Below, piece by piece: positions 1 to 64,000 of a stretch of DNA of 64,000 nucleotides. A program made the translations under genes and the position numbers. Source of the DNA: Arenibacter nanhaiticus (GTDB taxonomy: Bacteria; Bacteroidota; Bacteroidia; Flavobacteriales; Flavobacteriaceae); NCBI RefSeq assembly GCF_900141935.1, contig NZ_FQYX01000002.1, positions 1 through 64,000 on the forward strand. Direction: 5' to 3'. The first letter of the stretch is position 1. Every line of letters starts with the position of its first letter. The notes beneath the pieces are model-generated. The model searched no databases and was not told where the DNA came from. It saw nothing but the letters and a program-made list of their open reading frames with translations.

Positions 1-435
1 ATCGTAACCCACGATTGTAACCTGCCAAGACCTTATTCTTTAGGCTTTAGAGTACAAGGGGTAAGCGGAATTTCCGAATTTGACTACCATACCAAAAGGA
101 TTCATATCGAAGGAAAAACCGAAGGACATGGCTGGGAAGACATGGATTCATACATCAAGGAATACGACCACCCACTTTGGAAGAAGCACGGTAAAGGTGC
201 TACCGAAGCAGGCCATGGCGGTATTGATTTTTTTGTAATGAACGCCTTTGTAGAATCGGCCAAGGAAAATATAGCACCCCCGATGGATGCCTATGACGCG
301 GCGGCATGGAGTGCAGTGACCCCATTGTCCGAGCTGTCTATTGAAAACAACGGGGCCCCACAGGATTTCCCGGATTTCACCAGAGGAAACTGGATCAAAA
401 GAGCGCCATACAATTGGATGAAAGAAAATTATTAA
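1..435 (+). CDS. GH109-like Gfo/Idh/MocA family protein, C-terminal part (5' end outside window)
   Basis: The frame is open from base 1 to a TAA at 433-435 and gives 144 residues with no start, so the gene begins to the left of the window. These residues match the C-terminus of the complete gene at 5818-7188 with about 14 differences by eye, so this is a paralog of it. By that match it belongs to the Gfo/Idh/MocA-type NAD-dependent enzymes that include GH109 alpha-N-acetylgalactosaminidases. Enzyme class is inferred from the paralog because the Rossmann part is missing here. Only 38 bases separate it from the SusC gene, which suggests one operon. Substrate cannot be read from the sequence. 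Confidence 0.85.
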   Translation: MVTHDCNLPRPYSLGFRVQGVSGISEFDYHTKRIHIEGKTEGHGWEDMDSYIKEYDHPLWKKHGKGATEAGHGGIDFFVMNAFVESAKENIAPPMDAYDAAAWSAVTPLSELSIENNGAPQDFPDFTRGNWIKRAPYNWMKENY

Positions 436-473
436 ACTACAAACACAACTAAATATTAATTCAAACTAAATCA

Positions 474-3400
474 ATGAAAAAACTAATTACAAAAGGATTA
501 TTCCTTCTTATGTTGGTGCTCTCGTATTCTGTACAAGCACAAGAACGGAGTATTACAGGTACGGTTGTAGACGCAGCCACCAACGATCCCATTCCTGGGG
601 CAAGTATTGTTATAAAAAACACTACGACAGGAACCGCCACGGATTTCGATGGCCTTTTCACCATTCAAGCCACAACCAATGCAACGCTTGTCATCAGCTA
701 TTTAGGATACAAAACCAAGGAAATGGTAGTGGGAAGCGAAAGCAATTACACTATTGCCTTAGAAGAAGATGCTGCACAACTAGAAGAAGTTGTCGTTGTG
801 GGATATAGCACACAAAAAAGAGAGAGTTTAACAGGGGCTTTGCAGACCGTTAAAGGCGATGACCTTAGGAACGTAACCACACCTTCGGTTGAAAATATGT
901 TAAACGGAAAGGCTCCTGGCGTATTTGTCGCCCCTGGATCAGGTAAACCTGGTTCCAAAGGAGGTGTTGTTATCCGCGGACAGGCAACCTTAAGCGGAAC
1001 AACCAGTCCGCTTTGGGTAATTGACGGGGTTATAGTAGGATCGGGAGCAGGAGAACTGAACCCAGATGATATCGACTCCATAACGGTTCTAAAAGACGCA
1101 GCTTCAACTTCTATTTACGGTTCTCAGGGAGCTAACGGAGTTATCGTAGTGACGACGAAGAGAGCTAAGGTCGGAAAAACCACCGTAAGTTTTTCTACTA
1201 AATTAGGTTTCAACCAGCTTAACAACGGAAACACTAAAATGATGAACGGAGCTGAATTGTATGATACTTACAGTTCGTTTGCCAATGCAGATCAAATATC
1301 GTTTCCTCGCTGGAACTCCGACCTACGCAATAGTAATTTCGATTGGTGGGATGTTGCCACTAAGAGTGGTTTCACACGGAATTATAATGTTTCTATACAA
1401 GGAGGTAGCGAAACCCTTCGGTCTTTTATGTCGATAGGACTATACGACGAAGAAGGTGCTGTAAAGGGTTATGATTATACTCGTTACAACTTTCGTTTCA
1501 AAACTGAATACAAACCTTATGATTGGTTGACGATAAAACCCTCACTGGTAGGTTCACTCCGCGAGGTGGAAGACCGTCAATACTCTACAACGGCTATGTA
1601 TTCCAACCTTCCATGGGATAGCCCTTACGACGAAGACGGGAACCTAGTACCCCACCGTTCTAGTGAGTGGGTAAATAGTGCCAGCACTAATTATTTGTAC
1701 GACCTTCAGTGGAATCACTCTTCCAATAAGAACTATGAGTTTATGGGGAATCTTGACTTCGATATCAAATTGACCGATTGGTTGACCTTTTCTTCTGTTA
1801 ACAACCTTCGATACAATAATTATAAGGCAAAAGGCTATACCGATCCTCGGTCTAATGGAGGGGAAAGTGTAGGTGGACGAATCACTGACTACAGATCGGA
1901 ATATACACGCCAGTATACCAACCAGATCTTGAGATTCAATAATGGTTGGGGTAAGCACTACCTTAACGGTTTGCTAGCCTATGAATTTAACGATTATCAC
2001 AGTGAGACTCTAGATGTGTATGGAACCGGATTTATTCCAGGTTTTGAGGTGTTAGATGTTGTCGCTAAACCAGAACGTACCAAAGGAGGTATTAATGAGT
2101 GGGCCGTTCAGTCGGTTCTATCCAATGCCAATTATTCCTATGACAATAAATACATGGCTCAGGTATCTTTCCGTAGAGATGGAGCATCGAATTTTGGTGA
2201 CAATGCCAAATATGGTAATTTCTTTTCTCTAAGTGGAGGTTGGAATATTGACCGTGAAGACTGGTTTAAAGCCGCCTGGGTAGATGCTTTGAAACTTCGC
2301 GTTGCTTACGGTTCCGTAGGAAATCGTCCAAGCTCCCTATATCCTCAATACGACCTTTATGCCGTTTCTACAGGTGCTGGCTACAACGGAAACCCTGGCG
2401 CCCTGATCAGTCAAATCGGAAACAAAGACCTAACCTGGGAAAAAACATACACCAGTGGACTAGGTGTAGACGCCCGAATGCTTAATAACCGGGCTAGGCT
2501 TACGTTCGATTATTACGTAAAAAATACTGATAATATTCTGTACCAAGTTCCCGTTACTGGCCTAACAGGTGTCACTAGCATATGGCAGAATATCGGTGAA
2601 ATGGAGAACAAGGGGATTGAGCTTGCTGTTGGAGGTGATATTATCCGCAATGAGGATTTGACCTGGAGCATAGATGTGAACTTAGGACATAACGTCAATA
2701 ACTTGACAAAACTTTACAAAACGAAAGATGCCAGTGGGGAATATGTTGTCAGACCTATTATCGTTAGCGATGGACTGGGAATTGCCGGCTCTGCACAACG
2801 AATGTTGGAACCAGGACGCCCAGTAGACACCTATTACTTAAAGGAATGGGCTGGTGTAAATCCCGAAAACGGATTACCGATGTGGTACAAGGTAGATAGG
2901 GACAATGAAGGAAACGAACTATCAAGAACTACTACTTCAAATTACTCGGAAGCTACTTTTGAAAAAACCGGAAAAGTGTCTCCTGATCTATTTGGAGGTT
3001 TTACCACAGCATTATCCTATAATCGAATCGATCTTAGTGCTGTATTCGGATATGCAATCGGAGGTAAGATTTATAACTATTCACGTCAAGAATACGACTC
3101 GGACGGAACCTATACAGACCGTAACCAAATGGTACTAAGACCAGGTTGGAGCCGTTGGGAGAAGCCGGGCGATATTGCTACACACCCAATCGCACGGTAC
3201 AATAATCAGGATAAGGGAAATGCTACCTCTACCCGTTTTCTAGAAAAGAGTGATTTTTTAAAGTTGCGTTCACTTTCGCTGGGTTACAATCTAGACTTAA
3301 GCCAGTATAATATTGACAACTTACGAATATCCTTTACAGGGGAAAACCTGTTCGTTATCACCGATTATTCTGGGGTGGATCCTGAAATTCCTGTCGATGA

Positions 3401-3485
3401 CAATGGAGCAATTCTTGGATCTACAGGTCCTGCCGTATATCCGGCTACAAGTAAATTTATGCTTGGACTTAATGTAAACTTTTAA
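474..3485 (+). CDS. susC: SusC/RagA-type TonB-dependent outer-membrane transporter
   Basis: This 1003-residue protein starts with a signal peptide ending near VQAQ. A carboxypeptidase-D-like regulatory domain follows at about residues 25-110, then the plug with the SusC hallmark around residues 105-225 (VVVGYSTQKRE and YGSQGANGVIVVTTKR), then a long beta-barrel ending in a C-terminal Phe (LGLNVNF). Known role of the family: TonB-driven import of oligosaccharides or other large nutrients together with a SusD lipoprotein. The SusD gene follows after 11 bases. Flanking GH109-like enzymes suggest an amino-sugar or glycoside substrate, but this is inference. No regulator (SusR, HTCS or sigma/anti-sigma pair) is adjacent inside the window. 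Confidence 0.97.
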   Translation: MKKLITKGLFLLMLVLSYSVQAQERSITGTVVDAATNDPIPGASIVIKNTTTGTATDFDGLFTIQATTNATLVISYLGYKTKEMVVGSESNYTIALEEDAAQLEEVVVVGYSTQKRESLTGALQTVKGDDLRNVTTPSVENMLNGKAPGVFVAPGSGKPGSKGGVVIRGQATLSGTTSPLWVIDGVIVGSGAGELNPDDIDSITVLKDAASTSIYGSQGANGVIVVTTKRAKVGKTTVSFSTKLGFNQLNNGNTKMMNGAELYDTYSSFANADQISFPRWNSDLRNSNFDWWDVATKSGFTRNYNVSIQGGSETLRSFMSIGLYDEEGAVKGYDYTRYNFRFKTEYKPYDWLTIKPSLVGSLREVEDRQYSTTAMYSNLPWDSPYDEDGNLVPHRSSEWVNSASTNYLYDLQWNHSSNKNYEFMGNLDFDIKLTDWLTFSSVNNLRYNNYKAKGYTDPRSNGGESVGGRITDYRSEYTRQYTNQILRFNNGWGKHYLNGLLAYEFNDYHSETLDVYGTGFIPGFEVLDVVAKPERTKGGINEWAVQSVLSNANYSYDNKYMAQVSFRRDGASNFGDNAKYGNFFSLSGGWNIDREDWFKAAWVDALKLRVAYGSVGNRPSSLYPQYDLYAVSTGAGYNGNPGALISQIGNKDLTWEKTYTSGLGVDARMLNNRARLTFDYYVKNTDNILYQVPVTGLTGVTSIWQNIGEMENKGIELAVGGDIIRNEDLTWSIDVNLGHNVNNLTKLYKTKDASGEYVVRPIIVSDGLGIAGSAQRMLEPGRPVDTYYLKEWAGVNPENGLPMWYKVDRDNEGNELSRTTTSNYSEATFEKTGKVSPDLFGGFTTALSYNRIDLSAVFGYAIGGKIYNYSRQEYDSDGTYTDRNQMVLRPGWSRWEKPGDIATHPIARYNNQDKGNATSTRFLEKSDFLKLRSLSLGYNLDLSQYNIDNLRISFTGENLFVITDYSGVDPEIPVDDNGAILGSTGPAVYPATSKFMLGLNVNF

Positions 3486-3496
3486 ATAGAAACAAC

Positions 3497-5206
3497 ATGA
3501 AAAAAATATTTATAGCCATATTGGCAATGGTCGCATTTTCCGCTTGCGATATTGACCGTTATCCTCATGGAAGCATGGACTCAGAGACCATTGTCAATGA
3601 CCCCGATGCTTCTCTCGAACCATTGCTTAACGGGATGTATGCCCAGTTAAAATCGTGGTCGGACCCTATGCACCGTATGGGTGAATATGCAGGAGACAAT
3701 ATGATGATCCGCGGATCGTCTACAGATGCTTTCTACGAATTCATCTCCTATTCTCGTACCCCTAACAACTACCGATTAACCCAGTTTTGGAATTCTGGAT
3801 ATAAAGCGATTGCACAAGCCTCTAACATTATTGATATGATTGACCAGGGACAAAGTGTAGAGATAGATAATAATTTAGGCGAATCTTACTACGTTCGTGG
3901 TATGCTCTACTTTTATTTGACTCGTGCTTTTGGTCGTCCTTACTATCAAAACCCAGAAACGAATTTGGGCGTACCTATCGTTAATGGTACTCCTGATGAT
4001 GTAATTAATCTGGAGCTTGCGGATCGTGCAACGGTCAAAGAATCTTACGAGCAAGCCATCAGCGATTTAAAGAAAGCAGAAGAATTGCTTACGATAGACA
4101 AGGATGCTATTTACGCTTCTAAAGAAGCGGCTCAGGCAATGCTTTCTCGAATTTACCTCTATATGAGCGGCACCTATACATCACCAAATACAGAATATGC
4201 CCAGCTTTCCGTAGACTATGCGGACAAAGTGATCAATTCCGGAAAGTATTCGTTGCTACCAAGAGATCAATTTATGAAGTACAACACTTTTGTACCGGAA
4301 AATAATGCAGAGACCATATTTGCCATAAAACGCGTCGCCTCAGAATTTTCAGGCTACGACCACTATTATGGTGTTGGAGGTATGTATGCTAATCTAGGCG
4401 GCATGGGCTGGGGCGAAATGTATGCCAGTGCCAAGTATATCGATTTACTAAACGAAACCGGTCGTAATGACTGGCGTGAGAACAGCTATAATATGGTAGA
4501 TGCACGTTCCGCCTTTATCCAGCCTACCTACTCAAAAGATGCTGATACAGAGGAGTTTACTGAAGTGTTCCGTTTTATCAAGGAAGAGGGCGGTAACTTA
4601 AACTATGTACAGGCAGAGACCACCCGTAACGGTGCCGTCATAACCTGTCAGGAAGGCAACGACACCTATACGCTCATTCCTGTTGATACCGATCAGGAGA
4701 TTTACTCCATCCTATATAAAGACGGGAAGACCTATACAGGTGTAATAGACAACTACATTACACTAAACCGTGCGTATCCACAGTTTTACATTACAAAGGC
4801 TTCGTTGGAAGGAGAAGAATCCCACTTGCATTCTCCGCTTATCAGCCGTTTGAGTGAAATTTACCTGAACCGTGCCGAGGCGTATGCCAAATTAGGAAAT
4901 TATGATGCTGCATTGGCAGATCTAAACACGATCCGAGAACGTGCTATTCTGAACGGAGGATACAACGCTCTGGATGCTTCCAACGCTAGTATTCGAATTG
5001 ATAAGGAGCGTCAATTAGAACTTGCCTATCAGGCAGAGCGAAGCTATGACGTATTCCGTAATGGAAAAGAGCTAACACGTGAATATCCGGGGCCTCACAA
5101 TCAATTTGAGAATATATCCGCTACGGACTTCCGTGTCGTGTATTATATTCCACAAGATGCCATTAACTCGTATCCAGGTACACTGACGCAGAATCCGACA
5201 CAATAA
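3497..5206 (+). CDS. susD: SusD/RagB-type nutrient-binding surface lipoprotein
   Basis: This 569-residue protein has a lipoprotein signal with lipobox FSAC, so Cys17 is the predicted acylated residue. The family fold is TPR-like. Typical SusD stretches are visible: FWNSGYKAIAQASNIID near residues 95-115, YYVRGMLYFYLTRAFG near 130-145, and near the C-terminus LSEIYLNRAEAYAKLG followed by ERQLELAYQAERSYDVFRNG. It is expected to cap the SusC barrel on the cell surface and capture the glycan. It follows susC by 11 bases and is the last gene before a strong terminator at 5406-5436. Confidence 0.96.
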   Translation: MKKIFIAILAMVAFSACDIDRYPHGSMDSETIVNDPDASLEPLLNGMYAQLKSWSDPMHRMGEYAGDNMMIRGSSTDAFYEFISYSRTPNNYRLTQFWNSGYKAIAQASNIIDMIDQGQSVEIDNNLGESYYVRGMLYFYLTRAFGRPYYQNPETNLGVPIVNGTPDDVINLELADRATVKESYEQAISDLKKAEELLTIDKDAIYASKEAAQAMLSRIYLYMSGTYTSPNTEYAQLSVDYADKVINSGKYSLLPRDQFMKYNTFVPENNAETIFAIKRVASEFSGYDHYYGVGGMYANLGGMGWGEMYASAKYIDLLNETGRNDWRENSYNMVDARSAFIQPTYSKDADTEEFTEVFRFIKEEGGNLNYVQAETTRNGAVITCQEGNDTYTLIPVDTDQEIYSILYKDGKTYTGVIDNYITLNRAYPQFYITKASLEGEESHLHSPLISRLSEIYLNRAEAYAKLGNYDAALADLNTIRERAILNGGYNALDASNASIRIDKERQLELAYQAERSYDVFRNGKELTREYPGPHNQFENISATDFRVVYYIPQDAINSYPGTLTQNPTQ

Positions 5207-5405
5207 TTTTGATGTAGAAGGTTTTGGACAGCCTAAAAATTATAAGAGAACGACTTTATCAGGGATAGAAAATATCCAGAAAGTTATCTAAAGGGTACAA
5301 ACCCGATGTATGAGTGAGTTTAGAGGGGAAAAATCGGGAATACTTCAGTTTAAACCTGATTTTCAGGTACTTTTAAAATTCACTTTGGAACAAAATCCAT
5401 AGTAA

Positions 5406-5436
5406 TAAAAAGGCTCCTTAACAGGGGCCTTTTTTG
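5406..5436 (+). terminator. Rho-independent terminator after susD
   Basis: The arms AAAAAGGCTCC and GGGGCCTTTTT form an 11-bp stem with one G-T pair around a TTAACA loop, and the right arm runs into a T tract. It lies about 200 bases downstream of the SusD stop and should end the GH109-susC-susD transcript. Confidence 0.85.
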
Positions 5437-5792
5437 ATTTTATATTTAGTCAATAAGCCCTAGAAATTATTTCTAAAAAACACCCTTGCTACTAGCTATC
5501 CGTCCTCCTTTTATATCCCGCCCTATCAGAAAGATTTAGAAAAGAAGGCAAAACTCAGATGAAATCGGACCTGAAAACGATCCATAACTCGAATATTTCA
5601 CCCTAGCTAACAACCGCGTTTAATAGACATCGGGAAATACCCTTTAAAGTCTTTCTACCTTTTAAGATTAACTCGTCAATCTATCCCATAGCGCAATTAT
5701 TTCTATAATATTGTCTGTTCACAAAAAACACCCCCTAAATAGCATAATATGTCCTCCAAAATGTGACGTACAAAGTCCATATTTGTTGATAA

Positions 5793-5800
5793 TAAATTTG
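5793..5800 (+). promoter_or_regulatory. Putative Bacteroidota -7 promoter box
   Basis: TAAATTTG fits the Bacteroidota -7 consensus TAnnTTTG and ends 17 bases before the ATG at 5818. No TTG at the usual -33 distance is obvious. It suggests that the second GH109-like gene has its own start of transcription. Confidence 0.4.
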
Positions 5801-5817
5801 CATTTAAACAAGAATCA

Positions 5818-7188
5818 ATGGATAATAGAAGAAACTTTATTAAAAAAGCAGCGATCACCTCAGCTGGGATTGCCATGTTACCAAATCTCTCTATGGCGAA
5901 TAATTTAGGGAAGAATTCACAAAAATTAAGGGTTGCTGTCTTAGGTATTGGAGAAAGAGGAATAATGCACCTAAACAACCTTATAAAAAGAAATGATGTA
6001 GATGTTACCGCCATCTGCGATGTAGACAAGGCACGTATTGCCCTTGCCCAAAAGAACATGGAAAAGGCGGGTCAAAAGAAGGCGAAGGTTTTTGGCAAAA
6101 ATGATATGGACTACAGAAATATGTTGGCTTTAAAAGATGTCGACGCGGTAATTATTTCTACCCCGTGGCTATGGCATACTAAAATGGCAGTAGATTCTAT
6201 GCGCGCCGGGAAATATACAGGCTTGGAAGTATCGGCCGCCAATACGATGGAAGAATGTTGGGACCTGGTAAATGTACACGAAGAAACAGGTGCTCACCTA
6301 ATGATCTTGGAGAACGTAAATTACCGTCAGGATGTATTGGCGGTACTTAATATGGTTAAGCAAAATCTTTTTGGAGAACTATCGCATTTTAGATGTGGCT
6401 ATCAGCACGATCTAAGAGCAGTAAAATTCAACAACGGTAAACAACCCTACGGTGGTGGTGTTGAATTTGGTGAAAAAGGATTCTCTGAAGCTCATTGGCG
6501 TACACAACATTCCTTGTTGCGAAATGCCGATGTATACCCTACTCATGGTTTAGGCCCTGTAGCTGTTATGGCCGATATAAACCGTGGAAACCGATTCGTA
6601 TCCCTTACCTCTCATGCTTCCAAACCATTAGGGCTTCACAATTATATCGTGAACCATCCTGAAGGCGGTCCAGACCATCCTAACGCCAAAATAAAATGGA
6701 AACAAGGAGATGTTATTACCACGACTATTGAAACAGCCAAAGGTGAAACCATTATCGTAACCCACGATTGTAATTTACCAAGACCTTACTCTTTAGGGTT
6801 TAGGGTACAAGGAGTAAGCGGAATTTCAGAATTTGACTATCATACCAAAAGGATCCATATTGAAGGAAAAACCGAAGGTCATGGTTGGGAAGATATGGAC
6901 AATTACCTAAAAGAATACGATCATCCACTTTGGAAAAAATATGGAAACCATGCCCAAGGTGCTGGACATGGAGGAATGGATTTCTTTGTGATCAATGCCT
7001 TTGTAGAGTCGGCCAAGGAAAACATCGCCCCGCCAATGGATGTCTATGATGCAGCGGCATGGAGTGCAGTAACCCCTTTATCTGAACTCTCTATAGAAAA
7101 CAACGGAGCACCACAAGATTTTCCAGATTTTACAAGAGGAAACTGGATAAAAAGAGCTCCTTACAACTGGATAAAAGACACCTTTTAG
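5818..7188 (+). CDS. GH109-like NAD-dependent glycosidase / Gfo/Idh/MocA oxidoreductase
   Basis: This 456-residue protein has a twin-arginine-like N-terminus (NRRNFIKKAA), suggesting Tat export. The Rossmann motif VLGIGERGIMH follows at about residues 41-51, then TPWLWHT near 119-125 and YPTHGLGPVA near 240-249. The last motif matches the conserved region holding the catalytic-site His of GH109 alpha-N-acetylgalactosaminidases (here about His243). GH109 enzymes remove glycosidic residues through a transient NAD-dependent oxidation, and that chemistry is family knowledge. The gene is a close paralog of the partial gene at the left edge, so two copies flank susCD. It ends before terminators shared with the convergent oxidoreductase. 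It could instead be a plain sugar dehydrogenase. Confidence 0.88.
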   Translation: MDNRRNFIKKAAITSAGIAMLPNLSMANNLGKNSQKLRVAVLGIGERGIMHLNNLIKRNDVDVTAICDVDKARIALAQKNMEKAGQKKAKVFGKNDMDYRNMLALKDVDAVIISTPWLWHTKMAVDSMRAGKYTGLEVSAANTMEECWDLVNVHEETGAHLMILENVNYRQDVLAVLNMVKQNLFGELSHFRCGYQHDLRAVKFNNGKQPYGGGVEFGEKGFSEAHWRTQHSLLRNADVYPTHGLGPVAVMADINRGNRFVSLTSHASKPLGLHNYIVNHPEGGPDHPNAKIKWKQGDVITTTIETAKGETIIVTHDCNLPRPYSLGFRVQGVSGISEFDYHTKRIHIEGKTEGHGWEDMDNYLKEYDHPLWKKYGNHAQGAGHGGMDFFVINAFVESAKENIAPPMDVYDAAAWSAVTPLSELSIENNGAPQDFPDFTRGNWIKRAPYNWIKDTF

Positions 7189-7212
7189 GACTTTCTTAAA
7201 GAGACTATACCT

Positions 7213-7261
7213 AAATAAGGGTGCTACTTTTATATTAGAAGTAGTACCCTTATTTTTTTTT
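7213..7261 (+). terminator. Terminator after the GH109-like gene
   Basis: An AAATAAGGGTGCTACTT arm and an AAGTAGTACCCTTATTT arm form a long stem with one mismatch (G/A), followed by a run of T. It sits 25 bases past the stop of the 5818-7188 gene. Confidence 0.85.
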
Positions 7262-7325
7262 AGCTTCCAAACAATGGCATTATAACTACCGCTATCAATA
7301 TTAATTTGTACGGCGTCCAAAAATA

Positions 7326-7370
7326 AAACCCGAACCTTGGCTACAACACCTAGAGTTCGGGTTTCTTGTT
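7326..7370. terminator. Bidirectional terminator between convergent genes
   Basis: Arms AAACCCGAAC (7326-7335) and GTTCGGGTTT (7355-7364) pair perfectly. T-rich tracts follow on the plus strand (CTTGTTTTTT) and on the minus strand (TATTTTT), so it can stop transcription from both sides. It lies just past the stop of the minus-strand oxidoreductase. Confidence 0.8.
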
Positions 7371-7381
7371 TTTTACCATGT

Positions 7382-8728
7382 TTAAATAACAACACTTTTT
7401 CCTGGGGTAGGAATATTATAGGTGCCGTCCGGATTGGGCTGTACAGGAGCTGGGGAATCCCAACTTAATTGATCGGGCACCAATTTAATCTCGGACTTCA
7501 TGGCATCTTCCAGTTTTATAACTTTTCCTGAATAGGTAGCCATTCTCCCTAAAATGGCACTCATCGTACTTTTTGCTGCATTCTCGGCATCACTGATCAG
7601 TCCTTTATTTCGTATGGCTTCAAAAAGCTTTATATGCTCTACCTGGTATGGGTTAGGATCGTCCTTTCCACGATGTGAAAAAACCTCGCCTCCCTCCAAG
7701 TCCTTGATAAAGGTATTATCGCCATAGGTTTCAATACTTCCCTTTGTTCCTTGAAACACTTCGGCTACCCTACTCATGGTTTCTGGTTGATGGCGGCATT
7801 GACTAGAAATTACGGCTCCACTTGGATAGGTATATTCTACAAAATGATGGTCAAAAATTTCGCCATGATCCTTACCGTTTCTTATTTGCCTACCTCCCAT
7901 TCCTTGTGCAGATATAGGATACTCGCCCAAAAACCAATTCGCTACATCTATATTATGGATATGCTGTTCTAGAATATGATCGCCACATAACCAATTAAAA
8001 TAATACCAGTTCCTCATTTGGTATTCTAGTTCCGATTGTCCGGGCTGTCTTTCCCGTACCCATACTCCACCACTGTTCCAGTAAACCTGACCAGAAACGA
8101 TCTTTCCAATTTTATTGTCCTTTATCTCTTTAAAGGCAGCCAAATAACTATCCTGATAATGACGCTGAAGTCCTACTACTACATTCAACTTCTTTTCTTT
8201 TGCCGTTTTCGCCGCTGCCAATACCTTTCTTACTCCAGGGACATCGGTTGCGACAGGTTTTTCCATGAACACGTGTTTCCCTTCATTGACGGCAAATTCA
8301 AAATGCTGTGGCCTAAATCCTGGTGGCGTAGCCAAAATAACCACATCGGCCATCGCCATGGCTTTTTCGGCACCATCGAATCCAACAAATTGATGTTCTT
8401 TGGCTACATTAATCTTTTTTGTTCCCTCGAACTCCTTTTTTAAATTCATTAAACTCCCCTGAAGCCTATCTTCAAAAGCATCGGCCATAGCCACCAACTC
8501 TACATTGGCATCCGAACGCAATGCTTGGCTAGCAGCTCCGGTACCACGTCCACCACAACCAATTAAGGCGATTTTTAATACTTTATCCTTCGCCACATTC
8601 ACCATAGCATCCATAGGAAGGGTTGGTAAAATCATGGCACCAGTAACCAGGGCACTACTCTTACAAAAATCCCGTCGCGAATTGTTTAAAGGCGCCTTTA
8701 CGGATTCAGGTTGATTATTATTCTTCAT
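7382..8728 (-). CDS. Tat-exported Gfo/Idh/MocA family oxidoreductase
   Basis: This 448-residue protein begins with a twin-arginine signal (NNSRRDFCKSSALVTG). An N-terminal NAD(P)-binding Rossmann fold follows (IALIGCGGRGTGAA near residues 54-67) with the family motif EKPVATDVPGVRKVL, then the Gfo/Idh/MocA C-terminal domain (GDHILEQHIHNIDVANWFLG near residues 245-264). Such enzymes oxidise or reduce sugars or sugar-like compounds. Periplasmic location next to a susCD locus fits processing of imported glycan, but the substrate is unknown. It is convergent with the GH109-like gene, from which it differs clearly in sequence. Confidence 0.92.
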   Translation of the reverse strand: MKNNNQPESVKAPLNNSRRDFCKSSALVTGAMILPTLPMDAMVNVAKDKVLKIALIGCGGRGTGAASQALRSDANVELVAMADAFEDRLQGSLMNLKKEFEGTKKINVAKEHQFVGFDGAEKAMAMADVVILATPPGFRPQHFEFAVNEGKHVFMEKPVATDVPGVRKVLAAAKTAKEKKLNVVVGLQRHYQDSYLAAFKEIKDNKIGKIVSGQVYWNSGGVWVRERQPGQSELEYQMRNWYYFNWLCGDHILEQHIHNIDVANWFLGEYPISAQGMGGRQIRNGKDHGEIFDHHFVEYTYPSGAVISSQCRHQPETMSRVAEVFQGTKGSIETYGDNTFIKDLEGGEVFSHRGKDDPNPYQVEHIKLFEAIRNKGLISDAENAAKSTMSAILGRMATYSGKVIKLEDAMKSEIKLVPDQLSWDSPAPVQPNPDGTYNIPTPGKSVVI

Positions 8729-8993
8729 AATTTAAAATTTGGCAATCTTAGTTTCAGATAGGTTATATTTCTTCTTACAATTATAAGAGGTTAATATATA
8801 AAATAATAAGCAATTGCAAATCATAAATTGACAGTTTTAAGACAAAAAAATCCCCTTATTATCTCTAAAACATGTTATTGTTTAACTAATTGAAACAAAT
8901 AACATAAAACCAATGAAAATCTATTAATCTAATTTCCCCTCGGAACCATAGCGGGTTCTGGCTGTTTTCCATCATTTCATTGCTGAAGCGAAT

Positions 8994-9422
8994 CTATTTG
9001 TTGGAGTAAACTTTCAAAGCCCAAAAAATGATCCTTCCCCTGCTGCTTAAAGAATTCCTGTAACAACTTATTTCCCGAAAAAATAGAATCCGTACCAAAA
9101 AAATCTTGAAAACCTCGATCATCCATCTTCCAAGAATAGTTAATTTTTGCCCCCACTTGGCATTCAACAGGCTGTTAATATCCATAGTAATGGGAAGCTT
9201 TTCGTCCTTCGTCAGTGAATATATTTGGATAGAATCATACCCGATAATTTTGCCATCCTCATCAAATCTTTTAGTTACCTCCCTATTTTGTTGGGACTGG
9301 ACTATAAAACTACTATCTCTAGAGCCTCTTTCGGTCGTTTGAATGGAATCTTTATGAACTACCTGACCATAGGAACTGACCATGGTCAGAACCGATAATA
9401 ATATATACATCATTGCTTTCAT
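8994..9422 (-). CDS. Small secreted protein of unknown function with an apparent frameshift
   Basis: The open frame gives 142 residues with a signal peptide (ending SSYGQ). The first part is polar and plausible as a secreted protein. After the G5 tract (C run at 9150-9154 on the plus strand) the frame turns into an unlikely basic, hydrophobic tail. One extra G there would switch to a frame reading GAKINYSWKMDDRGFQDFFG and ending in LLQQIDSLQQ, with a stop at 8977-8979 and about 148 residues, which looks far more protein-like. So the true gene probably spans 8977-9422 with a one-base indel, either real or a sequencing error. I do not recognise the family. Its start follows a degenerate copy of the leader repeat at 9423-9502. 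Confidence 0.6.
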   Translation of the reverse strand: MKAMMYILLSVLTMVSSYGQVVHKDSIQTTERGSRDSSFIVQSQQNREVTKRFDEDGKIIGYDSIQIYSLTKDEKLPITMDINSLLNAKWGQKLTILGRWMIEVFKIFLVRILFFREISCYRNSLSSRGRIIFWALKVYSNK

Positions 9423-9502
9423 TTGTAAATATTTATTGCTTTTAAAAGGTCATATGAAATATGAATAGCTGAATTCGTATTTGCGACCAGTTTTGGGTCA
9501 TG
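9423..9502 (-). repeat. Leader repeat, degenerate copy (family of four)
   Basis: Read on the minus strand, this segment contains GACC...GGTCGCAAATACGAA, TTCAGCTAT and TTTTAAAAGCAATAAATAT, and ends directly at the ATG of the 8994-9422 gene. It aligns with the leaders at 23028-23134, 26224-26328 and 54138-54230 but lacks the central CTGAGCGCAGCCGAAG hairpin core. Confidence 0.65.
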
Positions 9503-9844
9503 TTCATTTCATTGTTACTTATTTACACAAATAAGTGACTATAAGTGATTTAATAAAAAAACAGTATTTTATCACCATCCAATTCTGTTTTTTTTTTCCG
9601 ACTATAGCTATAGTTTCCCTCTTCAGCAATAAACGAAGCACTGCCCCTTCATAGAATACGCTCGATTTATATAAAGGCTTAATTACAAGCCTCATCGATT
9701 GACTATTTAAATAAATGAGCCACAATTTATTAATGTGCCGAAGTAGTTGTATTTTTAAGGGCAAATTAGATTGGATAAAACAGCTGTTATCAACGGTATA
9801 TTGCCCAAGATTTCACCAACAATGACCAACAAACCAAGAACAGA
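9503..9844. other. Intergenic region before the GH63-like gene
   Basis: AT-rich sequence with no supported gene. No terminator and no clear TAnnTTTG box were seen. The short open frames have no protein-like features. Confidence 0.4.
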
Positions 9845-12469
9845 ATGCATACGCAAGAAGAGAAACGTTTAGAAGAAAATAAGGCCACTACCAAAGATTG
9901 GTTAAAATGGGGATCTTATTTAAGTGAACGCCAATGGGGGACCGTAAGAGAAGATTATAGCGCTAATGGCAATGCTTGGGAATATTTTCCTCACGAACAT
10001 GCCCGTAGCCGCGCCTATAGATGGGGAGAAGATGGGATAGCAGGACTATCGGACAATTTTGGAAACATATGTTTTGGCCTTGCCTTATGGAACGGAAAGG
10101 ATGCTATTTTAAAGGAACGCTTATTTGGTTTAACCGGGCCTCAAGGAAACCATGGAGAAGATGTAAAGGAGCTGTATTACTACCTAGAAAATACACCTAC
10201 CCATTCCTATATGAAGCACCTATATAAATATCCTCAAAACGAATTTCCGTATGCGACCTTGGTACAGAAAAACAAGGAGCGCAACCGTAATGAGGCGGAG
10301 TATGAGCTATTAGATACAGGAATCTTTGACAAAAATGCTTATTTTGATGTATTTACGGAATACGCCAAGGCCGATGATGAGGATATCCTTATTAAAATAA
10401 CGGTGTGCAACAGGGCCAGTACCCCTGCCTCCTTACATCTGCTCCCTAACTTGTTTATCCGGAATATTTGGAGCTATAAGGACAAGGTCCAAAAACCCAT
10501 TATTAAAAAGGAAGTAAAAGATGAACAGACCTATGTTTCCATCACCCATCACTATGTGGGGAATTACAACCTTTATTTTGAGGTGGCAGATAAACTGTTG
10601 TTTACCGAAAATGAAACGAATATGGAGGTTATTTACAATCAGCCCAATAACCATCCTTATAAAAAAGACTTGTTCCATACAGCCGTTACCTCCAATGATT
10701 ATAGCTTGGCCACCAAGAGAAGTGAGGGCACTAAATTTGCCCCTTTGTATCATTTACAATTAAAAGGGAAAGAGCAACGTGTAATTAAATTACGACTGAC
10801 CAGAAACTCGGAGAAGACGCCTTTTGACAGTAGTTTCGAGGCTACCTTTACCGCTAGGGAAAAAGAATGCATCGAATTCTATAAAACCATCACCGATTGC
10901 AAGGAAGAAGAATCGAACATTCAAAGACAAGCTTTTGCCGGACTTTTATGGTCTAAGAACTATTATAATTACGAAGTGGAAACCTGGCTAAATGGAGACT
11001 CTAAGTTATCCCTTCCTCCTATAGAACGGCAACATGGACGCAACAGTGAATGGAAAACCCTGAGGAACCACGATATCCTTTCGATGCCCGATGCTTGGGA
11101 ATACCCATGGTATGCTGCTTGGGACTCTGCTTTTCACTGTACCAGTTTTGCCTTAATAGATCCTGAGTTTGCCAAGGAACAGTTGCTATTATTTACCAAA
11201 GAATGGTATATGGCCCCTAATGGCCAGATACCTGCCTATGAATGGAATTTTAGCGACGTGAACCCTCCTGTACAAGCTTGGGCGGCCTTGAATATCTATA
11301 AAATTGAACAGAAAAAAACAGGCCGTGGCGATATTAAGTTCTTAAAAAGGATATTTAATAAGCTTGCCCTTAATTTTACTTGGTGGGTGAATCGTTTGGA
11401 CAGTCATCAGCACAACGTCTTCCAAGGTGGATTTTTGGGCTTGGATAATATTGGGGTTTTCGACCGAAGTCACGGAATTCCAGGCAACGGGATTTTAGAA
11501 CAGGTTGATGGCACCTCCTGGATGGCCCTATATTGCCTGAACATGTTAGAAATAAGTTTGGAAATCGCCATGGATGACGATTCCTATGAGGATATGGCCA
11601 CCAAATACTTTGGTCATTTTGTCTTTATTGCCGAAACTTTAAATACTAGGTGTTTGGGAGATGTATGTACCTGGGATGCCCAAGAAGATTTTTTCTATGA
11701 CCAATTGGTATTGCCCACAGGACAGTTTATTCCCATTAAGGTGCGATCCATTGCCGGAATGCTTTCTTTGGCAGCAGTCCTTTGCATTAAAAAAGAGACC
11801 TTGGCGCGCCTGCCTAAATTTAAGGAAAGTGTGCTTTGGTTTAAAAAGTACCGCATGGAGAACCTTAAATTTCCAGTAATTCAAAATTACACAGAAGACA
11901 ATGATTTTCTCTTATCCCTAGTTCCCAAGGATAGGATGAAAAAGTTGATGGAAACCCTCTTGGACGAAAAGGAGTTTTTAAGCCCTTATGGCATTCGCTC
12001 CCTGTCTAAAATTCACGAGACCCCTTATAACATAGTCATTAACGGGGTTAATTACAGTATTAATTACGAACCGGCAGAGTCTACTACTGCCATGTTTGGC
12101 GGAAATTCTAATTGGAGGGGGCCTATTTGGTTCCCCATGAACTATTTATTTATTCAAGCCATCAGGGAGTACTATTCCTATACCGGTGACAATACGACCT
12201 TTGAATATCCTAGCGGCAGTGGAAAACACTTAAGTCTAAAAGAGATAAGCGATGCCCTAAGCAAGCGGTTGATCAACATTTTCGAGAAAGATAAACAGGG
12301 CAACAGACCCGTTAATGCCTTGCATCAAAAAACGTATCAAGACGCTCACTTTCAAGATTATATTTTGTTCTATGAGTATTTTCACGGAGACAACGGAAGA
12401 GGGATAGGTGCCTCCCATCAAACCGGATGGACAGCCTTGGTAACCAATTTGATTTCGGAAATTAAATAA
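9845..12469 (+). CDS. GH63 / MGH1-like glycoside hydrolase
   Basis: This 874-residue protein has no signal peptide, so a cytoplasmic location is expected. The N-terminal part (about 1-330) is beta-rich and holds WKWGSYLSERQWGTVREDYS-like sequence. The C-terminal (alpha/alpha)6 barrel carries conserved stretches: WEYPWYAAWDSAFH near residue 420, NGQIPAYEWNFSDVNPP near 460-476, and RGPIWFPMNYLFIQA near 758-772. These match the GH63-type family that includes mannosylglycerate hydrolase and processing alpha-glucosidases. The reaction is hydrolysis of alpha-linked glucose or a related glycoside, and the exact substrate is unknown. The start chosen gives MHTQEEKR. Another ATG 22 bases upstream is in a different frame. 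Confidence 0.85.
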   Translation: MHTQEEKRLEENKATTKDWLKWGSYLSERQWGTVREDYSANGNAWEYFPHEHARSRAYRWGEDGIAGLSDNFGNICFGLALWNGKDAILKERLFGLTGPQGNHGEDVKELYYYLENTPTHSYMKHLYKYPQNEFPYATLVQKNKERNRNEAEYELLDTGIFDKNAYFDVFTEYAKADDEDILIKITVCNRASTPASLHLLPNLFIRNIWSYKDKVQKPIIKKEVKDEQTYVSITHHYVGNYNLYFEVADKLLFTENETNMEVIYNQPNNHPYKKDLFHTAVTSNDYSLATKRSEGTKFAPLYHLQLKGKEQRVIKLRLTRNSEKTPFDSSFEATFTAREKECIEFYKTITDCKEEESNIQRQAFAGLLWSKNYYNYEVETWLNGDSKLSLPPIERQHGRNSEWKTLRNHDILSMPDAWEYPWYAAWDSAFHCTSFALIDPEFAKEQLLLFTKEWYMAPNGQIPAYEWNFSDVNPPVQAWAALNIYKIEQKKTGRGDIKFLKRIFNKLALNFTWWVNRLDSHQHNVFQGGFLGLDNIGVFDRSHGIPGNGILEQVDGTSWMALYCLNMLEISLEIAMDDDSYEDMATKYFGHFVFIAETLNTRCLGDVCTWDAQEDFFYDQLVLPTGQFIPIKVRSIAGMLSLAAVLCIKKETLARLPKFKESVLWFKKYRMENLKFPVIQNYTEDNDFLLSLVPKDRMKKLMETLLDEKEFLSPYGIRSLSKIHETPYNIVINGVNYSINYEPAESTTAMFGGNSNWRGPIWFPMNYLFIQAIREYYSYTGDNTTFEYPSGSGKHLSLKEISDALSKRLINIFEKDKQGNRPVNALHQKTYQDAHFQDYILFYEYFHGDNGRGIGASHQTGWTALVTNLISEIK

Positions 12470-12521
12470 TTTAAATTTTTAGCAATTCCCCATTCCATCG
12501 CCTAGAAAAAAAAGACGACAA

Positions 12522-13040
12522 ATGATGCGAAGAAAACAAACCAAAAGACTTGCATCCATAAGGATTATAATGTTTGGTCTTTTTACTTTTCTGGTGATGG
12601 CTAACCTTCTTTTTTCCCAAAACCCGACTAAAAATCACGAGTTCGATTTTTGGATCGGGGATTGGAACGTTTATAAATACGAAACAGACACTATCGTTGG
12701 CATCAGTGCTATTTCTCCAATTCTAAACCATAGCGCTATAGAAGAAAAGTATACAGCCATATCTTCCCAATACGAAGGTAAAAGCTTTAATATATACGTG
12801 CCCCAAACCGATCGGTGGGAACAATTCTGGGTAGACAATAGCGGCCTGCGGTTGCATTTGAAAGGTAGCTTTCACAAGGATAAAATGCTGTTGTCAGATT
12901 GTGAAACCACGGTCCCTTGTAATCGTATTATTTGGACAAAGCTACCCGATGCCAGCGTAAGACAAGAATGGGAACAGAGCCCGAATGGAGGGAAAACATG
13001 GAAGAAAATTTTTGACGGGCATTATAAACCTAGGCCATAA
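12522..13040 (+). CDS. Secreted protein with DUF1579-like FDFWIGDW motif
   Basis: This 172-residue protein has a hydrophobic segment at about residues 13-29 after a basic N-terminus, ending near FSQ, which fits a signal peptide. The mature part opens with HEFDFWIGDWNVY, the hallmark of small lipocalin-like DUF1579-type proteins that are usually secreted in Bacteroidota. A second conserved block is VRQEWEQSPNGGKTWKKIFDGHY near the end. Function is unknown. It follows the GH63-like gene by 52 bases in the same direction and may be co-transcribed with it. Confidence 0.7.
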   Translation: MMRRKQTKRLASIRIIMFGLFTFLVMANLLFSQNPTKNHEFDFWIGDWNVYKYETDTIVGISAISPILNHSAIEEKYTAISSQYEGKSFNIYVPQTDRWEQFWVDNSGLRLHLKGSFHKDKMLLSDCETTVPCNRIIWTKLPDASVRQEWEQSPNGGKTWKKIFDGHYKPRP

Positions 13041-13113
13041 AAAAAGACGTTTTTAAAAAGTTCTGGGGAATCTAAAGTATGATTTATTCTTATAGACTGT
13101 AGCCTTATTATTT

Positions 13114-13193
13114 GGGCGTTCCCTCCTTCGTCGGGCGGGCCCTTTGCTATATCCCTTGCGTTGCGGCGGGGATGCCGCGGCGGTCCCTAACGC
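13114..13193 (+). repeat. 80-bp GC-rich dispersed repeat, copy 1
   Basis: This copy starts GGGCGTTCCCTCCTTCGTCG, ends GTCCCTAACGC, and is much richer in G+C than its surroundings. The ends form a short GCGTT/AACGC inverted repeat, and GCGGC/GCCGC can pair inside. The same 80-bp unit occurs at 17687-17766 (inverted) and 48686-48765. It sits between two convergent gene ends. Confidence 0.85.
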
Positions 13194-13254
13194 AGAAATC
13201 CCGCTCCCAAGAAATCTTTATAACCATTGGTTAATATGCCTAATTGCACCTAAT

Positions 13255-13866
13255 CTATAAAACATTTGCTTCTTGTCTCATTATTCTGGACAAGGTTTCT
13301 GGACGCATGCCCAACAAGGAGGCGATATATTTTTTAGGAATTCTATTGATAACGTCCAAGGAGTGATTTTCCATATAAAGTTGCCACCTTTTTTGAGCAC
13401 TGGGTACCCTAGCGATAAAGGCACGATGCTCTGCATGCAGGTAATATTCCTCTATCATGATACGGTACAACCTTGCCATTTCAGGAAAATGATCTATGCA
13501 GTATTGTAAATCGTCATACTCCAAATACTCACAATACATATCTTCTAAACACTGGATATTTTCCTTCGCCGGCCTGTTTCTGAAAAAACCTGTGATAGAT
13601 GTAAACATTTCATTGTCATGGCTGATCCATGTCGTGATATCCAAATTAGCCTCCATAAAATACCCTCGGACAATGCCTTTCTTAATAACACATAGTTTCT
13701 TAAAATACTCCCCTTCCCTATTAATCACCTCTCCTTTTGAATACCCTACTTTTTTTATCCTTTCGCCCAAAAATCGTTTTAATTCTGGGGAAAGAGGAAC
13801 AATGGCATTAAGGTAAATTATAATGTATAGGTTTTTATGGAAATCGTTATTTATAGTCATAAACAA
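13255..13866 (-). CDS. Crp/Fnr-family transcriptional regulator
   Basis: This 203-residue protein starts with MFMTINNDFHKN, and the second Met (13860) is an equally good start. The N-terminal cyclic-nucleotide-binding-like beta-roll is seen in YSKGEVINREGEYFKKLCVIKKGIVRGYF near residues 38-66. The C-terminal helix-turn-helix reads IPKKYIASLLGMRPETLSRI near residues 175-195. Flavobacterial Crp/Fnr proteins of this size often lack an effector-binding pocket, so the ligand is unknown. No FNR-type Fe-S cysteine cluster is visible. It is transcribed alone and converges on the DUF1579-like gene, with the 80-bp repeat in between. Confidence 0.85.
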   Translation of the reverse strand: MFMTINNDFHKNLYIIIYLNAIVPLSPELKRFLGERIKKVGYSKGEVINREGEYFKKLCVIKKGIVRGYFMEANLDITTWISHDNEMFTSITGFFRNRPAKENIQCLEDMYCEYLEYDDLQYCIDHFPEMARLYRIMIEEYYLHAEHRAFIARVPSAQKRWQLYMENHSLDVINRIPKKYIASLLGMRPETLSRIMRQEANVL

Positions 13867-14028
13867 GAATAGCTATCTATTGGGGTAGCAAATTGATGCA
13901 TTTTGTGTTTTCTAAAAGTATTACAAAGGAATTTGCCACACAAGCCCCTATCGCTTTATTCCTTAAAAAAACCACGATTTTTGCTCTTAGAATCATTACG
14001 CTCCTTTCCTAGAAGCACTACATCTTAT

Positions 14029-14523
14029 CTAGTATTCCTTATAATTGGCAAAAAAAGCGGCTATTTCTTGTTTAAAAACAGGCTCAGGAATCCTATGGCC
14101 CAATTGATGGTGCAAATGAATTTTTAAAGGGACATCCTTGGACAATTGCGACAAGAAAGCGATGGTATCCATAGGATTGACCACCTCATCCTGTGATCCT
14201 AAAATTACCTGAAGGTATTTATTACAATGCTCCAATTTAGACGGTATCTCCTGTACTACGGACCTGTATGTCAGGGCCGGATTAAATAATAAGGCCGGAA
14301 CTTTTAATGCCCTTGCCAGATAATACCCCATAAAACCACCCATACTACTCCCCATAACGAGATCTATATCGGCATTTTTATATGTGTTATAGAGCGTATC
14401 AAAAATCTGGTTATGCTCTTTATAATCCATCAAAGGTGCCTCAACCCTGCCGTACTTCTCCAAAAGATTTCGTTTGGCATCACTAAGGGTACTTTCTAAT
14501 CCGTGTATGTAAAGAATGTTCAT
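14029..14523 (-). CDS. YqiA/YcfP-like alpha/beta-hydrolase esterase
   Basis: This 164-residue protein opens with MNILYIHGLEST, the oxyanion-loop strand of small YqiA/YcfP-type hydrolases. The nucleophile elbow GSSMGGFMG follows at about residues 58-66, giving Ser60. A later Asp (GSQDEVVNP) and the His of HHQLGHRIPEP complete a plausible catalytic triad. The family hydrolyses short acyl esters, but the natural substrate is unknown. No signal peptide is present, so it should act in the cytoplasm. It reads in the same direction as the lactonase gene, whose stop is 64 bases upstream of this start. Confidence 0.8.
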   Translation of the reverse strand: MNILYIHGLESTLSDAKRNLLEKYGRVEAPLMDYKEHNQIFDTLYNTYKNADIDLVMGSSMGGFMGYYLARALKVPALLFNPALTYRSVVQEIPSKLEHCNKYLQVILGSQDEVVNPMDTIAFLSQLSKDVPLKIHLHHQLGHRIPEPVFKQEIAAFFANYKEY

Positions 14524-14587
14524 ATATCTGACATTATTAATTTGAAATAAGTAAGGGTACTAACAAATAAAGAGGCTTCCCTATCCC

Positions 14588-15751
14588 CTAAAAATTTAGG
14601 CTGACAGGTTTAGAAAGCGCTATCTGATTCCCGGTAAAACCCAGAAGTCCATTTTTGGCATCGACACTAAAAACCGTTATATTATTTGAATTTTGATTGG
14701 CGACCAATAGAAACTTCTCATTTGGCGAAAGGACAAAATTTCGAGGCCAGTCTCCTTCTACCGAAGTATTGTCTAGCAACTGAAGGCTTCCATCTTCCGA
14801 TGCGCTAAAAACGGCAATACTGTTATGCCCACGATTAGAGGCGTATAAAAATTTTCCGTTGCTGCTCAGGTGTATATCAGCGGACGCATTTTTCCCCTTA
14901 TACCCTGTTGGCAACGTACTCTTTTTATCGACTACCACCATTGTTCCGTTTTCAGGGTTCACTTTGGCAGTAACTACACTACTGGAAAGTTCATTCACTA
15001 AAAAAACCAAATTCTTGGTCGGGTGAAAGATAAGGTGCCGCGGGCCATCGCCTTTTTCCAAGGCCAAAGCTACCTGTGAAGCTCCCAAATTCCCCTGATC
15101 ATCGATAGGATAGACCAATACCTGATCTATTCCTAAATCTACGGCATACAAATATTTCGCATGAGCGTCAAACTGCACACAATGTGCGCGTGCCGATGCC
15201 TGATCGGGCATCACCGGACCTTTTCCCTCATGTGTTTTAACTTGAGAATCTCCCTCTATACGACCGTCCTTCGAAACCTTATACACCACTATATTTCCTG
15301 AAGAATAATTAGCCGCGGCCAAAAGGTTTGTATCTTCATTAAGAGTAATATAGCAAGGGTGCTGCCCCTCACTAGGCTGTTGCCCTATAAGATTCAATTT
15401 TGTCCTATCGGCATTCCAGCCGAAGGAAGAAATAGCTCCTTGGCTGTTTTCATTGACTGCATAAACCCTATTACGGTCCTTGGAAATATGTAAATAAGAC
15501 GGATTTTCAGTCTCCACCACCAAGCTAGGATCCGACAATTCCCCGGTAACAGGGTTAAAATTTAACTTATAAATCCCCTGACTTTCCTCTTGGGTATAAG
15601 TACCTACCAATAATTCCATATTCTTATCTGATTTAATAACCGAAGTACTACTGCTATCTATAGCTGGTTGATTTTCCTTTTTGGTTTGTTTACAACTGCC
15701 AATAGAAAATAATAGGAGTACTATAGTACACGGAACAATAAATAATTTCAT
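14588..15751 (-). CDS. Lactonase-family (6-phosphogluconolactonase-like) beta-propeller lipoprotein
   Basis: This 387-residue protein has a lipoprotein signal with lipobox SIGSC (Cys20). The rest is a seven-bladed beta-propeller of the lactonase (Pgl/YbhE) family. It begins LLVGTYTQEESQGIYKLNF, with later signature stretches PSYLHISKDRNRVYAVNE, SARAHCVQFDAHAKYLYAVDLG and GDGPRHLIFHPTKNLVFLVNE. YbhE-type enzymes hydrolyse 6-phosphogluconolactone, but lipid-anchored flavobacterial members outside the cytoplasm may act on other sugar lactones or be binding proteins. It is followed by the YqiA-like esterase gene. Confidence 0.88.
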   Translation of the reverse strand: MKLFIVPCTIVLLLFSIGSCKQTKKENQPAIDSSSTSVIKSDKNMELLVGTYTQEESQGIYKLNFNPVTGELSDPSLVVETENPSYLHISKDRNRVYAVNENSQGAISSFGWNADRTKLNLIGQQPSEGQHPCYITLNEDTNLLAAANYSSGNIVVYKVSKDGRIEGDSQVKTHEGKGPVMPDQASARAHCVQFDAHAKYLYAVDLGIDQVLVYPIDDQGNLGASQVALALEKGDGPRHLIFHPTKNLVFLVNELSSSVVTAKVNPENGTMVVVDKKSTLPTGYKGKNASADIHLSSNGKFLYASNRGHNSIAVFSASEDGSLQLLDNTSVEGDWPRNFVLSPNEKFLLVANQNSNNITVFSVDAKNGLLGFTGNQIALSKPVSLNF

Positions 15752-15849
15752 AGGACCTAGCGTATAATTTATGGCAAGATAGCAAATTATAGCGTACAGA
15801 AAGACTGTTAATATAGGGCAACAAGACTAGTAAGCACTCTCGTGGTCTA

Positions 15850-16302
15850 CTACAAGATATAAGCGGTATCATTTTTTATTTCCTCCATCACAAAAGAACT
15901 TTGTACATTACTTATTCCTTTTATGACAGAAAGCTTATCGACCACAAATTGTTGGTATTCGTTCATATCCCTTACAGCGACCTTCAACAAAAAGTCATAG
16001 TTCCCAGAAACATGGTGACATCCCAAAATTTCTGGAAGATTGGCAATATTGGTTTTAAAATCATCTATTAATTCCCTAGAATGTACGGACAAGGAAATTT
16101 GACTGTATACTACAATAGATTTTCCCACCTTAGAACCATCCAACAGGGCTACATAGCCTTTAATGAATCCTTGTTGTTCCAGTTTTTTTATCCTTTCAAA
16201 AGTAGGCGATACCGTTAAGCCCACTTTCTCCGCTATTTCTTTGGTATTCTGTTTCGCATTGCGCTGCAAAAGCATTAATATTTTTTTGTCTATGTCGTCC
16301 AT
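15850..16302 (-). CDS. Lrp/AsnC-family transcriptional regulator
   Basis: This 150-residue protein has an N-terminal winged helix-turn-helix (DDIDKKILMLLQRN, then TKEIAEKVGLTVSPTFERIK) and a C-terminal RAM/ligand domain (EILGCHHVSGNYDFLLKVAV near residues 93-112). Members bind amino acids and usually control nearby amino-acid genes. It is divergent from the histidine decarboxylase gene with 160 bases between the starts, so it is a good candidate to control that gene and itself. This is inferred from position only. Confidence 0.93.
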   Translation of the reverse strand: MDDIDKKILMLLQRNAKQNTKEIAEKVGLTVSPTFERIKKLEQQGFIKGYVALLDGSKVGKSIVVYSQISLSVHSRELIDDFKTNIANLPEILGCHHVSGNYDFLLKVAVRDMNEYQQFVVDKLSVIKGISNVQSSFVMEEIKNDTAYIL

Positions 16303-16430
16303 GGCAGAATATTTTTCGTTTTTTCAAAGTGCTTTTTCATTAAAACCATACTAAAATACTTTAAAAATACATATATAAAGGTTTATTTTTTGATTTATAA
16401 TGTTTTTACAATATAAAATCCTTCTAATTG

Positions 16431-16438
16431 TATATTTG
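16431..16438 (+). promoter_or_regulatory. Putative -7 promoter box for histidine decarboxylase
   Basis: TATATTTG matches TAnnTTTG exactly and ends 24 bases before the ATG at 16463. No TTG lies at the usual -33 distance. The divergent region with the Lrp gene is where an operator would be expected. Confidence 0.5.
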
Positions 16439-16462
16439 ACCTAATTAATCAATCCTCATAAT

Positions 16463-17620
16463 ATGTCCATAAAGAAAAGATTATCGCCAAAAGACAGCGA
16501 ACGTTTACAAATCCTTAGAAAGGATATAGCACAGGCGAGGGATACTTTTTTAGGGTATCCTGTATCCAAGGATTTTGATTATTCTGAATTAAACGATTTT
16601 CTGAAATATCCCATTAATAATTTAGGGGATCCTTTTGAAGACGGAACCTATAAGGTTCAAACGCATGAAATGGAGCGTGAGGTCGTTGGTTTTTTTGCCA
16701 GACTATTCCGAGCACACCCGAATGACTATTGGGGCTATGTTACTAATGGTGGATCTGAAAGTAATTTGTACGGACTTTATTTAGCGCGGGAACTATATCC
16801 GAATGCTATGGTCTACTATTCAGAGTCGACCCATTATAGCGTACGAAAAAACATTCATTTGTTAGACATCCCCAGCATTGTCATCCGCGCCCAAGAGAAT
16901 GGCGAAATGGATTATGAGGATTTTGAAAACACGGTAAAGCTAAACCGCCACAAGCCTGCCATTGTCCTTGCTACTTTTGGCACTACCATGAAAGAGGCCA
17001 AGGACGATGTTTCTAAAATAAAGGGTATTTTAAAACGCTTGGCCATTCAGAACCATTACATTCATTGCGATGCAGCCTTATCTGGCACCTATGGCGCATT
17101 TATGGAGCCTTGTTTGCCCTTTGATTTTAAAGATGGGGCGGACAGCATTTCTATAAGCGGACATAAATTCATAGGCTCTCCTATTCCTACAGGGGTTATC
17201 ATCACCAAACGAAGTAACAGGGATAGGATAGCCAAGGGAGTTTCTTATATAGGATCTTTAGACACCACTATTACCGGATCGCGAAATGGCCATAGCCCGT
17301 TATTCCTATGGTATGCCCTAAAGCAATTGGGCGAAGAAGGTTTGCGAGCGCGCTTCAAAGACTGTTTGGACACCGCCCAATACTGTATGGACCAACTTCA
17401 TAATATCGGTATCGCCGCTTGGCGAAACCCCGGCGCTATTACGGTAATTTTACCAAAAACACCATTGGAAATTAAATTGAAATGGCAATTGGCCACCGAA
17501 GACGATATTTCCCATATCATATGCATGCCCAATGTAAGCAAGGCGCAGATAGACGAGTTTGTACATGATATGAAAAATACCAGCCCGGTGGAAGAGGAAG
17601 CATTTGAATTTGAGTTTTGA
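16463..17620 (+). CDS. hdc: Histidine decarboxylase, PLP-dependent group II
   Basis: This 385-residue protein has the length and motifs of bacterial PLP histidine decarboxylases (about 378 residues). The substrate-binding N-terminus reads FLGYPVSKDFDYSEL. The PLP-phosphate region GYVTNGGSESNLYGLYLARE is near residues 92-111. The cofactor-stacking His is in STHYSVRKN. HCDAALSGTYGAF is near 200-212, and the Schiff-base lysine is in SISGHKFIGSP (Lys235). It would convert histidine to histamine and CO2 in the cytoplasm. Related serine or aromatic decarboxylases share the fold, so substrate identity rests on resemblance. No histidine/histamine antiporter gene is adjacent. It stands divergent from an Lrp-type regulator. 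Confidence 0.88.
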   Translation: MSIKKRLSPKDSERLQILRKDIAQARDTFLGYPVSKDFDYSELNDFLKYPINNLGDPFEDGTYKVQTHEMEREVVGFFARLFRAHPNDYWGYVTNGGSESNLYGLYLARELYPNAMVYYSESTHYSVRKNIHLLDIPSIVIRAQENGEMDYEDFENTVKLNRHKPAIVLATFGTTMKEAKDDVSKIKGILKRLAIQNHYIHCDAALSGTYGAFMEPCLPFDFKDGADSISISGHKFIGSPIPTGVIITKRSNRDRIAKGVSYIGSLDTTITGSRNGHSPLFLWYALKQLGEEGLRARFKDCLDTAQYCMDQLHNIGIAAWRNPGAITVILPKTPLEIKLKWQLATEDDISHIICMPNVSKAQIDEFVHDMKNTSPVEEEAFEFEF

Positions 17621-17686
17621 CCCATCGCCTCATTAAGAATTGAATTTCGTTCCGATCGGCTTAGTCGATTAAGGACAACTACTATC

Positions 17687-17766
17687 GCGTTAGGGACCGC
17701 GGCGGCATCCCCGCCGCAACGCAAGGGATATAGCCAAGGGCCCGCCCGACGAAGGAGGGAACGCCC
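17687..17766 (-). repeat. 80-bp GC-rich dispersed repeat, copy 2
   Basis: Inverted copy of the 80-bp element, reading GCGTTAGGGACCGCGGCGG at the left end and GGAGGGAACGCCC at the right. It is very similar to the copy at 13114-13193. It lies between the converging ends of the histidine decarboxylase and GH88 genes. Confidence 0.85.
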
Positions 17767-17897
17767 AAAACAAACCCACAGGACGAATCATCCTTTAAAA
17801 TCAACCCAACTTTTATAGATGGCCCCACATGCTTGAAACTAGATTTATTTTTGCCCCTCTTACCATTAAAAGCGTAGAATGGTCATTACACCTTTAT

Positions 17898-19088
17898 TTA
17901 GTCCTTTAAATTACCCTTTCTAAATAAGGCCTCCAAGAAATAGTAATCGGCGTAATTTAAGGGTACATCAATCTCTACGCCATGGGGTATGCTCCCCACC
18001 GAATGTTTCAGAAGAAAATTCTCATTGGTTCCTGTTGCCGCCAAATAATCCGGGGACATTAAACTCTTCATAATCTTTTCGGCCCAATTTAAATAGGCTG
18101 TCCGTTCGTCCTCACTCACAAAACCGCTAAGCTCGAACAAGGCAGATGCCGTAATGGCCGCAGCGGAAGCGTCCCTAGGAGTATCTGGTCCTTTAGGGGC
18201 ATCATAATCCCAATAAGGCACCTGATCTGCGGGCAAATTTGGATTTTGCCTCATAAAATTCGCAATATGTTTTGCCTGTTCTAAATATTTAGGGTCCTTC
18301 GTTTCTCGATAGCTCATGGTAAAGCCATATAATCCCCAGGCCTGTCCACGCGCCCAGGCAGAACCATCGCTATAACCCTGATGTGTGTTTTTTTTGACGA
18401 TAGCACCGCTAATAGTGTCATATTCTACGACATGGTAGGAGCTATAATCGTCTCTGTAATGATTTTCAATAGTTTTATCGGCATGGGATACCGCAATATC
18501 GTAATAAAGAGAATCTCCAGATATTTTGGTAGCGTTGAACAGCAGTTCTAGATTCATCATATTATCGATAATCACCGGGCATGCCCATTTCTCATTGCCA
18601 TCCCAGGACTGAAGAACTCCCGCTGCAGGTCTAAATCGTGCCGAGAGAGATTTGGCCGTTTGCACTATTATATCTTCATATGCTTTAGTTTTATGGGCCT
18701 TCAGAGCATTTCCATAACTACATTCCATTATAAATCCTACGTCGTGGTTCCCTTCCCAATACTGAATGGTATCGAGTTTCTCGGTATAGCGTACGGCCCT
18801 TTCCTTCCATTTTTTATCCTTGGTCAGTTCGTACAGATACCACAAAGAGCCTGGGTAGAAACCACTGGTCCAATCCTTCACATGCACCAATCGCCTCTTA
18901 CCGTCTTCTATAGTTCTTGGCATAAATTTTTTATCGGAAAAAGCTGGACTGATGGCGGTATTCATCAAATCGTACTGCGCTTCAGCAATATCCAAAACAG
19001 CGGCAATCTCAGAATTATTCTTGGTTTTAAAAGAACAACTAAAAAATAATAAAACACTTAAAAGTAAAATCGTTGGTTTTAGGTTCAT
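17898..19088 (-). CDS. GH88 unsaturated glucuronyl hydrolase lipoprotein
   Basis: This 396-residue protein has a lipoprotein signal with lipobox LFFSC (Cys18). Its (alpha/alpha)6-barrel carries GH88 hallmarks: VKDWTSGFYPGSLWYLYELT near residues 70-90, YWEGNHDVGFIMECSYGNAL near 110-129, PVIIDNMMNLELLF near 171-184, THQGYSDGSAWARGQAW near 235-251, and PYWDYDAPKGPDTPRDASA near 292-310. The Asp residues in NHDVG and IIDNM fit the catalytic pair. GH88 enzymes remove the unsaturated uronic acid left by polysaccharide lyases. No lyase gene is next to it in this window. Confidence 0.93.
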   Translation of the reverse strand: MNLKPTILLLSVLLFFSCSFKTKNNSEIAAVLDIAEAQYDLMNTAISPAFSDKKFMPRTIEDGKRRLVHVKDWTSGFYPGSLWYLYELTKDKKWKERAVRYTEKLDTIQYWEGNHDVGFIMECSYGNALKAHKTKAYEDIIVQTAKSLSARFRPAAGVLQSWDGNEKWACPVIIDNMMNLELLFNATKISGDSLYYDIAVSHADKTIENHYRDDYSSYHVVEYDTISGAIVKKNTHQGYSDGSAWARGQAWGLYGFTMSYRETKDPKYLEQAKHIANFMRQNPNLPADQVPYWDYDAPKGPDTPRDASAAAITASALFELSGFVSEDERTAYLNWAEKIMKSLMSPDYLAATGTNENFLLKHSVGSIPHGVEIDVPLNYADYYFLEALFRKGNLKD

Positions 19089-19499
19089 TAGGTATAGGAT
19101 TATGGTTATTTTATAAATTTAAAGGCATTTGGTCAGTTACTTTCTTTTCCCATCGCAAATAGCTAAGCTGTTTGTTTGACTGCCATATATGGGTATTTAT
19201 TGTTTATTGACAGGTATCTATAATTCACATTTCTAGATTCCTATTAGCGACCAATATTTAATTGTAATCATTTCATATGGATATCATATAATACCCATAT
19301 GAAAACAAATATAAACATTCACCTCGAAAATACAATCGATTGCATAACTATATAAAACACCTCAAAAATCATTTTTAGGGAGGCCGTTACCCGCCCAATT
19401 AGCCTCATGCCTTATCATCGTTCCTCAAATCGCAGGAAAATTGTGATTTTATTAACAGTGGTACAGTTATTGTGATATGGGTGATGGATATTTTGACTT
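19089..19499. other. Divergent intergenic region between the GH88 and PliI-like genes
   Basis: AT-rich region with no supported gene. Its only clear structure is the inverted repeat at 19271-19304. Confidence 0.4.
19271..19304. promoter_or_regulatory. Inverted repeat, possible operator
   Basis: TTTCATATGG (19271-19280) and CCATATGAAA (19295-19304) are perfect inverted 10-mers with 14 bases between them. The site lies between divergent start codons, about 180 bases from the GH88 start and 195 bases from the 19500 gene. It could bind a dimeric regulator. There is no T tract, so it is not a terminator. Confidence 0.45.
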
Positions 19500-20504
19500 A
19501 TGAAAAAACACTTACTAGCCGCTATATTGCTAACGTTAATTTTTAGCTGTAAAAACCATAAAGAAAATGACATTTCTACGGACTTTGGCAGCAACACACC
19601 ACAGACCGCTCGCTCCTTCGGCACAAACAGTACGCTCATAGGAGATTACGTATCCGGTAATTATAGCCGACGTGATAAAGGGTATGACTGGGTAGCCGTA
19701 TCGGTACGCGAAAGCTCGGAGAGCAACTTACATATCTCTGTACGTTCACGAAACGACCAAAAAAAACCTAGCTGCACTTTTGATGCCATCGCTAGCAGGG
19801 TAAACGACAGCACCTATACGGTAGATTCACGTGAAGGTGAATTTTTATTTGTTTTTGAAAACGATGTAATTTCAATTAAGTCTAGAGAGGCAGAAAAAAG
19901 CAGCTTCCTTTCATATTACTGTTCTGGTGGATCGAGTTTGGCAGGTAACTATCAGAAAATTAACGAACCCCTAGACAAAAATCAAATAGACTCAAGGATT
20001 TTCGTCAAAAACCTAAACTATAACAATATCGGTTTCGAAATCAGTAGCACAGGAAGTGGTTCTATACAGGAACTCCATATTAAGCCTTATGGATTAACAA
20101 TAGATAACCAAGAAATATTGTTAGATATTGACGCTAGGGTAACGCAGGCCGAAATAGGAGATTTAAATGCCGATGGGTTTCCTGAACTATTAATTTACAC
20201 CACCTCGGCAGGAAGCGGCAGTTATGGCGATGTGATTGGCTATTCCGTAAACGGCGGAAAATTTTTGACCCCCATTTATTTTCCCGATATTTCCGAAAAT
20301 GAAAATGCCAAAGAAGGCTATATGGGACACGACCAATTTAGCATCATCGATAACATCTTGGTGCAACGCTATAAAACCTATGAAGTTGGGGACACCAACA
20401 GCAACCCAACGGGAAATTTACGAAAGATCGAGTACAAACTTAAAGATGTAGGGGGGTCTAAACAATTTGTGCTGGACAAAATAATAGATGTCCTGGCTTA
20501 TTAA
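19500..20504 (+). CDS. PliI-like lysozyme-inhibitor lipoprotein
   Basis: This 334-residue protein has a lipoprotein signal with lipobox LIFSC (Cys17). An N-terminal region (about 40-145) resembles a small beta-rich domain. The C-terminal half carries EIGDLNADGFPELLIYTTSA and SGSYGDVIGYSVNGGK near residues 218-258, then KEGYMGHDQFSI. These stretches resemble proteins annotated as PliI-family inhibitors of I-type lysozyme. The DxNxDG segment is also a calcium-binding-like motif. If correct, it protects peptidoglycan at the outer membrane or periplasm. The assignment rests on remembered family sequence and could be a general FG-GAP/VCBS-like domain instead. Confidence 0.65.
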   Translation: MKKHLLAAILLTLIFSCKNHKENDISTDFGSNTPQTARSFGTNSTLIGDYVSGNYSRRDKGYDWVAVSVRESSESNLHISVRSRNDQKKPSCTFDAIASRVNDSTYTVDSREGEFLFVFENDVISIKSREAEKSSFLSYYCSGGSSLAGNYQKINEPLDKNQIDSRIFVKNLNYNNIGFEISSTGSGSIQELHIKPYGLTIDNQEILLDIDARVTQAEIGDLNADGFPELLIYTTSAGSGSYGDVIGYSVNGGKFLTPIYFPDISENENAKEGYMGHDQFSIIDNILVQRYKTYEVGDTNSNPTGNLRKIEYKLKDVGGSKQFVLDKIIDVLAY

Positions 20505-20876
20505 GACAGGCCTCTCCCCTAGGCCACTTTACTGATCAAAAGTACTAAAAAACAGCTTTCTAACCATACTAACTAAGGATACCTCGAGTCCAAAGGCGAT
20601 GCCCCTGGGCAAAGGTTTGTCATTTCTGTATGCTGCTCACCCCAATCACAAACCAGGTTTCAAAACTCTTTTCTCAACGCTACAGCACCCTAATAAAAAA
20701 ATTATGATAAATCCTGCCCTAAGCTTTTATCTTACAGCAATCTTCCCTATTCAGTTTTTGCGGTTCGGTTCTAATACTCCTTGTCATTCCCTAGCACTTT
20801 AACCTACTTGAGGTTGTGACAAATTAATTTTCTAACTTTAATACACCTATTCACTGCTTTCAAAATTCGAAAATAA
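20505..20876. other. Intergenic region before the DUF1059 gene
   Basis: No supported gene. A short GGCCT/AGGCC inverted repeat near 20508-20525 follows the lipoprotein stop but has no T tract. An open frame at 20599-20802 has no protein-like features. Confidence 0.4.
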
Positions 20877-21116
20877 ATGAAAACGATGACCTGCAAAGAA
20901 TTAGGTGGCTGCTGTGACAAAAAGCTTCATGCCGATACTTTCGAGGAAATAGCCGAGTTAAGCAAGCAGCATGGCATAGAAATGTTCCGTTTGGGAGATA
21001 AAAAGCACCTCGAGGCCATGAAAAAAATGCGAAAATTAATGACAACGGATGAAAAAATGAAAACACGGCTGCAACTTAAGAAAAAGGCATTTGATGCTTT
21101 GCCCGAAGTTGAGTAG
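20877..21116 (+). CDS. DUF1059-like small protein
   Basis: This 79-residue protein opens with MKTMTCKELGGCCDKKLHA, close to the start of small flavobacterial DUF1059-type proteins (cysteines at 6, 12 and 13, and His18, may bind metal). The rest is helical and charged (TFEEIAELSKQHGIEMF). No signal peptide is present, so it is cytoplasmic. Function is unknown. It stands alone with no close neighbours on its strand. Confidence 0.75.
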   Translation: MKTMTCKELGGCCDKKLHADTFEEIAELSKQHGIEMFRLGDKKHLEAMKKMRKLMTTDEKMKTRLQLKKKAFDALPEVE

Positions 21117-21346
21117 ATTGTAACGGACCTTTGAAACCAAGGAACCCTGTGGCGGTATTTCTAATTTCCAACTCAGGAAAAAATATGTAAGCACTCATTT
21201 ATAAAATAAGCCCTGGCAGCTATAGCGTCCTAAAATTTAGCTCCATACAATTAGATACGGCTCCGGTATTTTTAGCTTAAGCGAATAAATATTTATAAAT
21301 TTAGGAATGCTATTTTTACTAGCGCTAACCAAAAACACAACCAGGT

Positions 21347-21718
21347 ATGAAATTAGGTGCTTTTTCCATCAGCCTCAATGTCAAGGATATTAAAGCCTCC
21401 AAAAAGTTCTATGAAACTCTAGGCTTTACGGTTTTGGCCGGGGATCTGGACAAAAATTATCTCATCATGAAAAATGGGAATTCCTTAATAGGATTGTTCC
21501 AAGGAATGTTCGAGAACAATATCCTCACTTTTAATCCCGGTTGGGACGAAAGTGGCAACACCTTGGAATCTTTTGATGATATAAGAGTCCTTCAAAAACA
21601 CCTAAAGACCAATAATATTTCTTTGGTACAGGAAACTGAAGAATCGGGCACTGGCCCCGCAAGTTTTGTTCTTACAGATCCTGACGGCAATACCATTTTA
21701 ATAGACCAACATATTTAG
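21347..21718 (+). CDS. VOC-family (glyoxalase/bleomycin-resistance fold) protein
   Basis: This 123-residue protein has the two beta-alpha-beta-beta-beta modules of the vicinal oxygen chelate fold: FSISLNVKDIKASKKFYETL near residues 5-24 and FVLTDPDGNTILIDQH at the end. The terminal DPDGN and IDQ are typical metal-site or closing residues. The family covers glyoxalases, dioxygenases and resistance proteins, and the substrate cannot be told. It precedes the esterase gene by 92 bases in the same direction. Confidence 0.88.
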   Translation: MKLGAFSISLNVKDIKASKKFYETLGFTVLAGDLDKNYLIMKNGNSLIGLFQGMFENNILTFNPGWDESGNTLESFDDIRVLQKHLKTNNISLVQETEESGTGPASFVLTDPDGNTILIDQHI

Positions 21719-21810
21719 CTACCGTCCACAAGTCAAACTTTTTTATTAAAACAAGAATCCTCTTTGGTTCCCTATACCAAAGCAACCACTTTATAAACAA
21801 CCGTTCCTTT

Positions 21811-22629
21811 ATGAGATTAAAACTATGTTGGCTGCTTCTGATTTTCAATACCACAGCCCTATTAGCGGCCAGAATAGATACGCTAATGGTTCCCAGTACG
21901 GCCATGAACAAATCTATTCCCAACCTTGTCATCTTACCCGCGAATTATGAACAGGGGGAAGCAACTTTTCCGGTATTGTATTTACTACACGGAGCGGGAG
22001 GAGATTATACCGATTGGATATCGAAAACCCCTGAGATAAAAACCTTTGCCGACACTCATCAAATGATTATTGTTTGTCCAGATGGCGGCCTTACGAGCTG
22101 GTATTTGGACAGCCCCATTGATCATAAAATGCGCTATGAAACCTATATCTCGAGGGAATTGGTAACCGAAATGGACAGCAAATACAAAACTATCGCAAAC
22201 AAGACACATAGGGCCATTACTGGGCTAAGCATGGGCGGCCACGGCGCTTTTTATCTTGCCATGAAGCATCAGGATATATGGGGTGCCGCCGGAAGCATGA
22301 GTGGCGGATTGGACATTCGTCCTTTTCCGAATAACTGGGACCTGCCCAAACGTTTGGGCCCGTATTCCGAAAATCGGGAACATTGGGAAAACAATACGGT
22401 TATCAATATGGTTTATTTGTTGAAGGGAAATGATTTAAAACTGATATTCGATTGTGGGACCGCTGATTTCTTTTATGACAGCAATAAACGGTTCCACGAA
22501 AAATTGCTCGAAAGAAATATACCCCACGATTATATAGAACGTCCTGGGCAACATAATTGGGAATACTGGTCTAATGCCATACAGTACCAACTGCTGTTTT
22601 TTAAAAACTATTTCACTGCCACAAAATAG
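21811..22629 (+). CDS. Secreted esterase-family alpha/beta hydrolase (esterase D / EstA type)
   Basis: This 272-residue protein has a signal peptide (MRLKLCWLLLIFNTTALLAA). The core shows FPVLYLLHGAGGDYTDWI near residues 51-68 (oxyanion region), the nucleophile elbow GLSMGGHGAF near 139-148 (Ser141), and a His in RPGQHNWEYW near the end as the probable catalytic His. The Asp is likely in the FDCGTADFF segment. The family includes tributyrin esterases, S-formylglutathione hydrolase and feruloyl esterases. Export suggests de-esterification of polymers or acyl esters outside the cytoplasm. Confidence 0.87.
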   Translation: MRLKLCWLLLIFNTTALLAARIDTLMVPSTAMNKSIPNLVILPANYEQGEATFPVLYLLHGAGGDYTDWISKTPEIKTFADTHQMIIVCPDGGLTSWYLDSPIDHKMRYETYISRELVTEMDSKYKTIANKTHRAITGLSMGGHGAFYLAMKHQDIWGAAGSMSGGLDIRPFPNNWDLPKRLGPYSENREHWENNTVINMVYLLKGNDLKLIFDCGTADFFYDSNKRFHEKLLERNIPHDYIERPGQHNWEYWSNAIQYQLLFFKNYFTATK

Positions 22630-23027
22630 AATATTTAAAAACAATTGAGTACTAATCCTTAGAAGCAGGACAGGGAAGTAATCATTGTAACAATAACAAC
22701 ACCCTAAGGCATAGCTTACCTAAGTATTGCAAATATAGGTCTCCACTTAAATTCTCGGTAAGCAACCCATAGAAATAACATTAATTATATTATATTTAAG
22801 GAATAAGCACTGTTTTTAAGATATCGAAAGGGTGCATTCCGTTCCCAGAAAAACTCGGAACAAATTCACACCCAATTTTGAGATAGATCCCAGAAAAAAT
22901 AACATTTATAACCTAAAACAATAATGATAGTTAAAGGCAGTTAAGAATCAGCCACAGCTACATTTCCAAAAGCCCAAAAACGATTGATGATATTCTGAGT
23001 TCATTTAATTTTTAAACCATGGAATAA
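22630..23027. other. Intergenic region upstream of the leader repeat
   Basis: About 400 bases without a supported gene, AT-rich, with no clear terminator or promoter box. The leader repeat at 23028-23134 follows it. Confidence 0.4.
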
Positions 23028-23134
23028 GCATGACCAAGTATTGGTCGCAATTACTAATTCAGCTATGCGAATTACATACTTGTACTGAGCGCAGCAGAAG
23101 TATGACCATTAAAAATCAATAAATATCTGCACAT
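23028..23134 (+). repeat. Leader repeat, copy before the DUF2254 gene
   Basis: This copy begins GCATGACCAAGTATTGGTCG, with a GACCAA/TTGGTC hairpin. It continues through TTCAGCTATGCGAATTACAT to a second hairpin with arms CATACTT (23075-23081) and AAGTATG (23098-23104) around CTGAGCGCAGCAG, then ATGACCATTAAAAATCAATA, and stops at the ATG at 23135. It matches the leaders at 26224-26328 and 54138-54230 over nearly the whole length. Confidence 0.85.
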
Positions 23135-24397
23135 ATGAAAAGCAAAATCAAAGCTATTTTTTATCGCCTTCGAGAACAATTATGGTTCAGGCCTTTTATT
23201 TTTTGCTTCTTTTCGGTCATCGCCGCTTTTATAGCTCACCTTGCAGATGCTACGGTATTAAAAGATTTTGTTCCTAGTATCAATACGGATTCCCTAGAAG
23301 AATTACTGTCGACAATTTCGGCCAGTATGCTTGTTATTTCTATTTTTTCGGTAGCTTCTATGCTGTCTGCTTTTTCGGCCGCCAGCAACTCTGCTACCCC
23401 AAGGTCTTTTAAATTGATCATAGTAGACGATGTCTCTCAAAACGCCCTATCGGTATTTATTGGATCCTTTATTTTTAGCATTATTGCCAAGGTTGCTTTA
23501 CAAAACGGACTTTACGGAAAAGCAGGAAACTTTGTGCTGTTTGTTATTACCCTCGGCCTCTTTGCCGTTGTTATTTTAACTTTTTTACAATGGGTAAACC
23601 GGATAAGTCGATTAGGACGTCTTACCAATACAATCAAAAAAATTGAAGTCGCTGCCGCGAAAGCCATCAAGGCAAGAATTAAAAATCCCACTTTAAAAGG
23701 CATTGCTTTAGCGCCGAAAAAAAACCCAGGCTACCCAATCCTTGCCCATAACATCGGGTATTTAATCCGTATAAATCTAGGCTACCTACAAGACATTGCA
23801 GAAGATTTAGATGCCACCATTACCGTAAACCGACTTCCGGGCTGCTTTATAGAGCCGAATACTCCCATCGCTTTCCTGCACGGACATATAGCGGAAGACA
23901 TGGATGAGATTAGCCGTAAAATAGACAAGGCGTTTAGTTGTGATGAAACTAGAGTCTTTGACGAAGACCCTCGCTTTGGAATCATCGCTTTAAGCGAAAT
24001 TGCCAGTAGGGCATTGTCTCCAGGCATCAACGATCCTGGCACAGCCATTCAAATTATTGGAAGCCTAACACGCCTTTTTCATCTCTGGGCCGAACCCGAA
24101 AACGAAGAGGAGACTACCTCAGTATCCTATGACCGCATTGAAGTGCCCGAAATTTCGATGGCCGATTTATTTGAGGACGCCTTTAGACCCATTGCCCGAG
24201 ACGGTGCAACTAATATTGAAGTAATGATAAAACTACAAAAAACATTCTGTTCCCTAGCCTCCATGGAACGAGCCGATATTACCTCAGCAGCCATGTATCA
24301 TTCCGAAATGGCTTATAAAAGAGCTGTACAACACATGAAATTTGAGGAAGACCTTAAGGATTTAAAAAAAGAATGCTTAATCTCCAAGGTTGTATAG
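23135..24397 (+). CDS. DUF2254 integral membrane protein
   Basis: This 420-residue protein has at least four hydrophobic segments in the first 155 residues (near 15-36, 60-82, 100-125 and 130-155), then a large soluble region. The hydrophobic part holds MLVISIFSVASMLSAFSAAS followed by ATPRSFKLIIVDD, and the soluble part DEDPRFGIIALSEIASRALS with INDPGTAI. These are typical of DUF2254 predicted membrane proteins. Function is unknown and location is the inner membrane. The start codon directly follows a copy of the shared leader repeat, which may set its expression. Confidence 0.88.
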   Translation: MKSKIKAIFYRLREQLWFRPFIFCFFSVIAAFIAHLADATVLKDFVPSINTDSLEELLSTISASMLVISIFSVASMLSAFSAASNSATPRSFKLIIVDDVSQNALSVFIGSFIFSIIAKVALQNGLYGKAGNFVLFVITLGLFAVVILTFLQWVNRISRLGRLTNTIKKIEVAAAKAIKARIKNPTLKGIALAPKKNPGYPILAHNIGYLIRINLGYLQDIAEDLDATITVNRLPGCFIEPNTPIAFLHGHIAEDMDEISRKIDKAFSCDETRVFDEDPRFGIIALSEIASRALSPGINDPGTAIQIIGSLTRLFHLWAEPENEEETTSVSYDRIEVPEISMADLFEDAFRPIARDGATNIEVMIKLQKTFCSLASMERADITSAAMYHSEMAYKRAVQHMKFEEDLKDLKKECLISKVV

Positions 24398-24605
24398 AAT
24401 ACTATACCTCTTTCTTTGGGACGACCTTTCAACACGCTAAAATTCATTCAATCTATCACTTTACAAAACACAACATAAAAACCTATACTTATGTTCTTTA
24501 CCCCTATTTTAGCTCATAAAAAGTCTCTCTCTTTTTTAAATCGAATCGGAAAAATACAAACAGAATTTCTGAATAACCCTACTCATTCTAGTCATATAAA
24601 TATCA

Positions 24606-24613
24606 TACATTTG
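24606..24613 (+). promoter_or_regulatory. Putative -7 promoter box for the SBF-like transporter
   Basis: TACATTTG matches TAnnTTTG and lies 41 bases before the GTG start at 24655. No -33 TTG is evident. Confidence 0.45.
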
Positions 24614-24654
24614 TCCTTGGTTTATATTTTATGTAACCCATAATAAATAGTTTT

Positions 24655-25626
24655 GTGCTTCAAAAACAAATTAAATTCAATGGCTTTATTCTAGCCCTAC
24701 TGACAGCGATCCCCGTTGCCTATGTTTGGCCAACTGGCGCTAATTCTCTCCATTTAAACAAGGTTACCGATGTGGGGATTGGACTTATTTTCTTTTTTTA
24801 CGGTTTAAAACTATCCATGCACACCTTTAGGGCCGGAGTGAGTAATTATAAATTACACCTCTTGATTCACCTGAGCACTTTTATAATTTTCCCCCTGCTA
24901 ATATTGCCCTTTAAATCCTTAATGGTTGGCGAGAGTGCCGAATTGTTATGGATAGGTATGTTCTTTTTATCTGTATTGCCCTCTACTGTTTCTTCCTCCG
25001 TAGTAATGGTCTCCCTGGCCAAAGGAAATATCCCAGCCGCCATTTTTAATGCAAGCCTATCGGGGCTTCTTGGGGTGGCACTAACGCCACTTTGGCTCGG
25101 CTTAGTAATAGATGATGCCCAAGGGGTTTCTGCAATGTCCGTTATCACTAAATTAATGTTGCAAATTGTTTTTCCATTGACTTTAGGTTTTCTACTACAT
25201 GGACAATTTGGACATCTAGCGCTTAAGAACAGTAAGTTGATCGCTAATTTTGACAAGACCATTATTGTTCTTATTGTTTACACTAGTTTTTGTCTTTCGT
25301 TCCTTGCCAATCTTTTTTCTGGATTAAACTTAACAGTCCTAGTTTTACTTTGTCTTGCAATTTTGATGCTGTTCTTTTTTATGTTATTCTTGATAAACAC
25401 GATTTCTAACAAGTTAGGGTTCTCTACAGAAGATCGGATAACGGCTATATTCTGTGGTTCTAAAAAATCGTTGGTACACGGGTCTGTAATGGCAAAAATA
25501 ATGTTCGGACATAGTGCCAATGCAAGCATCTACATCTTACCGGTGATGCTTTACCATATTAGTCAACTACTAATTGTTGCCTATGTCGCCCAAAAGTTAG
25601 GAAAACGCAGCCTGAAGACAACATAG
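24655..25626 (+). CDS. Bile acid:sodium symporter (SBF)-like family membrane transporter
   Basis: This 323-residue protein starts at GTG and has about nine or ten hydrophobic segments. It reads GIGLIFFFYGLKLSMHTFRAG near residues 41-62, FLSVLPSTVSSSVVMVSLAKGN near 103-124, and CGSKKSLVHGSVMAKIMFGH near 266-285. These match the SBF-like (YfeH/PF13593-type) branch related to bile-acid and arsenite transporters. It likely exchanges an organic anion across the inner membrane using a sodium or proton gradient, and the substrate is unknown. It stands alone, with gene remnants downstream. Confidence 0.87.
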   Translation: MLQKQIKFNGFILALLTAIPVAYVWPTGANSLHLNKVTDVGIGLIFFFYGLKLSMHTFRAGVSNYKLHLLIHLSTFIIFPLLILPFKSLMVGESAELLWIGMFFLSVLPSTVSSSVVMVSLAKGNIPAAIFNASLSGLLGVALTPLWLGLVIDDAQGVSAMSVITKLMLQIVFPLTLGFLLHGQFGHLALKNSKLIANFDKTIIVLIVYTSFCLSFLANLFSGLNLTVLVLLCLAILMLFFFMLFLINTISNKLGFSTEDRITAIFCGSKKSLVHGSVMAKIMFGHSANASIYILPVMLYHISQLLIVAYVAQKLGKRSLKTT

Positions 25627-25853
25627 ACCTGTAAGGGCAAAACATACTCACCTACCATGCATTTTAGCAACTAAAGTGCCATAAAGGAAAACCCCTTACC
25701 CCTACCCAGCTCATTAACAGCCCATGCTACCCTTTTTACCATGCTCCTTCATGGATAAAATTGAAGTACTATAAGAAGGTATTATTTAAAAATAGGGACC
25801 ATCATCGTAGTGAAAACCGAAAACACCTTCGATATTGTTTTTGAGTCTTTCTG

Positions 25854-25982
25854 GAAACACTACCAATTACACCAGTGAATCCTTGGAGAACGGCTTAATA
25901 TTACATACCAACATAACTTTTGGTTACGATATTCCTTGGAAAGAGGGACTAAAGTACCGTAAGATCAATTGTACTCCCTAGG
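25854..25982 (+). pseudogene. MscS-type mechanosensitive channel remnant
   Basis: One frame reads TTNYTSESLENGLILHTN followed by ITFGYDIPWKEG and then a TAG at 25980-25982. This matches the well-conserved end of the beta domain of MscS-type channels, where an NYS...GIILHTTVTIGYD-like stretch is followed by a long C-terminal domain. Here the match starts abruptly, upstream bases match only in other frames and weakly, and the downstream domain is missing. It is a decayed fragment, not a gene. Confidence 0.6.
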
Positions 25983-26060
25983 TTTCTAAAAAAAAACGAG
26001 AAATTTTGTATCTTTTTAAGTAACATCCAGTCTCCTTTATGAACGAAAAAATTTTATGCT

Positions 26061-26174
26061 ATGAATACCTGTATATGTACAAATTGTGAATGCACAAAAT
26101 GTAATTGTGTAAATTGTAAGGATAATGATTGCAAGTGCACTAAATGTGAATGCAGCAAATGTGAATGTTGTTAA
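26061..26174 (+). CDS. Metallothionein-like cysteine-rich peptide (37 residues)
   Basis: ATG at 26061 to TAA at 26172-26174 encodes 37 residues, 14 of them Cys (positions 4, 6, 9, 11, 14, 16, 19, 24, 26, 29, 31, 34, 36, 37). The spacing repeats CxCxxC: first half CICTNCECTKCNCVNC, second half CKCTKCECSKCECC, joined by KDND. No aromatic residue or His is present. Such density and regular CxC spacing is the hallmark of metallothioneins, which bind Zn, Cu or Cd as thiolate clusters in the cytoplasm. No signal peptide is present. A hairpin terminator follows 5 bases after the stop, and a SigZ-like sigma factor with a Cys-rich tail follows. It resembles no specific family that I can name. Confidence 0.75.
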   Translation: MNTCICTNCECTKCNCVNCKDNDCKCTKCECSKCECC

Positions 26175-26179
26175 AAAAG

Positions 26180-26210
26180 AGGTTGGTCTTTTGGCCAACC
26201 TTAAATTTTA
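26180..26210 (+). terminator. Terminator after the metallothionein-like gene
   Basis: AGGTTGGTC (26180-26188) and GGCCAACCT (26193-26201) form a 9-bp stem with one T-G pair and a TTTT loop, followed by TAAATTTTA. The T tract is weak, but the position 5 bases past the stop supports it and supports the small gene. Confidence 0.65.
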
Positions 26211-26223
26211 TAATATGAAATGA

Positions 26224-26328
26224 GCATGACGGCGAACTGGTCGTAAATATGAATATAGAAACGCGAATTACATGCTTGTACTGAACGCAGCCGAAGTATG
26301 ACCGTTAAAAAACAACAAGTATCTACAA
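26224..26328 (+). repeat. Leader repeat, copy before the SigZ-like gene
   Basis: This copy begins GCATGACGGCGAACTGGTCG, has GCGAATTACATGCTTGTACT, then hairpin arms CATGCTT (26271-26277) and AAGTATG (26294-26300) around CTGAACGCAGCC, then ATGACCGTTAAAAAACAACA, and ends at the ATG at 26329. It is closely similar to the leaders at 23028-23134 and 54138-54230. Confidence 0.85.
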
Positions 26329-26856
26329 ATGAAAATTGACACGATCACCATATGGAATACCTACAATAGCCAGCTTTATTTTTTTATTCTAAAAAAGGTA
26401 AAAAACAAGGATTCCGTTGATGAAATTCTTCAAAATTCCTTTCTGAAAATTCACCAAAACATTGAACAACTAAAAAACCCGGAGAAGGTAAAAGCCTGGA
26501 CTTATCAAATTGTTAGAAATGAAATCGCAAATCATTTTAAGGACTCCACAGATACAAGCATCAGTTTAAATCAAGATCTCTTAAAAGATGCTGAAAACCA
26601 TCCGAAATTTTGTTGTTTTGATAAATTCATAGCCAATTTACCTTTAGAATATAAAGAGGTCATTGATATGGTTTTTATAAAAGGAAAGAAACAAATTGAG
26701 GTTGCTGAATTGCTAAAAATTAGTTTACCGAATGTAAAAGCGAGAATTAGACGCGGAAAATTGATTCTAAAAAAGAATTTTAACGAGTGTTGTAAATTTG
26801 AAATTAATAAGGAAGGGAAACTTGTAGGAGAAGAAAACTGTGCAAAATGCAACTAA
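26329..26856 (+). CDS. sigZ: SigZ-type ECF RNA polymerase sigma factor with Cys-rich tail
   Basis: This 175-residue protein has an N-terminal sigma-2 region (ITIWNTYNSQLYFFILKKVK, then VDEILQNSFLKIHQNIEQLK with the region 2.4 stretch VKAWTYQIVRNEIANHF) and a C-terminal sigma-4 helix-turn-helix (KKQIEVAELLKISLPNVKAR near residues 124-143). The tail ends with a CC pair and a CAKC motif, as in other SigZ-like proteins, which suggests metal or redox sensing without a separate anti-sigma factor. No anti-sigma gene is adjacent. The start codon directly abuts the leader repeat, and the metallothionein-like gene lies 154 bases upstream. The regulon is unknown. Confidence 0.85.
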   Translation: MKIDTITIWNTYNSQLYFFILKKVKNKDSVDEILQNSFLKIHQNIEQLKNPEKVKAWTYQIVRNEIANHFKDSTDTSISLNQDLLKDAENHPKFCCFDKFIANLPLEYKEVIDMVFIKGKKQIEVAELLKISLPNVKARIRRGKLILKKNFNECCKFEINKEGKLVGEENCAKCN

Positions 26857-27201
26857 AAAACAAAGAAAAAACTTTCTAAATTAATAGAATATAAATAATT
26901 ATATATTAATACTTTTAGTGTTAAAAAAATCTTAATATCTAATTTAATGTAAACTTATTCTTTCCTCTTGTTCTTCAAACAATTAAGATTCAATGCTTTA
27001 AAAACTTCAAAAAAAGTGCTTATACAAAAACATCCTTAAAAAACCCCATCCTAAAATATTTCCCCGCAATTCTTAATTGAAAAATTTAATTAAAGGACAT
27101 TTAATCAGAAGTCTTTGATTTTCCATCGTTTAAAACACTGATTCTTCGACAAACAGAAAGAATTTCGTATATTCGTTGAAGTTTCCCCAACTTCATTTTT
27201 T
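26857..27201. other. Intergenic region before the hybrid kinase
   Basis: AT-rich region of 345 bases with no supported gene. The only structure found is the terminator-like hairpin at 27177-27201. Confidence 0.4.
27177..27201 (+). terminator. Terminator-like hairpin abutting the kinase start codon
   Basis: TGAAGTT (27177-27183) and AACTTCA (27189-27195) pair perfectly around TCCCC and are followed by TTTTTT, then the ATG at 27202. It has the form of a small intrinsic terminator inside the leader, so it may attenuate the operon or sequester the start region. Confidence 0.5.
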
Positions 27202-30200
27202 ATGACAAAAGCTTCCTTTTTAAAAAATAAACTACAAGATTTGCTTCATATTAATCCAGCTATTTTTAGTTGGATTACCGAAAAGCCAAATGATGGTTTA
27301 TGGTTTTTTCAAAAAGGAAACAATGATAAGTTTTGGGTCAGCCAATCATTTTGGGAGAGCCTACGATTTGACCTAGGAGAAGCTGATTATAACAGTGCTT
27401 TTTTAAATGACAAGCTAGGAGCCAAAACAATTGAAGACCTTCTATTGGTTTTAACAACTCTTGATAAGGATATAATTGAAAAGCAACCTACGCAATTATT
27501 GGTCTCAGATGCTTTTGGCAATCAGTTGAATTATGAGATAGAAGCCCGTCCTTTTATCGATTCAGAGCAAAATGTTTTTTATTTGTTGCGCTTTAATCAT
27601 TCTGAAATTTGGTTTGACGAATACCGCAATGAATTAAACTCTCTTATTAGTGTTTATGAGCAAACCAATGAAATTGCACATATAGGGGGGTGGGAAATTG
27701 ATTTATTAAGAAATAAAATAACCTGGACCAAGGCAACCAAAGCGATACATGAGGTTGCACCTAACTACCAACCAAAATTTGAAGAATCGATCAACTTTTT
27801 TAAAGAAGGTTGGAGCCGAGACCTAATAATTTCCTCATTTAATGATTGTATTTCTAATGGTACCCACTACGATGTTGAATGCAAAATAATTACTGCAAAT
27901 GACCGGGATATTTGGGTCCGAGCTTTTGGAAAACCCGAGTTTAAATTTGGAAAATGTATCCGGGTATATGGTGCTTTTCAGGATATAGACGAAAAAAAGA
28001 AACGAGAAATAGAATTAAAGGCTACTAAGAACCGTTTCGAAAAAATATTTGAAAGCTCGCCTATAGGGATTCTCCTGGTTGACAAAGAGAATAAAGTAAT
28101 AGATATTAACCCGGCCTGTATACGGATTTTTGGCTTTGAAAACCTTCCCAAGGAAGAAGTTTTGCAGCTAACTTTTAAAGATGTCATTCATCCCGACCAC
28201 CTTGCAACTGCCGTTGATTTTCGTCAAAAATTAATCGCAGGAGAACTTCAAAATTATAAATTAGAAGTAAAATGCTTCCATTCTAATGGTAAAATAATTT
28301 GGTGTAACATAAACACATCCATACTTCCAGGGTCTGACAACCATGAAGACCTTATTATCACTCAGCTTGAAGAAATTACAGAGCAAAAGGAACTAGAGCG
28401 TGTGGCAAAGGAAAATGCCGATAAATTTATCAAAGCTTTTGACAATTCTCCTAACGGGATGGGCGTCATAGGCCTAGATCGTGAGTGGGTGATGTTCAAC
28501 AACAAGCTAGCAGAAATAATAGGCTATTCTAAGGCGGAGTTTCGTGGGGTTAGGTTTAGGGACATTATACACCCTGATGACTATAAAAATGATAGCCATT
28601 TAATAGAACAGCTTGTCAAGGGAGAAATTGAAAACTATAGTATTGAAAAAAGATATATTCATAAAAACGGCCATATAGTTTACTGTCATTTTCATGTTGC
28701 CGGCATTTATGATGAACAGGAAAAGGTAACTTCCCTTATCGGTCAGGTCGTGGACATGACCGAGACGATCTTAGGCCGCAAGGCATTACAACGCAGTTTA
28801 AACGACTTACAAGGCTTGCTCAATGCTACGACCCAAATATCTATTATAGAGACAGATCTTAACCTTACTGTTAAAAAATTTAATAAAGGAGCAGAAAACC
28901 TTCTAGGATATGCTTCCCATGAAGTCGTTGGAAAAACTACTCCAAATTTATTTCATGTTAAGGAAGAAGTCGCCGACCATGTAAAAGTACTTTCGGAAAA
29001 ACATGGCACCACTATAGCCGAGAAGGATGCTTTTTGTTATGATGCCGATCTAGGGAATTTTGAACCTAAGAAATGGACGTATATAAGAAAGGACGGCAGT
29101 AAATTCCCTGTACAGCTCGTGATCACCCCGGTAAAAGACCACGAGGGCACTACCACTGGTTATTTAGGCATTGGGACCGACATCTCTGAATTAAAAGCGA
29201 TGGAAGAGTCTCTAATTACCGCCAAGGAAAAAGCTGAAATGGCCAGTAAATCAAAATCGGATTTCTTGGCCAATATGAGTCATGAGATTAGGACACCCTT
29301 AAATGGCGTCATTGGTTTTACAGACCTTTTGATGAAAACAGCCCTTTCAGATAGCCAACAAAACTATATGAATACTATATATAGTTCGGCCATATCCCTA
29401 CTCGACTTAATAAATGACATTTTGGATTTCTCTAAAATTGAGGCTGGTAAGCTAGAGATGAGTATAGAAAAAACCGATTTGGTAGAGGTCTGTGGCCAGG
29501 CTATCGATCTTATCAAACAACAGGCGCATGACAAGAATTTAGAAGTATTGTTAAATATTTCCCCACAAATAAAGCGTTTCATTTATGCCGATACCGTACG
29601 CCTAAAACAAATCATTATTAACCTTTTAGGAAATGCCGTAAAATTTACACATCAAGGAGAAATAGAACTTAAAGTCGAGGCTAATCCATCGGATGTAGGC
29701 AATGGTAAAATGCTTTATACCTTTTCTATACGAGATACCGGAATTGGTATTGCACCTGAAAATATGGACAAAATTTTCTTTGCCTTTGATCAGGAAGACG
29801 CATCCACTACCCGTAAATATGGCGGCTCTGGTCTAGGCCTTTCCATCAGTAATCGCTTGTTAGAAATCATGGGCAGTAAGCTCCAAGTAACCAGTACCCA
29901 AGATAAAGGCAGTGTGTTTTATTTTAATGTTTCCTTTGAAACTGAAATGGATCAAAACCCTAATCAAGCCCTTACCCGCAATGTAAAGAATGTTTTGGTG
30001 GTTGATGACAACCTTAACAACCGTACTATATTAAAAGAAATGCTTGCGGTTGAACAAATTAGCACTACCCTATTGGCAAATGGAATAGAAGCCATTAACA
30101 CCTTACAAAAAGGAGAGTCCTATGATTTAGCCATCATCGATTACCATATGCCTTATCTAAATGGTCTTGATTTAATCAAACATATTAGAACCGTTCTTAA

Positions 30201-30807
30201 TTTATCGGAAGTCGAGCTTCCTATCATTCTTTTACACAGTTCTGGCGACGACAATGAGGTAAAGCAAAGATGTCATGAATATCAAGTGCAATTTAATGTG
30301 GTAAAGCCCATTCAAATGAATGCGTTATTTAATCTTATTGATCAAGTTCAAAATCCAGCTATTTCCAAGGATCCTGCCCCTAAAAAGGTGCAAGAAATAG
30401 ATCTTTCTGTCTACAACTTTAAGATTATGGTTGCGGAGGACAATAAGATAAATAAATATTTGACCCGTACTATTATCAAAAAATTACTTCCAAATGTAGA
30501 ACTGATAGAAGTAGACAATGGAGAAGAAGCGGTAGAAGCCTTTAAGAATAGGGAGGTAGAATTAATATTGATGGATATTCAGATGCCTATTCTAAGTGGT
30601 TTTGAGGCATCACAAGAGATAAGAAAGTTAGAAAATAATGAAAGCCGCATTCCTATTATAGCTTTAACGGCTAGAACGGTAAAAGGAGAACGCGAAAGAT
30701 GCCTAGCATATGGCATGGATGAATATGTATCCAAACCTGTAGTTTTCGAAACCTTAAAAGAAGTTATTATCGAATTTTTAATAGTAAAAGACAAAGCTTT
30801 AGCTTAA
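27202..30807 (+). CDS. Hybrid sensor histidine kinase with several PAS domains and two receivers
   Basis: This 1201-residue protein is probably cytoplasmic, with no transmembrane segment seen. Order: a PAS-like N-terminus (about 20-135), four further PAS domains (about 145-265, 275-400, 405-525, 540-665), HisKA with SHEIRTPLNGVIGF (phosphoacceptor His694), HATPase with NLLGNAVKFT, DTGIGIAPENM and GGSGLGLSIS, receiver 1 (VLVVDDN, Asp980 in IIDYHMP) and receiver 2 (MVAEDN, Asp1125 in LMDIQMP). It autophosphorylates and passes phosphate to its receivers and probably on to the Hpt protein encoded next. It heads a seven-gene co-directional block that includes a polysaccharide synthase. The ligand of the PAS domains is unknown. 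Confidence 0.95.
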   Translation: MTKASFLKNKLQDLLHINPAIFSWITEKPNDGLWFFQKGNNDKFWVSQSFWESLRFDLGEADYNSAFLNDKLGAKTIEDLLLVLTTLDKDIIEKQPTQLLVSDAFGNQLNYEIEARPFIDSEQNVFYLLRFNHSEIWFDEYRNELNSLISVYEQTNEIAHIGGWEIDLLRNKITWTKATKAIHEVAPNYQPKFEESINFFKEGWSRDLIISSFNDCISNGTHYDVECKIITANDRDIWVRAFGKPEFKFGKCIRVYGAFQDIDEKKKREIELKATKNRFEKIFESSPIGILLVDKENKVIDINPACIRIFGFENLPKEEVLQLTFKDVIHPDHLATAVDFRQKLIAGELQNYKLEVKCFHSNGKIIWCNINTSILPGSDNHEDLIITQLEEITEQKELERVAKENADKFIKAFDNSPNGMGVIGLDREWVMFNNKLAEIIGYSKAEFRGVRFRDIIHPDDYKNDSHLIEQLVKGEIENYSIEKRYIHKNGHIVYCHFHVAGIYDEQEKVTSLIGQVVDMTETILGRKALQRSLNDLQGLLNATTQISIIETDLNLTVKKFNKGAENLLGYASHEVVGKTTPNLFHVKEEVADHVKVLSEKHGTTIAEKDAFCYDADLGNFEPKKWTYIRKDGSKFPVQLVITPVKDHEGTTTGYLGIGTDISELKAMEESLITAKEKAEMASKSKSDFLANMSHEIRTPLNGVIGFTDLLMKTALSDSQQNYMNTIYSSAISLLDLINDILDFSKIEAGKLEMSIEKTDLVEVCGQAIDLIKQQAHDKNLEVLLNISPQIKRFIYADTVRLKQIIINLLGNAVKFTHQGEIELKVEANPSDVGNGKMLYTFSIRDTGIGIAPENMDKIFFAFDQEDASTTRKYGGSGLGLSISNRLLEIMGSKLQVTSTQDKGSVFYFNVSFETEMDQNPNQALTRNVKNVLVVDDNLNNRTILKEMLAVEQISTTLLANGIEAINTLQKGESYDLAIIDYHMPYLNGLDLIKHIRTVLNLSEVELPIILLHSSGDDNEVKQRCHEYQVQFNVVKPIQMNALFNLIDQVQNPAISKDPAPKKVQEIDLSVYNFKIMVAEDNKINKYLTRTIIKKLLPNVELIEVDNGEEAVEAFKNREVELILMDIQMPILSGFEASQEIRKLENNESRIPIIALTARTVKGERERCLAYGMDEYVSKPVVFETLKEVIIEFLIVKDKALA

Positions 30808-30864
30808 AAAAATGTTTTTTTGCCATAATGCAAGAGAATACAACCCATAAAACCTAAAACTCAG

Positions 30865-31584
30865 GTGGATAATAAAAACATAATATTAATAGAAAGACAA
30901 GACGAGGAGCGGGCCAATCTAAAAAAAAAGCTCACTGAAGATTCCTTTGAGGTCGTAGACTTTGACAATAGCATGAGTGCAATTCAGTGGGTTATGGAGA
31001 ATGGCAATCCAAAACTATTCATTCTGGAAGAATTATCGAGTCCTCTTGACGGGTGGAAAACCTTGGACTATTTACGGACAGAGCTTGGCGTTAAAACCCC
31101 TGTCTTGATTACAATAGAAACAGAAACCGAGATCATCGTAAAGAAATCCCAAGGATTTTTAACCAAACCCTATTCGGATGACACACTTGTAAAAATCAAG
31201 GAATTCTTACACCAAATAGAAAGCATAAAAGAAACGGACGAATTGCCTAAGCCTTATTCTTTGGATTATTTAGACGAATTATCTGATGGAAGTTTAGAGT
31301 TCATAACCGAATCGCTTGCGCTTTTTAACGATTCTATTTCCGAAAAATTAACCCAGCTTCAAGAAGCTCTAGACCAGCAGCAATTCACAGAAATTCGTAC
31401 CATTGCGCATAGCATAAAGCCCTCTTTCCAAATGCTTCTAAACGATCATGGAAAGGAACTTTGTCAATCCATGGAGTTCGCCACCAAGCCTGAAGACTTA
31501 AAGACATTGGTTCAAGAATTGAAACTAGAATACAATCGAATTAAAAAACAAATTGCTATAGATTTCCCAACAGCACACATTTAA
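30865..31584 (+). CDS. Pseudo-receiver plus Hpt phosphotransfer protein
   Basis: This 239-residue protein starts at GTG. The N-terminal domain (1-115) has the receiver fold pattern with the conserved Lys region (FLTKPYSDD near 98-106). However, the acidic pair is replaced (IERQDEE) and the phosphoacceptor Asp position reads Glu55 (LFILEELSSPLDGW), so it probably cannot be phosphorylated. The C-terminal Hpt domain contains IRTIAHSIKPSFQMLL with phosphoacceptor His182. It is suited to relay phosphate from the hybrid kinase to the response regulator encoded 1 base downstream. The receiver-like part may serve in docking. Confidence 0.88.
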   Translation: MDNKNIILIERQDEERANLKKKLTEDSFEVVDFDNSMSAIQWVMENGNPKLFILEELSSPLDGWKTLDYLRTELGVKTPVLITIETETEIIVKKSQGFLTKPYSDDTLVKIKEFLHQIESIKETDELPKPYSLDYLDELSDGSLEFITESLALFNDSISEKLTQLQEALDQQQFTEIRTIAHSIKPSFQMLLNDHGKELCQSMEFATKPEDLKTLVQELKLEYNRIKKQIAIDFPTAHI

Positions 31585-31585
31585 A

Positions 31586-31972
31586 ATGAAAAAAAAGATA
31601 TTGGTCATCGAAGACAACCCCATGGTTGTTAAGTCCCTTGAGTTTAAGCTTTTAAAAGAAGGCTATGACGTGTCTATTGCAATAGACGGGAGGAGCGCTA
31701 TGGAGCAATTGGAAGCTAATAATTTTGACTTGATTTTAACCGACTTGATGTTGCCTTTTGTTTCTGGAAGTCAACTTATAGAACACATAAAGAAAAATCA
31801 TCCTAACATCCCTATCATCGTACTGTCTACGGCCACCCAGGAAGATATTATTACGGATGCTTTTAATATGGGCGTCGATGATTTTATCACCAAACCTTTT
31901 AGTCCGAATGAATTGGCCTTGCGGGTCAAAAGAAGCATAGGTTCTTTTAAAAATCAATTCTCCCATAAATAA
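31586..31972 (+). CDS. Single-domain response regulator
   Basis: This 128-residue protein consists of one receiver domain: ILVIEDNPMVVKSL (acidic pocket Glu9-Asp10), the phosphoacceptor Asp53 in LILTDLMLPFVSG, the switch Thr/Ser in PIIVLSTA, and the conserved Lys in FITKPFSPNELALRVKRSI. There is no output domain, so it must act by protein contact, as CheY or Spo0F do. It follows the Hpt gene by 1 base and precedes the HEAT-repeat protein gene by 2 bases. The final partner may be the synthase or the HEAT protein. Confidence 0.93.
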   Translation: MKKKILVIEDNPMVVKSLEFKLLKEGYDVSIAIDGRSAMEQLEANNFDLILTDLMLPFVSGSQLIEHIKKNHPNIPIIVLSTATQEDIITDAFNMGVDDFITKPFSPNELALRVKRSIGSFKNQFSHK

Positions 31973-31974
31973 GC

Positions 31975-33063
31975 GTGCAACTTATGGTCAGCCCATTTTT
32001 TTTAAAGATGAATTTAGCATCTGACATTCATGAATTGCCACCAATTCTTGAAATAAACTTGGTGTTGACTATAATTTTTTTTGTATTCACCCTCTTATTA
32101 ATAAGCTTGATATTATATCTGCGAGTTCATAAAAACATTGCTAATCGCAGGAGAGAAGAATTAGATCTTTTGCTAATCGATTTCATCAACAACTATTTGT
32201 TCAATGAGGAATTTGATAATTCTAAAGAAATTAAAGCATTTAAAAAAAAACATCTTAAAACTAACTTTGACAAACGAGTAGCGGTTAGCCAAATATTAGT
32301 GTTCGCCGAAAATTTAAAAGGGGAAACTTCTTCCGTGATTCAAGAAGTTTTTTTGGGACTTGGGTTGTATGATTTTCTGATCTCGGATTTAAAAAAGAAA
32401 GCATGGTTTAAAAAAGCAAAAGCACTATTTGTATTTTATCAATTAAACATTAAAATTCCAATGTCATTGGTTGAACCGGCGATCAACTCAAACCGCAATG
32501 AATTAAGACAACAAGCATTTTTATACCTTCTTCATAACTCTACGGAAAACCCCTTAGGCTTTCTAGGAAAACTAATAACTCCTTTAACCCTTTGGGAACA
32601 GATCTATATAGAAAATGCCCTAAAGGGATACCCCGGAGAAACTCCCGATTTCTCAAGGTGGATCTATCATGAGTTTTCTAGTGTAGCAATCTTTTGCATG
32701 AAAATGATGGCCGATTACAATCAGTTTGAACACATTCCCATATTATTAAAATTTCTAAACCACGAGAAGCCAGAAATACGTCAACAGGCCATTTTATCGT
32801 TGCGACAAATGGAAATTTCTGAAATATTGCAAATTTTAATAGAAAATTTCCCAAAAGAAAACACCCTCCTAAAACAGGAAATCCTAAAAACTATAGGCAA
32901 AATGGGCCTTGAAAAACACCTTCAAGCCATTGCGCCCTATATCAATAAAGAGAACGGTATCCTTACGGTAGAGCACCAAAGGTTAGCCCGCTATTTTAAC
33001 CCAAAAACATCTATAACCGAGAACAACATCTTTACCAATAACGTACAAAGGGGACACTCTTAA
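31975..33063 (+). CDS. Membrane-anchored HEAT-repeat protein
   Basis: This 362-residue protein starts at GTG 31975, and ATG 31984 is an alternative start. A hydrophobic helix at about 27-52 (LVLTIIFFVFTLLLISLILYL) anchors it. The rest is helical, with HEAT-like repeats clearest near residues 240-330 (HIPILLKFLNHEKPEIRQQA, then LQILIENFPKENTLLKQEIL). HEAT repeats bind proteins, so it may couple the upstream response regulator to the synthase encoded 59 bases downstream. This is inference from position. No catalytic motif is seen. Confidence 0.8.
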   Translation: MQLMVSPFFLKMNLASDIHELPPILEINLVLTIIFFVFTLLLISLILYLRVHKNIANRRREELDLLLIDFINNYLFNEEFDNSKEIKAFKKKHLKTNFDKRVAVSQILVFAENLKGETSSVIQEVFLGLGLYDFLISDLKKKAWFKKAKALFVFYQLNIKIPMSLVEPAINSNRNELRQQAFLYLLHNSTENPLGFLGKLITPLTLWEQIYIENALKGYPGETPDFSRWIYHEFSSVAIFCMKMMADYNQFEHIPILLKFLNHEKPEIRQQAILSLRQMEISEILQILIENFPKENTLLKQEILKTIGKMGLEKHLQAIAPYINKENGILTVEHQRLARYFNPKTSITENNIFTNNVQRGHS

Positions 33064-33122
33064 TATGTCCAATGGTAATTAACCTGAATTAGGAAACTAT
33101 TTAAATTAAATAACAACTACTC

Positions 33123-34556
33123 TTGAATATTAATTTTTTCGAAATTATTGACATAGCAAGTTTGCTATTTTTGGCATATGGATTAATTATCCTTACCGGT
33201 TATGTTTTTTTGGCCATATTTTCTTTATTCGAACTTAGAGATTATAAGCGCAAGCATAATTTTAAGGATGAGGTTGCCTTGCTGCAGTCTGCCCATCTTC
33301 CCAAAATTTCCGTTCTTGCACCCGCTTATAACGAGGAGGCCAATGTCATTGAGAATGTAAAATCACTGCTTACCCTTGATTACCCCTCCTTTGAAATAGT
33401 AATTATCAATGATGGGAGTTCAGATAATACCCTACAGGCATTGATTAGTACCTTTGACCTCTACTTGGATGACATGATTTATTTTAATCATATTCCTGCT
33501 AAAAAAGTTAGAGGTGTTTATTCTTCACGTAACAAAGCCTACAAAAACTTAAAAATTATTGACAAGGAAAATGGTGGTAAAGCAGATGCTCTGAATACTG
33601 GGATCAACTGTTGTAACCATGATATGGTTTGTTGTATCGATGTCGATTGTATTCTAGAAAGGGATGCCTTATTAAAACTTGTAAAACCATTTCTAAACAA
33701 CACTAAAAAAGTGATTGCTTCGGGCGGAATTATACGTGTTGCCAACTCATGTATTATCGAAGATGGTAGAATCATTGAAGTCCGCCTGCCTGACACATTT
33801 ATAGCTCGGGCACAAATTCTAGAATACTTCCGTGCATTTTTAATGGGACGAATGGCCTGGTCTCGAGTTGATGGTTTGTTGCTGATATCGGGAGCCTTTG
33901 GCATGTTTGACAAGAAAATAGTAATTGAAGCTGGGGGCTACAACCATAACACGGTAGGTGAGGACATGGAACTACTCGTCCGCATGCGACGTTTGATGCG
34001 CGAGAGAAAAATTCCTTATACCGTAAGTTTTGTCCCCGACCCATTGTGTTGGACCGAAGTGCCTCAAAGTTGGAAGGTATTACACAGGCAACGAAACCGT
34101 TGGACCCGAGGAACCATAGAAACTCTCGGTTTGCACAAAAAAATGATTTTTAACCCTAGATATGGGATACTCGGACTCTTAAGCACCCCTTATTGGATGT
34201 TTTTTGAGTGGTTTGCTCCCATCATCGAATTTCTCGGGATTATATTTTTAATTTTCATGGTGGTTTTTGGACAGCTTAATTGGTATGTCTTTTTAATATT
34301 TTTCGGAGTAATCTATAGCTTTTCTATTTTGTTCTCTATAACGGCTTTATTTTTTGAAGAATTTTCATTTCAACAATATAAAAAACCAAAATACATGATT
34401 CGCTTGCTACGGACTGCTTTACTAGAGCCCATATTGTATCATCCATTTGTCATGTGGGCGGCCGTGAAAGGAAATATAGATTTGATCCGAGGAAAAACAA
34501 CTTGGGGAAAAATGACACGTACAGGCCTATCCAATCCTACAAAAACAAAACCTTAA
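33123..34556 (+). CDS. Processive family-2 glycosyltransferase (poly-GlcNAc/hyaluronan/cellulose synthase type)
   Basis: This 477-residue protein starts at TTG. An N-terminal membrane helix (about 10-35) precedes a GT-A domain with ISVLAPAYNEEANVIENVKS near 60-79, the nucleotide-binding DGSSDNT, the DVD motif at 173-175, GEDMELLVRMRR (general-base Asp region), and QRNRW at 323-327. Three or four C-terminal membrane helices follow (about 345-455). This is the layout of processive beta-glycan synthases such as PgaC, NodC and HasA. It should polymerise and export an exopolysaccharide across the inner membrane. The sugar cannot be decided. Neighbours upstream are a phosphorelay and a HEAT protein, and downstream a YaiO barrel. 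Confidence 0.92.
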   Translation: MNINFFEIIDIASLLFLAYGLIILTGYVFLAIFSLFELRDYKRKHNFKDEVALLQSAHLPKISVLAPAYNEEANVIENVKSLLTLDYPSFEIVIINDGSSDNTLQALISTFDLYLDDMIYFNHIPAKKVRGVYSSRNKAYKNLKIIDKENGGKADALNTGINCCNHDMVCCIDVDCILERDALLKLVKPFLNNTKKVIASGGIIRVANSCIIEDGRIIEVRLPDTFIARAQILEYFRAFLMGRMAWSRVDGLLLISGAFGMFDKKIVIEAGGYNHNTVGEDMELLVRMRRLMRERKIPYTVSFVPDPLCWTEVPQSWKVLHRQRNRWTRGTIETLGLHKKMIFNPRYGILGLLSTPYWMFFEWFAPIIEFLGIIFLIFMVVFGQLNWYVFLIFFGVIYSFSILFSITALFFEEFSFQQYKKPKYMIRLLRTALLEPILYHPFVMWAAVKGNIDLIRGKTTWGKMTRTGLSNPTKTKP

Positions 34557-34586
34557 TTCTATTACAACGACTTTTTATTCTTAAAT

Positions 34587-35846
34587 ATGCTGAAACACCA
34601 TTTAAAATTTAAACTTCTTTTATCTATTCTATTTGTCTTTAATTCCCTAATGCTGACTGCACAAACGCAATTATCTACAGATGAACTGTACACCAAGGCT
34701 AGGTCAGCTGCTTTTGACGAGGACAATTACCCAAAAGCCATCGCCCTTTTAAAACAGGCTTTGGCTAAAAGTCCAGATTATTTAGAAGTCAGTGTCTTTT
34801 TAGGCAGACTGTACACCTTTAGCGATAGCCTTCCTAAGGCACGAATAGTTTTTGAGGAAATTTTACAAAAGGAAACAGGTCACGAAGACGCATCCCTTGC
34901 GTATGCAAATCTTGAATATTGGAATTCCGACTCCCCAAAAAGCTTAACCATTGTAAATTCGGGCTTAGAAAAACATCCAAACTCCGAAAAACTTGGACTT
35001 CTAAAGGCCAAAGTATTAAAAGATTTAAAACGCTATGACGAATCGCGCAGGGTTATTGACCATTTACTAAAAATTAATCCAAAACTGACAGCAGCAAGAA
35101 GTTTATTGGGTAGTGTGAATAGTTCCGCTGCTAAAAACAGCCTTGGCCTAAACTATGATTTCATTTATTTCGACAAGCGATTTGATGATCCATGGCATAT
35201 GGCCAGCATCAATTATAGCAGGCAGACCAAACTTGGTTCCGTGGCCGCCAGATTCAATTATGCCAATAGATTTACCACCAACGGTGCACAATTTGAGGTG
35301 GATGCATACCCGAGAATATCAGATCTGTTTTATGCCTATGTAAGTGGTGGAATTTCAGAAAACAAGGGTATTTTTCCTCGCTACCGAGCAGGCTTTTCCT
35401 TGTATGCCAATCTTCCCGCTGCCTTTGAAGCAGACGCAGGGTTTCGTTTTTTAGCCTTTTCGGGGAGTACTTGGATCTATACGGTAGGTGTCGGAAAATA
35501 TTATAAAAGTTATTGGTTTAATTTAAGAACCTACCTTACCCCTTCCGCCAATTCAATTTCACATTCCTATTCTTTAACGACCCGATATTATTTAGGGGGG
35601 GCAGACGATTACCTTAGTTTAAAAATAGGAACCGGAATATCACCTGACGACAATGCCAACAGTGTTTCATTTGACCCGGAAAACATCTATAAACTAAAGT
35701 CGGTGAATATGTCTTTAGGTTACCGAAAATTACTGTGGGACACCAACGTATTCAGTTTTCAGACGACATTGGAAAATCAGGAATACGCTCCGGAAACAAG
35801 AGGCAACCAACTTTCCCTTAGCATTGGATATACAAAACGATTTTAA
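34587..35846 (+). CDS. TPR protein with YaiO-type outer-membrane beta-barrel
   Basis: This 419-residue protein has a signal peptide (ending LTAQ near residue 26). TPR-like repeats span about 30-180 (YPKAIALLKQALAKSPDYLE and similar), and a YaiO-type beta-barrel spans about 190-419 and ends in a C-terminal Phe (LSIGYTKRF). In Escherichia coli yaiO is adjacent to a GT2 gene (yaiP), and a periplasmic TPR plus barrel is the usual layout of exopolysaccharide export proteins such as PgaA. It is therefore the likely outer-membrane exit for the polymer. It starts 30 bases after the synthase and ends 3 bases before the next gene. Confidence 0.88.
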   Translation: MLKHHLKFKLLLSILFVFNSLMLTAQTQLSTDELYTKARSAAFDEDNYPKAIALLKQALAKSPDYLEVSVFLGRLYTFSDSLPKARIVFEEILQKETGHEDASLAYANLEYWNSDSPKSLTIVNSGLEKHPNSEKLGLLKAKVLKDLKRYDESRRVIDHLLKINPKLTAARSLLGSVNSSAAKNSLGLNYDFIYFDKRFDDPWHMASINYSRQTKLGSVAARFNYANRFTTNGAQFEVDAYPRISDLFYAYVSGGISENKGIFPRYRAGFSLYANLPAAFEADAGFRFLAFSGSTWIYTVGVGKYYKSYWFNLRTYLTPSANSISHSYSLTTRYYLGGADDYLSLKIGTGISPDDNANSVSFDPENIYKLKSVNMSLGYRKLLWDTNVFSFQTTLENQEYAPETRGNQLSLSIGYTKRF

Positions 35847-35849
35847 TCT

Positions 35850-37016
35850 ATGGCAAAGAAAATTTTTAGGTTGATTCCTATCCTAGTGCTCGGGATTCCT
35901 TTTATTATGTGGGTAGCCTGGTTGGCGACTCCTAAAAAGAAGTTGGTCATAGCCTTGGTAGACAAAACCGTTTTAACCTCCAAAGGACAAGAACATATTT
36001 CTTTAAGTTGGATTTTAAACCATAATAGATATACCAAAACCACCGATAAACCTTACAATATAAATAAAGACTATTTTGGTTTTTTCCCTTTAAAGAATGA
36101 AGAATTTCAACTAAAGGGCTTGGAACGCTTTACCCATGACCAATTAAAGAAACTGAGTGTCGATGCCGATATGGCCTATTTTACGGATACTTATGGAATT
36201 TATAATAATGAATGGTATAAAAAGGGCGATATCAATGCCCGATCAGGTATGCTTTATGGAGGTTTAAGCAATGAGGATATTAGCTTTTTAAAAGCCATGA
36301 AAAACCGTCATAAACTCATTATAACCGAATTTAATACCATTGGCTCTCCTACCCGCTCCGAAAACAGAAAGAAATTTGAAGAGTTGTTTCAGCTAAAGTG
36401 GACCGGTTGGACAGGCCGTTACTTTGATAATCTGGATCCTACTATAAACTTAGAGATTCCTAACTGGCTTATTGCTAATTACAAAAGATCCCATAACGGA
36501 GCCTGGCCTTTTACCCGTGCTGGTTTGGTCTTTGTCAATGATAGCGACCAAGTAGTAATTTTGGAAGAAGGCCAACATGTAGAAAATGCGTTACCATTCA
36601 TTTATGCTACTCCCGAGGGCCAAGCAAATTGGCATTTGCCCGAAAAAACGAAGTACCCCTTCTGGTTCGATGTTATGGTGCCTAATTTAGAGGTGAATTC
36701 TGTGGATGCTTCTTTTCAATTAAGCCTTTTGCCCGAAGGCAAGAAAGAATTGGCCAAATACAATATACCCGAAACCTTTCCAGCGGTTACTCGTCATCTA
36801 GGGGACGATTATCGTTTTTTTTACTTTTCAGGTGACTTTAGTGATAATCCCATTACGTTAAACAGCTCCTATTTTAAAGGCGTCGGATTTTTCAAAGGAT
36901 TTTTCTTTGATGATCGGGACCCCTTGGAACGCAGCAGTTTCTTTTGGAATTTTTACAAACCGATGCTAACGCAAATTTTAGAAAACGAAATGGAATTCGC
37001 TAAAAACAATTATTAA
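35850..37016 (+). CDS. Unknown membrane-anchored or exported protein of an exopolysaccharide operon
   Basis: This 388-residue protein has one N-terminal hydrophobic segment (about residues 7-26), so it is anchored in or exported across the inner membrane. The next part reads KKLVIALVDKTVLTSKGQEH. Aromatic and acidic conserved-looking stretches follow: ADMAYFTDTYGIYNNEWY, LIITEFNTIGSPT, WTGWTGRYFDNLD, FYFSGDFSDN and RSSFFWNFYKPM. I do not recognise a named domain. Close coupling to the YaiO gene (3 bases) suggests a role in processing or modifying the polymer in the periplasm. Its stop overlaps that of the convergent sulfatase-fold gene by 4 bases. Confidence 0.75.
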   Translation: MAKKIFRLIPILVLGIPFIMWVAWLATPKKKLVIALVDKTVLTSKGQEHISLSWILNHNRYTKTTDKPYNINKDYFGFFPLKNEEFQLKGLERFTHDQLKKLSVDADMAYFTDTYGIYNNEWYKKGDINARSGMLYGGLSNEDISFLKAMKNRHKLIITEFNTIGSPTRSENRKKFEELFQLKWTGWTGRYFDNLDPTINLEIPNWLIANYKRSHNGAWPFTRAGLVFVNDSDQVVILEEGQHVENALPFIYATPEGQANWHLPEKTKYPFWFDVMVPNLEVNSVDASFQLSLLPEGKKELAKYNIPETFPAVTRHLGDDYRFFYFSGDFSDNPITLNSSYFKGVGFFKGFFFDDRDPLERSSFFWNFYKPMLTQILENEMEFAKNNY

Positions 37017-39043
37017 TTGGCGTTGTACTTTTTATAAATAGAATCGGGCACTAAGGGTGCTCTTTCCATGATTTTTCGATTCCGTCTTTTAAAGGCCTCG
37101 AAGGCCGCTTGCAACTGCTTCTTTTTTTCAGGGTTTTCTAGTAAGACTTCCCCCATATTCTCATCCAACTCAAACAACTTGTTTCCATTCAGATGATAGT
37201 TCCCCATTACAAAATCGACCAAATCGGTTTTGGTCTGCATCAAAGGGCTTTGATGTATATTTCTAAATTTTCGAACCGTATCCAGCCCCATACCCATAAA
37301 ACTCACTTGACTCGGAAGTTGTAGGCGGTGATTCTTTCCTAGGTAATTCAATAAACTAGGCGCAATATCAAAATGACTCGAAATCGAGGCTATTGCTGCC
37401 GTCCGTGCTAACAAAGGTGAATAGATCAGTAAAGGCACATGATAGCGGTCTATTTTTGTACTCATGGGAATCTCGGGAATACGGTGGTCGCCGGTAATCA
37501 GGAAAATGGTATTTTCATAATCGTCCCTTTTTTTATAAGCGTCCATAAAAGTCTTTATAGCATCGTCCGCATATAATATGGTGGCATACTGCTTGGCATA
37601 AGCGGCGTATTGCTGTTTTTTTTCAGTATCAAATCCTAACTCCTCTAAGCGGTCTTCAAATTTTTTCTTGTAGTACTGCATATCATTTAATAAAAACGGA
37701 CTATGTGTAGTGACCGTCAATAATATATTGAACTTAGGTTTTGCTATGGTATCTTCTTTTTGAGTATTTAAATAGTAGCGGTATAATTCCCCATCACCAT
37801 AACCCCAACTGAAATTATTGTTAGCAGGAAGTTTTTTATAAGGGCTAGGAAATGTTTTCTCGTCATATATATGATCTACCCCATTTTTTTCAAGGTAGCC
37901 TTTCATCCCATCAAAACTGGCATCTCCTCCATAATAGAATGCGGTTTCATAGCCATTATTTTTTAAAACACTCAATAATGAAACCTCCTTAGGCATCTTA
38001 TTCCTAAGCTCTAAAAAACCGTTCTCAGCAAAGGGAAGTGACCCTATTAGGGATGGTAATACTGCAAAGGTCCTTCCTCCGTTACTCAAAAAGTTCTTCC
38101 AATAGAGACTTTTTTGTGCCAGCGAATCTAAAAAGGGCGTAAAATTTCCCAAATAGGCCCCATCATTTGCAAAAGCCCTTCCCAAGCCTTCTACTACAAT
38201 AAATACAATATTAGGAGCCTTTGGCCTTGGTTTAAAAAATGGCGAAAGCACATCATCTTGTGATCTAGCATGTAAAAAAGGATAGGCTTCATCGGTATAA
38301 TCTATTGTTTGTAATCCGGCCAATTGCGAATTTCCAAAACCTCCTAAATAGTCATCGGCATAAATATCGACCTCATAACCATTATCAAAAAAATATGATG
38401 ACGCTTCGTTATAAAAATGTTGAGATTTATTAATCACCAAGTTATTGGCAAAATCGGAGCTTAATCTAGGATTCGCTGCTCCTTTAAAAATTCCGGTAAC
38501 ATATACCAGTGCGGAAAGTACAGGTAAAGCAATAGCTATGGCGTTATGACCCTTCCATTTTCTAGGAATAAAATAAAGTCCCCACACCAGCGGGCCTAGG
38601 ATTACTAATAAGCCCAATACAGAAATTAAAGACACCCCTCCAGAAGCCCCTACCGTCTGTTCAATGTCTTCCATAGAATACCCAAAGAGGTCGGCTCCAA
38701 GCAAGACAAGTGAAGTATTAAAGTAACTTATCAGCCCTATGTGGATGGCGAAAAACAATACTATTACCGTACCCATCAAGATCCTGGCTACTTTTTGATG
38801 CAGCACATACATCAATATAAAAATAAGACCGGGGATAAAAATCCATTGCAACCAAAATACGCTATCAATAATTAAACTAGCGCTCAACAGGCTAAAGTAA
38901 CCCGCCGGCAAAAAATGACTTAGCTTATACAAAAGGAGTTCTAGTGCGCTAACCACCCCTAAATAAAACAACGCAATAAGAGCATAAACACTAAAGGATT
39001 GAACAGCTTTTAAGAGGGTAGATTTTAAATTATGTAGGGTCAT
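37013..39043 (-). CDS. LTA-synthase-like sulfatase-fold phosphotransferase
   Basis: This 676-residue protein has about five N-terminal membrane helices (residues about 15-185) and then a periplasmic sulfatase-fold domain. That domain holds NIVFIVVEGLGRAFANDG near 275-292, the nucleophile region SNGGRTFAVLPSLIGSLP near 313-330 (probably Thr), GYGDGELYRYYL, and the metal-binding LITGDHRIPEIP. Such enzymes (LtaS, MdoB, EptA types) transfer phosphoglycerol or phosphoethanolamine to glycans or lipids. Gram-negative members often decorate periplasmic or surface glycans. It converges on and overlaps the exopolysaccharide block by 4 bases, so a role in decorating that polymer is possible but unproven. 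Confidence 0.9.
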   Translation of the reverse strand: MTLHNLKSTLLKAVQSFSVYALIALFYLGVVSALELLLYKLSHFLPAGYFSLLSASLIIDSVFWLQWIFIPGLIFILMYVLHQKVARILMGTVIVLFFAIHIGLISYFNTSLVLLGADLFGYSMEDIEQTVGASGGVSLISVLGLLVILGPLVWGLYFIPRKWKGHNAIAIALPVLSALVYVTGIFKGAANPRLSSDFANNLVINKSQHFYNEASSYFFDNGYEVDIYADDYLGGFGNSQLAGLQTIDYTDEAYPFLHARSQDDVLSPFFKPRPKAPNIVFIVVEGLGRAFANDGAYLGNFTPFLDSLAQKSLYWKNFLSNGGRTFAVLPSLIGSLPFAENGFLELRNKMPKEVSLLSVLKNNGYETAFYYGGDASFDGMKGYLEKNGVDHIYDEKTFPSPYKKLPANNNFSWGYGDGELYRYYLNTQKEDTIAKPKFNILLTVTTHSPFLLNDMQYYKKKFEDRLEELGFDTEKKQQYAAYAKQYATILYADDAIKTFMDAYKKRDDYENTIFLITGDHRIPEIPMSTKIDRYHVPLLIYSPLLARTAAIASISSHFDIAPSLLNYLGKNHRLQLPSQVSFMGMGLDTVRKFRNIHQSPLMQTKTDLVDFVMGNYHLNGNKLFELDENMGEVLLENPEKKKQLQAAFEAFKRRNRKIMERAPLVPDSIYKKYNAN

Positions 39044-39885
39044 GGGAATTTTAAATTATTGACTTAATACAGTAAGGCCTGCTAATTTTTCGATTGAAAT
39101 TTACAATTTAAATAATTGCTGTAAAGTATTAAAGCCCTAAGGATATCTAATCTGACAAATATAGTTTGTATTCTTAAAATATCTTCTGGGCAAATTACCC
39201 TAGTTATAATAAAAAGAAAATATCGTCTAAAAAAAATAGTCATTCAGTACATCCCACAGACCTCCTACTACCAAAAAAACAGCATTACCGATATATATCA
39301 TAGAACCACCTATAAGATAAGTCCTTACCCCCTAATCCTCTTATTCTTGTTTTCCAATGATTAAAACAAACCTATAATTACTATCAATTTTTTAAAGATT
39401 CCAGGGTCGGTTTCGGAACGGTCTTGTGCGGAATAAACAATTTCGAATTGCTTAGAATCATGGTTACCCTATCAGTCACGAATTTTACCCATTACCTCTT
39501 GGACCAACAGATCACATTTAGAGTTGCCAAATTTAAAGGGTTTTTAAGCGTTGGTATCGGATTAGCAAGAGCACCCATTTTAAAAAAATTAAAGGGAATT
39601 TATTACCATAAAATAGACATCCTATTTTTTAACACCCTCAAAACTTCAAATTAGCTTCGTTATTAATAAGGGTCTATCTCATGTTTTGATAGATACGAAC
39701 GCTCTGTTTAATTGAAAATTAGACCACCTAAGGCCTTGGTATACAGACCACTATATATCCTTTTTTAATTTAACAAAACCCATCTAAATAAGGGTTAAAA
39801 AATCATCTCCAAGTCCGCGAAAAGAGTGATAACACAAAACTAAAATTCATTCCAAAAACAAGCCCATAATCATAAAGAGTTTAAG
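39044..39885. other. Long intergenic region upstream of the B12 locus
   Basis: About 840 AT-rich bases lie between the divergent sulfatase-fold gene and the cobalamin riboswitch. The only sizeable frame (39424-39654, 76 residues) has a stretch faintly like GtrA-type membrane proteins but is too weak to call. No terminator or RNA gene was seen. Confidence 0.4.
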
Positions 39886-39893
39886 TATGTTTG
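39886..39893 (+). promoter_or_regulatory. Putative -7 promoter box of the B12 operon
   Basis: TATGTTTG matches TAnnTTTG and lies just upstream of the cobalamin riboswitch, so transcription would start near 39900. No -33 TTG is evident. Confidence 0.6.
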
Positions 39894-39910
39894 CAGCCGC
39901 AATGGTTCAA

Positions 39911-40105
39911 CTGCACTTTTCGGTGTTGTTGACGAAGAGGGAATCAGGTGAAAATCCTGAACAAACCCGTTACTGTAAGTTCCATGCAACATTTTGACAG
40001 CCCCGATGCTCACGGAGTTCTTCGAGGTTTATCTTTTGCCACTGCATCTGTTAGATGCGGGAAGGCCGTTCAAAATGGGAATAAGTCAGGATACCTGCCA
40101 ATGCG
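39911..40105 (+). ncRNA. Cobalamin (B12) riboswitch aptamer
   Basis: The segment carries the known B12-box pattern in order: GGGAATCAGGTGAAAATCCT (39939-39958), then the ACCCGTTACTGTAA core, GCCACTGCATCTGTTAGATG closing with CGGGAAGGC, and the 3' box GGGAATAAGTCAGGATACCT ending GCC at about 40099. Known function: adenosylcobalamin or another corrinoid binds the aptamer and turns off downstream genes. The downstream gene is a BtuB-like receptor, as expected. A terminator/antiterminator pair follows it at 40163-40218. Confidence 0.95.
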
Positions 40106-40162
40106 TACAATTTTAAAGCTTTCGTGGAATAAGGCTTTGAAACCAAATGCAGTTATTGCATA

Positions 40163-40218
40163 TATTTGATTTCATTTTTTCCATTGAAGCTATTTGGTAA
40201 TAATCAAATAGTTTTTTT
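40163..40218 (+). terminator. Riboswitch expression platform: terminator with competing antiterminator
   Basis: CTATTTG (40190-40196) and CAAATAG (40205-40211) pair perfectly around an 8-base loop and are followed by seven T, ending directly at the ATG at 40219. The 9-mer TATTTGATT (40163-40171) is a perfect complement of AATCAAATA (40202-40210). It can therefore capture the right arm of the terminator and allow read-through. This is the classic on/off arrangement of a transcriptional riboswitch. Confidence 0.75.
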
Positions 40219-42270
40219 ATGTATTTCTATAAACACAAATGTTTATGGGTAAGGGTTTCTATGCTCTTATCTCTGATGATATTTTCATTTTTGAGTCCGG
40301 CATTTGCCCAGGAATTTCCTGGCAATGCCAAGGACAGCTTGGACATTATTAAGGGCTTTGCCTTGGGGGAGGTTATTGTTACCGCCACCAAAGTCAAGTT
40401 TTCTTTAGCTTCGCCCATGCCCGTTCAGATCTTAAGCGGGAAGAAACTCGAGAAATTGAACAGTCTTTCCGTTGCCGATGCCATACGATATTTCTCAGGG
40501 GTACAACTCAAGGATTATGGAGGTATTGGCGGTATCAAAACCATTAACGTCCGCAGCCTAGGAAGTGCCCATACCGCTGTTTTTTATGATGGCATGAGTG
40601 TGGGAAACGCCCAAAATGGACAGGTAGATCTTGGAAAGTTTTCCCTGGACAATATTGAATCCATCGAACTTTATAACGGACAAAAATCTACTATTTTTCA
40701 GCCTGCCCGAGGCTTTTTTTCATCGAATACCCTTTTTTTAAGAACCAAAGCGCCGCAATTTTCCAAAGACAAAAACTATCGTCTAAAACCAGCCTTTAAA
40801 ACGGGTTCCTTTGGTCTGGTAAACCCTTCCCTACTATACCAACAAAAACTATCTCCCGCCCTATCGCTTTCTGCGAGTGCAGAGCGGGTGGAAGCACACG
40901 GACGCTATAAATACAATTATCGAAAAGAAGGGGGGTATGACACCACTGCCGTGAGGCAAAATGGCGATATTACTTCACTTCGTACCGAAATGACCCTACA
41001 CGTAAAATTGAGGAGAACTGGACAGGCATCCATAAAGACCTATCTATACGATTCGGAACGTGGGCTCCCTGGGGCCATTGTCGCCAACCGTTATCACCAT
41101 GTACAAAGACAATGGGACAGAAACTTCTTTATACACGCATCCTTACACAATTCTTTCTCTAAAAAACATAACTTACTGGCCAATATAAAATTTAGTAATG
41201 ACTACAATCGGTATCTAGATCCCGATTATAAAACCAATGAAGGAGCCCTTGACAACAAATATTACCAAAACGAACTCTACACTTCCCTAGTAAACCAATA
41301 CTCCCTAAGACCATGGTGGGATGTTTCTTTGGCTACCGATTTTTCTCTGAACACCCTTTCCGCCAATCTCTATCGTTTTCCCTATCCTTCCCGTTATTCC
41401 TATTTGGGGGCGCTATCCAGTCATATGCGGTGGGAAGGAATGGACTTACAGGCCAACCTTTTGGCCGGATATATAAAAGAAGATGTAAAACACTATCAAC
41501 AGGGTGATAACCAAAGTGTCTTAAGCCCCGTCATATCGGTATCGGCACAACCCTTTAAATATAAAGCCTTCAGGGTTAGGGCCTTCTATAAAGAATCGTT
41601 CCGAATGCCAACCTTCAACGACCTGTATTACACCTTCATTGGCAACAGTTCCTTACGCCCAGAGGTTACCACCCAATACGATGTGGGTGCTACCTGGACC
41701 ATTGAACCTGGTGGAGTATTACAATCGGCCTCGGTACAAACAGATATATACTACAATAAGGTCAAAGACAAAATTGTGGCCATGCCCTCTTCCAACCTAT
41801 TTCGATGGACTATGTTGAATTTGGGTGAAGTAGATATAAAAGGCTTGGAAGCTAAAACGGACCTTGGCTTTAAACTTTCTACAAAGTTATTATTAGACCT
41901 CGGCCTCAACTACACTTACCAAAAAGCCATAGACATTACCCCAAACGGAAGCACCTACGGCCATCAAATTCCATATGCCCCCGAGCACAGTGCAACCCTA
42001 ACCTCATCTGTTCTTTGGAAAAACTGGCAAATGAACTACAGTTTTATATATACAGGTGAACGATATAGTCAAAAAGCCAACATCCCCGTAAACTATGTAC
42101 AGCCATGGTACACCAGCGATATCGCACTGAACTGGGAGGGGACATTAGTAAGAATACCTGTAAAAATAGGCGCAGAAGTAAATAATTTCTTCAATCAGTA
42201 TTATGACGTGGTATTGAATTTCCCCATGCCAGGAAGGAATTACAGGATCAATCTCGCTATTGAACTATAG
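40219..42270 (+). CDS. btuB: BtuB-like TonB-dependent cobalamin receptor
   Basis: This 683-residue protein has a signal peptide (ending SPAFAQ, about residue 31) and a TonB box-like stretch GEVIVTATKVKFSLASPMPV near residues 49-68. The plug holds NSLSVADAIRYFSGVQLKDY and IKTINVRSLGSAHTAVFYDG near 80-125. The beta-barrel ends YDVVLNFPMPGRNYRINLAI near the C-terminus. It lacks the carboxypeptidase-like domain and SusC signature, and its size matches BtuB-type receptors. A B12 riboswitch in its leader supports corrinoid uptake through the outer membrane. Three surface-lipoprotein genes follow. Confidence 0.92.
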   Translation: MYFYKHKCLWVRVSMLLSLMIFSFLSPAFAQEFPGNAKDSLDIIKGFALGEVIVTATKVKFSLASPMPVQILSGKKLEKLNSLSVADAIRYFSGVQLKDYGGIGGIKTINVRSLGSAHTAVFYDGMSVGNAQNGQVDLGKFSLDNIESIELYNGQKSTIFQPARGFFSSNTLFLRTKAPQFSKDKNYRLKPAFKTGSFGLVNPSLLYQQKLSPALSLSASAERVEAHGRYKYNYRKEGGYDTTAVRQNGDITSLRTEMTLHVKLRRTGQASIKTYLYDSERGLPGAIVANRYHHVQRQWDRNFFIHASLHNSFSKKHNLLANIKFSNDYNRYLDPDYKTNEGALDNKYYQNELYTSLVNQYSLRPWWDVSLATDFSLNTLSANLYRFPYPSRYSYLGALSSHMRWEGMDLQANLLAGYIKEDVKHYQQGDNQSVLSPVISVSAQPFKYKAFRVRAFYKESFRMPTFNDLYYTFIGNSSLRPEVTTQYDVGATWTIEPGGVLQSASVQTDIYYNKVKDKIVAMPSSNLFRWTMLNLGEVDIKGLEAKTDLGFKLSTKLLLDLGLNYTYQKAIDITPNGSTYGHQIPYAPEHSATLTSSVLWKNWQMNYSFIYTGERYSQKANIPVNYVQPWYTSDIALNWEGTLVRIPVKIGAEVNNFFNQYYDVVLNFPMPGRNYRINLAIEL

Positions 42271-42301
42271 CTTACCAGCATTAAAATTAAACAACGTAAA
42301 T

Positions 42302-43453
42302 ATGAACACTAACAAATTATTCATGGTACTGGCTTTCGCTACCATTACCCTAACGGGATGTAGAAAAGACGATTATATTATTCCGGAAGAAGAAGAGATT
42401 TTGCCTCCACAAACCGTAACCTCCGTAGATGGATTCTACCTGCTAAACGAAGGCAATATGAATATGAACAAGGCTTCTTTGGATTATTACGATTACGCCA
42501 CCGGAAGCTATCGCCGTAATGTATATGGGGAGGCAAACCCTGGGGCTACCTTAGGCTTGGGCGATGTAGGGAACGATATTGGCATTTATGGAAACAAACT
42601 ATACGCCGTCATCAACAACTCTAACAAAGTAGAAGTCATGGATGCCCTGACGAGTAAACGACTGAAGGTCATCGACGTAAAAAACGCTCGCTATATAACC
42701 TTTGCGAAGGGCAAAGCTTATGTAAGTGCCTATGACGGCGAGGCGCAATTGGGCGACAACTCCCCAAACGGTTTTGTTGCGGAAATAGATACCACCTCCC
42801 TAGACATCAAACGCACCGTTATGGTGGGCCGTCAGCCCGAAGAAATGGCCGTAGTGGCCGATAAATTGTACGTGGCCAATTCTGGGGGATACAGCCCGCC
42901 AAACTACGAAAGAACAGTTTCTGTTATAGATCTCAATAGTTTTACAAAAACCAAGGATATTGATGTTGCCATTAACCTGAACCGACTCAAAGCGGATGAC
43001 TACGGGGATTTATATGTAAGCTCCCGTGGCGATTATTCCCAAATCCCGTCCAAGCTTTTTGTAATCGATACCAAGACCGATTCGGTAAAAAAGAGCTTCG
43101 ACCTAGCAACTTCCAACTTTACCATCGTGCGGGATACGGCCTATATTATTGGTTCGGAATTTAGTTATGAAACCTTTGATTGGGACATCAACTATTCCCT
43201 GATAGATGTAAAGAACGAAACCTTATTAGAAGACAACTTTCTTCCCCAATCGGTGATAGATGCTATAAAAACTCCCTATGGAATAGCGGTAGATCCGGTA
43301 TCACTAAATATTTATGTTACCGATGCCGGCGATTATGTTTCCCCAGGCACCCTATACTGTATCGATAAAAACGGTGACATTAAATTTCAAGTAACCACAG
43401 GGGATATTCCGGCACATATGGCTTTTAAAGAAACGACCACTACACAACAATAA
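42302..43453 (+). CDS. BtuG-like YncE/DUF5074 beta-propeller surface lipoprotein
   Basis: The frame opens at 42260, but the ATG at 42302 is chosen because it gives a clean lipoprotein signal (MNTNKLFMVLAFATITLTGC, Cys20). The product has 383 residues. The remainder reads as a beta-propeller of YncE/DUF5074 type: GFYLLNEGNMNMNKASLDYYD, then NKVEVMDALTSKRLKVIDVK, and GRQPEEMAVVADKLYVANSG. Bacteroides BtuG proteins are lipid-anchored propellers that bind B12 very tightly and sit on BtuB. Gene order here (riboswitch, btuB, propeller) matches, so a BtuG-like role is inferred. The start lies 31 bases after the btuB stop. Confidence 0.85.
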   Translation: MNTNKLFMVLAFATITLTGCRKDDYIIPEEEEILPPQTVTSVDGFYLLNEGNMNMNKASLDYYDYATGSYRRNVYGEANPGATLGLGDVGNDIGIYGNKLYAVINNSNKVEVMDALTSKRLKVIDVKNARYITFAKGKAYVSAYDGEAQLGDNSPNGFVAEIDTTSLDIKRTVMVGRQPEEMAVVADKLYVANSGGYSPPNYERTVSVIDLNSFTKTKDIDVAINLNRLKADDYGDLYVSSRGDYSQIPSKLFVIDTKTDSVKKSFDLATSNFTIVRDTAYIIGSEFSYETFDWDINYSLIDVKNETLLEDNFLPQSVIDAIKTPYGIAVDPVSLNIYVTDAGDYVSPGTLYCIDKNGDIKFQVTTGDIPAHMAFKETTTTQQ

Positions 43454-43469
43454 CCTCAATTCATTTGTC

Positions 43470-45020
43470 ATGCGAAAAATATTATTTGCAGTAGCTACCA
43501 TTCTACTCCTATCAGGATGTTATTTAGACGATATTGAGAGCCTAAAGGATGATATCTCCGAACTGAAGGAGCGAATGGCTCAATATGAAAACCTGCTAGA
43601 GGTACTGAACAAGCGACTGTATATTGTTGGTTACGAATCAACAAATGGTGGATACATCATCACTATGAGCGATGGCGCTAAATTAAATGTCCGCAACTCC
43701 TCTTCCTTTATAGAAATTGGTACCAACGGCAACTGGTATATCGATGGGGTCGACACTGGCAAATCGGCACAAGGGGAACCTGGAAAAGCCCCGGAAATTG
43801 TCATCGGAGAAAATGGCCATTGGTGGATTAACGGGGTTGACACCCATACTTCGGCCGAACCACAGCATGGCAAAGATGCCTCGGAAATTACTGCTATAGC
43901 ACTGGTAGACGGCCTGATGACCTTCACCTTTTCCAATGGCCGTGCCCTGTCTATCCAAGCAACTGCTCCCGAAATAACCCTATCCCAACCGGCGGAAGGC
44001 TACACAATAGACCAAAGGCAGTGGTTTCGCCTGCTACCACAGATAAAAAATTCTGATGGTACCAGCTTTACCTGGTTGGTAAACGGAACGGAAGTTTCAA
44101 AATCCTTGGAGCTGCATTATGTCTTTGCCCAAACAGGAAGCTATACCCTAGAATTCAGGGCGAAAAACGGAGTGGGCGGGAATTCAGAAACCGTCACCCT
44201 AACAGTAAAGGCAAAAACCTACGAAAACAATATCACCAAAGTATTCGATTATTTTCCTGCTCCCGGACAGTTTATAAATAGCATGCCAGCGGCTACCGAC
44301 CAAGACACGGACGAGTCTATGCGAATAAAAGCAGAAACCGCCTTGACCAGTAATAACATCATTACCCTTGGCGGCTTTGGGGGTTATGTAGTTATGGGCT
44401 TTGACCATACCGTTGTAAACAAGGAAGGTAATGATTTTGTAGTGTTGGGCAATGCTTATTCCAATTGGGCAGAACCAGGTATTGTGATGGTTTCCTACGA
44501 TGCCAATGGCAATGGAAAACCAGATGACCAGTGGTACGAGATTCAAGGTTCGGAACACCAAAAACCAAGCACCATCAAAAATTACGAGATAACATATTAT
44601 AAACCAGCGACCGAACCCGAGGACCCCAATGAGCCCAACTATATAAAATGGACAGATAACCGGGGAGAAACTGGCTATGTTTCCAAAAACAGTTTTCATA
44701 AACAATCGTACTATCCATTATGGAAAGGCGATAGCATTACCCTTAAAGGAAGCTTCTTAAAATCGAACCTAGTTGACCAATCTGGCCAAGGCACCAATTG
44801 GGTAAACCCGGCCTATGAGTATGGCTATACGGACAACTGGGGCAATAATGATAAAAAAGGGCATATCGATATCAGTTGGGCCGTAGACAACAATGGAAAA
44901 GCTGTAGCATTACAAGGCATCGATTTTGTAAAAGTATATACTGCCAACCGTGCCCAAGCAGGCTGGTTGGGCGAAGTCTCTACAGAAGTATCCGGTTTTA
45001 AGGATTTGAATTTAGAATAA
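43470..45020 (+). CDS. DUF4988/PKD-like surface lipoprotein of the B12 locus
   Basis: This 516-residue protein has a lipoprotein signal with lipobox LLSGC (Cys17). A short coiled coil follows (IESLKDDISELKERMAQYEN), then a beta-rich DUF4988-like part with a tandem motif (NGNWYIDGVDTGKSAQGEPG and NGHWWINGVDTHTSA). Next is a PKD-like domain at about 165-250 (PEITLSQPAEGYTID). A large C-terminal domain holds FVVLGNAYSNWAEPGIVMVS, then DANGNGKPDDQWYEIQGSEH. The C-terminal part may be a carbohydrate-binding-like or BtuH-like domain. Position suggests a B12-locus auxiliary surface protein, but exact function is not known to me. Confidence 0.8.
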   Translation: MRKILFAVATILLLSGCYLDDIESLKDDISELKERMAQYENLLEVLNKRLYIVGYESTNGGYIITMSDGAKLNVRNSSSFIEIGTNGNWYIDGVDTGKSAQGEPGKAPEIVIGENGHWWINGVDTHTSAEPQHGKDASEITAIALVDGLMTFTFSNGRALSIQATAPEITLSQPAEGYTIDQRQWFRLLPQIKNSDGTSFTWLVNGTEVSKSLELHYVFAQTGSYTLEFRAKNGVGGNSETVTLTVKAKTYENNITKVFDYFPAPGQFINSMPAATDQDTDESMRIKAETALTSNNIITLGGFGGYVVMGFDHTVVNKEGNDFVVLGNAYSNWAEPGIVMVSYDANGNGKPDDQWYEIQGSEHQKPSTIKNYEITYYKPATEPEDPNEPNYIKWTDNRGETGYVSKNSFHKQSYYPLWKGDSITLKGSFLKSNLVDQSGQGTNWVNPAYEYGYTDNWGNNDKKGHIDISWAVDNNGKAVALQGIDFVKVYTANRAQAGWLGEVSTEVSGFKDLNLE

Positions 45021-45063
45021 TCACCCCTCAAAAAGGTAAACACAAACAGTAACAATAAATAAA

Positions 45064-46599
45064 ATGAGAAAATTAGTACCCTTATTTCTATTAACAGCGT
45101 TCATCCTATTAACCGGCTGTAACAAAGATGATATTAACGACCTTAACAGTAAATACGAACTCTTGTCCCAAGAGCAACAAGCTCTGAAAGAAGAACAAGA
45201 GCAACAAGCAGCCCTTTTAAAAAACTATGAAACCCTACTCAATGCCCTAAAAAACAAATTAACCGTTGATGATGTAGAAACCACTTCCAATGGGTACAAT
45301 ATTGTTTTTTCCGATGGAAGCACAGTAGAAATCACCAACGGCCATACCCCTGTTTTTAGCTTGGCGGCCAACGGTAATTGGGCTATCGACGGTACTGATA
45401 GCGGTATAAAGGCTACAGGAGAAAATGGACAATCACCTGAAATCACCATTATTGACGGATATTGGCATATAAATACTCAAGATACTGGTGTTAAGGCGGT
45501 AGGTGTAGATGGTAGCAATGGAGAAAATGCCCCATCCATAACCGACATTGTTGTTCTAAATGGTACTATAGTATTCAAATTCAGCAATAATACCGAAATT
45601 ACCGTGCCTATGGCGGAAACAGCCACCATAGAATATTCTAGCGGATTATTTATTTTAAACGAAGGTTGGTTTGGTCACGAATCGGGAAGCGTAAATTTTT
45701 ATAGAAATGGAGCGAATACCTTAGAAACAACTATATTTTCTAATACTAATCCAGATCATGAATTGGGAAATACTTCTCAGTATGCCACCATCTTTAACCA
45801 GCGTTTGTATATGATCTCCAAACAAGGTGCTTTGGTAGTCGCCGACGCCAAAACAATGCAAGAGACAGGACGCATAGTCGACTTTGACAAAATTGCCAGC
45901 AGTGGACGTACCTTCTGTGGGGTGACAGCAGCCATAGGCTTGGTCAGTACCGCTAATGGTATTTACAAGCTAAATTTAGAGCCCCTTACCCTAGGTGATA
46001 AAATTGATGGTATTACCGGAGAGGTTGGAGAATTATTACAATACAGACAGTACGTGTTCGCTGTTGCCAAAGGTAAAATTTATGTTATTAATACCGACAC
46101 TTGGACAATCGATAAAACATTCGATAAAGGTAAAGGCGGCTTGGTTGTGAGCAAAGATGGCATGGTATGGAGTGCCGATGGAAATACCTTATTGAAGATA
46201 AATCCTTACACCTTAGAAATGGAAACTATCGTTATGCCTGCTGATGTAAGAGTTTCCCATAACGCATGGGCTTGGACCGCTAGTTCCCTTTCGGCCTCCA
46301 AACAAGAAAATGCCCTTTATTTTGTCAATGGGTTAAAGGTGTATAAGTATGTGATCGGAGATATAAACTCTCTTAATTCACCCTTGTTTACAGTACCGTC
46401 GGGAAGAATGATCTATGGTGCGGGTATCAATGTAGATCCAAGGAACAATCAGGTTGTGGTAACCACTATTGACGGTTGGGGAACTTCTGCAGCCAAAAAC
46501 AACCTTTATTTTTATGATGGTACTACAGGAACTTTGAAAAAAGACTTCTTTTATGACCACTATTGGTTTCCTGCAATGATCATTTTTGCGGAGAATTAA
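45064..46599 (+). CDS. DUF4988 plus DUF5074 propeller surface lipoprotein
   Basis: This 511-residue protein has a lipoprotein signal with lipobox LTGC (Cys19), a coiled coil rich in Glu/Gln (about 25-60), and a DUF4988-like tandem (NGNWAIDGTDSGIKATGENG then GYWHINTQDTGVKAVG, about 98-145). A DUF5074-type propeller spans about 190-511 (GLFILNEGWFGHESGSVNFY). Its N-terminal part resembles that of the gene at 43470 and its C-terminal part that of the gene at 42302, so it looks like a combination of both neighbours. It is the last gene before a strong terminator. A corrinoid-binding surface role is inferred. Confidence 0.85.
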   Translation: MRKLVPLFLLTAFILLTGCNKDDINDLNSKYELLSQEQQALKEEQEQQAALLKNYETLLNALKNKLTVDDVETTSNGYNIVFSDGSTVEITNGHTPVFSLAANGNWAIDGTDSGIKATGENGQSPEITIIDGYWHINTQDTGVKAVGVDGSNGENAPSITDIVVLNGTIVFKFSNNTEITVPMAETATIEYSSGLFILNEGWFGHESGSVNFYRNGANTLETTIFSNTNPDHELGNTSQYATIFNQRLYMISKQGALVVADAKTMQETGRIVDFDKIASSGRTFCGVTAAIGLVSTANGIYKLNLEPLTLGDKIDGITGEVGELLQYRQYVFAVAKGKIYVINTDTWTIDKTFDKGKGGLVVSKDGMVWSADGNTLLKINPYTLEMETIVMPADVRVSHNAWAWTASSLSASKQENALYFVNGLKVYKYVIGDINSLNSPLFTVPSGRMIYGAGINVDPRNNQVVVTTIDGWGTSAAKNNLYFYDGTTGTLKKDFFYDHYWFPAMIIFAEN

Positions 46600-46616
46600 G
46601 AAATAAAAAATTAAAA

Positions 46617-46670
46617 AAACTAAGGCATTAACCAGGGAACATTCCCTGCGCTTAATGCCTTAGTTTGATT
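46617..46670 (+). terminator. Terminator of the B12 operon
   Basis: AAACTAAGGCATTAA (46617-46631) and TTAATGCCTTAGTTT (46652-46666) pair perfectly. A nested AGGGAA/TTCCCT hairpin lies inside, and a short T-rich tail follows. It begins 17 bases after the last stop of the operon. Confidence 0.88.
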
Positions 46671-46895
46671 ATAGACCGTCTTGCTTCTATTCACATTTCA
46701 TATCAAACCCAAAATACAAGCTTTGTATAATCCTCATAGCGGCGAGGATAAGCAAACTCCGCTCGAACTTAAGTAAAATGACCTCTCGCTAATCCCGATC
46801 GAAATTACAATATATTGATAGCATTAAACTTGTAATTCCCAAAAAGTTAGTTTATACTGCGTGATTAAAACAGATTCAAAAAATAACGGAACAAT

Positions 46896-47807
46896 ATGTT
46901 CAATAAACTTGTGGCCATAGAGCCGTTAAACTTAATCTCCTCTGCAGAAAAAGAACTTCACCACTACGCCAAGGAAGTGGTATTGTACCATGACATCCCT
47001 AAAAGTGATGAAGAAATAACAAAACGCATAGGCGATGCCGATGCGGTATTGTTAAGTTACACTTCAAACCTTGGTTCGGAAGCGCTAGCCAATTGTCCAA
47101 ATGTAAAATACATCGGAATGTGCTGCTCCTTGTATTCTCCAGAAAGTGCCAATGTAGCTATTCCTTATGCAAACGCACGTGGTATAACCGTTACTGGAAT
47201 TCGCGATTATGGAGATGAAGGGGTCGTTGAATATGTCGTTAGTGAGCTGGTACGCTGCCTGCACGGTTTTGGCACAAAACCTAACGGAAGCCCAGAAATG
47301 CCATGGGACGGAGTACCAAGGGAAATCACCGGCACAAAAGTTGGGATTGTGGGCTTGGGTGCCTCAGGGGGTATGGTTGCCGATGCACTACATTTCTTTG
47401 GTGCCGATATTGCTTATTTTTCGCGCAGCGAAAAACCGGAAGCCCAAGCAAAAGGATACCGATTTATGTCCTTGGCCACCCTTCTTTCTGAAAGTGAAGT
47501 GGTTATTACTTGTCTAAATAAAAATACAATCCTCTTGCATGAAGCCGAATTTGAACACTTGGGAAACCGCAAAATCCTTTTCAATACCGGCCTGTCACCG
47601 GCTTGGGACGAAAAACCTTTTGCAACATGGATTAATGGCGATAATCGAATTTATGCCGATACCATAGGTGCCCTGGGCAACGAAGATTTTTTAGATCACC
47701 CCAATGTCTATTGCATGAAGGTTTCAGTCGGCCGAACACGACAGGCGTTCGACCGACTTAGCAAAAAAGTGCTGGCCAATATGGAGTCGTATCTTAAAAA
47801 ACGATAG
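46896..47807 (+). CDS. D-isomer-specific 2-hydroxyacid dehydrogenase family protein
   Basis: This 303-residue protein has a family N-terminal substrate domain (ADAVLLSYTSNLGSEALANC near 47-66) and a nucleotide-binding domain with VGIVGLGASGGMVADALHFF near 148-167. Motifs VITCLNKNTILL and ILFNTGLSPAWDE follow. The usual catalytic Arg/Glu/His triad is not clearly recognisable: the end reads DFLDHPNVYCMKVSVGRTRQ, which may hold the His-like region. It would interconvert a 2-hydroxyacid and a 2-oxoacid with NAD(P), and the substrate is unknown. Its 3' end overlaps the convergent aspartate-dehydrogenase-like gene by 14 bases. Confidence 0.82.
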   Translation: MFNKLVAIEPLNLISSAEKELHHYAKEVVLYHDIPKSDEEITKRIGDADAVLLSYTSNLGSEALANCPNVKYIGMCCSLYSPESANVAIPYANARGITVTGIRDYGDEGVVEYVVSELVRCLHGFGTKPNGSPEMPWDGVPREITGTKVGIVGLGASGGMVADALHFFGADIAYFSRSEKPEAQAKGYRFMSLATLLSESEVVITCLNKNTILLHEAEFEHLGNRKILFNTGLSPAWDEKPFATWINGDNRIYADTIGALGNEDFLDHPNVYCMKVSVGRTRQAFDRLSKKVLANMESYLKKR

Positions 47808-48594
47808 GCGAAGTAATATTTCGTAAGGTATTCACTACGCTCCAACCTGCAATTTGCGACGTTTTACTGTACACATCCATCACGGCGTGTACTTGTTCAC
47901 TTTGGACCTCTATACGGTGCCTATCACCGACGTAATCGGGTGTAGAAGTAACCGACACCTTCATGTCTGTAGGACCAACCGTAGCAAGGGAGGCGGCCAC
48001 GGCCACATTTACCTTGGAGGGGAAAAGAGCAATGGCATCTTTTGCGTTCCCCTCCATCACCCTTCGCTGTTCTGTTTGTAACGATTCCTCGTAAACTGGG
48101 GTATTTTTTAGGGAATTTGGACTCTTTTCGGTATCAAAAGAAGCAGTACAACTTTCCATAAGGGATATTGTTCGCATCACATCAAAACCACCGATAGCAC
48201 CCGAAACAAGGTGTAGCCGAGTATTGTTTTCACTGGCCGTTTTCTTCACGGCTTCATAGAAATCCGTATCGGCCAATGCACCAATGGAAAGGGTAACAAG
48301 GTTAGATCCATTTTTCAGGGCGGGCAAGGCTAGTTCGCGTAGCGATGCCGGCGAAGCCGCTTCAATAATATAGTCGGGCTTAAGAGCCAATAAATCGGCA
48401 ATAGATGTACAGGGCTTGCATGGAACATCGGGATGCAAAGGCGTTACTAGGGCGGCTATATGTGCTGCTTTTTCAAAAGTACGAGAATAAGTCCCTATTA
48501 ATTGGTAATTGGGTAATAGTCCGGAAATTAAGGCTTCAGCAACAATTTGTGCAAGTTTTCCGCAGCCTACAATGGCAAGTGTTTTTGTATTCAT
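47794..48594 (-). CDS. nadX: Aspartate dehydrogenase-like protein (NadX family)
   Basis: This 266-residue protein has an N-terminal Rossmann motif (LAIVGCGKLAQIVAEALISG near residues 6-25), then YIIEAASPASLRELALPALK with NLVTLSIGALAD near 73-105, and LHLVSGAIGGFDVMRT near 127-142. The C-terminal part holds FPSKVNVAVAASLATVGPTD with VSVTSTPDYVGDRHRIEV. These match L-aspartate dehydrogenases, which form iminoaspartate for NAD synthesis or oxidise aspartate to oxaloacetate. NAD-pathway partners (nadA, nadC) are not adjacent. The gene converges on the hydroxyacid dehydrogenase and overlaps it by 14 bases. Confidence 0.82.
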   Translation of the reverse strand: MNTKTLAIVGCGKLAQIVAEALISGLLPNYQLIGTYSRTFEKAAHIAALVTPLHPDVPCKPCTSIADLLALKPDYIIEAASPASLRELALPALKNGSNLVTLSIGALADTDFYEAVKKTASENNTRLHLVSGAIGGFDVMRTISLMESCTASFDTEKSPNSLKNTPVYEESLQTEQRRVMEGNAKDAIALFPSKVNVAVAASLATVGPTDMKVSVTSTPDYVGDRHRIEVQSEQVHAVMDVYSKTSQIAGWSVVNTLRNITSPIVF

Positions 48595-48685
48595 ACGGTC
48601 GAATATAAAGCCTTTTTTTAGCTAAAGCAATCAATACTCACAAGCTTTTGAATATGTCTATAGGCTATTACTGGTTTTATAATTT

Positions 48686-48765
48686 GGGCGTTCCCTCCTT
48701 CGTCGGGCGGGCTCTTGGCTGTATCCCTTGCTCCGCTGCGGGGATGCCGCCGCCATCCCTAACGC
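48686..48765 (+). repeat. 80-bp GC-rich dispersed repeat, copy 3
   Basis: This copy reads GGGCGTTCCCTCCTTCGTCG at the left end and ATCCCTAACGC at the right. It is 80 bp, the same length as copies 1 and 2, with substitutions mainly in the middle. It lies between the nadX-like start and the end of the 48863 gene. Confidence 0.85.
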
Positions 48766-48791
48766 AAAAAGATTAAAATACTTCAGATACC

Positions 48792-48820
48792 AAAAAAAAA
48801 CAGCCTTTTCAGGCTGTTTT
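48792..48820 (-). terminator. Terminator of the 48863-49858 gene
   Basis: On the minus strand AAAACAGCCTG pairs with CAGGCTGTTTT around a short AAAA-containing loop and runs into nine T. It lies about 43 bases past the stop of the minus-strand gene. Confidence 0.82.
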
Positions 48821-48862
48821 CTAAATCATTATTCCATAGAGCTTGTGCTCTGCCATGCCCTC

Positions 48863-49858
48863 TTAATCAAATGAAATTTGAAATTCTTTATTTGAATATT
48901 TTGGAGAGTACAGCATAAAATTACCCTCAAAATTCCCGACACTTTTGAGAATTGTATAATTTGTAGCATTATTTAACCCTTCCAATAAATCTACTGTCAT
49001 TAACCTGTCAAACTCTTCAAAGGTAATTTCCGGCTTCGCCAAGAAAATATCATAGATAATTTTATACAAGTCAATCTCATTCCTTATATAGGCGCCATCG
49101 ACATTAATGTTGTCATTTTTTTCTTTTAATTCAAGTAACTCAAAATAAGAATAAGGTTGAATCACTTGTCCATTCCCCGTAAAATTTATGACCTTTATCT
49201 CTAATTCCTCCTCTTCATCCATGCATAATTTCTCAAGTACGATTTTATTTTTAAACACATCAACTAGTTTGAAATCACAGCTACCTATTTTAAAAATTTC
49301 CCCGATATCAGACCTTGATAACTGAACCTTTTCATATTTGGCTAAAAACTCCAAATCGAATTTAAGACTCCCTAAAATATTTTGAGAAGCATCTATTTCT
49401 TTTTCTGTGCGAACCTTTAACTTTAGCTCACCTAGGTTCAATGCCGTCTTACTTTTAACATCCAGCCCAATTTTATTTCCATTTTCATATTGCAAACCAC
49501 TTTCCTTAATAGTTAAGGTAAATTCATCGCTTAAATAAGATGCCACATCCTCGGACAATAGTGCTTTAAAATACAGATCACTACTTCCGGAATATGCCTC
49601 GGTAATTAATTGTCCGGAATTTTTAATGGTTCTGATACATTGATCAACGATCTGATTTGGAGGAGCCGGAAAAAAGTGGTCCGATGCTATATAATCAACT
49701 GTTTTATATTGAAATATATCATCCTTAAAAATGGGCTCTTTATTGGCGTACAAGATTTTAGAATACATTTCCCTCATGTCGTCCGTAATTTTTTCTTGCG
49801 CCTTGACTATAGAAACTATAAAGAATGAAAATACTAAAAGTGTAATTTTATTTCGCAT
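48863..49858 (-). CDS. Secreted protein of unknown function
   Basis: The frame opens at 49966, but the ATG at 49858 is chosen because it gives a normal signal peptide (MRNKITLLVFSFFIVSIVKA, then QEKI). The 331-residue product is rich in Glu, Lys and Ile, with no membrane helix after the signal and no Cys pattern of note (CDF, LCMDEEEE). I see no domain that I can name. A strong terminator follows. It is a plausible real gene because the codon pattern is uniform and the signal peptide is clean. Confidence 0.7.
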   Translation of the reverse strand: MRNKITLLVFSFFIVSIVKAQEKITDDMREMYSKILYANKEPIFKDDIFQYKTVDYIASDHFFPAPPNQIVDQCIRTIKNSGQLITEAYSGSSDLYFKALLSEDVASYLSDEFTLTIKESGLQYENGNKIGLDVKSKTALNLGELKLKVRTEKEIDASQNILGSLKFDLEFLAKYEKVQLSRSDIGEIFKIGSCDFKLVDVFKNKIVLEKLCMDEEEELEIKVINFTGNGQVIQPYSYFELLELKEKNDNINVDGAYIRNEIDLYKIIYDIFLAKPEITFEEFDRLMTVDLLEGLNNATNYTILKSVGNFEGNFMLYSPKYSNKEFQISFD

Positions 49859-50095
49859 ATTTTTAAGTTTTAAAATGGCTAATAGGTTTGATAACGAAAT
49901 TTTACTGGATTTATTTTTTATTAGGATCCGTTTTATCCCACACCAATCAATAAACTCATAAACCATGGTGTGGTTCTCACAACTTTAAAACGCCCACTTA
50001 TTTAAGGTCCCCAATAAGTGGAATAAAAAAGTAATCTCTTATTTGGGGGAATTGATGGCAGGTTTTCACCAATTGCTATAGGTGTTTTTCAATTT

Positions 50096-50524
50096 TTAAA
50101 TTCCTAAAGTTGGCAACTGTTTTACCTTGTGATACATCAACGCGGCCTTAATACAATATTTCAACTCCTCCTTGGGTATCCGATCATCCAATTGAAAAAC
50201 TATAGCTCTTTTTCCCTCAAAAACAAAAGTGTCGTGAAACACGGTTTTAAAAGTTTCTACCAATCTACTGGTACATTTAAAGTACAAGGCATATTGCTTT
50301 GGTGATTTTGGCTTCCAATCCATTCGAATGGTACTTCCATTTTTTGTCAAGAAACTTGGTTCTCCCCACTTTAAGGTTTCTTCTAATGTGGTTAACCCTT
50401 CTATTTCTTTAGCTGCCTCTATTACAACTCCACGAAGATCCAGCATTTTGTCACGAATAAAATCGGGATAATTAATAAAAACCACTTCTACCGCCGGGTC
50501 TGTTATAATATGGATATCCTTCAT
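50096..50524 (-). CDS. DUF1801 domain protein
   Basis: The frame opens at 50647, but the ATG at 50524 is chosen because family members begin close to MKDIHIITDPAVEVVFINYP. The product has 142 residues. It shows the DUF1801 pattern: IRDKMLDLRGVVIEAAKEIE, then ETLKWGEPSFLTKNGSTIRM and YALYFKCTSRLVETF. DUF1801 proteins are small, cytoplasmic and of uncertain function (some relatives are iron-chaperone-like). It is downstream of the zinc-ribbon gene on the same strand. With the longer start it would overlap that gene. Confidence 0.8.
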   Translation of the reverse strand: MKDIHIITDPAVEVVFINYPDFIRDKMLDLRGVVIEAAKEIEGLTTLEETLKWGEPSFLTKNGSTIRMDWKPKSPKQYALYFKCTSRLVETFKTVFHDTFVFEGKRAIVFQLDDRIPKEELKYCIKAALMYHKVKQLPTLGI

Positions 50525-50616
50525 TTTTCCTAATTTTTTTTCGGTGCGAGTTTCATCGTTTCTCATATAATTGGTTGCAAAAATGAATTTTGGAGCTGAA
50601 ATCTCAAGGTTTTTTT

Positions 50617-50913
50617 TTAGGGTGAAAAGAATTCTACCTTTCCACATTTATGGCATAAATAAAGGTCAAAAGATTCCCGATTGACAAAAATCTCGAAAAC
50701 ATTCCCCCATAGCCCTGTTTTATTTCCTTCGTGAAACTTATAAATCCCAGAATAATGCATTGGCACTTTGCATCGTAAACAGTCTATTTCTTTCCCGCCA
50801 GGCAATTCATCTTTAAATTCTATTATTTTCCCTTCAGTGAAACTGTAATTACATTTCCAGCATATTTCAAAGTTATCTTCAGTTTCAGAGTTGCAATTAG
50901 GGCAGTTTTTCAT
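50617..50913 (-). CDS. Small double zinc-ribbon protein
   Basis: This 98-residue protein has three Cys pairs: CPNC (4-7) with CWKC (18-21) forms one zinc ribbon, and CLRC (near 45-48) with CHKC (near 88-91) a second. The middle part is aromatic (MHYSGIYKFHEGNKTGLWGN). The second half resembles small nucleic-acid-binding-protein-like domains that carry CxxC...CxxCGKVE. It should bind two zinc ions, and no other function can be inferred. It precedes the DUF1801 gene on the same strand. Confidence 0.75.
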   Translation of the reverse strand: MKNCPNCNSETEDNFEICWKCNYSFTEGKIIEFKDELPGGKEIDCLRCKVPMHYSGIYKFHEGNKTGLWGNVFEIFVNRESFDLYLCHKCGKVEFFSP

Positions 50914-50995
50914 TTGTTATTAATTTCAATCAGTGAGTTATCAGGCCGACATCAAATGCCAGCCATGGTGTTGGTTTTTATTTTAAAACTTCTTT

Positions 50996-51703
50996 TTATT
51001 CTATTTCCTTAAATTCTGTTCCTGTCCAAACGTGGTGACTGACTTCGCAATGAGCACAAACTTCAATTAAGTTAGTTGTTGTGTCAATGGCACCAATGTT
51101 CTTGATGAGCATTTTACTGTCTTTTCTGAATTCTGAACCTAGGGAGCTACCGTACTCTTCAAATATTCTTCCTGTTTTTCTGTCAACGATAACGCCACTC
51201 TGGCAAGCGGTACCACAACCCCAGATTATTAAAGTATAATGACCGGCGAAGTTGATTCCTTTTTTGCATTCATTGGTTATTCGAGAAATAAATGCCTTTG
51301 CCGCTGGGGCTGTTGAAAAATCCGGATCGGCTAACGCTCCTTCATACATATCAACTTTATAATCTTCAAATGTTGTCTTAGGCGAATATTTCTTATAAAC
51401 CTCAACCTCCTCCAAGGCTATGTTTTCTCCCATAATTACGCCATCTTTATAAGTAATTAGAATATTATAGGTCGGGAAGTGGTCGGTTTCGTTATCCTTT
51501 ACAACCTTTACTTTAGCTGGTCTTTTACCCAATAGTAAATATTCATTGGAGTTTAAGAGCGTGTCAGCGCTGCCTACTGTATGCGAATCTTCCGTTTTGG
51601 TCAGAGTTCCGTTTTCATTTATTTTTTCATTCTGCTCTTTCTCTCTCTTGAATTGACAAGACAGCATAAAAAAACAAAATAGTAAGGTGAGTATTTGGTT
51701 CAT
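50996..51703 (-). CDS. Lipoprotein of unknown function with a NFAGHYTL...GCGTACQSG motif
   Basis: The frame opens at 51730, but the ATG at 51703 gives a good lipoprotein signal (MNQILTLLFCFFMLSC, Cys16). The 235-residue product has a conserved-looking C-terminal block: AKAFISRITNECKKGINFAG, then HYTLIIWGCGTACQSGVIVD and RKTGRIFEEYGSS. Similar FAGHY...WGCGTSC blocks occur in many bacterial hypothetical proteins. Two Cys (WGC and AC) may form a disulfide. Function is unknown. Confidence 0.7.
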   Translation of the reverse strand: MNQILTLLFCFFMLSCQFKREKEQNEKINENGTLTKTEDSHTVGSADTLLNSNEYLLLGKRPAKVKVVKDNETDHFPTYNILITYKDGVIMGENIALEEVEVYKKYSPKTTFEDYKVDMYEGALADPDFSTAPAAKAFISRITNECKKGINFAGHYTLIIWGCGTACQSGVIVDRKTGRIFEEYGSSLGSEFRKDSKMLIKNIGAIDTTTNLIEVCAHCEVSHHVWTGTEFKEIE

Positions 51704-51865
51704 TTTAAGATAATACAATATTCCAAACATTGATTTCGGCCGCTGCTATTTTCGTTCGAATCGAGACCGATGCCGGAATATTTAATGGTTTATATACAGC
51801 TAAATATAAGAAAAATCTTCGTTTTAGATAATTATATAGGACTGAGTTTTGGCCTATAAATAGAA

Positions 51866-53593
51866 TTATTCACCCTCTTCATACACCACTTTGCCATCGA
51901 AAATGGTCATGCTAATCGTTGTGTTTAAAAGGTCCTTTTCAGCTACCTTCATTAAGTCCTGATTGAAAATTGTAAAATCGGCCAGTTTGCCAACGGTAAT
52001 AGAACCCTTAATATCTTCTTCGAAGGCCCCATAAGCGGCATCCAAAGTATAAGACCTTAGAGCTTGTTCCCTTGTCATCTTCTCTGCCGGTTCATAACCT
52101 CCCTCTGGACTTCCCTCTAAAGTTTTCCTACTTACACTGGCATAAAAACTAGCAATGGGATTCATTGGTTCTACGGGTACATCGGTGCCATTTACAATGG
52201 GGATACCACTTTGCAATAAACTTTGCCACATATAAGCGCCCTCTTTGATTCGCTGTTCGCCCAAACGGTCAATAGCCCAAGGCCTATCGGAAGACATATG
52301 AATCGCTTGCATGGCCGGGATCACCCCTAATTCGGCAAAACGAGGAATATCATCTGGGTGTAAATGTTGTGCATGCTCTATTCGAAACCTGTGGTCGGTT
52401 GCTAAGGTTGGCAAAGCGGTAAAAGCCGCCTCGTAGCGGTCGAGTATTTCTCTGTTGGCCCGATCGCCTATGGCATGCGAACAAATTTGAAAACCTTTTT
52501 GCAATCCATTCAAGGCAGTCTCCTTTACAAATTCCATGGGAAGGGTTTCGTGACCAAAATGCCCGGGTCTATCCGTATAGGGTTCCAATAACCAGGCTCC
52601 CCTAGACCCCAAAGCACCATCACAGTTCAATTTCACAGAACGGAGGGTCAGTAAGTTATCAGGATCTATCATCGGACCTTTTTCATACCACTCGCTTAGT
52701 AATTCCTTATCCCAACCGGTAAGCATGCCATACAGTCGGATTTTCATTTTATCCAGGGTCTTCATTTCCTTATAAAGGGCAATGGTTTCTCTCCCTATCC
52801 CAGCATCATGAAAGCCCGTAATACCATTTCTATGGCAAGCGGCAACGGCTAGTTCAAATGCTTTGATATCCTTCTCTGGGGTGCTCTCCGGAATATGTTT
52901 TGTGATCAGGTATTCTGCACGCTCGTTGAAAATACCCGTCGGCCTTCCCATCGCATCGCGCATTACTTCACCGCCCTCTACCTCAAATTTGTTGGTTCCT
53001 TCCTTAGACAATACAGTGATACCTGCTATTTCCATGGCTTTTGCATTGGCAAAACCTGCATGCCCACTGGCATGGCGTAAATAGACAGGATTGTCTGGAG
53101 AAACCGCACTAAGCAAATCATGTGTTTGAAAACCATTAACCATGTCGGCCGGCATTTCTTTCCATTTGTTTTGATGCCATCCCCTACCGGTAATCCATTC
53201 ACCCGGTGCTGCCGTTTTAACTTTCTCGGCTACGGCAGCTACTATTTCCTGATAGCTCGTAGTGTGCATCAAATCTAGGTTCAATTCATTGTATCCCAAG
53301 CCCATAAAATGCCCGTGCCCTTCTATTAATCCCGGGGTCATAGTTTTGCCTTCTAAATTTATCAGTTGTGTTTGGTCGGTTTTGAATTTTTCGGCCTCAG
53401 CAAGGCTACCGGCAAAAAGTATGATATTGTCCTTTAAGGCTACGGCTTCTACTATTGGTTGGATTGTATCTACAGTATAAATATTACCGCCATAAATAAG
53501 CATGGTAGCAACTTCATTTTTAGAGCTCTTACAGGCTGACAAAATAAGGAAGAGGACGGCCACCCCTGAGTAAATAAAATTACGTAATCGCAT
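51866..53593 (-). CDS. YtcJ-like metal-dependent amidohydrolase lipoprotein
   Basis: This 575-residue protein has a lipoprotein signal with lipobox LILSAC (Cys21). The amidohydrolase pattern follows: LEGKTMTPGLIEGHGHFMGL near residues 77-96 (HxH metal ligands), ITGRGWHQNKW near 138-148, GITGFHDAG, ICSHAIGDRANREIL near 360-375, FRIEHAQHLHP near 395-406, and GTDVPVEPMNP near 455-466. YtcJ-type enzymes hydrolyse amides or related bonds, and substrates are poorly known. It is lipid-anchored, so it acts outside the cytoplasm. It stands alone, with a secreted or unknown gene on each side. Confidence 0.92.
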   Translation of the reverse strand: MRLRNFIYSGVAVLFLILSACKSSKNEVATMLIYGGNIYTVDTIQPIVEAVALKDNIILFAGSLAEAEKFKTDQTQLINLEGKTMTPGLIEGHGHFMGLGYNELNLDLMHTTSYQEIVAAVAEKVKTAAPGEWITGRGWHQNKWKEMPADMVNGFQTHDLLSAVSPDNPVYLRHASGHAGFANAKAMEIAGITVLSKEGTNKFEVEGGEVMRDAMGRPTGIFNERAEYLITKHIPESTPEKDIKAFELAVAACHRNGITGFHDAGIGRETIALYKEMKTLDKMKIRLYGMLTGWDKELLSEWYEKGPMIDPDNLLTLRSVKLNCDGALGSRGAWLLEPYTDRPGHFGHETLPMEFVKETALNGLQKGFQICSHAIGDRANREILDRYEAAFTALPTLATDHRFRIEHAQHLHPDDIPRFAELGVIPAMQAIHMSSDRPWAIDRLGEQRIKEGAYMWQSLLQSGIPIVNGTDVPVEPMNPIASFYASVSRKTLEGSPEGGYEPAEKMTREQALRSYTLDAAYGAFEEDIKGSITVGKLADFTIFNQDLMKVAEKDLLNTTISMTIFDGKVVYEEGE

Positions 53594-53711
53594 ATATGTT
53601 CGTTTTAGGAAATGGAATTTACAATTTAATTATGTGAGTATAAACTTAAGGTGGTTTCGCTGCGCCGAAAGGACTGGGCTGAATGCTTCTTAGGAAGAGC
53701 TGTGGCGTTAG

Positions 53712-54137
53712 TTAATATTCATATATAATACTTTGGTCAGAATTGGTGATATTCAATTGAACCTTATTCCCCTCGACTTGTAAATTTGAAATATCAAAAG
53801 TCAATTCTTTTGTGATATACGCTTCACATAATTCTTCATTTTTTAATGATAACCGTAAATTTCTTTGAGGAGGAAAGGATTCTAAAATATCCTCTGAATC
53901 AATTAATTTTAGTTCCCAAGTATCTCCACTACATCCACCCGAACTAAAGTTAATCTGCAAACAGTGGTCGATTATTTCCAAACTATTAATTGTTAGCCGG
54001 CCTGAAGGAGCATTCACATAATGTTTAGCACTTATCATGACTTCAAAATCACAATTATTTTGCTTTCCATGATCGTCGTTATTTGAACAACTTAAATTCG
54101 TTAGTACAATTATCGTTAAGAATAATATCCTTTTCAT
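53712..54137 (-). CDS. Small lipoprotein of unknown function
   Basis: This 141-residue protein has a lipoprotein signal with lipobox LTNLSC (Cys17), then a Ser/Asn/Asp linker. It is beta-rich with a Cys pair in LQINFSSGGCSGDTWELKLI and further Cys near residues 28, 57 and 108. No domain is recognised. The start codon lies directly against a copy of the shared leader repeat (54138-54230), as in the DUF2254 and sigma-factor genes. Confidence 0.7.
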   Translation of the reverse strand: MKRILFLTIIVLTNLSCSNNDDHGKQNNCDFEVMISAKHYVNAPSGRLTINSLEIIDHCLQINFSSGGCSGDTWELKLIDSEDILESFPPQRNLRLSLKNEELCEAYITKELTFDISNLQVEGNKVQLNITNSDQSIIYEY

Positions 54138-54230
54138 ATGTAGAGGTTTATTGCTTTTTAACGGTCATACTTCGGCTGCGCTCAGTACAAGCATGTAATT
54201 TGCATAGCTGATTTCGTATTTACGACCAGT
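54138..54230 (-). repeat. Leader repeat, copy before the 53712-54137 lipoprotein gene
   Basis: On the minus strand it reads ACTGGTCGTAAATACGAAAT, then CAGCTATGCAAATTACATGC, hairpin arms CATGCTT and AAGTATG around CTGAGCGCAGCC, then ATGACCGTTAAAAAGCAATA, and ends at the ATG. It is closely similar to copies at 23028-23134 and 26224-26328. Confidence 0.85.
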
Positions 54231-54289
54231 TTAATATAAAAAAAAGAAACTCCCTTACAATACACCCTTTATTGCTAATAGCATCTTGC

Positions 54290-54949
54290 TCAACCAACAC
54301 TGTTGCTGTTTGGTTGTACTTGCATCAATTTATTGAATAAATCTGTCCTTGTAATAAACTTTACAGAATCAACTCCTTTCCCTACTTTATCAATTTTAAT
54401 CAATCCGAAATAATCCAAAATTCTATCGAAAACCCGTAATGAATAACACCTCGTTGCATAGTTTTCAACGGTTCCATACCTAGGCTCAAGGGAGGCTAAT
54501 AATTGTGGAAACGCCTTAAAATATTTCTCAGCATAAAATGCATCCAATCTCTTTTCCGCTCCATATTTTGATAATAAGATCAAAGAAAACCCATAGCCCA
54601 GTTTTCCAATTTGATTTTCACCATACCCATCATAATAAGCCCAATTAAATTTAAATGCACAAGTCACAAGAATATTTTTCAATAGTTGAAAATCATCTTT
54701 TAATATTTTTTCTCCCGTTTTTGTTAAACTTAATTTTCCATGCCTTTTTTTAACCAAACCTGCAAGTTCAATTAATATTCTTGTAAGATTGACTGACATG
54801 GAGTCACTCTCTTTATACAATTTTACAATCTTTAATTCTATAGAATCTTCTTTTATAAATCCTTGTTGATAAAGATCTGAAACTATCTTTGTCGGTAAAA
54901 ACCCCTTATTCGTAAGTTTAACTTCTCCATTTTTAGCAAAAAAATTCAT
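54290..54949 (-). pseudogene. C-terminal part of an unknown-family gene split by a TGA codon
   Basis: This 219-residue frame is directly continuous, in the same reading frame, with the 88-residue frame at 54950-55216: the sequence reads NQIKY, TGA, MNFFAKNGEVKLTNKGFLPT. The ATG after the stop may serve for re-initiation, but the text flows across as if TGA replaced a sense codon such as TTA (Leu). Joined, the protein has about 308 residues. It is soluble and helical with no signal peptide. I recall similar NQIKYL...GEIKLTNKGFLP stretches in bacterial hypothetical proteins but know no function. Confidence 0.7.
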
Positions 54950-55216
54950 TCAATATTTAATCTGATTGAGAATAGGAATCTTTTTATAATCAGATTCGGA
55001 TAATTGTTGCAGAGTAATTGGACTATCTTCTCCAAAGGTGAAATGTAACACATGATGCATTTCAGTAGGTGAATAGCCTTCGAATTCAGGAATTGACCGA
55101 TTGTTTTGCTCGTTCATCACTTTACCAATATGTTTTTTTAAGTCGCCTATATCCATCTTGAATAATCTAGGTTTTAATTTTGTGCTTTTTCTAGTATTAG
55201 CCAAAACTGTTTTCAT
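54950..55216 (-). pseudogene. N-terminal part of the same split gene
   Basis: This 88-residue frame is polar and helical (KMDIGDLKKHIGKVMNEQNN, then EFEGYSPTEMHHVLHFTFGE) and ends at a TGA at 54950-54952 that is in frame with the following 219-residue frame. The SPTEMHH stretch and DYKKIPILNQIKY look like a conserved module that normally continues into the second part. It is either a nonsense mutation or a sequencing error. No promoter was seen upstream. Confidence 0.7.
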
Positions 55217-55645
55217 TCTTATAAAAATAGAACCGGCAGTCTATAAAATTGTCTTTTATATTTGTCCAATGGCGCCATTACATATCAAACAGCGCCCCTT
55301 TTGTCTGCCATTACCTTCTTCGATTAGAAAAATAGTTGCAAACCTTCTCAGCCACACAACTGAAGCCAACTGTTTGATAACAACATCTAGTGGGAACGCT
55401 AAAGTGCCTTTCTTTAGAATATGACCCAAAGTTTTACTCCATCTCTCCAAAGTATTTTTTGTTAAGATTGATTTTTAGTATTCCTTTATTCGGGGTGTCT
55501 TCCATTGAACCAATTTACATAACTTCAAAATAATCCTTGCTAGATTTCTAAATATTAAGTCTACTGTTTTATAAAGGACAACTATTTGAATTATTAGAAA
55601 CCGACATCTTTTTTCAAAACATTAGGTAGTTTTAAAACTAAGTTG
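55217..55645. other. Intergenic region upstream of the cold-shock gene
   Basis: No gene can be supported. Overlapping short frames on both strands (55101-55424 and 55256-55450) lack signals or recognisable motifs. A TATATTTG box at 55257-55264 matches the -7 consensus on the plus strand but has no clear gene after it. Confidence 0.35.
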
Positions 55646-55653
55646 TATGTTTG
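55646..55653 (+). promoter_or_regulatory. Putative -7 promoter box of the cold-shock gene
   Basis: TATGTTTG matches TAnnTTTG and is followed by an untranslated leader of about 220 bases before the ATG at 55881. Long structured leaders are typical of cold-shock genes, where they control translation by temperature. Confidence 0.55.
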
Positions 55654-55880
55654 CACCGCAATAAAAAGACTCCTATAGAGTTTTAAGGTAGTATATAATA
55701 CAATTAGTTTTACGAGTTTTCTCTTCTTTACCAATTTTATTTTTACAATCACTTTTACAATAGCGTTTTTAAATTATATTAGTTGTTTTTACAATTTCAA
55801 TATTAATTCATTAATATGCTTATCTTAAATAGGAAGCTTTTTTTGTAAAAAAATAATTAATAGATTAAATTTAAGTAAAG

Positions 55881-56075
55881 ATGCAAGAAGGCACAGTAAA
55901 ATTTTTCAACGACTCAAAAGGATTTGGATTCATTAAATCAGCAGATACAGGCGAAGACATCTTCGTCCATATCTCTGGATTAACTGATGAAATTAGAGAA
56001 GATGATAAAGTACAGTTTGACACTGAACAAGGAAAAAAAGGATTAAACGCTATTAACGTTCAAGTTATAGATTAA
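55881..56075 (+). CDS. CspA-family cold-shock protein
   Basis: This 64-residue protein is a single cold-shock domain. MQEGTVKFFNDSKGFGFIKS contains RNP1 (KGFGFI), and EDIFVHISGL contains RNP2 (FVHIS). It binds single-stranded RNA and DNA and acts as an RNA chaperone in the cytoplasm. A promoter box about 230 bases upstream implies a long leader, and a clean terminator follows at 56124-56156, so it forms a one-gene transcript. Confidence 0.97.
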   Translation: MQEGTVKFFNDSKGFGFIKSADTGEDIFVHISGLTDEIREDDKVQFDTEQGKKGLNAINVQVID

Positions 56076-56123
56076 TTCTCAATAATATTTATCCTTTATG
56101 GATAATATCTTATTAAAGACTAA

Positions 56124-56156
56124 AAAGACCGTTATTTCAAACGGTCTTTTTTTTGT
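56124..56156 (+). terminator. Terminator of the cold-shock gene
   Basis: AAAGACCGTT (56124-56133) and AACGGTCTTT (56140-56149) pair perfectly around a short ATTTCA loop and are followed by a T tract. It sits 48 bases after the csp stop. Confidence 0.92.
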
Positions 56157-56212
56157 CTATAATTTTTTATTCAGATCTTACATCTAGAGGGTGGCGGTGT
56201 TGTCTTTCAGCA

Positions 56213-56578
56213 TTAGGCTTCACGTAAAATTTTTTCCATTTTACGGCCTTTTGCCAATTCATCTACCAATTTATCCAAATACCTTACCTGCTTCGTTAAG
56301 GGATTTTCGATTTCTTCGATCCGGTAACCGCAGATCACTCCTTTAATAAGATAGGCTTTAGGATGTAGTTTTGCCTTTTGAAAGAAAGTTTCGAACGTTG
56401 CTTTCTCCTTGATCAGTACTTGTAATTTATTTTCATCAAAACTAGTCAGCCATTCAATTACTTGGTGCAATTCTTCTTTCGTCCGCCCCTTACTTTCAAC
56501 TTTTGTAATATAGTGAGGATAAACAGAGGCAAAAGTCATTTTTGCTATACGGTCATTATGCTCAGGTGTTGTTTTCAT
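56213..56578 (-). CDS. DUF2200 domain protein
   Basis: The frame opens at 56641, but the ATG at 56578 is chosen because family members start close to MKTTPEHNDRIAKMTFASVY. The product has 121 residues. It reads KMTFASVYPHYITKVESKGR, then TKEELHQVIEWLTSFDENKL, and ends in a charged helix. DUF2200 proteins are small cytoplasmic proteins of unknown function. It stands alone, convergent with the csp gene. Confidence 0.88.
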   Translation of the reverse strand: MKTTPEHNDRIAKMTFASVYPHYITKVESKGRTKEELHQVIEWLTSFDENKLQVLIKEKATFETFFQKAKLHPKAYLIKGVICGYRIEEIENPLTKQVRYLDKLVDELAKGRKMEKILREA

Positions 56579-56641
56579 TGGTTTTACTTTAATACTACTA
56601 CTAGAGTCAATTACTTCATTCCTTCTTTTTAGCCCCATCAA

Positions 56642-57009
56642 TGTAACAACAAAACTTTAATAAATCAAATACCCAAACAATAAATCACCCATGTCTCTAC
56701 TAATATTTTTTACTAGATTGGTTATTTATTCTATAAACCATTGTTAGACATATTGATTTAGGTTATCGCCAATGAAAATAAGAATACACATCCATTACAT
56801 CATAACACAACAGTCACAACAAGGAAACACTCCTTTAAAAAATCAAAAATATATAATAATGGAAGTTTGGAATTTTTGCAGACCTTGGGCTGCCGATGGT
56901 GTTTTTTAGTTCTATTATCGTCGGCAACAAAACACTACACCTACCTGATATCCAGCTATTTAAAGACAGAAATAAAATAGATCAGTTCCTGAATACGCAA
57001 TAATAATAA
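56642..57009. other. Intergenic region between the DUF2200 gene and rnpB
   Basis: About 370 AT-rich bases with no supported gene. A weak GCCGA/TCGGC inverted repeat near 56891-56925 has no T tract directly after it. Confidence 0.35.
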
Positions 57010-57011
57010 AA

Positions 57012-57352
57012 AAAAGCAGGTCATAAGCCGGATTCTGTTCAGCCTTACTATTTTAGAATTGCCCCTAAAAAAATAAGAATGTCCTTATCATTTATCTCGT
57101 CTATTGGTCACCCAATAGCTTTAACCGCCTACCCTTCAGCTCGGGCGTGCACCCTCAAACACTGATTTACATGGCGTTGCACCGTATAGAGTTTACCTGG
57201 TTTCACTACAGCATTACCTGTACCTGCTTTCTGTTGCACTTGTCCTCATCTCTCGATGGACGGGCGTTACCCGCTATACTGCACTATGGTGTCCGGACTT
57301 TCCTCTGAATTACAAAACAAATTTGCTTTTCAGCGATAAGGCGACCTGCTAC
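57012..57352 (-). ncRNA. rnpB: RNase P RNA (bacterial class A)
   Basis: On the minus strand the 5' end reads GTAGCAGGTCGCCTTATCGC. The universal GAGGAAAGTCCGGACACCAT block follows, then GCGGGTAACGCCCGTC, a CAAGTGCAACAGAAAGCAGG block, GGGTAGGCGGTTAAAGC, and the 3' end ACAGAATCCGGCTTATGACC followed by TGC and a T tract. The P1 arms GCAGGTC and GACCTGC pair. It is the catalytic RNA that matures the 5' ends of tRNAs. It is divergent from dnaX. Confidence 0.97.
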
Positions 57353-57354
57353 TG

Positions 57355-57362
57355 CAAAGGTA
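57355..57362 (-). promoter_or_regulatory. Putative -7 promoter box of rnpB
   Basis: On the minus strand TACCTTTG matches TAnnTTTG and lies directly upstream of the RNase P RNA 5' end, at a spacing that fits a start near 57350. Confidence 0.65.
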
Positions 57363-57427
57363 AATCAATTGTTGATAAATAAACTACTAAAGAGCATTAA
57401 ATAAGCTACGGAATGCCAAGCTATTTT

Positions 57428-57435
57428 TATATTTG
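57428..57435 (+). promoter_or_regulatory. Putative -7 promoter box of dnaX
   Basis: TATATTTG matches TAnnTTTG and lies 50 bases before the TTG start at 57486. No -33 TTG is evident. Confidence 0.5.
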
Positions 57436-57485
57436 TAGAATAATCTATTGGTCCTTATTTTTACACCAATACTAAAGTCAATCTA

Positions 57486-58571
57486 TTGGAGCCTTTTATA
57501 GTATCTGCACGAAAATATAGACCCCAAACATTTAAAGATGTTGTGGGCCAGCAGGCTATTACCAATACCCTATTAAACGCCATTGAAAACAACCATTTGG
57601 CGCAGGCACTTTTATTCACCGGACCACGCGGGGTAGGGAAAACTACCTGTGCCCGTATTTTGGCCAAGCAAATCAACCAGGCCACCGGAGATTATGGAGA
57701 TGAGGATTTTGCCTTTAATATCTTTGAATTGGATGCCGCATCCAATAACTCGGTAGATGACATAAGAGACCTAACGAACCAGGTACGGATACCGCCACAA
57801 GTAGGAAAATACAAGGTATATATTATCGATGAGGTGCATATGCTATCCCAATCGGCCTTCAACGCCTTTTTAAAGACCTTGGAAGAGCCACCAGCACATG
57901 CTATCTTTATTCTGGCGACTACCGAAAAACACAAAATTATCCCGACCATTTTGTCGCGTTGTCAAATATTCGACTTTAAGCGTATTACTGTTGGCGATGC
58001 CGTGGAATATTTAAAATATATTGCCGAAAACCAAGGAATAGAAGCAGATGGCGACGCCTTGCACATCATTGCCCAAAAGGCAGATGGCGCTATGCGAGAT
58101 GCCCTCTCTATTTTTGACCGTGTAGTGAGTTTTTCAGGAAAATCCCTGACTCGAAAAGCCGTAACCGAGAACTTAAACGTCTTGGACTACGACACCTATT
58201 TTAAAGCTACCGACCTCATATTAGGTCATGATATCCCTGGACTATTAGTGCTCTTTAACGACACCCTTGCCAAAGGGTTCGACGGGCATCATTTTATGAG
58301 TGGTTTGGCTTCGCATTTTAGAGATCTTATGGTATGCCAGCACCAACAAACAATAGCTCTCTTAGAGGTTGGTGATGACGCCAAAAGGAATTACCTGGAA
58401 CAGTCCAAAAAAACTTCAGGCCCCTTTTTATTGGATGCCATTGAAATCGCCAATGATTGTGACATTCACTATAAGTCTAGCAAAAACCAACGTCTTTTAG
58501 TAGAGCTTACCTTAATGAAATTGGCATCCATCGGCTTCGATGGAGATAAAAAAAAAAGTCTAAATCCCTAG
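57486..58571 (+). CDS. dnaX: DNA polymerase III subunit gamma/tau, gamma-like zero-frame product
   Basis: Starts at TTG (MEPFIVSARKYRPQTFKDVV, as in other Bacteroidota DnaX). The zero frame gives 361 residues: Walker A GPRGVGKT (46-53), DEVHMLSQSAFNAFLKTLEE (115-134) with Walker B, and sensor stretch ILATTEKHKIIPTILSRCQI. It then ends KKKSLNP just after an A10 tract (58548-58557). This covers clamp-loader domains I-III, equal to gamma. The C-terminal tau part lies in the -1 frame (58556-59275). DnaX is essential, and programmed frameshifting or slippage at A tracts in dnaX is known in Escherichia coli and Thermus, so this may be a real switch. A missing A in the assembly would also explain it. 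Confidence 0.93.
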   Translation: MEPFIVSARKYRPQTFKDVVGQQAITNTLLNAIENNHLAQALLFTGPRGVGKTTCARILAKQINQATGDYGDEDFAFNIFELDAASNNSVDDIRDLTNQVRIPPQVGKYKVYIIDEVHMLSQSAFNAFLKTLEEPPAHAIFILATTEKHKIIPTILSRCQIFDFKRITVGDAVEYLKYIAENQGIEADGDALHIIAQKADGAMRDALSIFDRVVSFSGKSLTRKAVTENLNVLDYDTYFKATDLILGHDIPGLLVLFNDTLAKGFDGHHFMSGLASHFRDLMVCQHQQTIALLEVGDDAKRNYLEQSKKTSGPFLLDAIEIANDCDIHYKSSKNQRLLVELTLMKLASIGFDGDKKKSLNP

Positions 58572-59275
58572 GAAACAGCCTTAGCCATCTCAATTTTATA
58601 ATCCCTGCTTCTTATTATAAGACCGGTGTTGAAGCACAAGAAACACTAGAAAAACCTACGGTCACTGCAGATTCTCAAGCAACTTCTGCCCTTGCCAAAA
58701 GTCCACAAACCGTAGCAGGGCAGCAGAACGGCAGCAATGCGCCCATTGGAAGCCAAAAACTAGAGACCGCCTCTGCAGCCGCAGCAACCAAAATAAACCT
58801 AAAATCATTGCCCAAGCGGGTTTCCGGACTTTCCATATCTAGCTTAAAGGCTAAAAAGGAACATGAACTTAGTAAAAAAGAAGATGTTGCCGATGAAAAC
58901 CAATTACCAAAGACCCCTTTTACAGAAAAGGCCATGCAAGAATTGTGGACAGAATTTGTAGAGATCCTAGACAAAGGGGGACGTAAAATATTGGCCTCTA
59001 ACCTCAATGCCGATCTTCCAAAATTGAAGGACAATTTTACCTTATGTATAGAATTGCCCAACGATACTATGAAAAAAGAGGTGGAAAGAGATAAATACGA
59101 TTTAATGGAGTTCTTAAAACTAAAACTGAACAACCATTTTATTAGCTTAGAAATAAACGTCAACGAAGCAACTGCCAAAAAATTCGCTTTTACACCCGAG
59201 GAAAAATACCAGAAACTAAGGGAAAAGAATCCTGTGATCGATTTTCTACGACAAGAATTCGATTTGGATATGTAA
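58556..59275 (+). CDS. dnaX: DnaX tau-specific C-terminal part in the -1 frame
   Basis: From the A10 tract a frame without stops runs to TAA-type end at 59275 and gives 240 residues that continue DnaX: first HLNFIIPASYY, then an Ala/Thr/Gln-rich linker (about 58640-58800), then LPKRVSGLSISSLKAKKEHE and a C-terminal domain (WTEFVEILDKGGRKILASNL, ending RQEFDLDM) like the tau end that binds the polymerase alpha subunit. There is no credible start of its own. Joined to the zero-frame part at the A tract, the product has about 596 residues, a normal DnaX length for this phylum. Confidence 0.85.
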   Translation, partial: KSKSLGNSLSHLNFIIPASYYKTGVEAQETLEKPTVTADSQATSALAKSPQTVAGQQNGSNAPIGSQKLETASAAAATKINLKSLPKRVSGLSISSLKAKKEHELSKKEDVADENQLPKTPFTEKAMQELWTEFVEILDKGGRKILASNLNADLPKLKDNFTLCIELPNDTMKKEVERDKYDLMEFLKLKLNNHFISLEINVNEATAKKFAFTPEEKYQKLREKNPVIDFLRQEFDLDM

Positions 59276-59289
59276 AAGTGTATAGATAC

Positions 59290-59649
59290 CTAAAGCGATT
59301 CCTTTTTTTGTATCGAGATCTGCCAATTATAAAATAATATCACTATAGCATTTACGAAAAGACCCAAAGATTCCCTGGCGTGCTCTATATTATCGATATT
59401 CCCACCGGAAATAGCAACTCCCTGGTACTGTTCTGGCCAGAATAAAATACCCCCTATCCCATAGGAAACCGCTAAGAGGAGTCCCACTAGCTTTGGTAGT
59501 TTTTGAAATAAAAACAAGACTGAGGCTAAAGCAGCAATACCGTATAAGACATACCATAGGGCTGCATCCGGGTCATTGTACTGCACAGATGCCGCCCATA
59601 TAAATAATACAGTAAAAATTGCCGCAAAGAACTTTGAGAACAAATTCAT
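59290..59649 (-). CDS. TMEM220-family small membrane protein
   Basis: This 119-residue protein has four hydrophobic segments (about 5-22, 30-48, 52-70, 92-108). It contains FIWAASVQYNDPDAALWYVL near residues 16-35, the hallmark of transmembrane 220 proteins (VQYNDPD). It ends in a charged tail. Function is unknown and location is the inner membrane. It begins 3 bases after the stop of the phosphodiesterase gene, so it is probably the last gene of the ebo cluster transcript, although it is not a named ebo gene. Confidence 0.88.
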   Translation of the reverse strand: MNLFSKFFAAIFTVLFIWAASVQYNDPDAALWYVLYGIAALASVLFLFQKLPKLVGLLLAVSYGIGGILFWPEQYQGVAISGGNIDNIEHARESLGLFVNAIVILFYNWQISIQKKESL

Positions 59650-59652
59650 GAA

Positions 59653-61029
59653 TTAAGATTTTAGAACATGACTTTCTATAAGCCCACATACTTCGGTAGC
59701 CACCAAAGAATCTTTAGGGTTTAAACCGACATTATTTGTTATGAATACCGGGTGATCGTTAGGATCTTCCGGAATACGGCCATGAGACCCTTTTATTAAA
59801 TTAGCATCCAAAGGAATAATGTCCAACACGGTTCTAAAGCCCATCTTTTTCTTTGCTAACTTCCACACAACCTTAAGCATCAGTAATTTATCATTTGGAT
59901 CGGTCATCATTTCTACAGGATCGTAACCAGGTTTTTTATGAATATCAACCATCCTGGCATAATCGGGAGCCTTGGCATCATCAAGCCAAAAGTAATAGGT
60001 AAACCAAGAATCTTTATCGGCAACTACTACCAAGTCCCCGCTCCGCTCATGATTTAGGCCCATAGCCACAATGTCATCCCCAGATAGAACTTTTTCTACT
60101 CCCTTCACTTTTTCTAGCAAAGATTTTATCTTTTCCTTTTCCGCAGCATTGTCAATATACACATGAGCCAACTGATGATCAGAAACGGCGAAGGCCTCGC
60201 TTTGTCCTGCATCCAACAATTCTAATCCGCGTTCTATCCTTACCTTTAAATAGCCGGCCTTTCTTAGCTGCCTATTAATATGAATAGGATTATTGACATT
60301 GGTAATCCCGTATTCGGAAAGCAGAATTATATGCGCATCCTTCTTTTCATAAAATTCCACTAATTGTTTTACCACCCCATCTATTTCATTTAGATCCTTG
60401 GATATAACGTTAAAATCATTGCCATATCTCTGAAGGTTATAATCTAGGTGAGGGAGGTATATTAAGGTTAAGGTCGGATCGTGCATAGTCTCGGTTTTTA
60501 TCGCTGCATCGGCAATCCATTGACTCGATTTAATAGTGGTCTTTGGTCCCCAAAAATGAAACAGCGGGAAAGTCCCCAGTTCGTCCTGTAAATGATCGCG
60601 CAATTCAGCAGGATACGAATATATATCGGGTATTTTTCTTCCATCGGCTAAATAGTTGGGTCTAGGTGTTACGCTATAATCGGCATTGGAATACATATTA
60701 TACCACCAAAACATATTGGCACAGCTGAAATTTTCATCCTGTCTTTTTAGCTTGTCCCATATTTTTTCTTGTTGCACTAAGGTATTTGACTGCCTCCAGA
60801 ACTTCACCTCGTGTTCTTCCTTAAAATACCAGCCATTCGCCACGATTCCATGTTCGGAAGGCGTTTTACCAGTTAAATAAGTGGCCTGAGCCGCACAGGT
60901 AACCGCAGGTAACTGTGGCCTTATGGTTGCTAACTTTCCTTTTTCTAAAAACGATTTAATAAACGGAGTGTGTTCCCCTATTAAACTACGCGTTAAGCCA
61001 ACAACATTAATTACTACAGTCTTTTTCAT
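59653..61029 (-). CDS. eboF: Alkaline-phosphatase-superfamily phosphodiesterase of the ebo cluster (EboF-like)
   Basis: This 458-residue protein has no signal peptide and belongs to the nucleotide pyrophosphatase/phosphodiesterase branch. MKKTVVINVVGLTRSLIGEH begins the metal-site strand. The nucleophile Thr is in PAVTCAAQATYLTGKTPSEH near residues 41-60. Metal ligands are in LIYLPHLDYNLQRYG near 188-202 and LLSEYGITNVNNPIHINRQL near 236-255, and HGRIPEDPNDHPVF is near 426-439. Known ebo clusters carry such a gene next to eboE. It starts 3 bases after the eboE stop. The substrate is unknown. Confidence 0.85.
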   Translation of the reverse strand: MKKTVVINVVGLTRSLIGEHTPFIKSFLEKGKLATIRPQLPAVTCAAQATYLTGKTPSEHGIVANGWYFKEEHEVKFWRQSNTLVQQEKIWDKLKRQDENFSCANMFWWYNMYSNADYSVTPRPNYLADGRKIPDIYSYPAELRDHLQDELGTFPLFHFWGPKTTIKSSQWIADAAIKTETMHDPTLTLIYLPHLDYNLQRYGNDFNVISKDLNEIDGVVKQLVEFYEKKDAHIILLSEYGITNVNNPIHINRQLRKAGYLKVRIERGLELLDAGQSEAFAVSDHQLAHVYIDNAAEKEKIKSLLEKVKGVEKVLSGDDIVAMGLNHERSGDLVVVADKDSWFTYYFWLDDAKAPDYARMVDIHKKPGYDPVEMMTDPNDKLLMLKVVWKLAKKKMGFRTVLDIIPLDANLIKGSHGRIPEDPNDHPVFITNNVGLNPKDSLVATEVCGLIESHVLKS

Positions 61030-61032
61030 TAT

Positions 61033-62226
61033 TTAAAGCTTATTCTTTAACCATTGTATTTCTCTAACGATACACTCGCTCAGATTCGTTTTCAAAGCAG
61101 CTGGCAATACATCCCAGGTATACGTTTCTATTTCTAAATGCTCGGACACCTGATTATTTTTAAGATATTCCACGACCTTGATAATTTGGTCTTGGGTAGA
61201 AAATAAAGCATCGTATTTCTCTAAAAAAATGGGGACATGAAAGTGCGCCCTTAGCTCCTCTGCATCGGGCCTCTCTGCCAATACCTTAGGCAGATCATTA
61301 TAGGTAACTACCCTATCATCACACTTTTGGGTCACCTGATGCAGGTATACCCCTTCATTAAATTGTTCCAATGAGCCCCATACCTTCTCAGTATCGCCTT
61401 CATTAAATACTATTTTTAAAGCTGAGCTAACTTGAATTTTCCCAACCTTAATACCGGCATCCCTAAACTTTGTCAGGGTATATTCCGGCTCTTCATACGC
61501 TAAAGAAAAATGGCATACATCGTAACAAACAGTGATATATTTCAAAATAAGCTCCTTAGCCGTAGCTGCATCCACTCCCAAGACTTCCATCAGCAGGGTA
61601 CTGCCTTGAGGAAGTAAATAAGCCTCAAAAAATTGCAATACCTCATCGCTATTTTCGAGCATGCCATCTGGTTCTGGTTCTATATCTAAATGCAGGTGTT
61701 TACCCGTATTTTTTTCAATCCCATATAGATGCAGGGCTAGCTGAGCCATATTTTTGGCCCCAGTTAAGAATGCCGCTTCCAAAGCCGCTTCCGTCTTATG
61801 CCAATGTTTATAACTTATAGGAGAAGTCGAAATTCCTCCTGAAATACCTCTTGGAACTAAAAATGCTAACTGATCAAAGAGTCTTTTGGTATAAGTCAAT
61901 CTATCTGTAGTGGTCCAATCCGGTGCATGCACCTGATCTTTTACCCTTTCGTTATGAAAATTCCCATAAGGAAACCCGTTCATAGTAAAAACGTACATTT
62001 GATTCTCTTCTAACCAATCGTTGAGTTTTTGCAAGTGATCTCCCTCTTGCAATTCTTCACTGGCTGTATTAGACAATCGCAAACCAACACCGAAGGGTAC
62101 CCCTGCTGCAACTTCTGCTTTTATTCTAGGAAGATATTTCTTTAAACTCTCCCAGGTTTGCTGCCAGTTTTCTCCTGGATGTATATTGGTACAGTACCCT
62201 AGGTGATACTTATTGTTAATAATCAT
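61033..62226 (-). CDS. eboE: EboE-type TIM-barrel metabolite traffic protein
   Basis: This 397-residue protein has a xylose-isomerase-like TIM barrel. It begins KYHLGYCTNIHPGENWQQTW near residues 6-25, the EboE signature, then MYVFTMNGFPYGNFHNERVK near 76-95, HLHLDIEPEPDGMLENSDEV near 178-197, ITVCYDVCHFSLAYEEPEYT near 231-250, and GIKVGKIQVSSALKI. EboE acts with the other ebo enzymes in making or moving a cyclitol-like precursor, and the exact reaction is not established. Its ATG overlaps the eboD stop in a TAATG, so the two are translationally coupled. Confidence 0.92.
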   Translation of the reverse strand: MIINNKYHLGYCTNIHPGENWQQTWESLKKYLPRIKAEVAAGVPFGVGLRLSNTASEELQEGDHLQKLNDWLEENQMYVFTMNGFPYGNFHNERVKDQVHAPDWTTTDRLTYTKRLFDQLAFLVPRGISGGISTSPISYKHWHKTEAALEAAFLTGAKNMAQLALHLYGIEKNTGKHLHLDIEPEPDGMLENSDEVLQFFEAYLLPQGSTLLMEVLGVDAATAKELILKYITVCYDVCHFSLAYEEPEYTLTKFRDAGIKVGKIQVSSALKIVFNEGDTEKVWGSLEQFNEGVYLHQVTQKCDDRVVTYNDLPKVLAERPDAEELRAHFHVPIFLEKYDALFSTQDQIIKVVEYLKNNQVSEHLEIETYTWDVLPAALKTNLSECIVREIQWLKNKL

Positions 62227-63401
62227 TAGAATTGCGACATTTTAGGTTGGTACATTTCATTGAGCCAAACTACCGATTTTCTCATTACTGCCATATCGAT
62301 TTCATGGACATCGTGTTTTTTTCCGATTTTAGAGATAAGGGTAATAGTAAGTTCTCCTCCTAAATGTTCTCTAAATTCTTCTATTCCCGCCAGTAGTTCA
62401 TCCAATTCTTGTTCTCCCTTGATAGGAATATGCAAATCGAATCCGACCTGTTCCATCACCTTAAGAGCGCGTTCAAGGGTTGCTTTATCTATTAATCCAA
62501 TAAAATGGGCATATGTTAAATCTAACGCCATGCCAATAGCGACAGCTTCCCCGTGCCTCAATTGGTAGTTGGTCATATACTCAAGTTTATGAGCCGCCCA
62601 ATGACCAAAATCTAACGGCCTAGAAGAGCCACTTTCAAAAGGGTCCCCTCCTTGGGCAATATGTTCCATATGCATTTCTGCACAGCGATATATTAAATAC
62701 TGCATGCTCTCCATTTCCCTGGCATGCAACAAAACACTTTTTTCTTCTATATATTTAAAGAATACATCATCCTTAATCAGTGCCACTTTTATGGCTTCGG
62801 AAATACCGGAAATCCAATCCCTATTTTCCAAGGTCGTTAAAAATCGACTATCGTTAATAATGGCATATGCAGGGGCAAAAGTCCCCAAGAAATTCTTCTT
62901 CCCAAAAATATTAATACTATTCTTAACCCCTACGGCCGAATCATTTTGAGATAGTACCGTAGTAGGAATCCTGATAAGTTTTACACCCCTATGGGCTATA
63001 GCCGCGGCATAACCGCTCATATCTATAACAGCACCGCCACCAATAACCACAACAAAAGAATGTCTGCAAATACGATTTTCGTGGACCGCTTCTAAAATAC
63101 GTTCCACATTTTCGTAGTCGTTTTTACACTGCTCCCCACCTGCAATGATTAATTGTTCTGTTAAAGCAATAGTCTCTTTATAGGTTTGGCAATATCCTTT
63201 TATATCTTCTTGTAGGGAAGGATGATTTTTTACAACTCCATCATCAATAACAAAAAGGACCTTTACGTTTCCTTTTTCATTATAATCGGAAATTATATTT
63301 TTAAACAGGGGATTATTCGCCTGAAACAGCTGTTCCGTAAAATGAAGTTTATATTCAAAAGGAACTTTAAACGACTGGGCGATAGCTTTATAATGTTGCA
63401 T
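62226..63401 (-). CDS. eboD: EboD: 3-dehydroquinate-synthase-like cyclase
   Basis: The frame opens at 63482, but the ATG at 63401 is chosen because it gives MQHYKAIAQSFKVPFEYKLH, avoids overlap with eboC and matches family length (391 residues). The sugar-phosphate-cyclase fold shows VVVIGGGAVIDMSGYAAAIA near 115-134 (NAD site), RIPTTVLSQNDSAVGVKNSI near 141-160, and the zinc-site stretches RPLDFGHWAAHKLEYM near 259-274 and LRHGEAVAIGMALD near 278-291. EboD is a distinct branch of sugar-phosphate cyclases and the product is not fully known. The stop overlaps the eboE start. Confidence 0.93.
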   Translation of the reverse strand: MQHYKAIAQSFKVPFEYKLHFTEQLFQANNPLFKNIISDYNEKGNVKVLFVIDDGVVKNHPSLQEDIKGYCQTYKETIALTEQLIIAGGEQCKNDYENVERILEAVHENRICRHSFVVVIGGGAVIDMSGYAAAIAHRGVKLIRIPTTVLSQNDSAVGVKNSINIFGKKNFLGTFAPAYAIINDSRFLTTLENRDWISGISEAIKVALIKDDVFFKYIEEKSVLLHAREMESMQYLIYRCAEMHMEHIAQGGDPFESGSSRPLDFGHWAAHKLEYMTNYQLRHGEAVAIGMALDLTYAHFIGLIDKATLERALKVMEQVGFDLHIPIKGEQELDELLAGIEEFREHLGGELTITLISKIGKKHDVHEIDMAVMRKSVVWLNEMYQPKMSQF

Positions 63402-63414
63402 CTTTTTATTAACT

Positions 63415-64000
63415 TTAGGTAACTGCGAACAGTTTGGACAAAAATTTGGATAAAGGCAATAATAGTAGGGTTGGTAATCCAACCCACCAATAGGAGAAAC
63501 CTACAACCAGGGTTGCGTCTAGTACTATTATAGATAGGACCCCGGCAACAACTGCATTCTTTATATTTTCGGGCGAATTAATCTTATACGCCTTCATCAA
63601 TGGCCTATATACCAGGATAGCGAACAACACAAGAAAGGGCAACGCCTGTAGCACATTAAGGTCCGCGGTAACGAACAGCAACAAAACACCAAGAATTACA
63701 CTGGCGTACAAGGTCGCTGCAAAAAGGATATGCTTTTTATTATTCCCATACACCTCCCCCCTGCTTATAAGGGTAATCGCGGCAATGTACACTATAGGAA
63801 TAGACACACACCACCAATAATTAAAAGAACCTAGTATGCTTATTCCCAATAATAAATTAATGCCTCTACAGGTTCCCATGGTCAGAGGGCCAAAAAAACC
63901 GTGATGTTTTGCTAAACTATCATACAAAAGAATAACCAAACCTAGAGCGGTAGCCGTTAAGCCACTTAAAGGGTTTACCAAAAAAGCGATCCCTGCCCCT
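63415..64000 (-). CDS. eboC: EboC-like UbiA-family prenyltransferase, partial (5' end outside window)
   Basis: The frame is open to the right edge of the window. About 195 residues are visible, starting GAGIAFLVNPLSGLTATALG. There are about six membrane helices (for example LNVLQALPFLVLFAILVYRP and NAVVAGVLSIIVLDATLVVG), with MGTCRGINLLLGIS, which matches the NxxxD-like second half of UbiA prenyltransferases of the EboC type. It ends 13 bases before eboD. The first catalytic Asp-rich motif lies outside the window. EboA and EboB would be expected further upstream. Confidence 0.85.
   Translation of the reverse strand, partial: GAGIAFLVNPLSGLTATALGLVILLYDSLAKHHGFFGPLTMGTCRGINLLLGISILGSFNYWWCVSIPIVYIAAITLISRGEVYGNNKKHILFAATLYASVILGVLLLFVTADLNVLQALPFLVLFAILVYRPLMKAYKINSPENIKNAVVAGVLSIIVLDATLVVGFSYWWVGLPTLLLLPLSKFLSKLFAVT

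Follow-up and report, generated by a model that had tools for sequence, protein, structure and literature searches.

The window is a 64,000-nucleotide stretch of the Arenibacter nanhaiticus genome. Its forward strand carries a short operon: a promoter-like element, the gene for a 37-residue peptide (here MT-A), a terminator-like RNA hairpin, and the gene for a SigZ-like sigma factor. The sequence-only reading had treated the peptide gene as solitary. The peptide stands, but its partner gene, the conserved promoter and the conserved hairpin had been missed. The MT-A gene comes first in a conserved pair, ordered promoter, peptide, covarying hairpin, sigma; this is a new kind of pairing.

The peptide and its relatives

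The MT-A gene (26061-26174, forward strand) encodes MNTCICTNCECTKCNCVNCKDNDCKCTKCECSKCECC, 37 residues followed by a stop codon. Fourteen of these residues are Cys, arranged as seven Cys, a KDND hinge, and seven Cys, with C-x-C-x-x spacing. Translation confirms the frame, the two-lobed layout and the regular Cys rhythm that had been proposed for it. His is absent, and no signal peptide is evident by eye. The sequence characteristics expected of a metallothionein are all present: very high Cys content; CxC and CxxC motifs; few or no aromatic residues; and small size. The earlier label, metallothionein-like, is well supported by the sequence, and metallothionein function is likely.

The Cys-richness of this ORF is not due to chance, because its Cys fraction is 0.38, compared with 0.13 for the runner-up among ATG-started ORFs of at least 20 codons in the window, and because no ORF of 20-60 codons had more than 7 Cys in 40 first-order Markov resamples made from the window. 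The earlier remark that the ORF is too short for standard gene callers needs qualifying: Prodigal accepts genes down to 90 bases, a minimum that the 114-base ORF exceeds.

Might the element be untranslated, a chance ORF or one that acts only as RNA? Its short length would suit this idea, as would the one sub-threshold match from an Rfam search (MicX, on the opposite strand, at 17 bits against a gathering score of 75). However, the reading frame is identical across 29 sequences, and the 29 distinct coding sequences are under purifying selection (pooled pN/pS 0.21), with pN of 0 at Cys codons where pS is saturated. The probability of an untranslated element is thereby close to nil; the MT-A ORF is real.

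The sequence-only reading had named one outcome as damaging, namely that relatives would not keep the Cys pattern. Instead, the start Met and all 14 Cys are kept in 29 of 29 aligned sequences (the window and 28 relatives), as is the strict C-x-C-x-x-C spacing. At the codon level, all 406 Cys positions in the 29 distinct coding sequences remain Cys, through 259 TGT and 147 TGC codons.

Full-length relatives occur in 15 of 18 genus genomes and in 16 members of a 299-genome family draw, the window's own genome being counted in both; a further locus (L121), added later by way of its sigma gene, brings the family count to 17 of 299. The closest named relative, from Arenibacter sp. 6A1, is 97% identical, and many others are also from Arenibacter. 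A scan of an 84,980-species collection with one conserved pattern returned 52 loci, a lower bound because the pattern is strict. The loci come from flavobacteria along with Roseivirga, Fulvivirga, Portibacter, Pedobacter, Brumimicrobium, and Profundicola; wherever a lineage is given, it is Bacteroidota. A set of 52 distinct MT-A peptides has a Cys fraction of 0.37, two His in total, and no Phe, Trp or Tyr.

No Pfam-A or NCBIfam family matched MT-A up to an E-value of 1 by hmmscan, a program whose filters discard most weak matches, and a profile search of the PDB gave no match up to an E-value of 10. Two McbG-like PDB matches (E 0.48 and 0.99) are attributable to chance. The claim that the peptide matches no metallothionein family is thus borne out in Pfam, NCBIfam and PDB sequence searches. 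MT-A represents a genuine and conserved gene family that none of the family libraries recognizes. Elsewhere in the window, a 79-residue ORF at 20877-21116 (forward strand), which starts MKTMTCKELGGCCDKKLHADTFEEIAELSKQHG, likewise has no counterpart in Pfam or NCBIfam up to an E-value of 1.

Origin from a mobile element was considered and rejected: relatives of MT-A were found neither among 72,556 plasmids (which also lack relatives of the 11-Cys peptide described below) nor among 50,697 phages, and the 116 pattern matches in viral contigs include no MT-A relative.

The sigma factor, promoter and hairpin

The sigma gene (26329-26856, forward strand) encodes 175 residues. The protein contains only sigma-70 regions 2 and 4 (PF04542 and PF08281, both above cut-off), the domain content of an ECF sigma factor. 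The SigZ model, TIGR02959, is among the best-scoring sigma models (127.4 bits, E 4.7e-37), although this score lies below the equivalog cut-off of 168.65, so that by NCBI's rule the protein is related to SigZ without being a member. An AlphaFold model (pLDDT 79.5, pTM 0.42) has two confident helical domains, poorly placed relative to each other, and its best fold matches are ECF sigma factors such as SigW, SigH, SigL, SigE, and CnrH.

Six of its cysteines are of note: the linker contains Cys95-Cys96, and the carboxyl-terminal tail has Cys154-Cys155...Cys171-x-x-Cys174. All but the last are invariant in 28 aligned sigma sequences, and Cys174 is present in 27, the final tail Cys being absent from Ulvibacter. 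These 28 sequences were not chosen by their tails and so provide the basis for tail invariance; the alignment used for the structure model, picked with the CC...CxxC pattern, is unsuitable for that purpose. The tail is modelled at low confidence, with a short beta hairpin separating the CC pair from the CxxC pair, and the model gives no proof of a metal site.

Peptide and sigma genes travel together. A sigma gene for about 175 residues follows the peptide gene on the same strand in 28 of the first 29 loci. Within the genus, the two genes share their distribution exactly: 15 of the 18 genomes (the window's own included) have both, and three have neither. Among the 299 family genomes, 17 close sigma genes stand apart (E < 1e-67), and 16 of them have the peptide upstream. 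Selection by the peptide alone gave the same picture, with a sigma gene adjoining in 47 of 52 loci (46 plus L087, from Ulvibacter). Inspected by eye in 29 loci, the outer neighbours vary between genera; the pair is constant.

The exceptions are few. The close sigma gene that lacks the peptide, L120 (genome G242), is preceded, by eye, by what looks like the 3' part of a tRNA and by the end of an ORF resembling GIY-YIG nucleases; the arrangement suggests a rearrangement at a tRNA. The five peptide loci without an adjoining sigma gene comprise three from Robertkochia, one from Robiginitalea and one from a metagenome-assembled genome (L057), whose contig ends 42 bases before the peptide so that the promoter region is not visible. 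The Robertkochia loci (L073, L082, and L088; 3001-3141) keep the peptide without sigma gene or promoter pattern, and their peptides carry a ten-residue carboxyl-terminal extension. Short repeats are abundant by eye in the DNA around the L088 peptide.

The promoter-like element, TGTATC-N17-GTCTCC, lies at 26007-26035 (forward strand), upstream of the peptide gene. The starts of GTATC and GTCTMC lie 22 bases apart in 25 of the 28 sigma-linked loci; at the GTCTMC position the others have ATCTAC (two loci) or GTCACC (one). This spacing stays fixed while the distance from promoter to start codon ranges from 24 to 33. The pattern TGTATC-N17-GTCTMC matches the window's genome once, at this operon, and a reversed-pattern control matches nowhere. 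Across the 18 genus genomes, 15 matches lie at the peptide and eight elsewhere, the latter about as many as for the reversed control (seven), and no wider regulon was found there. Together, the single match and the background-level remainder fit a sigma factor with a single target, its own operon.

Presence of the element also tracks that of the sigma gene. It is present in 44 of 47 peptide-selected loci with sigma, and in none of the four examinable loci without. By one regular expression, which leaves the remaining loci unmatched, TGTATC is found in 45 of 56 MT-A loci and TGCATC in 27 of 36 loci for a second peptide, MT-B (see below), with no swaps. Control of the peptide gene by the sigma factor is likely.

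The hairpin (26179-26202, forward strand) begins at the fifth base past the MT-A stop codon and has a fold z-score of -4.97. The sequence-only reading had placed it correctly but had taken it to end a solitary gene; it is instead intercistronic, preceding the sigma gene. In an alignment of 36 distinct sequences, 94.9% of cells are paired, and 27 cells show double changes against a mean of 6.3 for shuffled alignments, none of 500 shuffles reaching as high. Seven of the nine pairs have changed on both sides. The alignment draws on 38 of 46 named sigma-linked loci and the window; L059, L060, L070, L071, L075, L085, L091, and L098 were left out for very short or long gaps or as a near copy. The hairpin is not universal, since the gap between the genes is only 10-19 bases in L060, L075, L085, and L091. 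Fold z-scores below -2 were obtained for 35 of 56 MT-A and 31 of 36 MT-B loci, and the T-tract appears weak by eye in several. The structure may act as a partial terminator that keeps sigma low; its location 3' of the peptide gene suggests that more peptide is made than sigma.

From this arrangement we infer that the sigma factor reads the promoter and senses metal through its cysteines, that the peptide binds metal, and that the hairpin attenuates transcription. These four functions suggest a two-gene metal-response module, in which a Cys-only metallothionein family is driven by a cysteine-sensing sigma factor, and we give this reading a probability of roughly 0.7. An ion of a thiophilic metal or metalloid would probably bind to the linker and tail cysteines and turn the sigma factor on. 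Active sigma would direct RNA polymerase to the one promoter upstream of the peptide gene. The hairpin would stop most transcripts, leaving peptide in excess over sigma, while read-through would supply slightly more sigma and hence positive autoregulation. MT-A, with its two seven-Cys lobes, would bind the metal as a thiolate cluster; as free metal fell, sigma would lose its ligand and the module would switch off. Metal sensing, argued from analogy with the sigma factors compared below, is plausible.

Essential-metal homeostasis is a different prospect: the peptide might store Cu or Zn, or deliver it to a metalloenzyme, and be induced when the metal is plentiful rather than when it is toxic. 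Metallothioneins are known to store Cu(I) or Zn(II), and by eye no efflux pump is generally linked to the pair. Distribution argues against such a role, which we consider unlikely: the peptide is patchily distributed, in 17 of the 299 genomes from the family and 15 of the 18 from the genus, and patchiness points to a stress response rather than to housekeeping.

Related sigma factors and their neighbours

The family draw yielded 80 sigma places: the 17 close relatives, 35 in a second clade, and 28 more distant. The second clade has its own peptide, the distinct 11-Cys MT-B (mostly 33-34 residues), upstream in 34 of 35 loci. No outer relative has a Cys-rich ORF upstream, and one (L153) has such an ORF downstream. 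A sigma-selected set of 136 loci (L105-L240), reduced to 121 by counting identical sigma proteins once, comprises 56 with a Cys-rich mini-ORF, 19 in which an arsenic or mercury gene takes its place, and 46 with neither; some members of the "other Cys-rich" class, such as L227, are weak. Away from sigma, the 168 loci contain two Cys-rich mini-ORFs in 1,105,213 strand-bases, ORFs starting inside the sigma gene being excluded. The sigma gene of L152 is interrupted by two in-frame stops, and its locus yielded no peptide.

On a quick tree made without the tail, in which long branches were joined (L166 with L232), most MT-A sigmas form one group (40 rows, SH-aLRT 99) and MT-B sigmas another (34 rows, SH-aLRT 92); the presence of a Cys-rich ORF requires 10 changes. 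The linker CC is found in 55 of 56 MT-A sigmas, and all 36 MT-B sigmas lack it while having at least one linker Cys (CxC falls outside this count). Linker cysteines alone do not distinguish the peptide-linked group, because 33 of the 46 "neither" loci also have one, compared with only three of the 19 arsenic or mercury loci. Nor does the tail alone predict a peptide, since CC...CxxC occurs in six of the 46 "neither" loci and six of the 19.

The pairing is open to a regulatory interpretation, in which the peptide would be mainly a metal-dependent anti-sigma factor, or a metal donor or acceptor that tunes sigma, with no bulk detoxification. Tight one-to-one linkage and the lack of a second conserved promoter site in the genus are what such a regulator would predict. 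It is nevertheless quite improbable: the hairpin suggests an excess of peptide over sigma, the type of peptide differs between the sigma clades, and Robertkochia keeps its peptide with no sigma gene adjoining.

SigZ-like proteins extend well beyond these clades, the SigZ model having some match in 371 of 395 genomes phylum-wide. Among 48 of the highest-scoring places (30 loci and 18 fetched), additional Cys-rich mini-ORFs lie upstream (L198, L206, and L217) or downstream (L199, L200, L201, and L207) of the sigma gene. That of L200, 43 residues rich in CNC repeats and located 600 bases after the sigma start, is possibly another type of metallothionein. Plasmids carry SigZ-like genes as well; of eight loci fetched, seven were kept as distinct (hosts Vibrio, Photobacterium, Priestia, Hymenobacter, and Rhodococcus), and in none of them does a Cys-rich mini-ORF adjoin sigma. 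A 54-residue ORF upstream of the Hymenobacter plasmid sigma was rejected as not Cys-rich.

What might the signal be? Sigma relatives without a metallothionein-like peptide lie beside genes for ArsM (NF008823), ArsI/CadI (NF041414), ACR3 (TIGR00832), and MerTP (NF033556), in loci that were selected for the similarity of their sigma and searched with four query types. Of ten neighbours scored, two of them from MT-A loci, nine exceed the cut-off for one of the four families. The exception, which falls below, is an arsenate-reductase-like ORF truncated where its locus ends. In two Zeaxanthinibacter species an ACR3 arsenite pump gene (441-445 bits) is directly upstream of the MT-A operon itself. 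Arsenite binds vicinal thiols. This affinity, together with the arsenic genes beside relatives, makes arsenite a candidate signal for the module. The arsenic-linked sigmas fall in other clades, so their metal may differ, and in the window the operon has no arsenic or mercury neighbour, the upstream gene encoding an SBF-like transporter. SigZ-like sigmas of L186, L187, and L189 have CC...CCCC tails, and the first two adjoin an arsenite methyltransferase gene; all three are candidate arsenite sensors.

Vicinal thiols also lend themselves to redox chemistry. The sigma factor might sense oxidants or electrophiles through its vicinal cysteines, with the peptide serving as a sacrificial thiol store, and both the CC pairs of linker and tail and the Cys-only peptide would suit such a buffer. 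So would the scarcity of the four arsenic and mercury gene types, present in just two of 103 mini-ORF loci. Metal clusters, however, need the strict C-x-C-x-x-C spacing kept in 29 peptides, and a thiol buffer does not; moreover, relatives of the sigma factor do adjoin arsenic and mercury genes. We regard a thiol buffer as a rather unlikely alternative to the metal-response module.

A broader generalization of that module has perhaps an even chance of being right. Cys-tailed SigZ-like sigmas would be general Bacteroidota sensors of metals or metalloids, possibly arsenite, with the sensor built in, and several clades would each have acquired as partner either arsenic genes or a metallothionein of their own, unrelated to the others or much diverged from them (14-Cys, 11-Cys, or others, upstream or downstream). 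If true, this would be a repeatedly reinvented sensor-plus-scavenger cassette; it would give a function to the poorly understood SigZ family, and imply many metallothioneins that no family model names.

Comparison with known systems

The metallothioneins BmtA, SmtA, and PmtA, whose Pfam family is PF02069, and MymT resemble MT-A in small size, CxC and CxxC motifs, and Cys-richness. MT-A nonetheless matches no BmtA/SmtA model in Pfam or NCBIfam, nor in the PDB profile search. Excerpts from a review (PMC12193353) describe His ligands beside Cys in the BmtA/SmtA family, unlike the His-free MT-A of the window, and state that nearly all studied bacterial metallothioneins contain His; they name no metallothionein from Bacteroidota. 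The known proteins are regulated by metal sensors such as SmtB, RicR, and AzuR, according to portions of three sources (PMC12193353, PMC10141476, PMC8790569), whereas a sigma factor is proposed for MT-A. One of these, as excerpted, treats MymT under RicR and CorE separately (PMC10141476).

Open-licence papers yielded no case of a sigma-controlled metallothionein, no link between SigZ and metallothioneins, and no confirmation of a yrpE-SigZ link in Bacillus subtilis. The B. subtilis SigZ is entered as 'ECF' without a function in a 2023 table, from the part of that source available (PMC10141391). If the metal-response module is real, it adds Cys-only metallothionein families in Bacteroidota that are controlled by a sigma factor rather than a repressor, and offers a testable function for SigZ-like sigmas. 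The peptide-sigma pairing is also a search tool for peptides that family models miss. With promoter, scavenger, and sensor within about 850 bases (26007-26856), the module would be handy for a metal biosensor or for bioremediation.

Sigma factors with on-board metal sensors have precedents. Excerpts from three papers report that tail cysteines of the ECF sigmas CorE, CorE2, and OrbS sense Cu, Cd/Zn, and Fe, respectively (PMC8999054, PMC3107203, PMC9023288). OrbS of Burkholderia cenocepacia (ECF243) carries a Cys metal sensor within the sigma factor, as proposed here, but as described in the excerpted text it is switched off by iron, has other Cys spacing, and controls siderophore genes (PMC9023288). 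CorE and CorE2 of Myxococcus xanthus belong to the former ECF44, now ECF238. CorE-like sigmas have no linked anti-sigma factor, and their Cys-rich carboxyl-terminal domain is essential for activity; the tail cysteines of the window sigma are conserved but differ in spacing: CC-x15-C-x2-C, compared with CC-x3-C-x2-C-x-C in CorE2 as given in the excerpt (PMC9023288). Its linker has CC at 95-96 rather than the CxC of CorE-like proteins, and its proposed target is a metallothionein-like peptide, unlike those of CorE and CorE2. By analogy, the best reading is that the window sigma would work like CorE while standing outside the CorE group.
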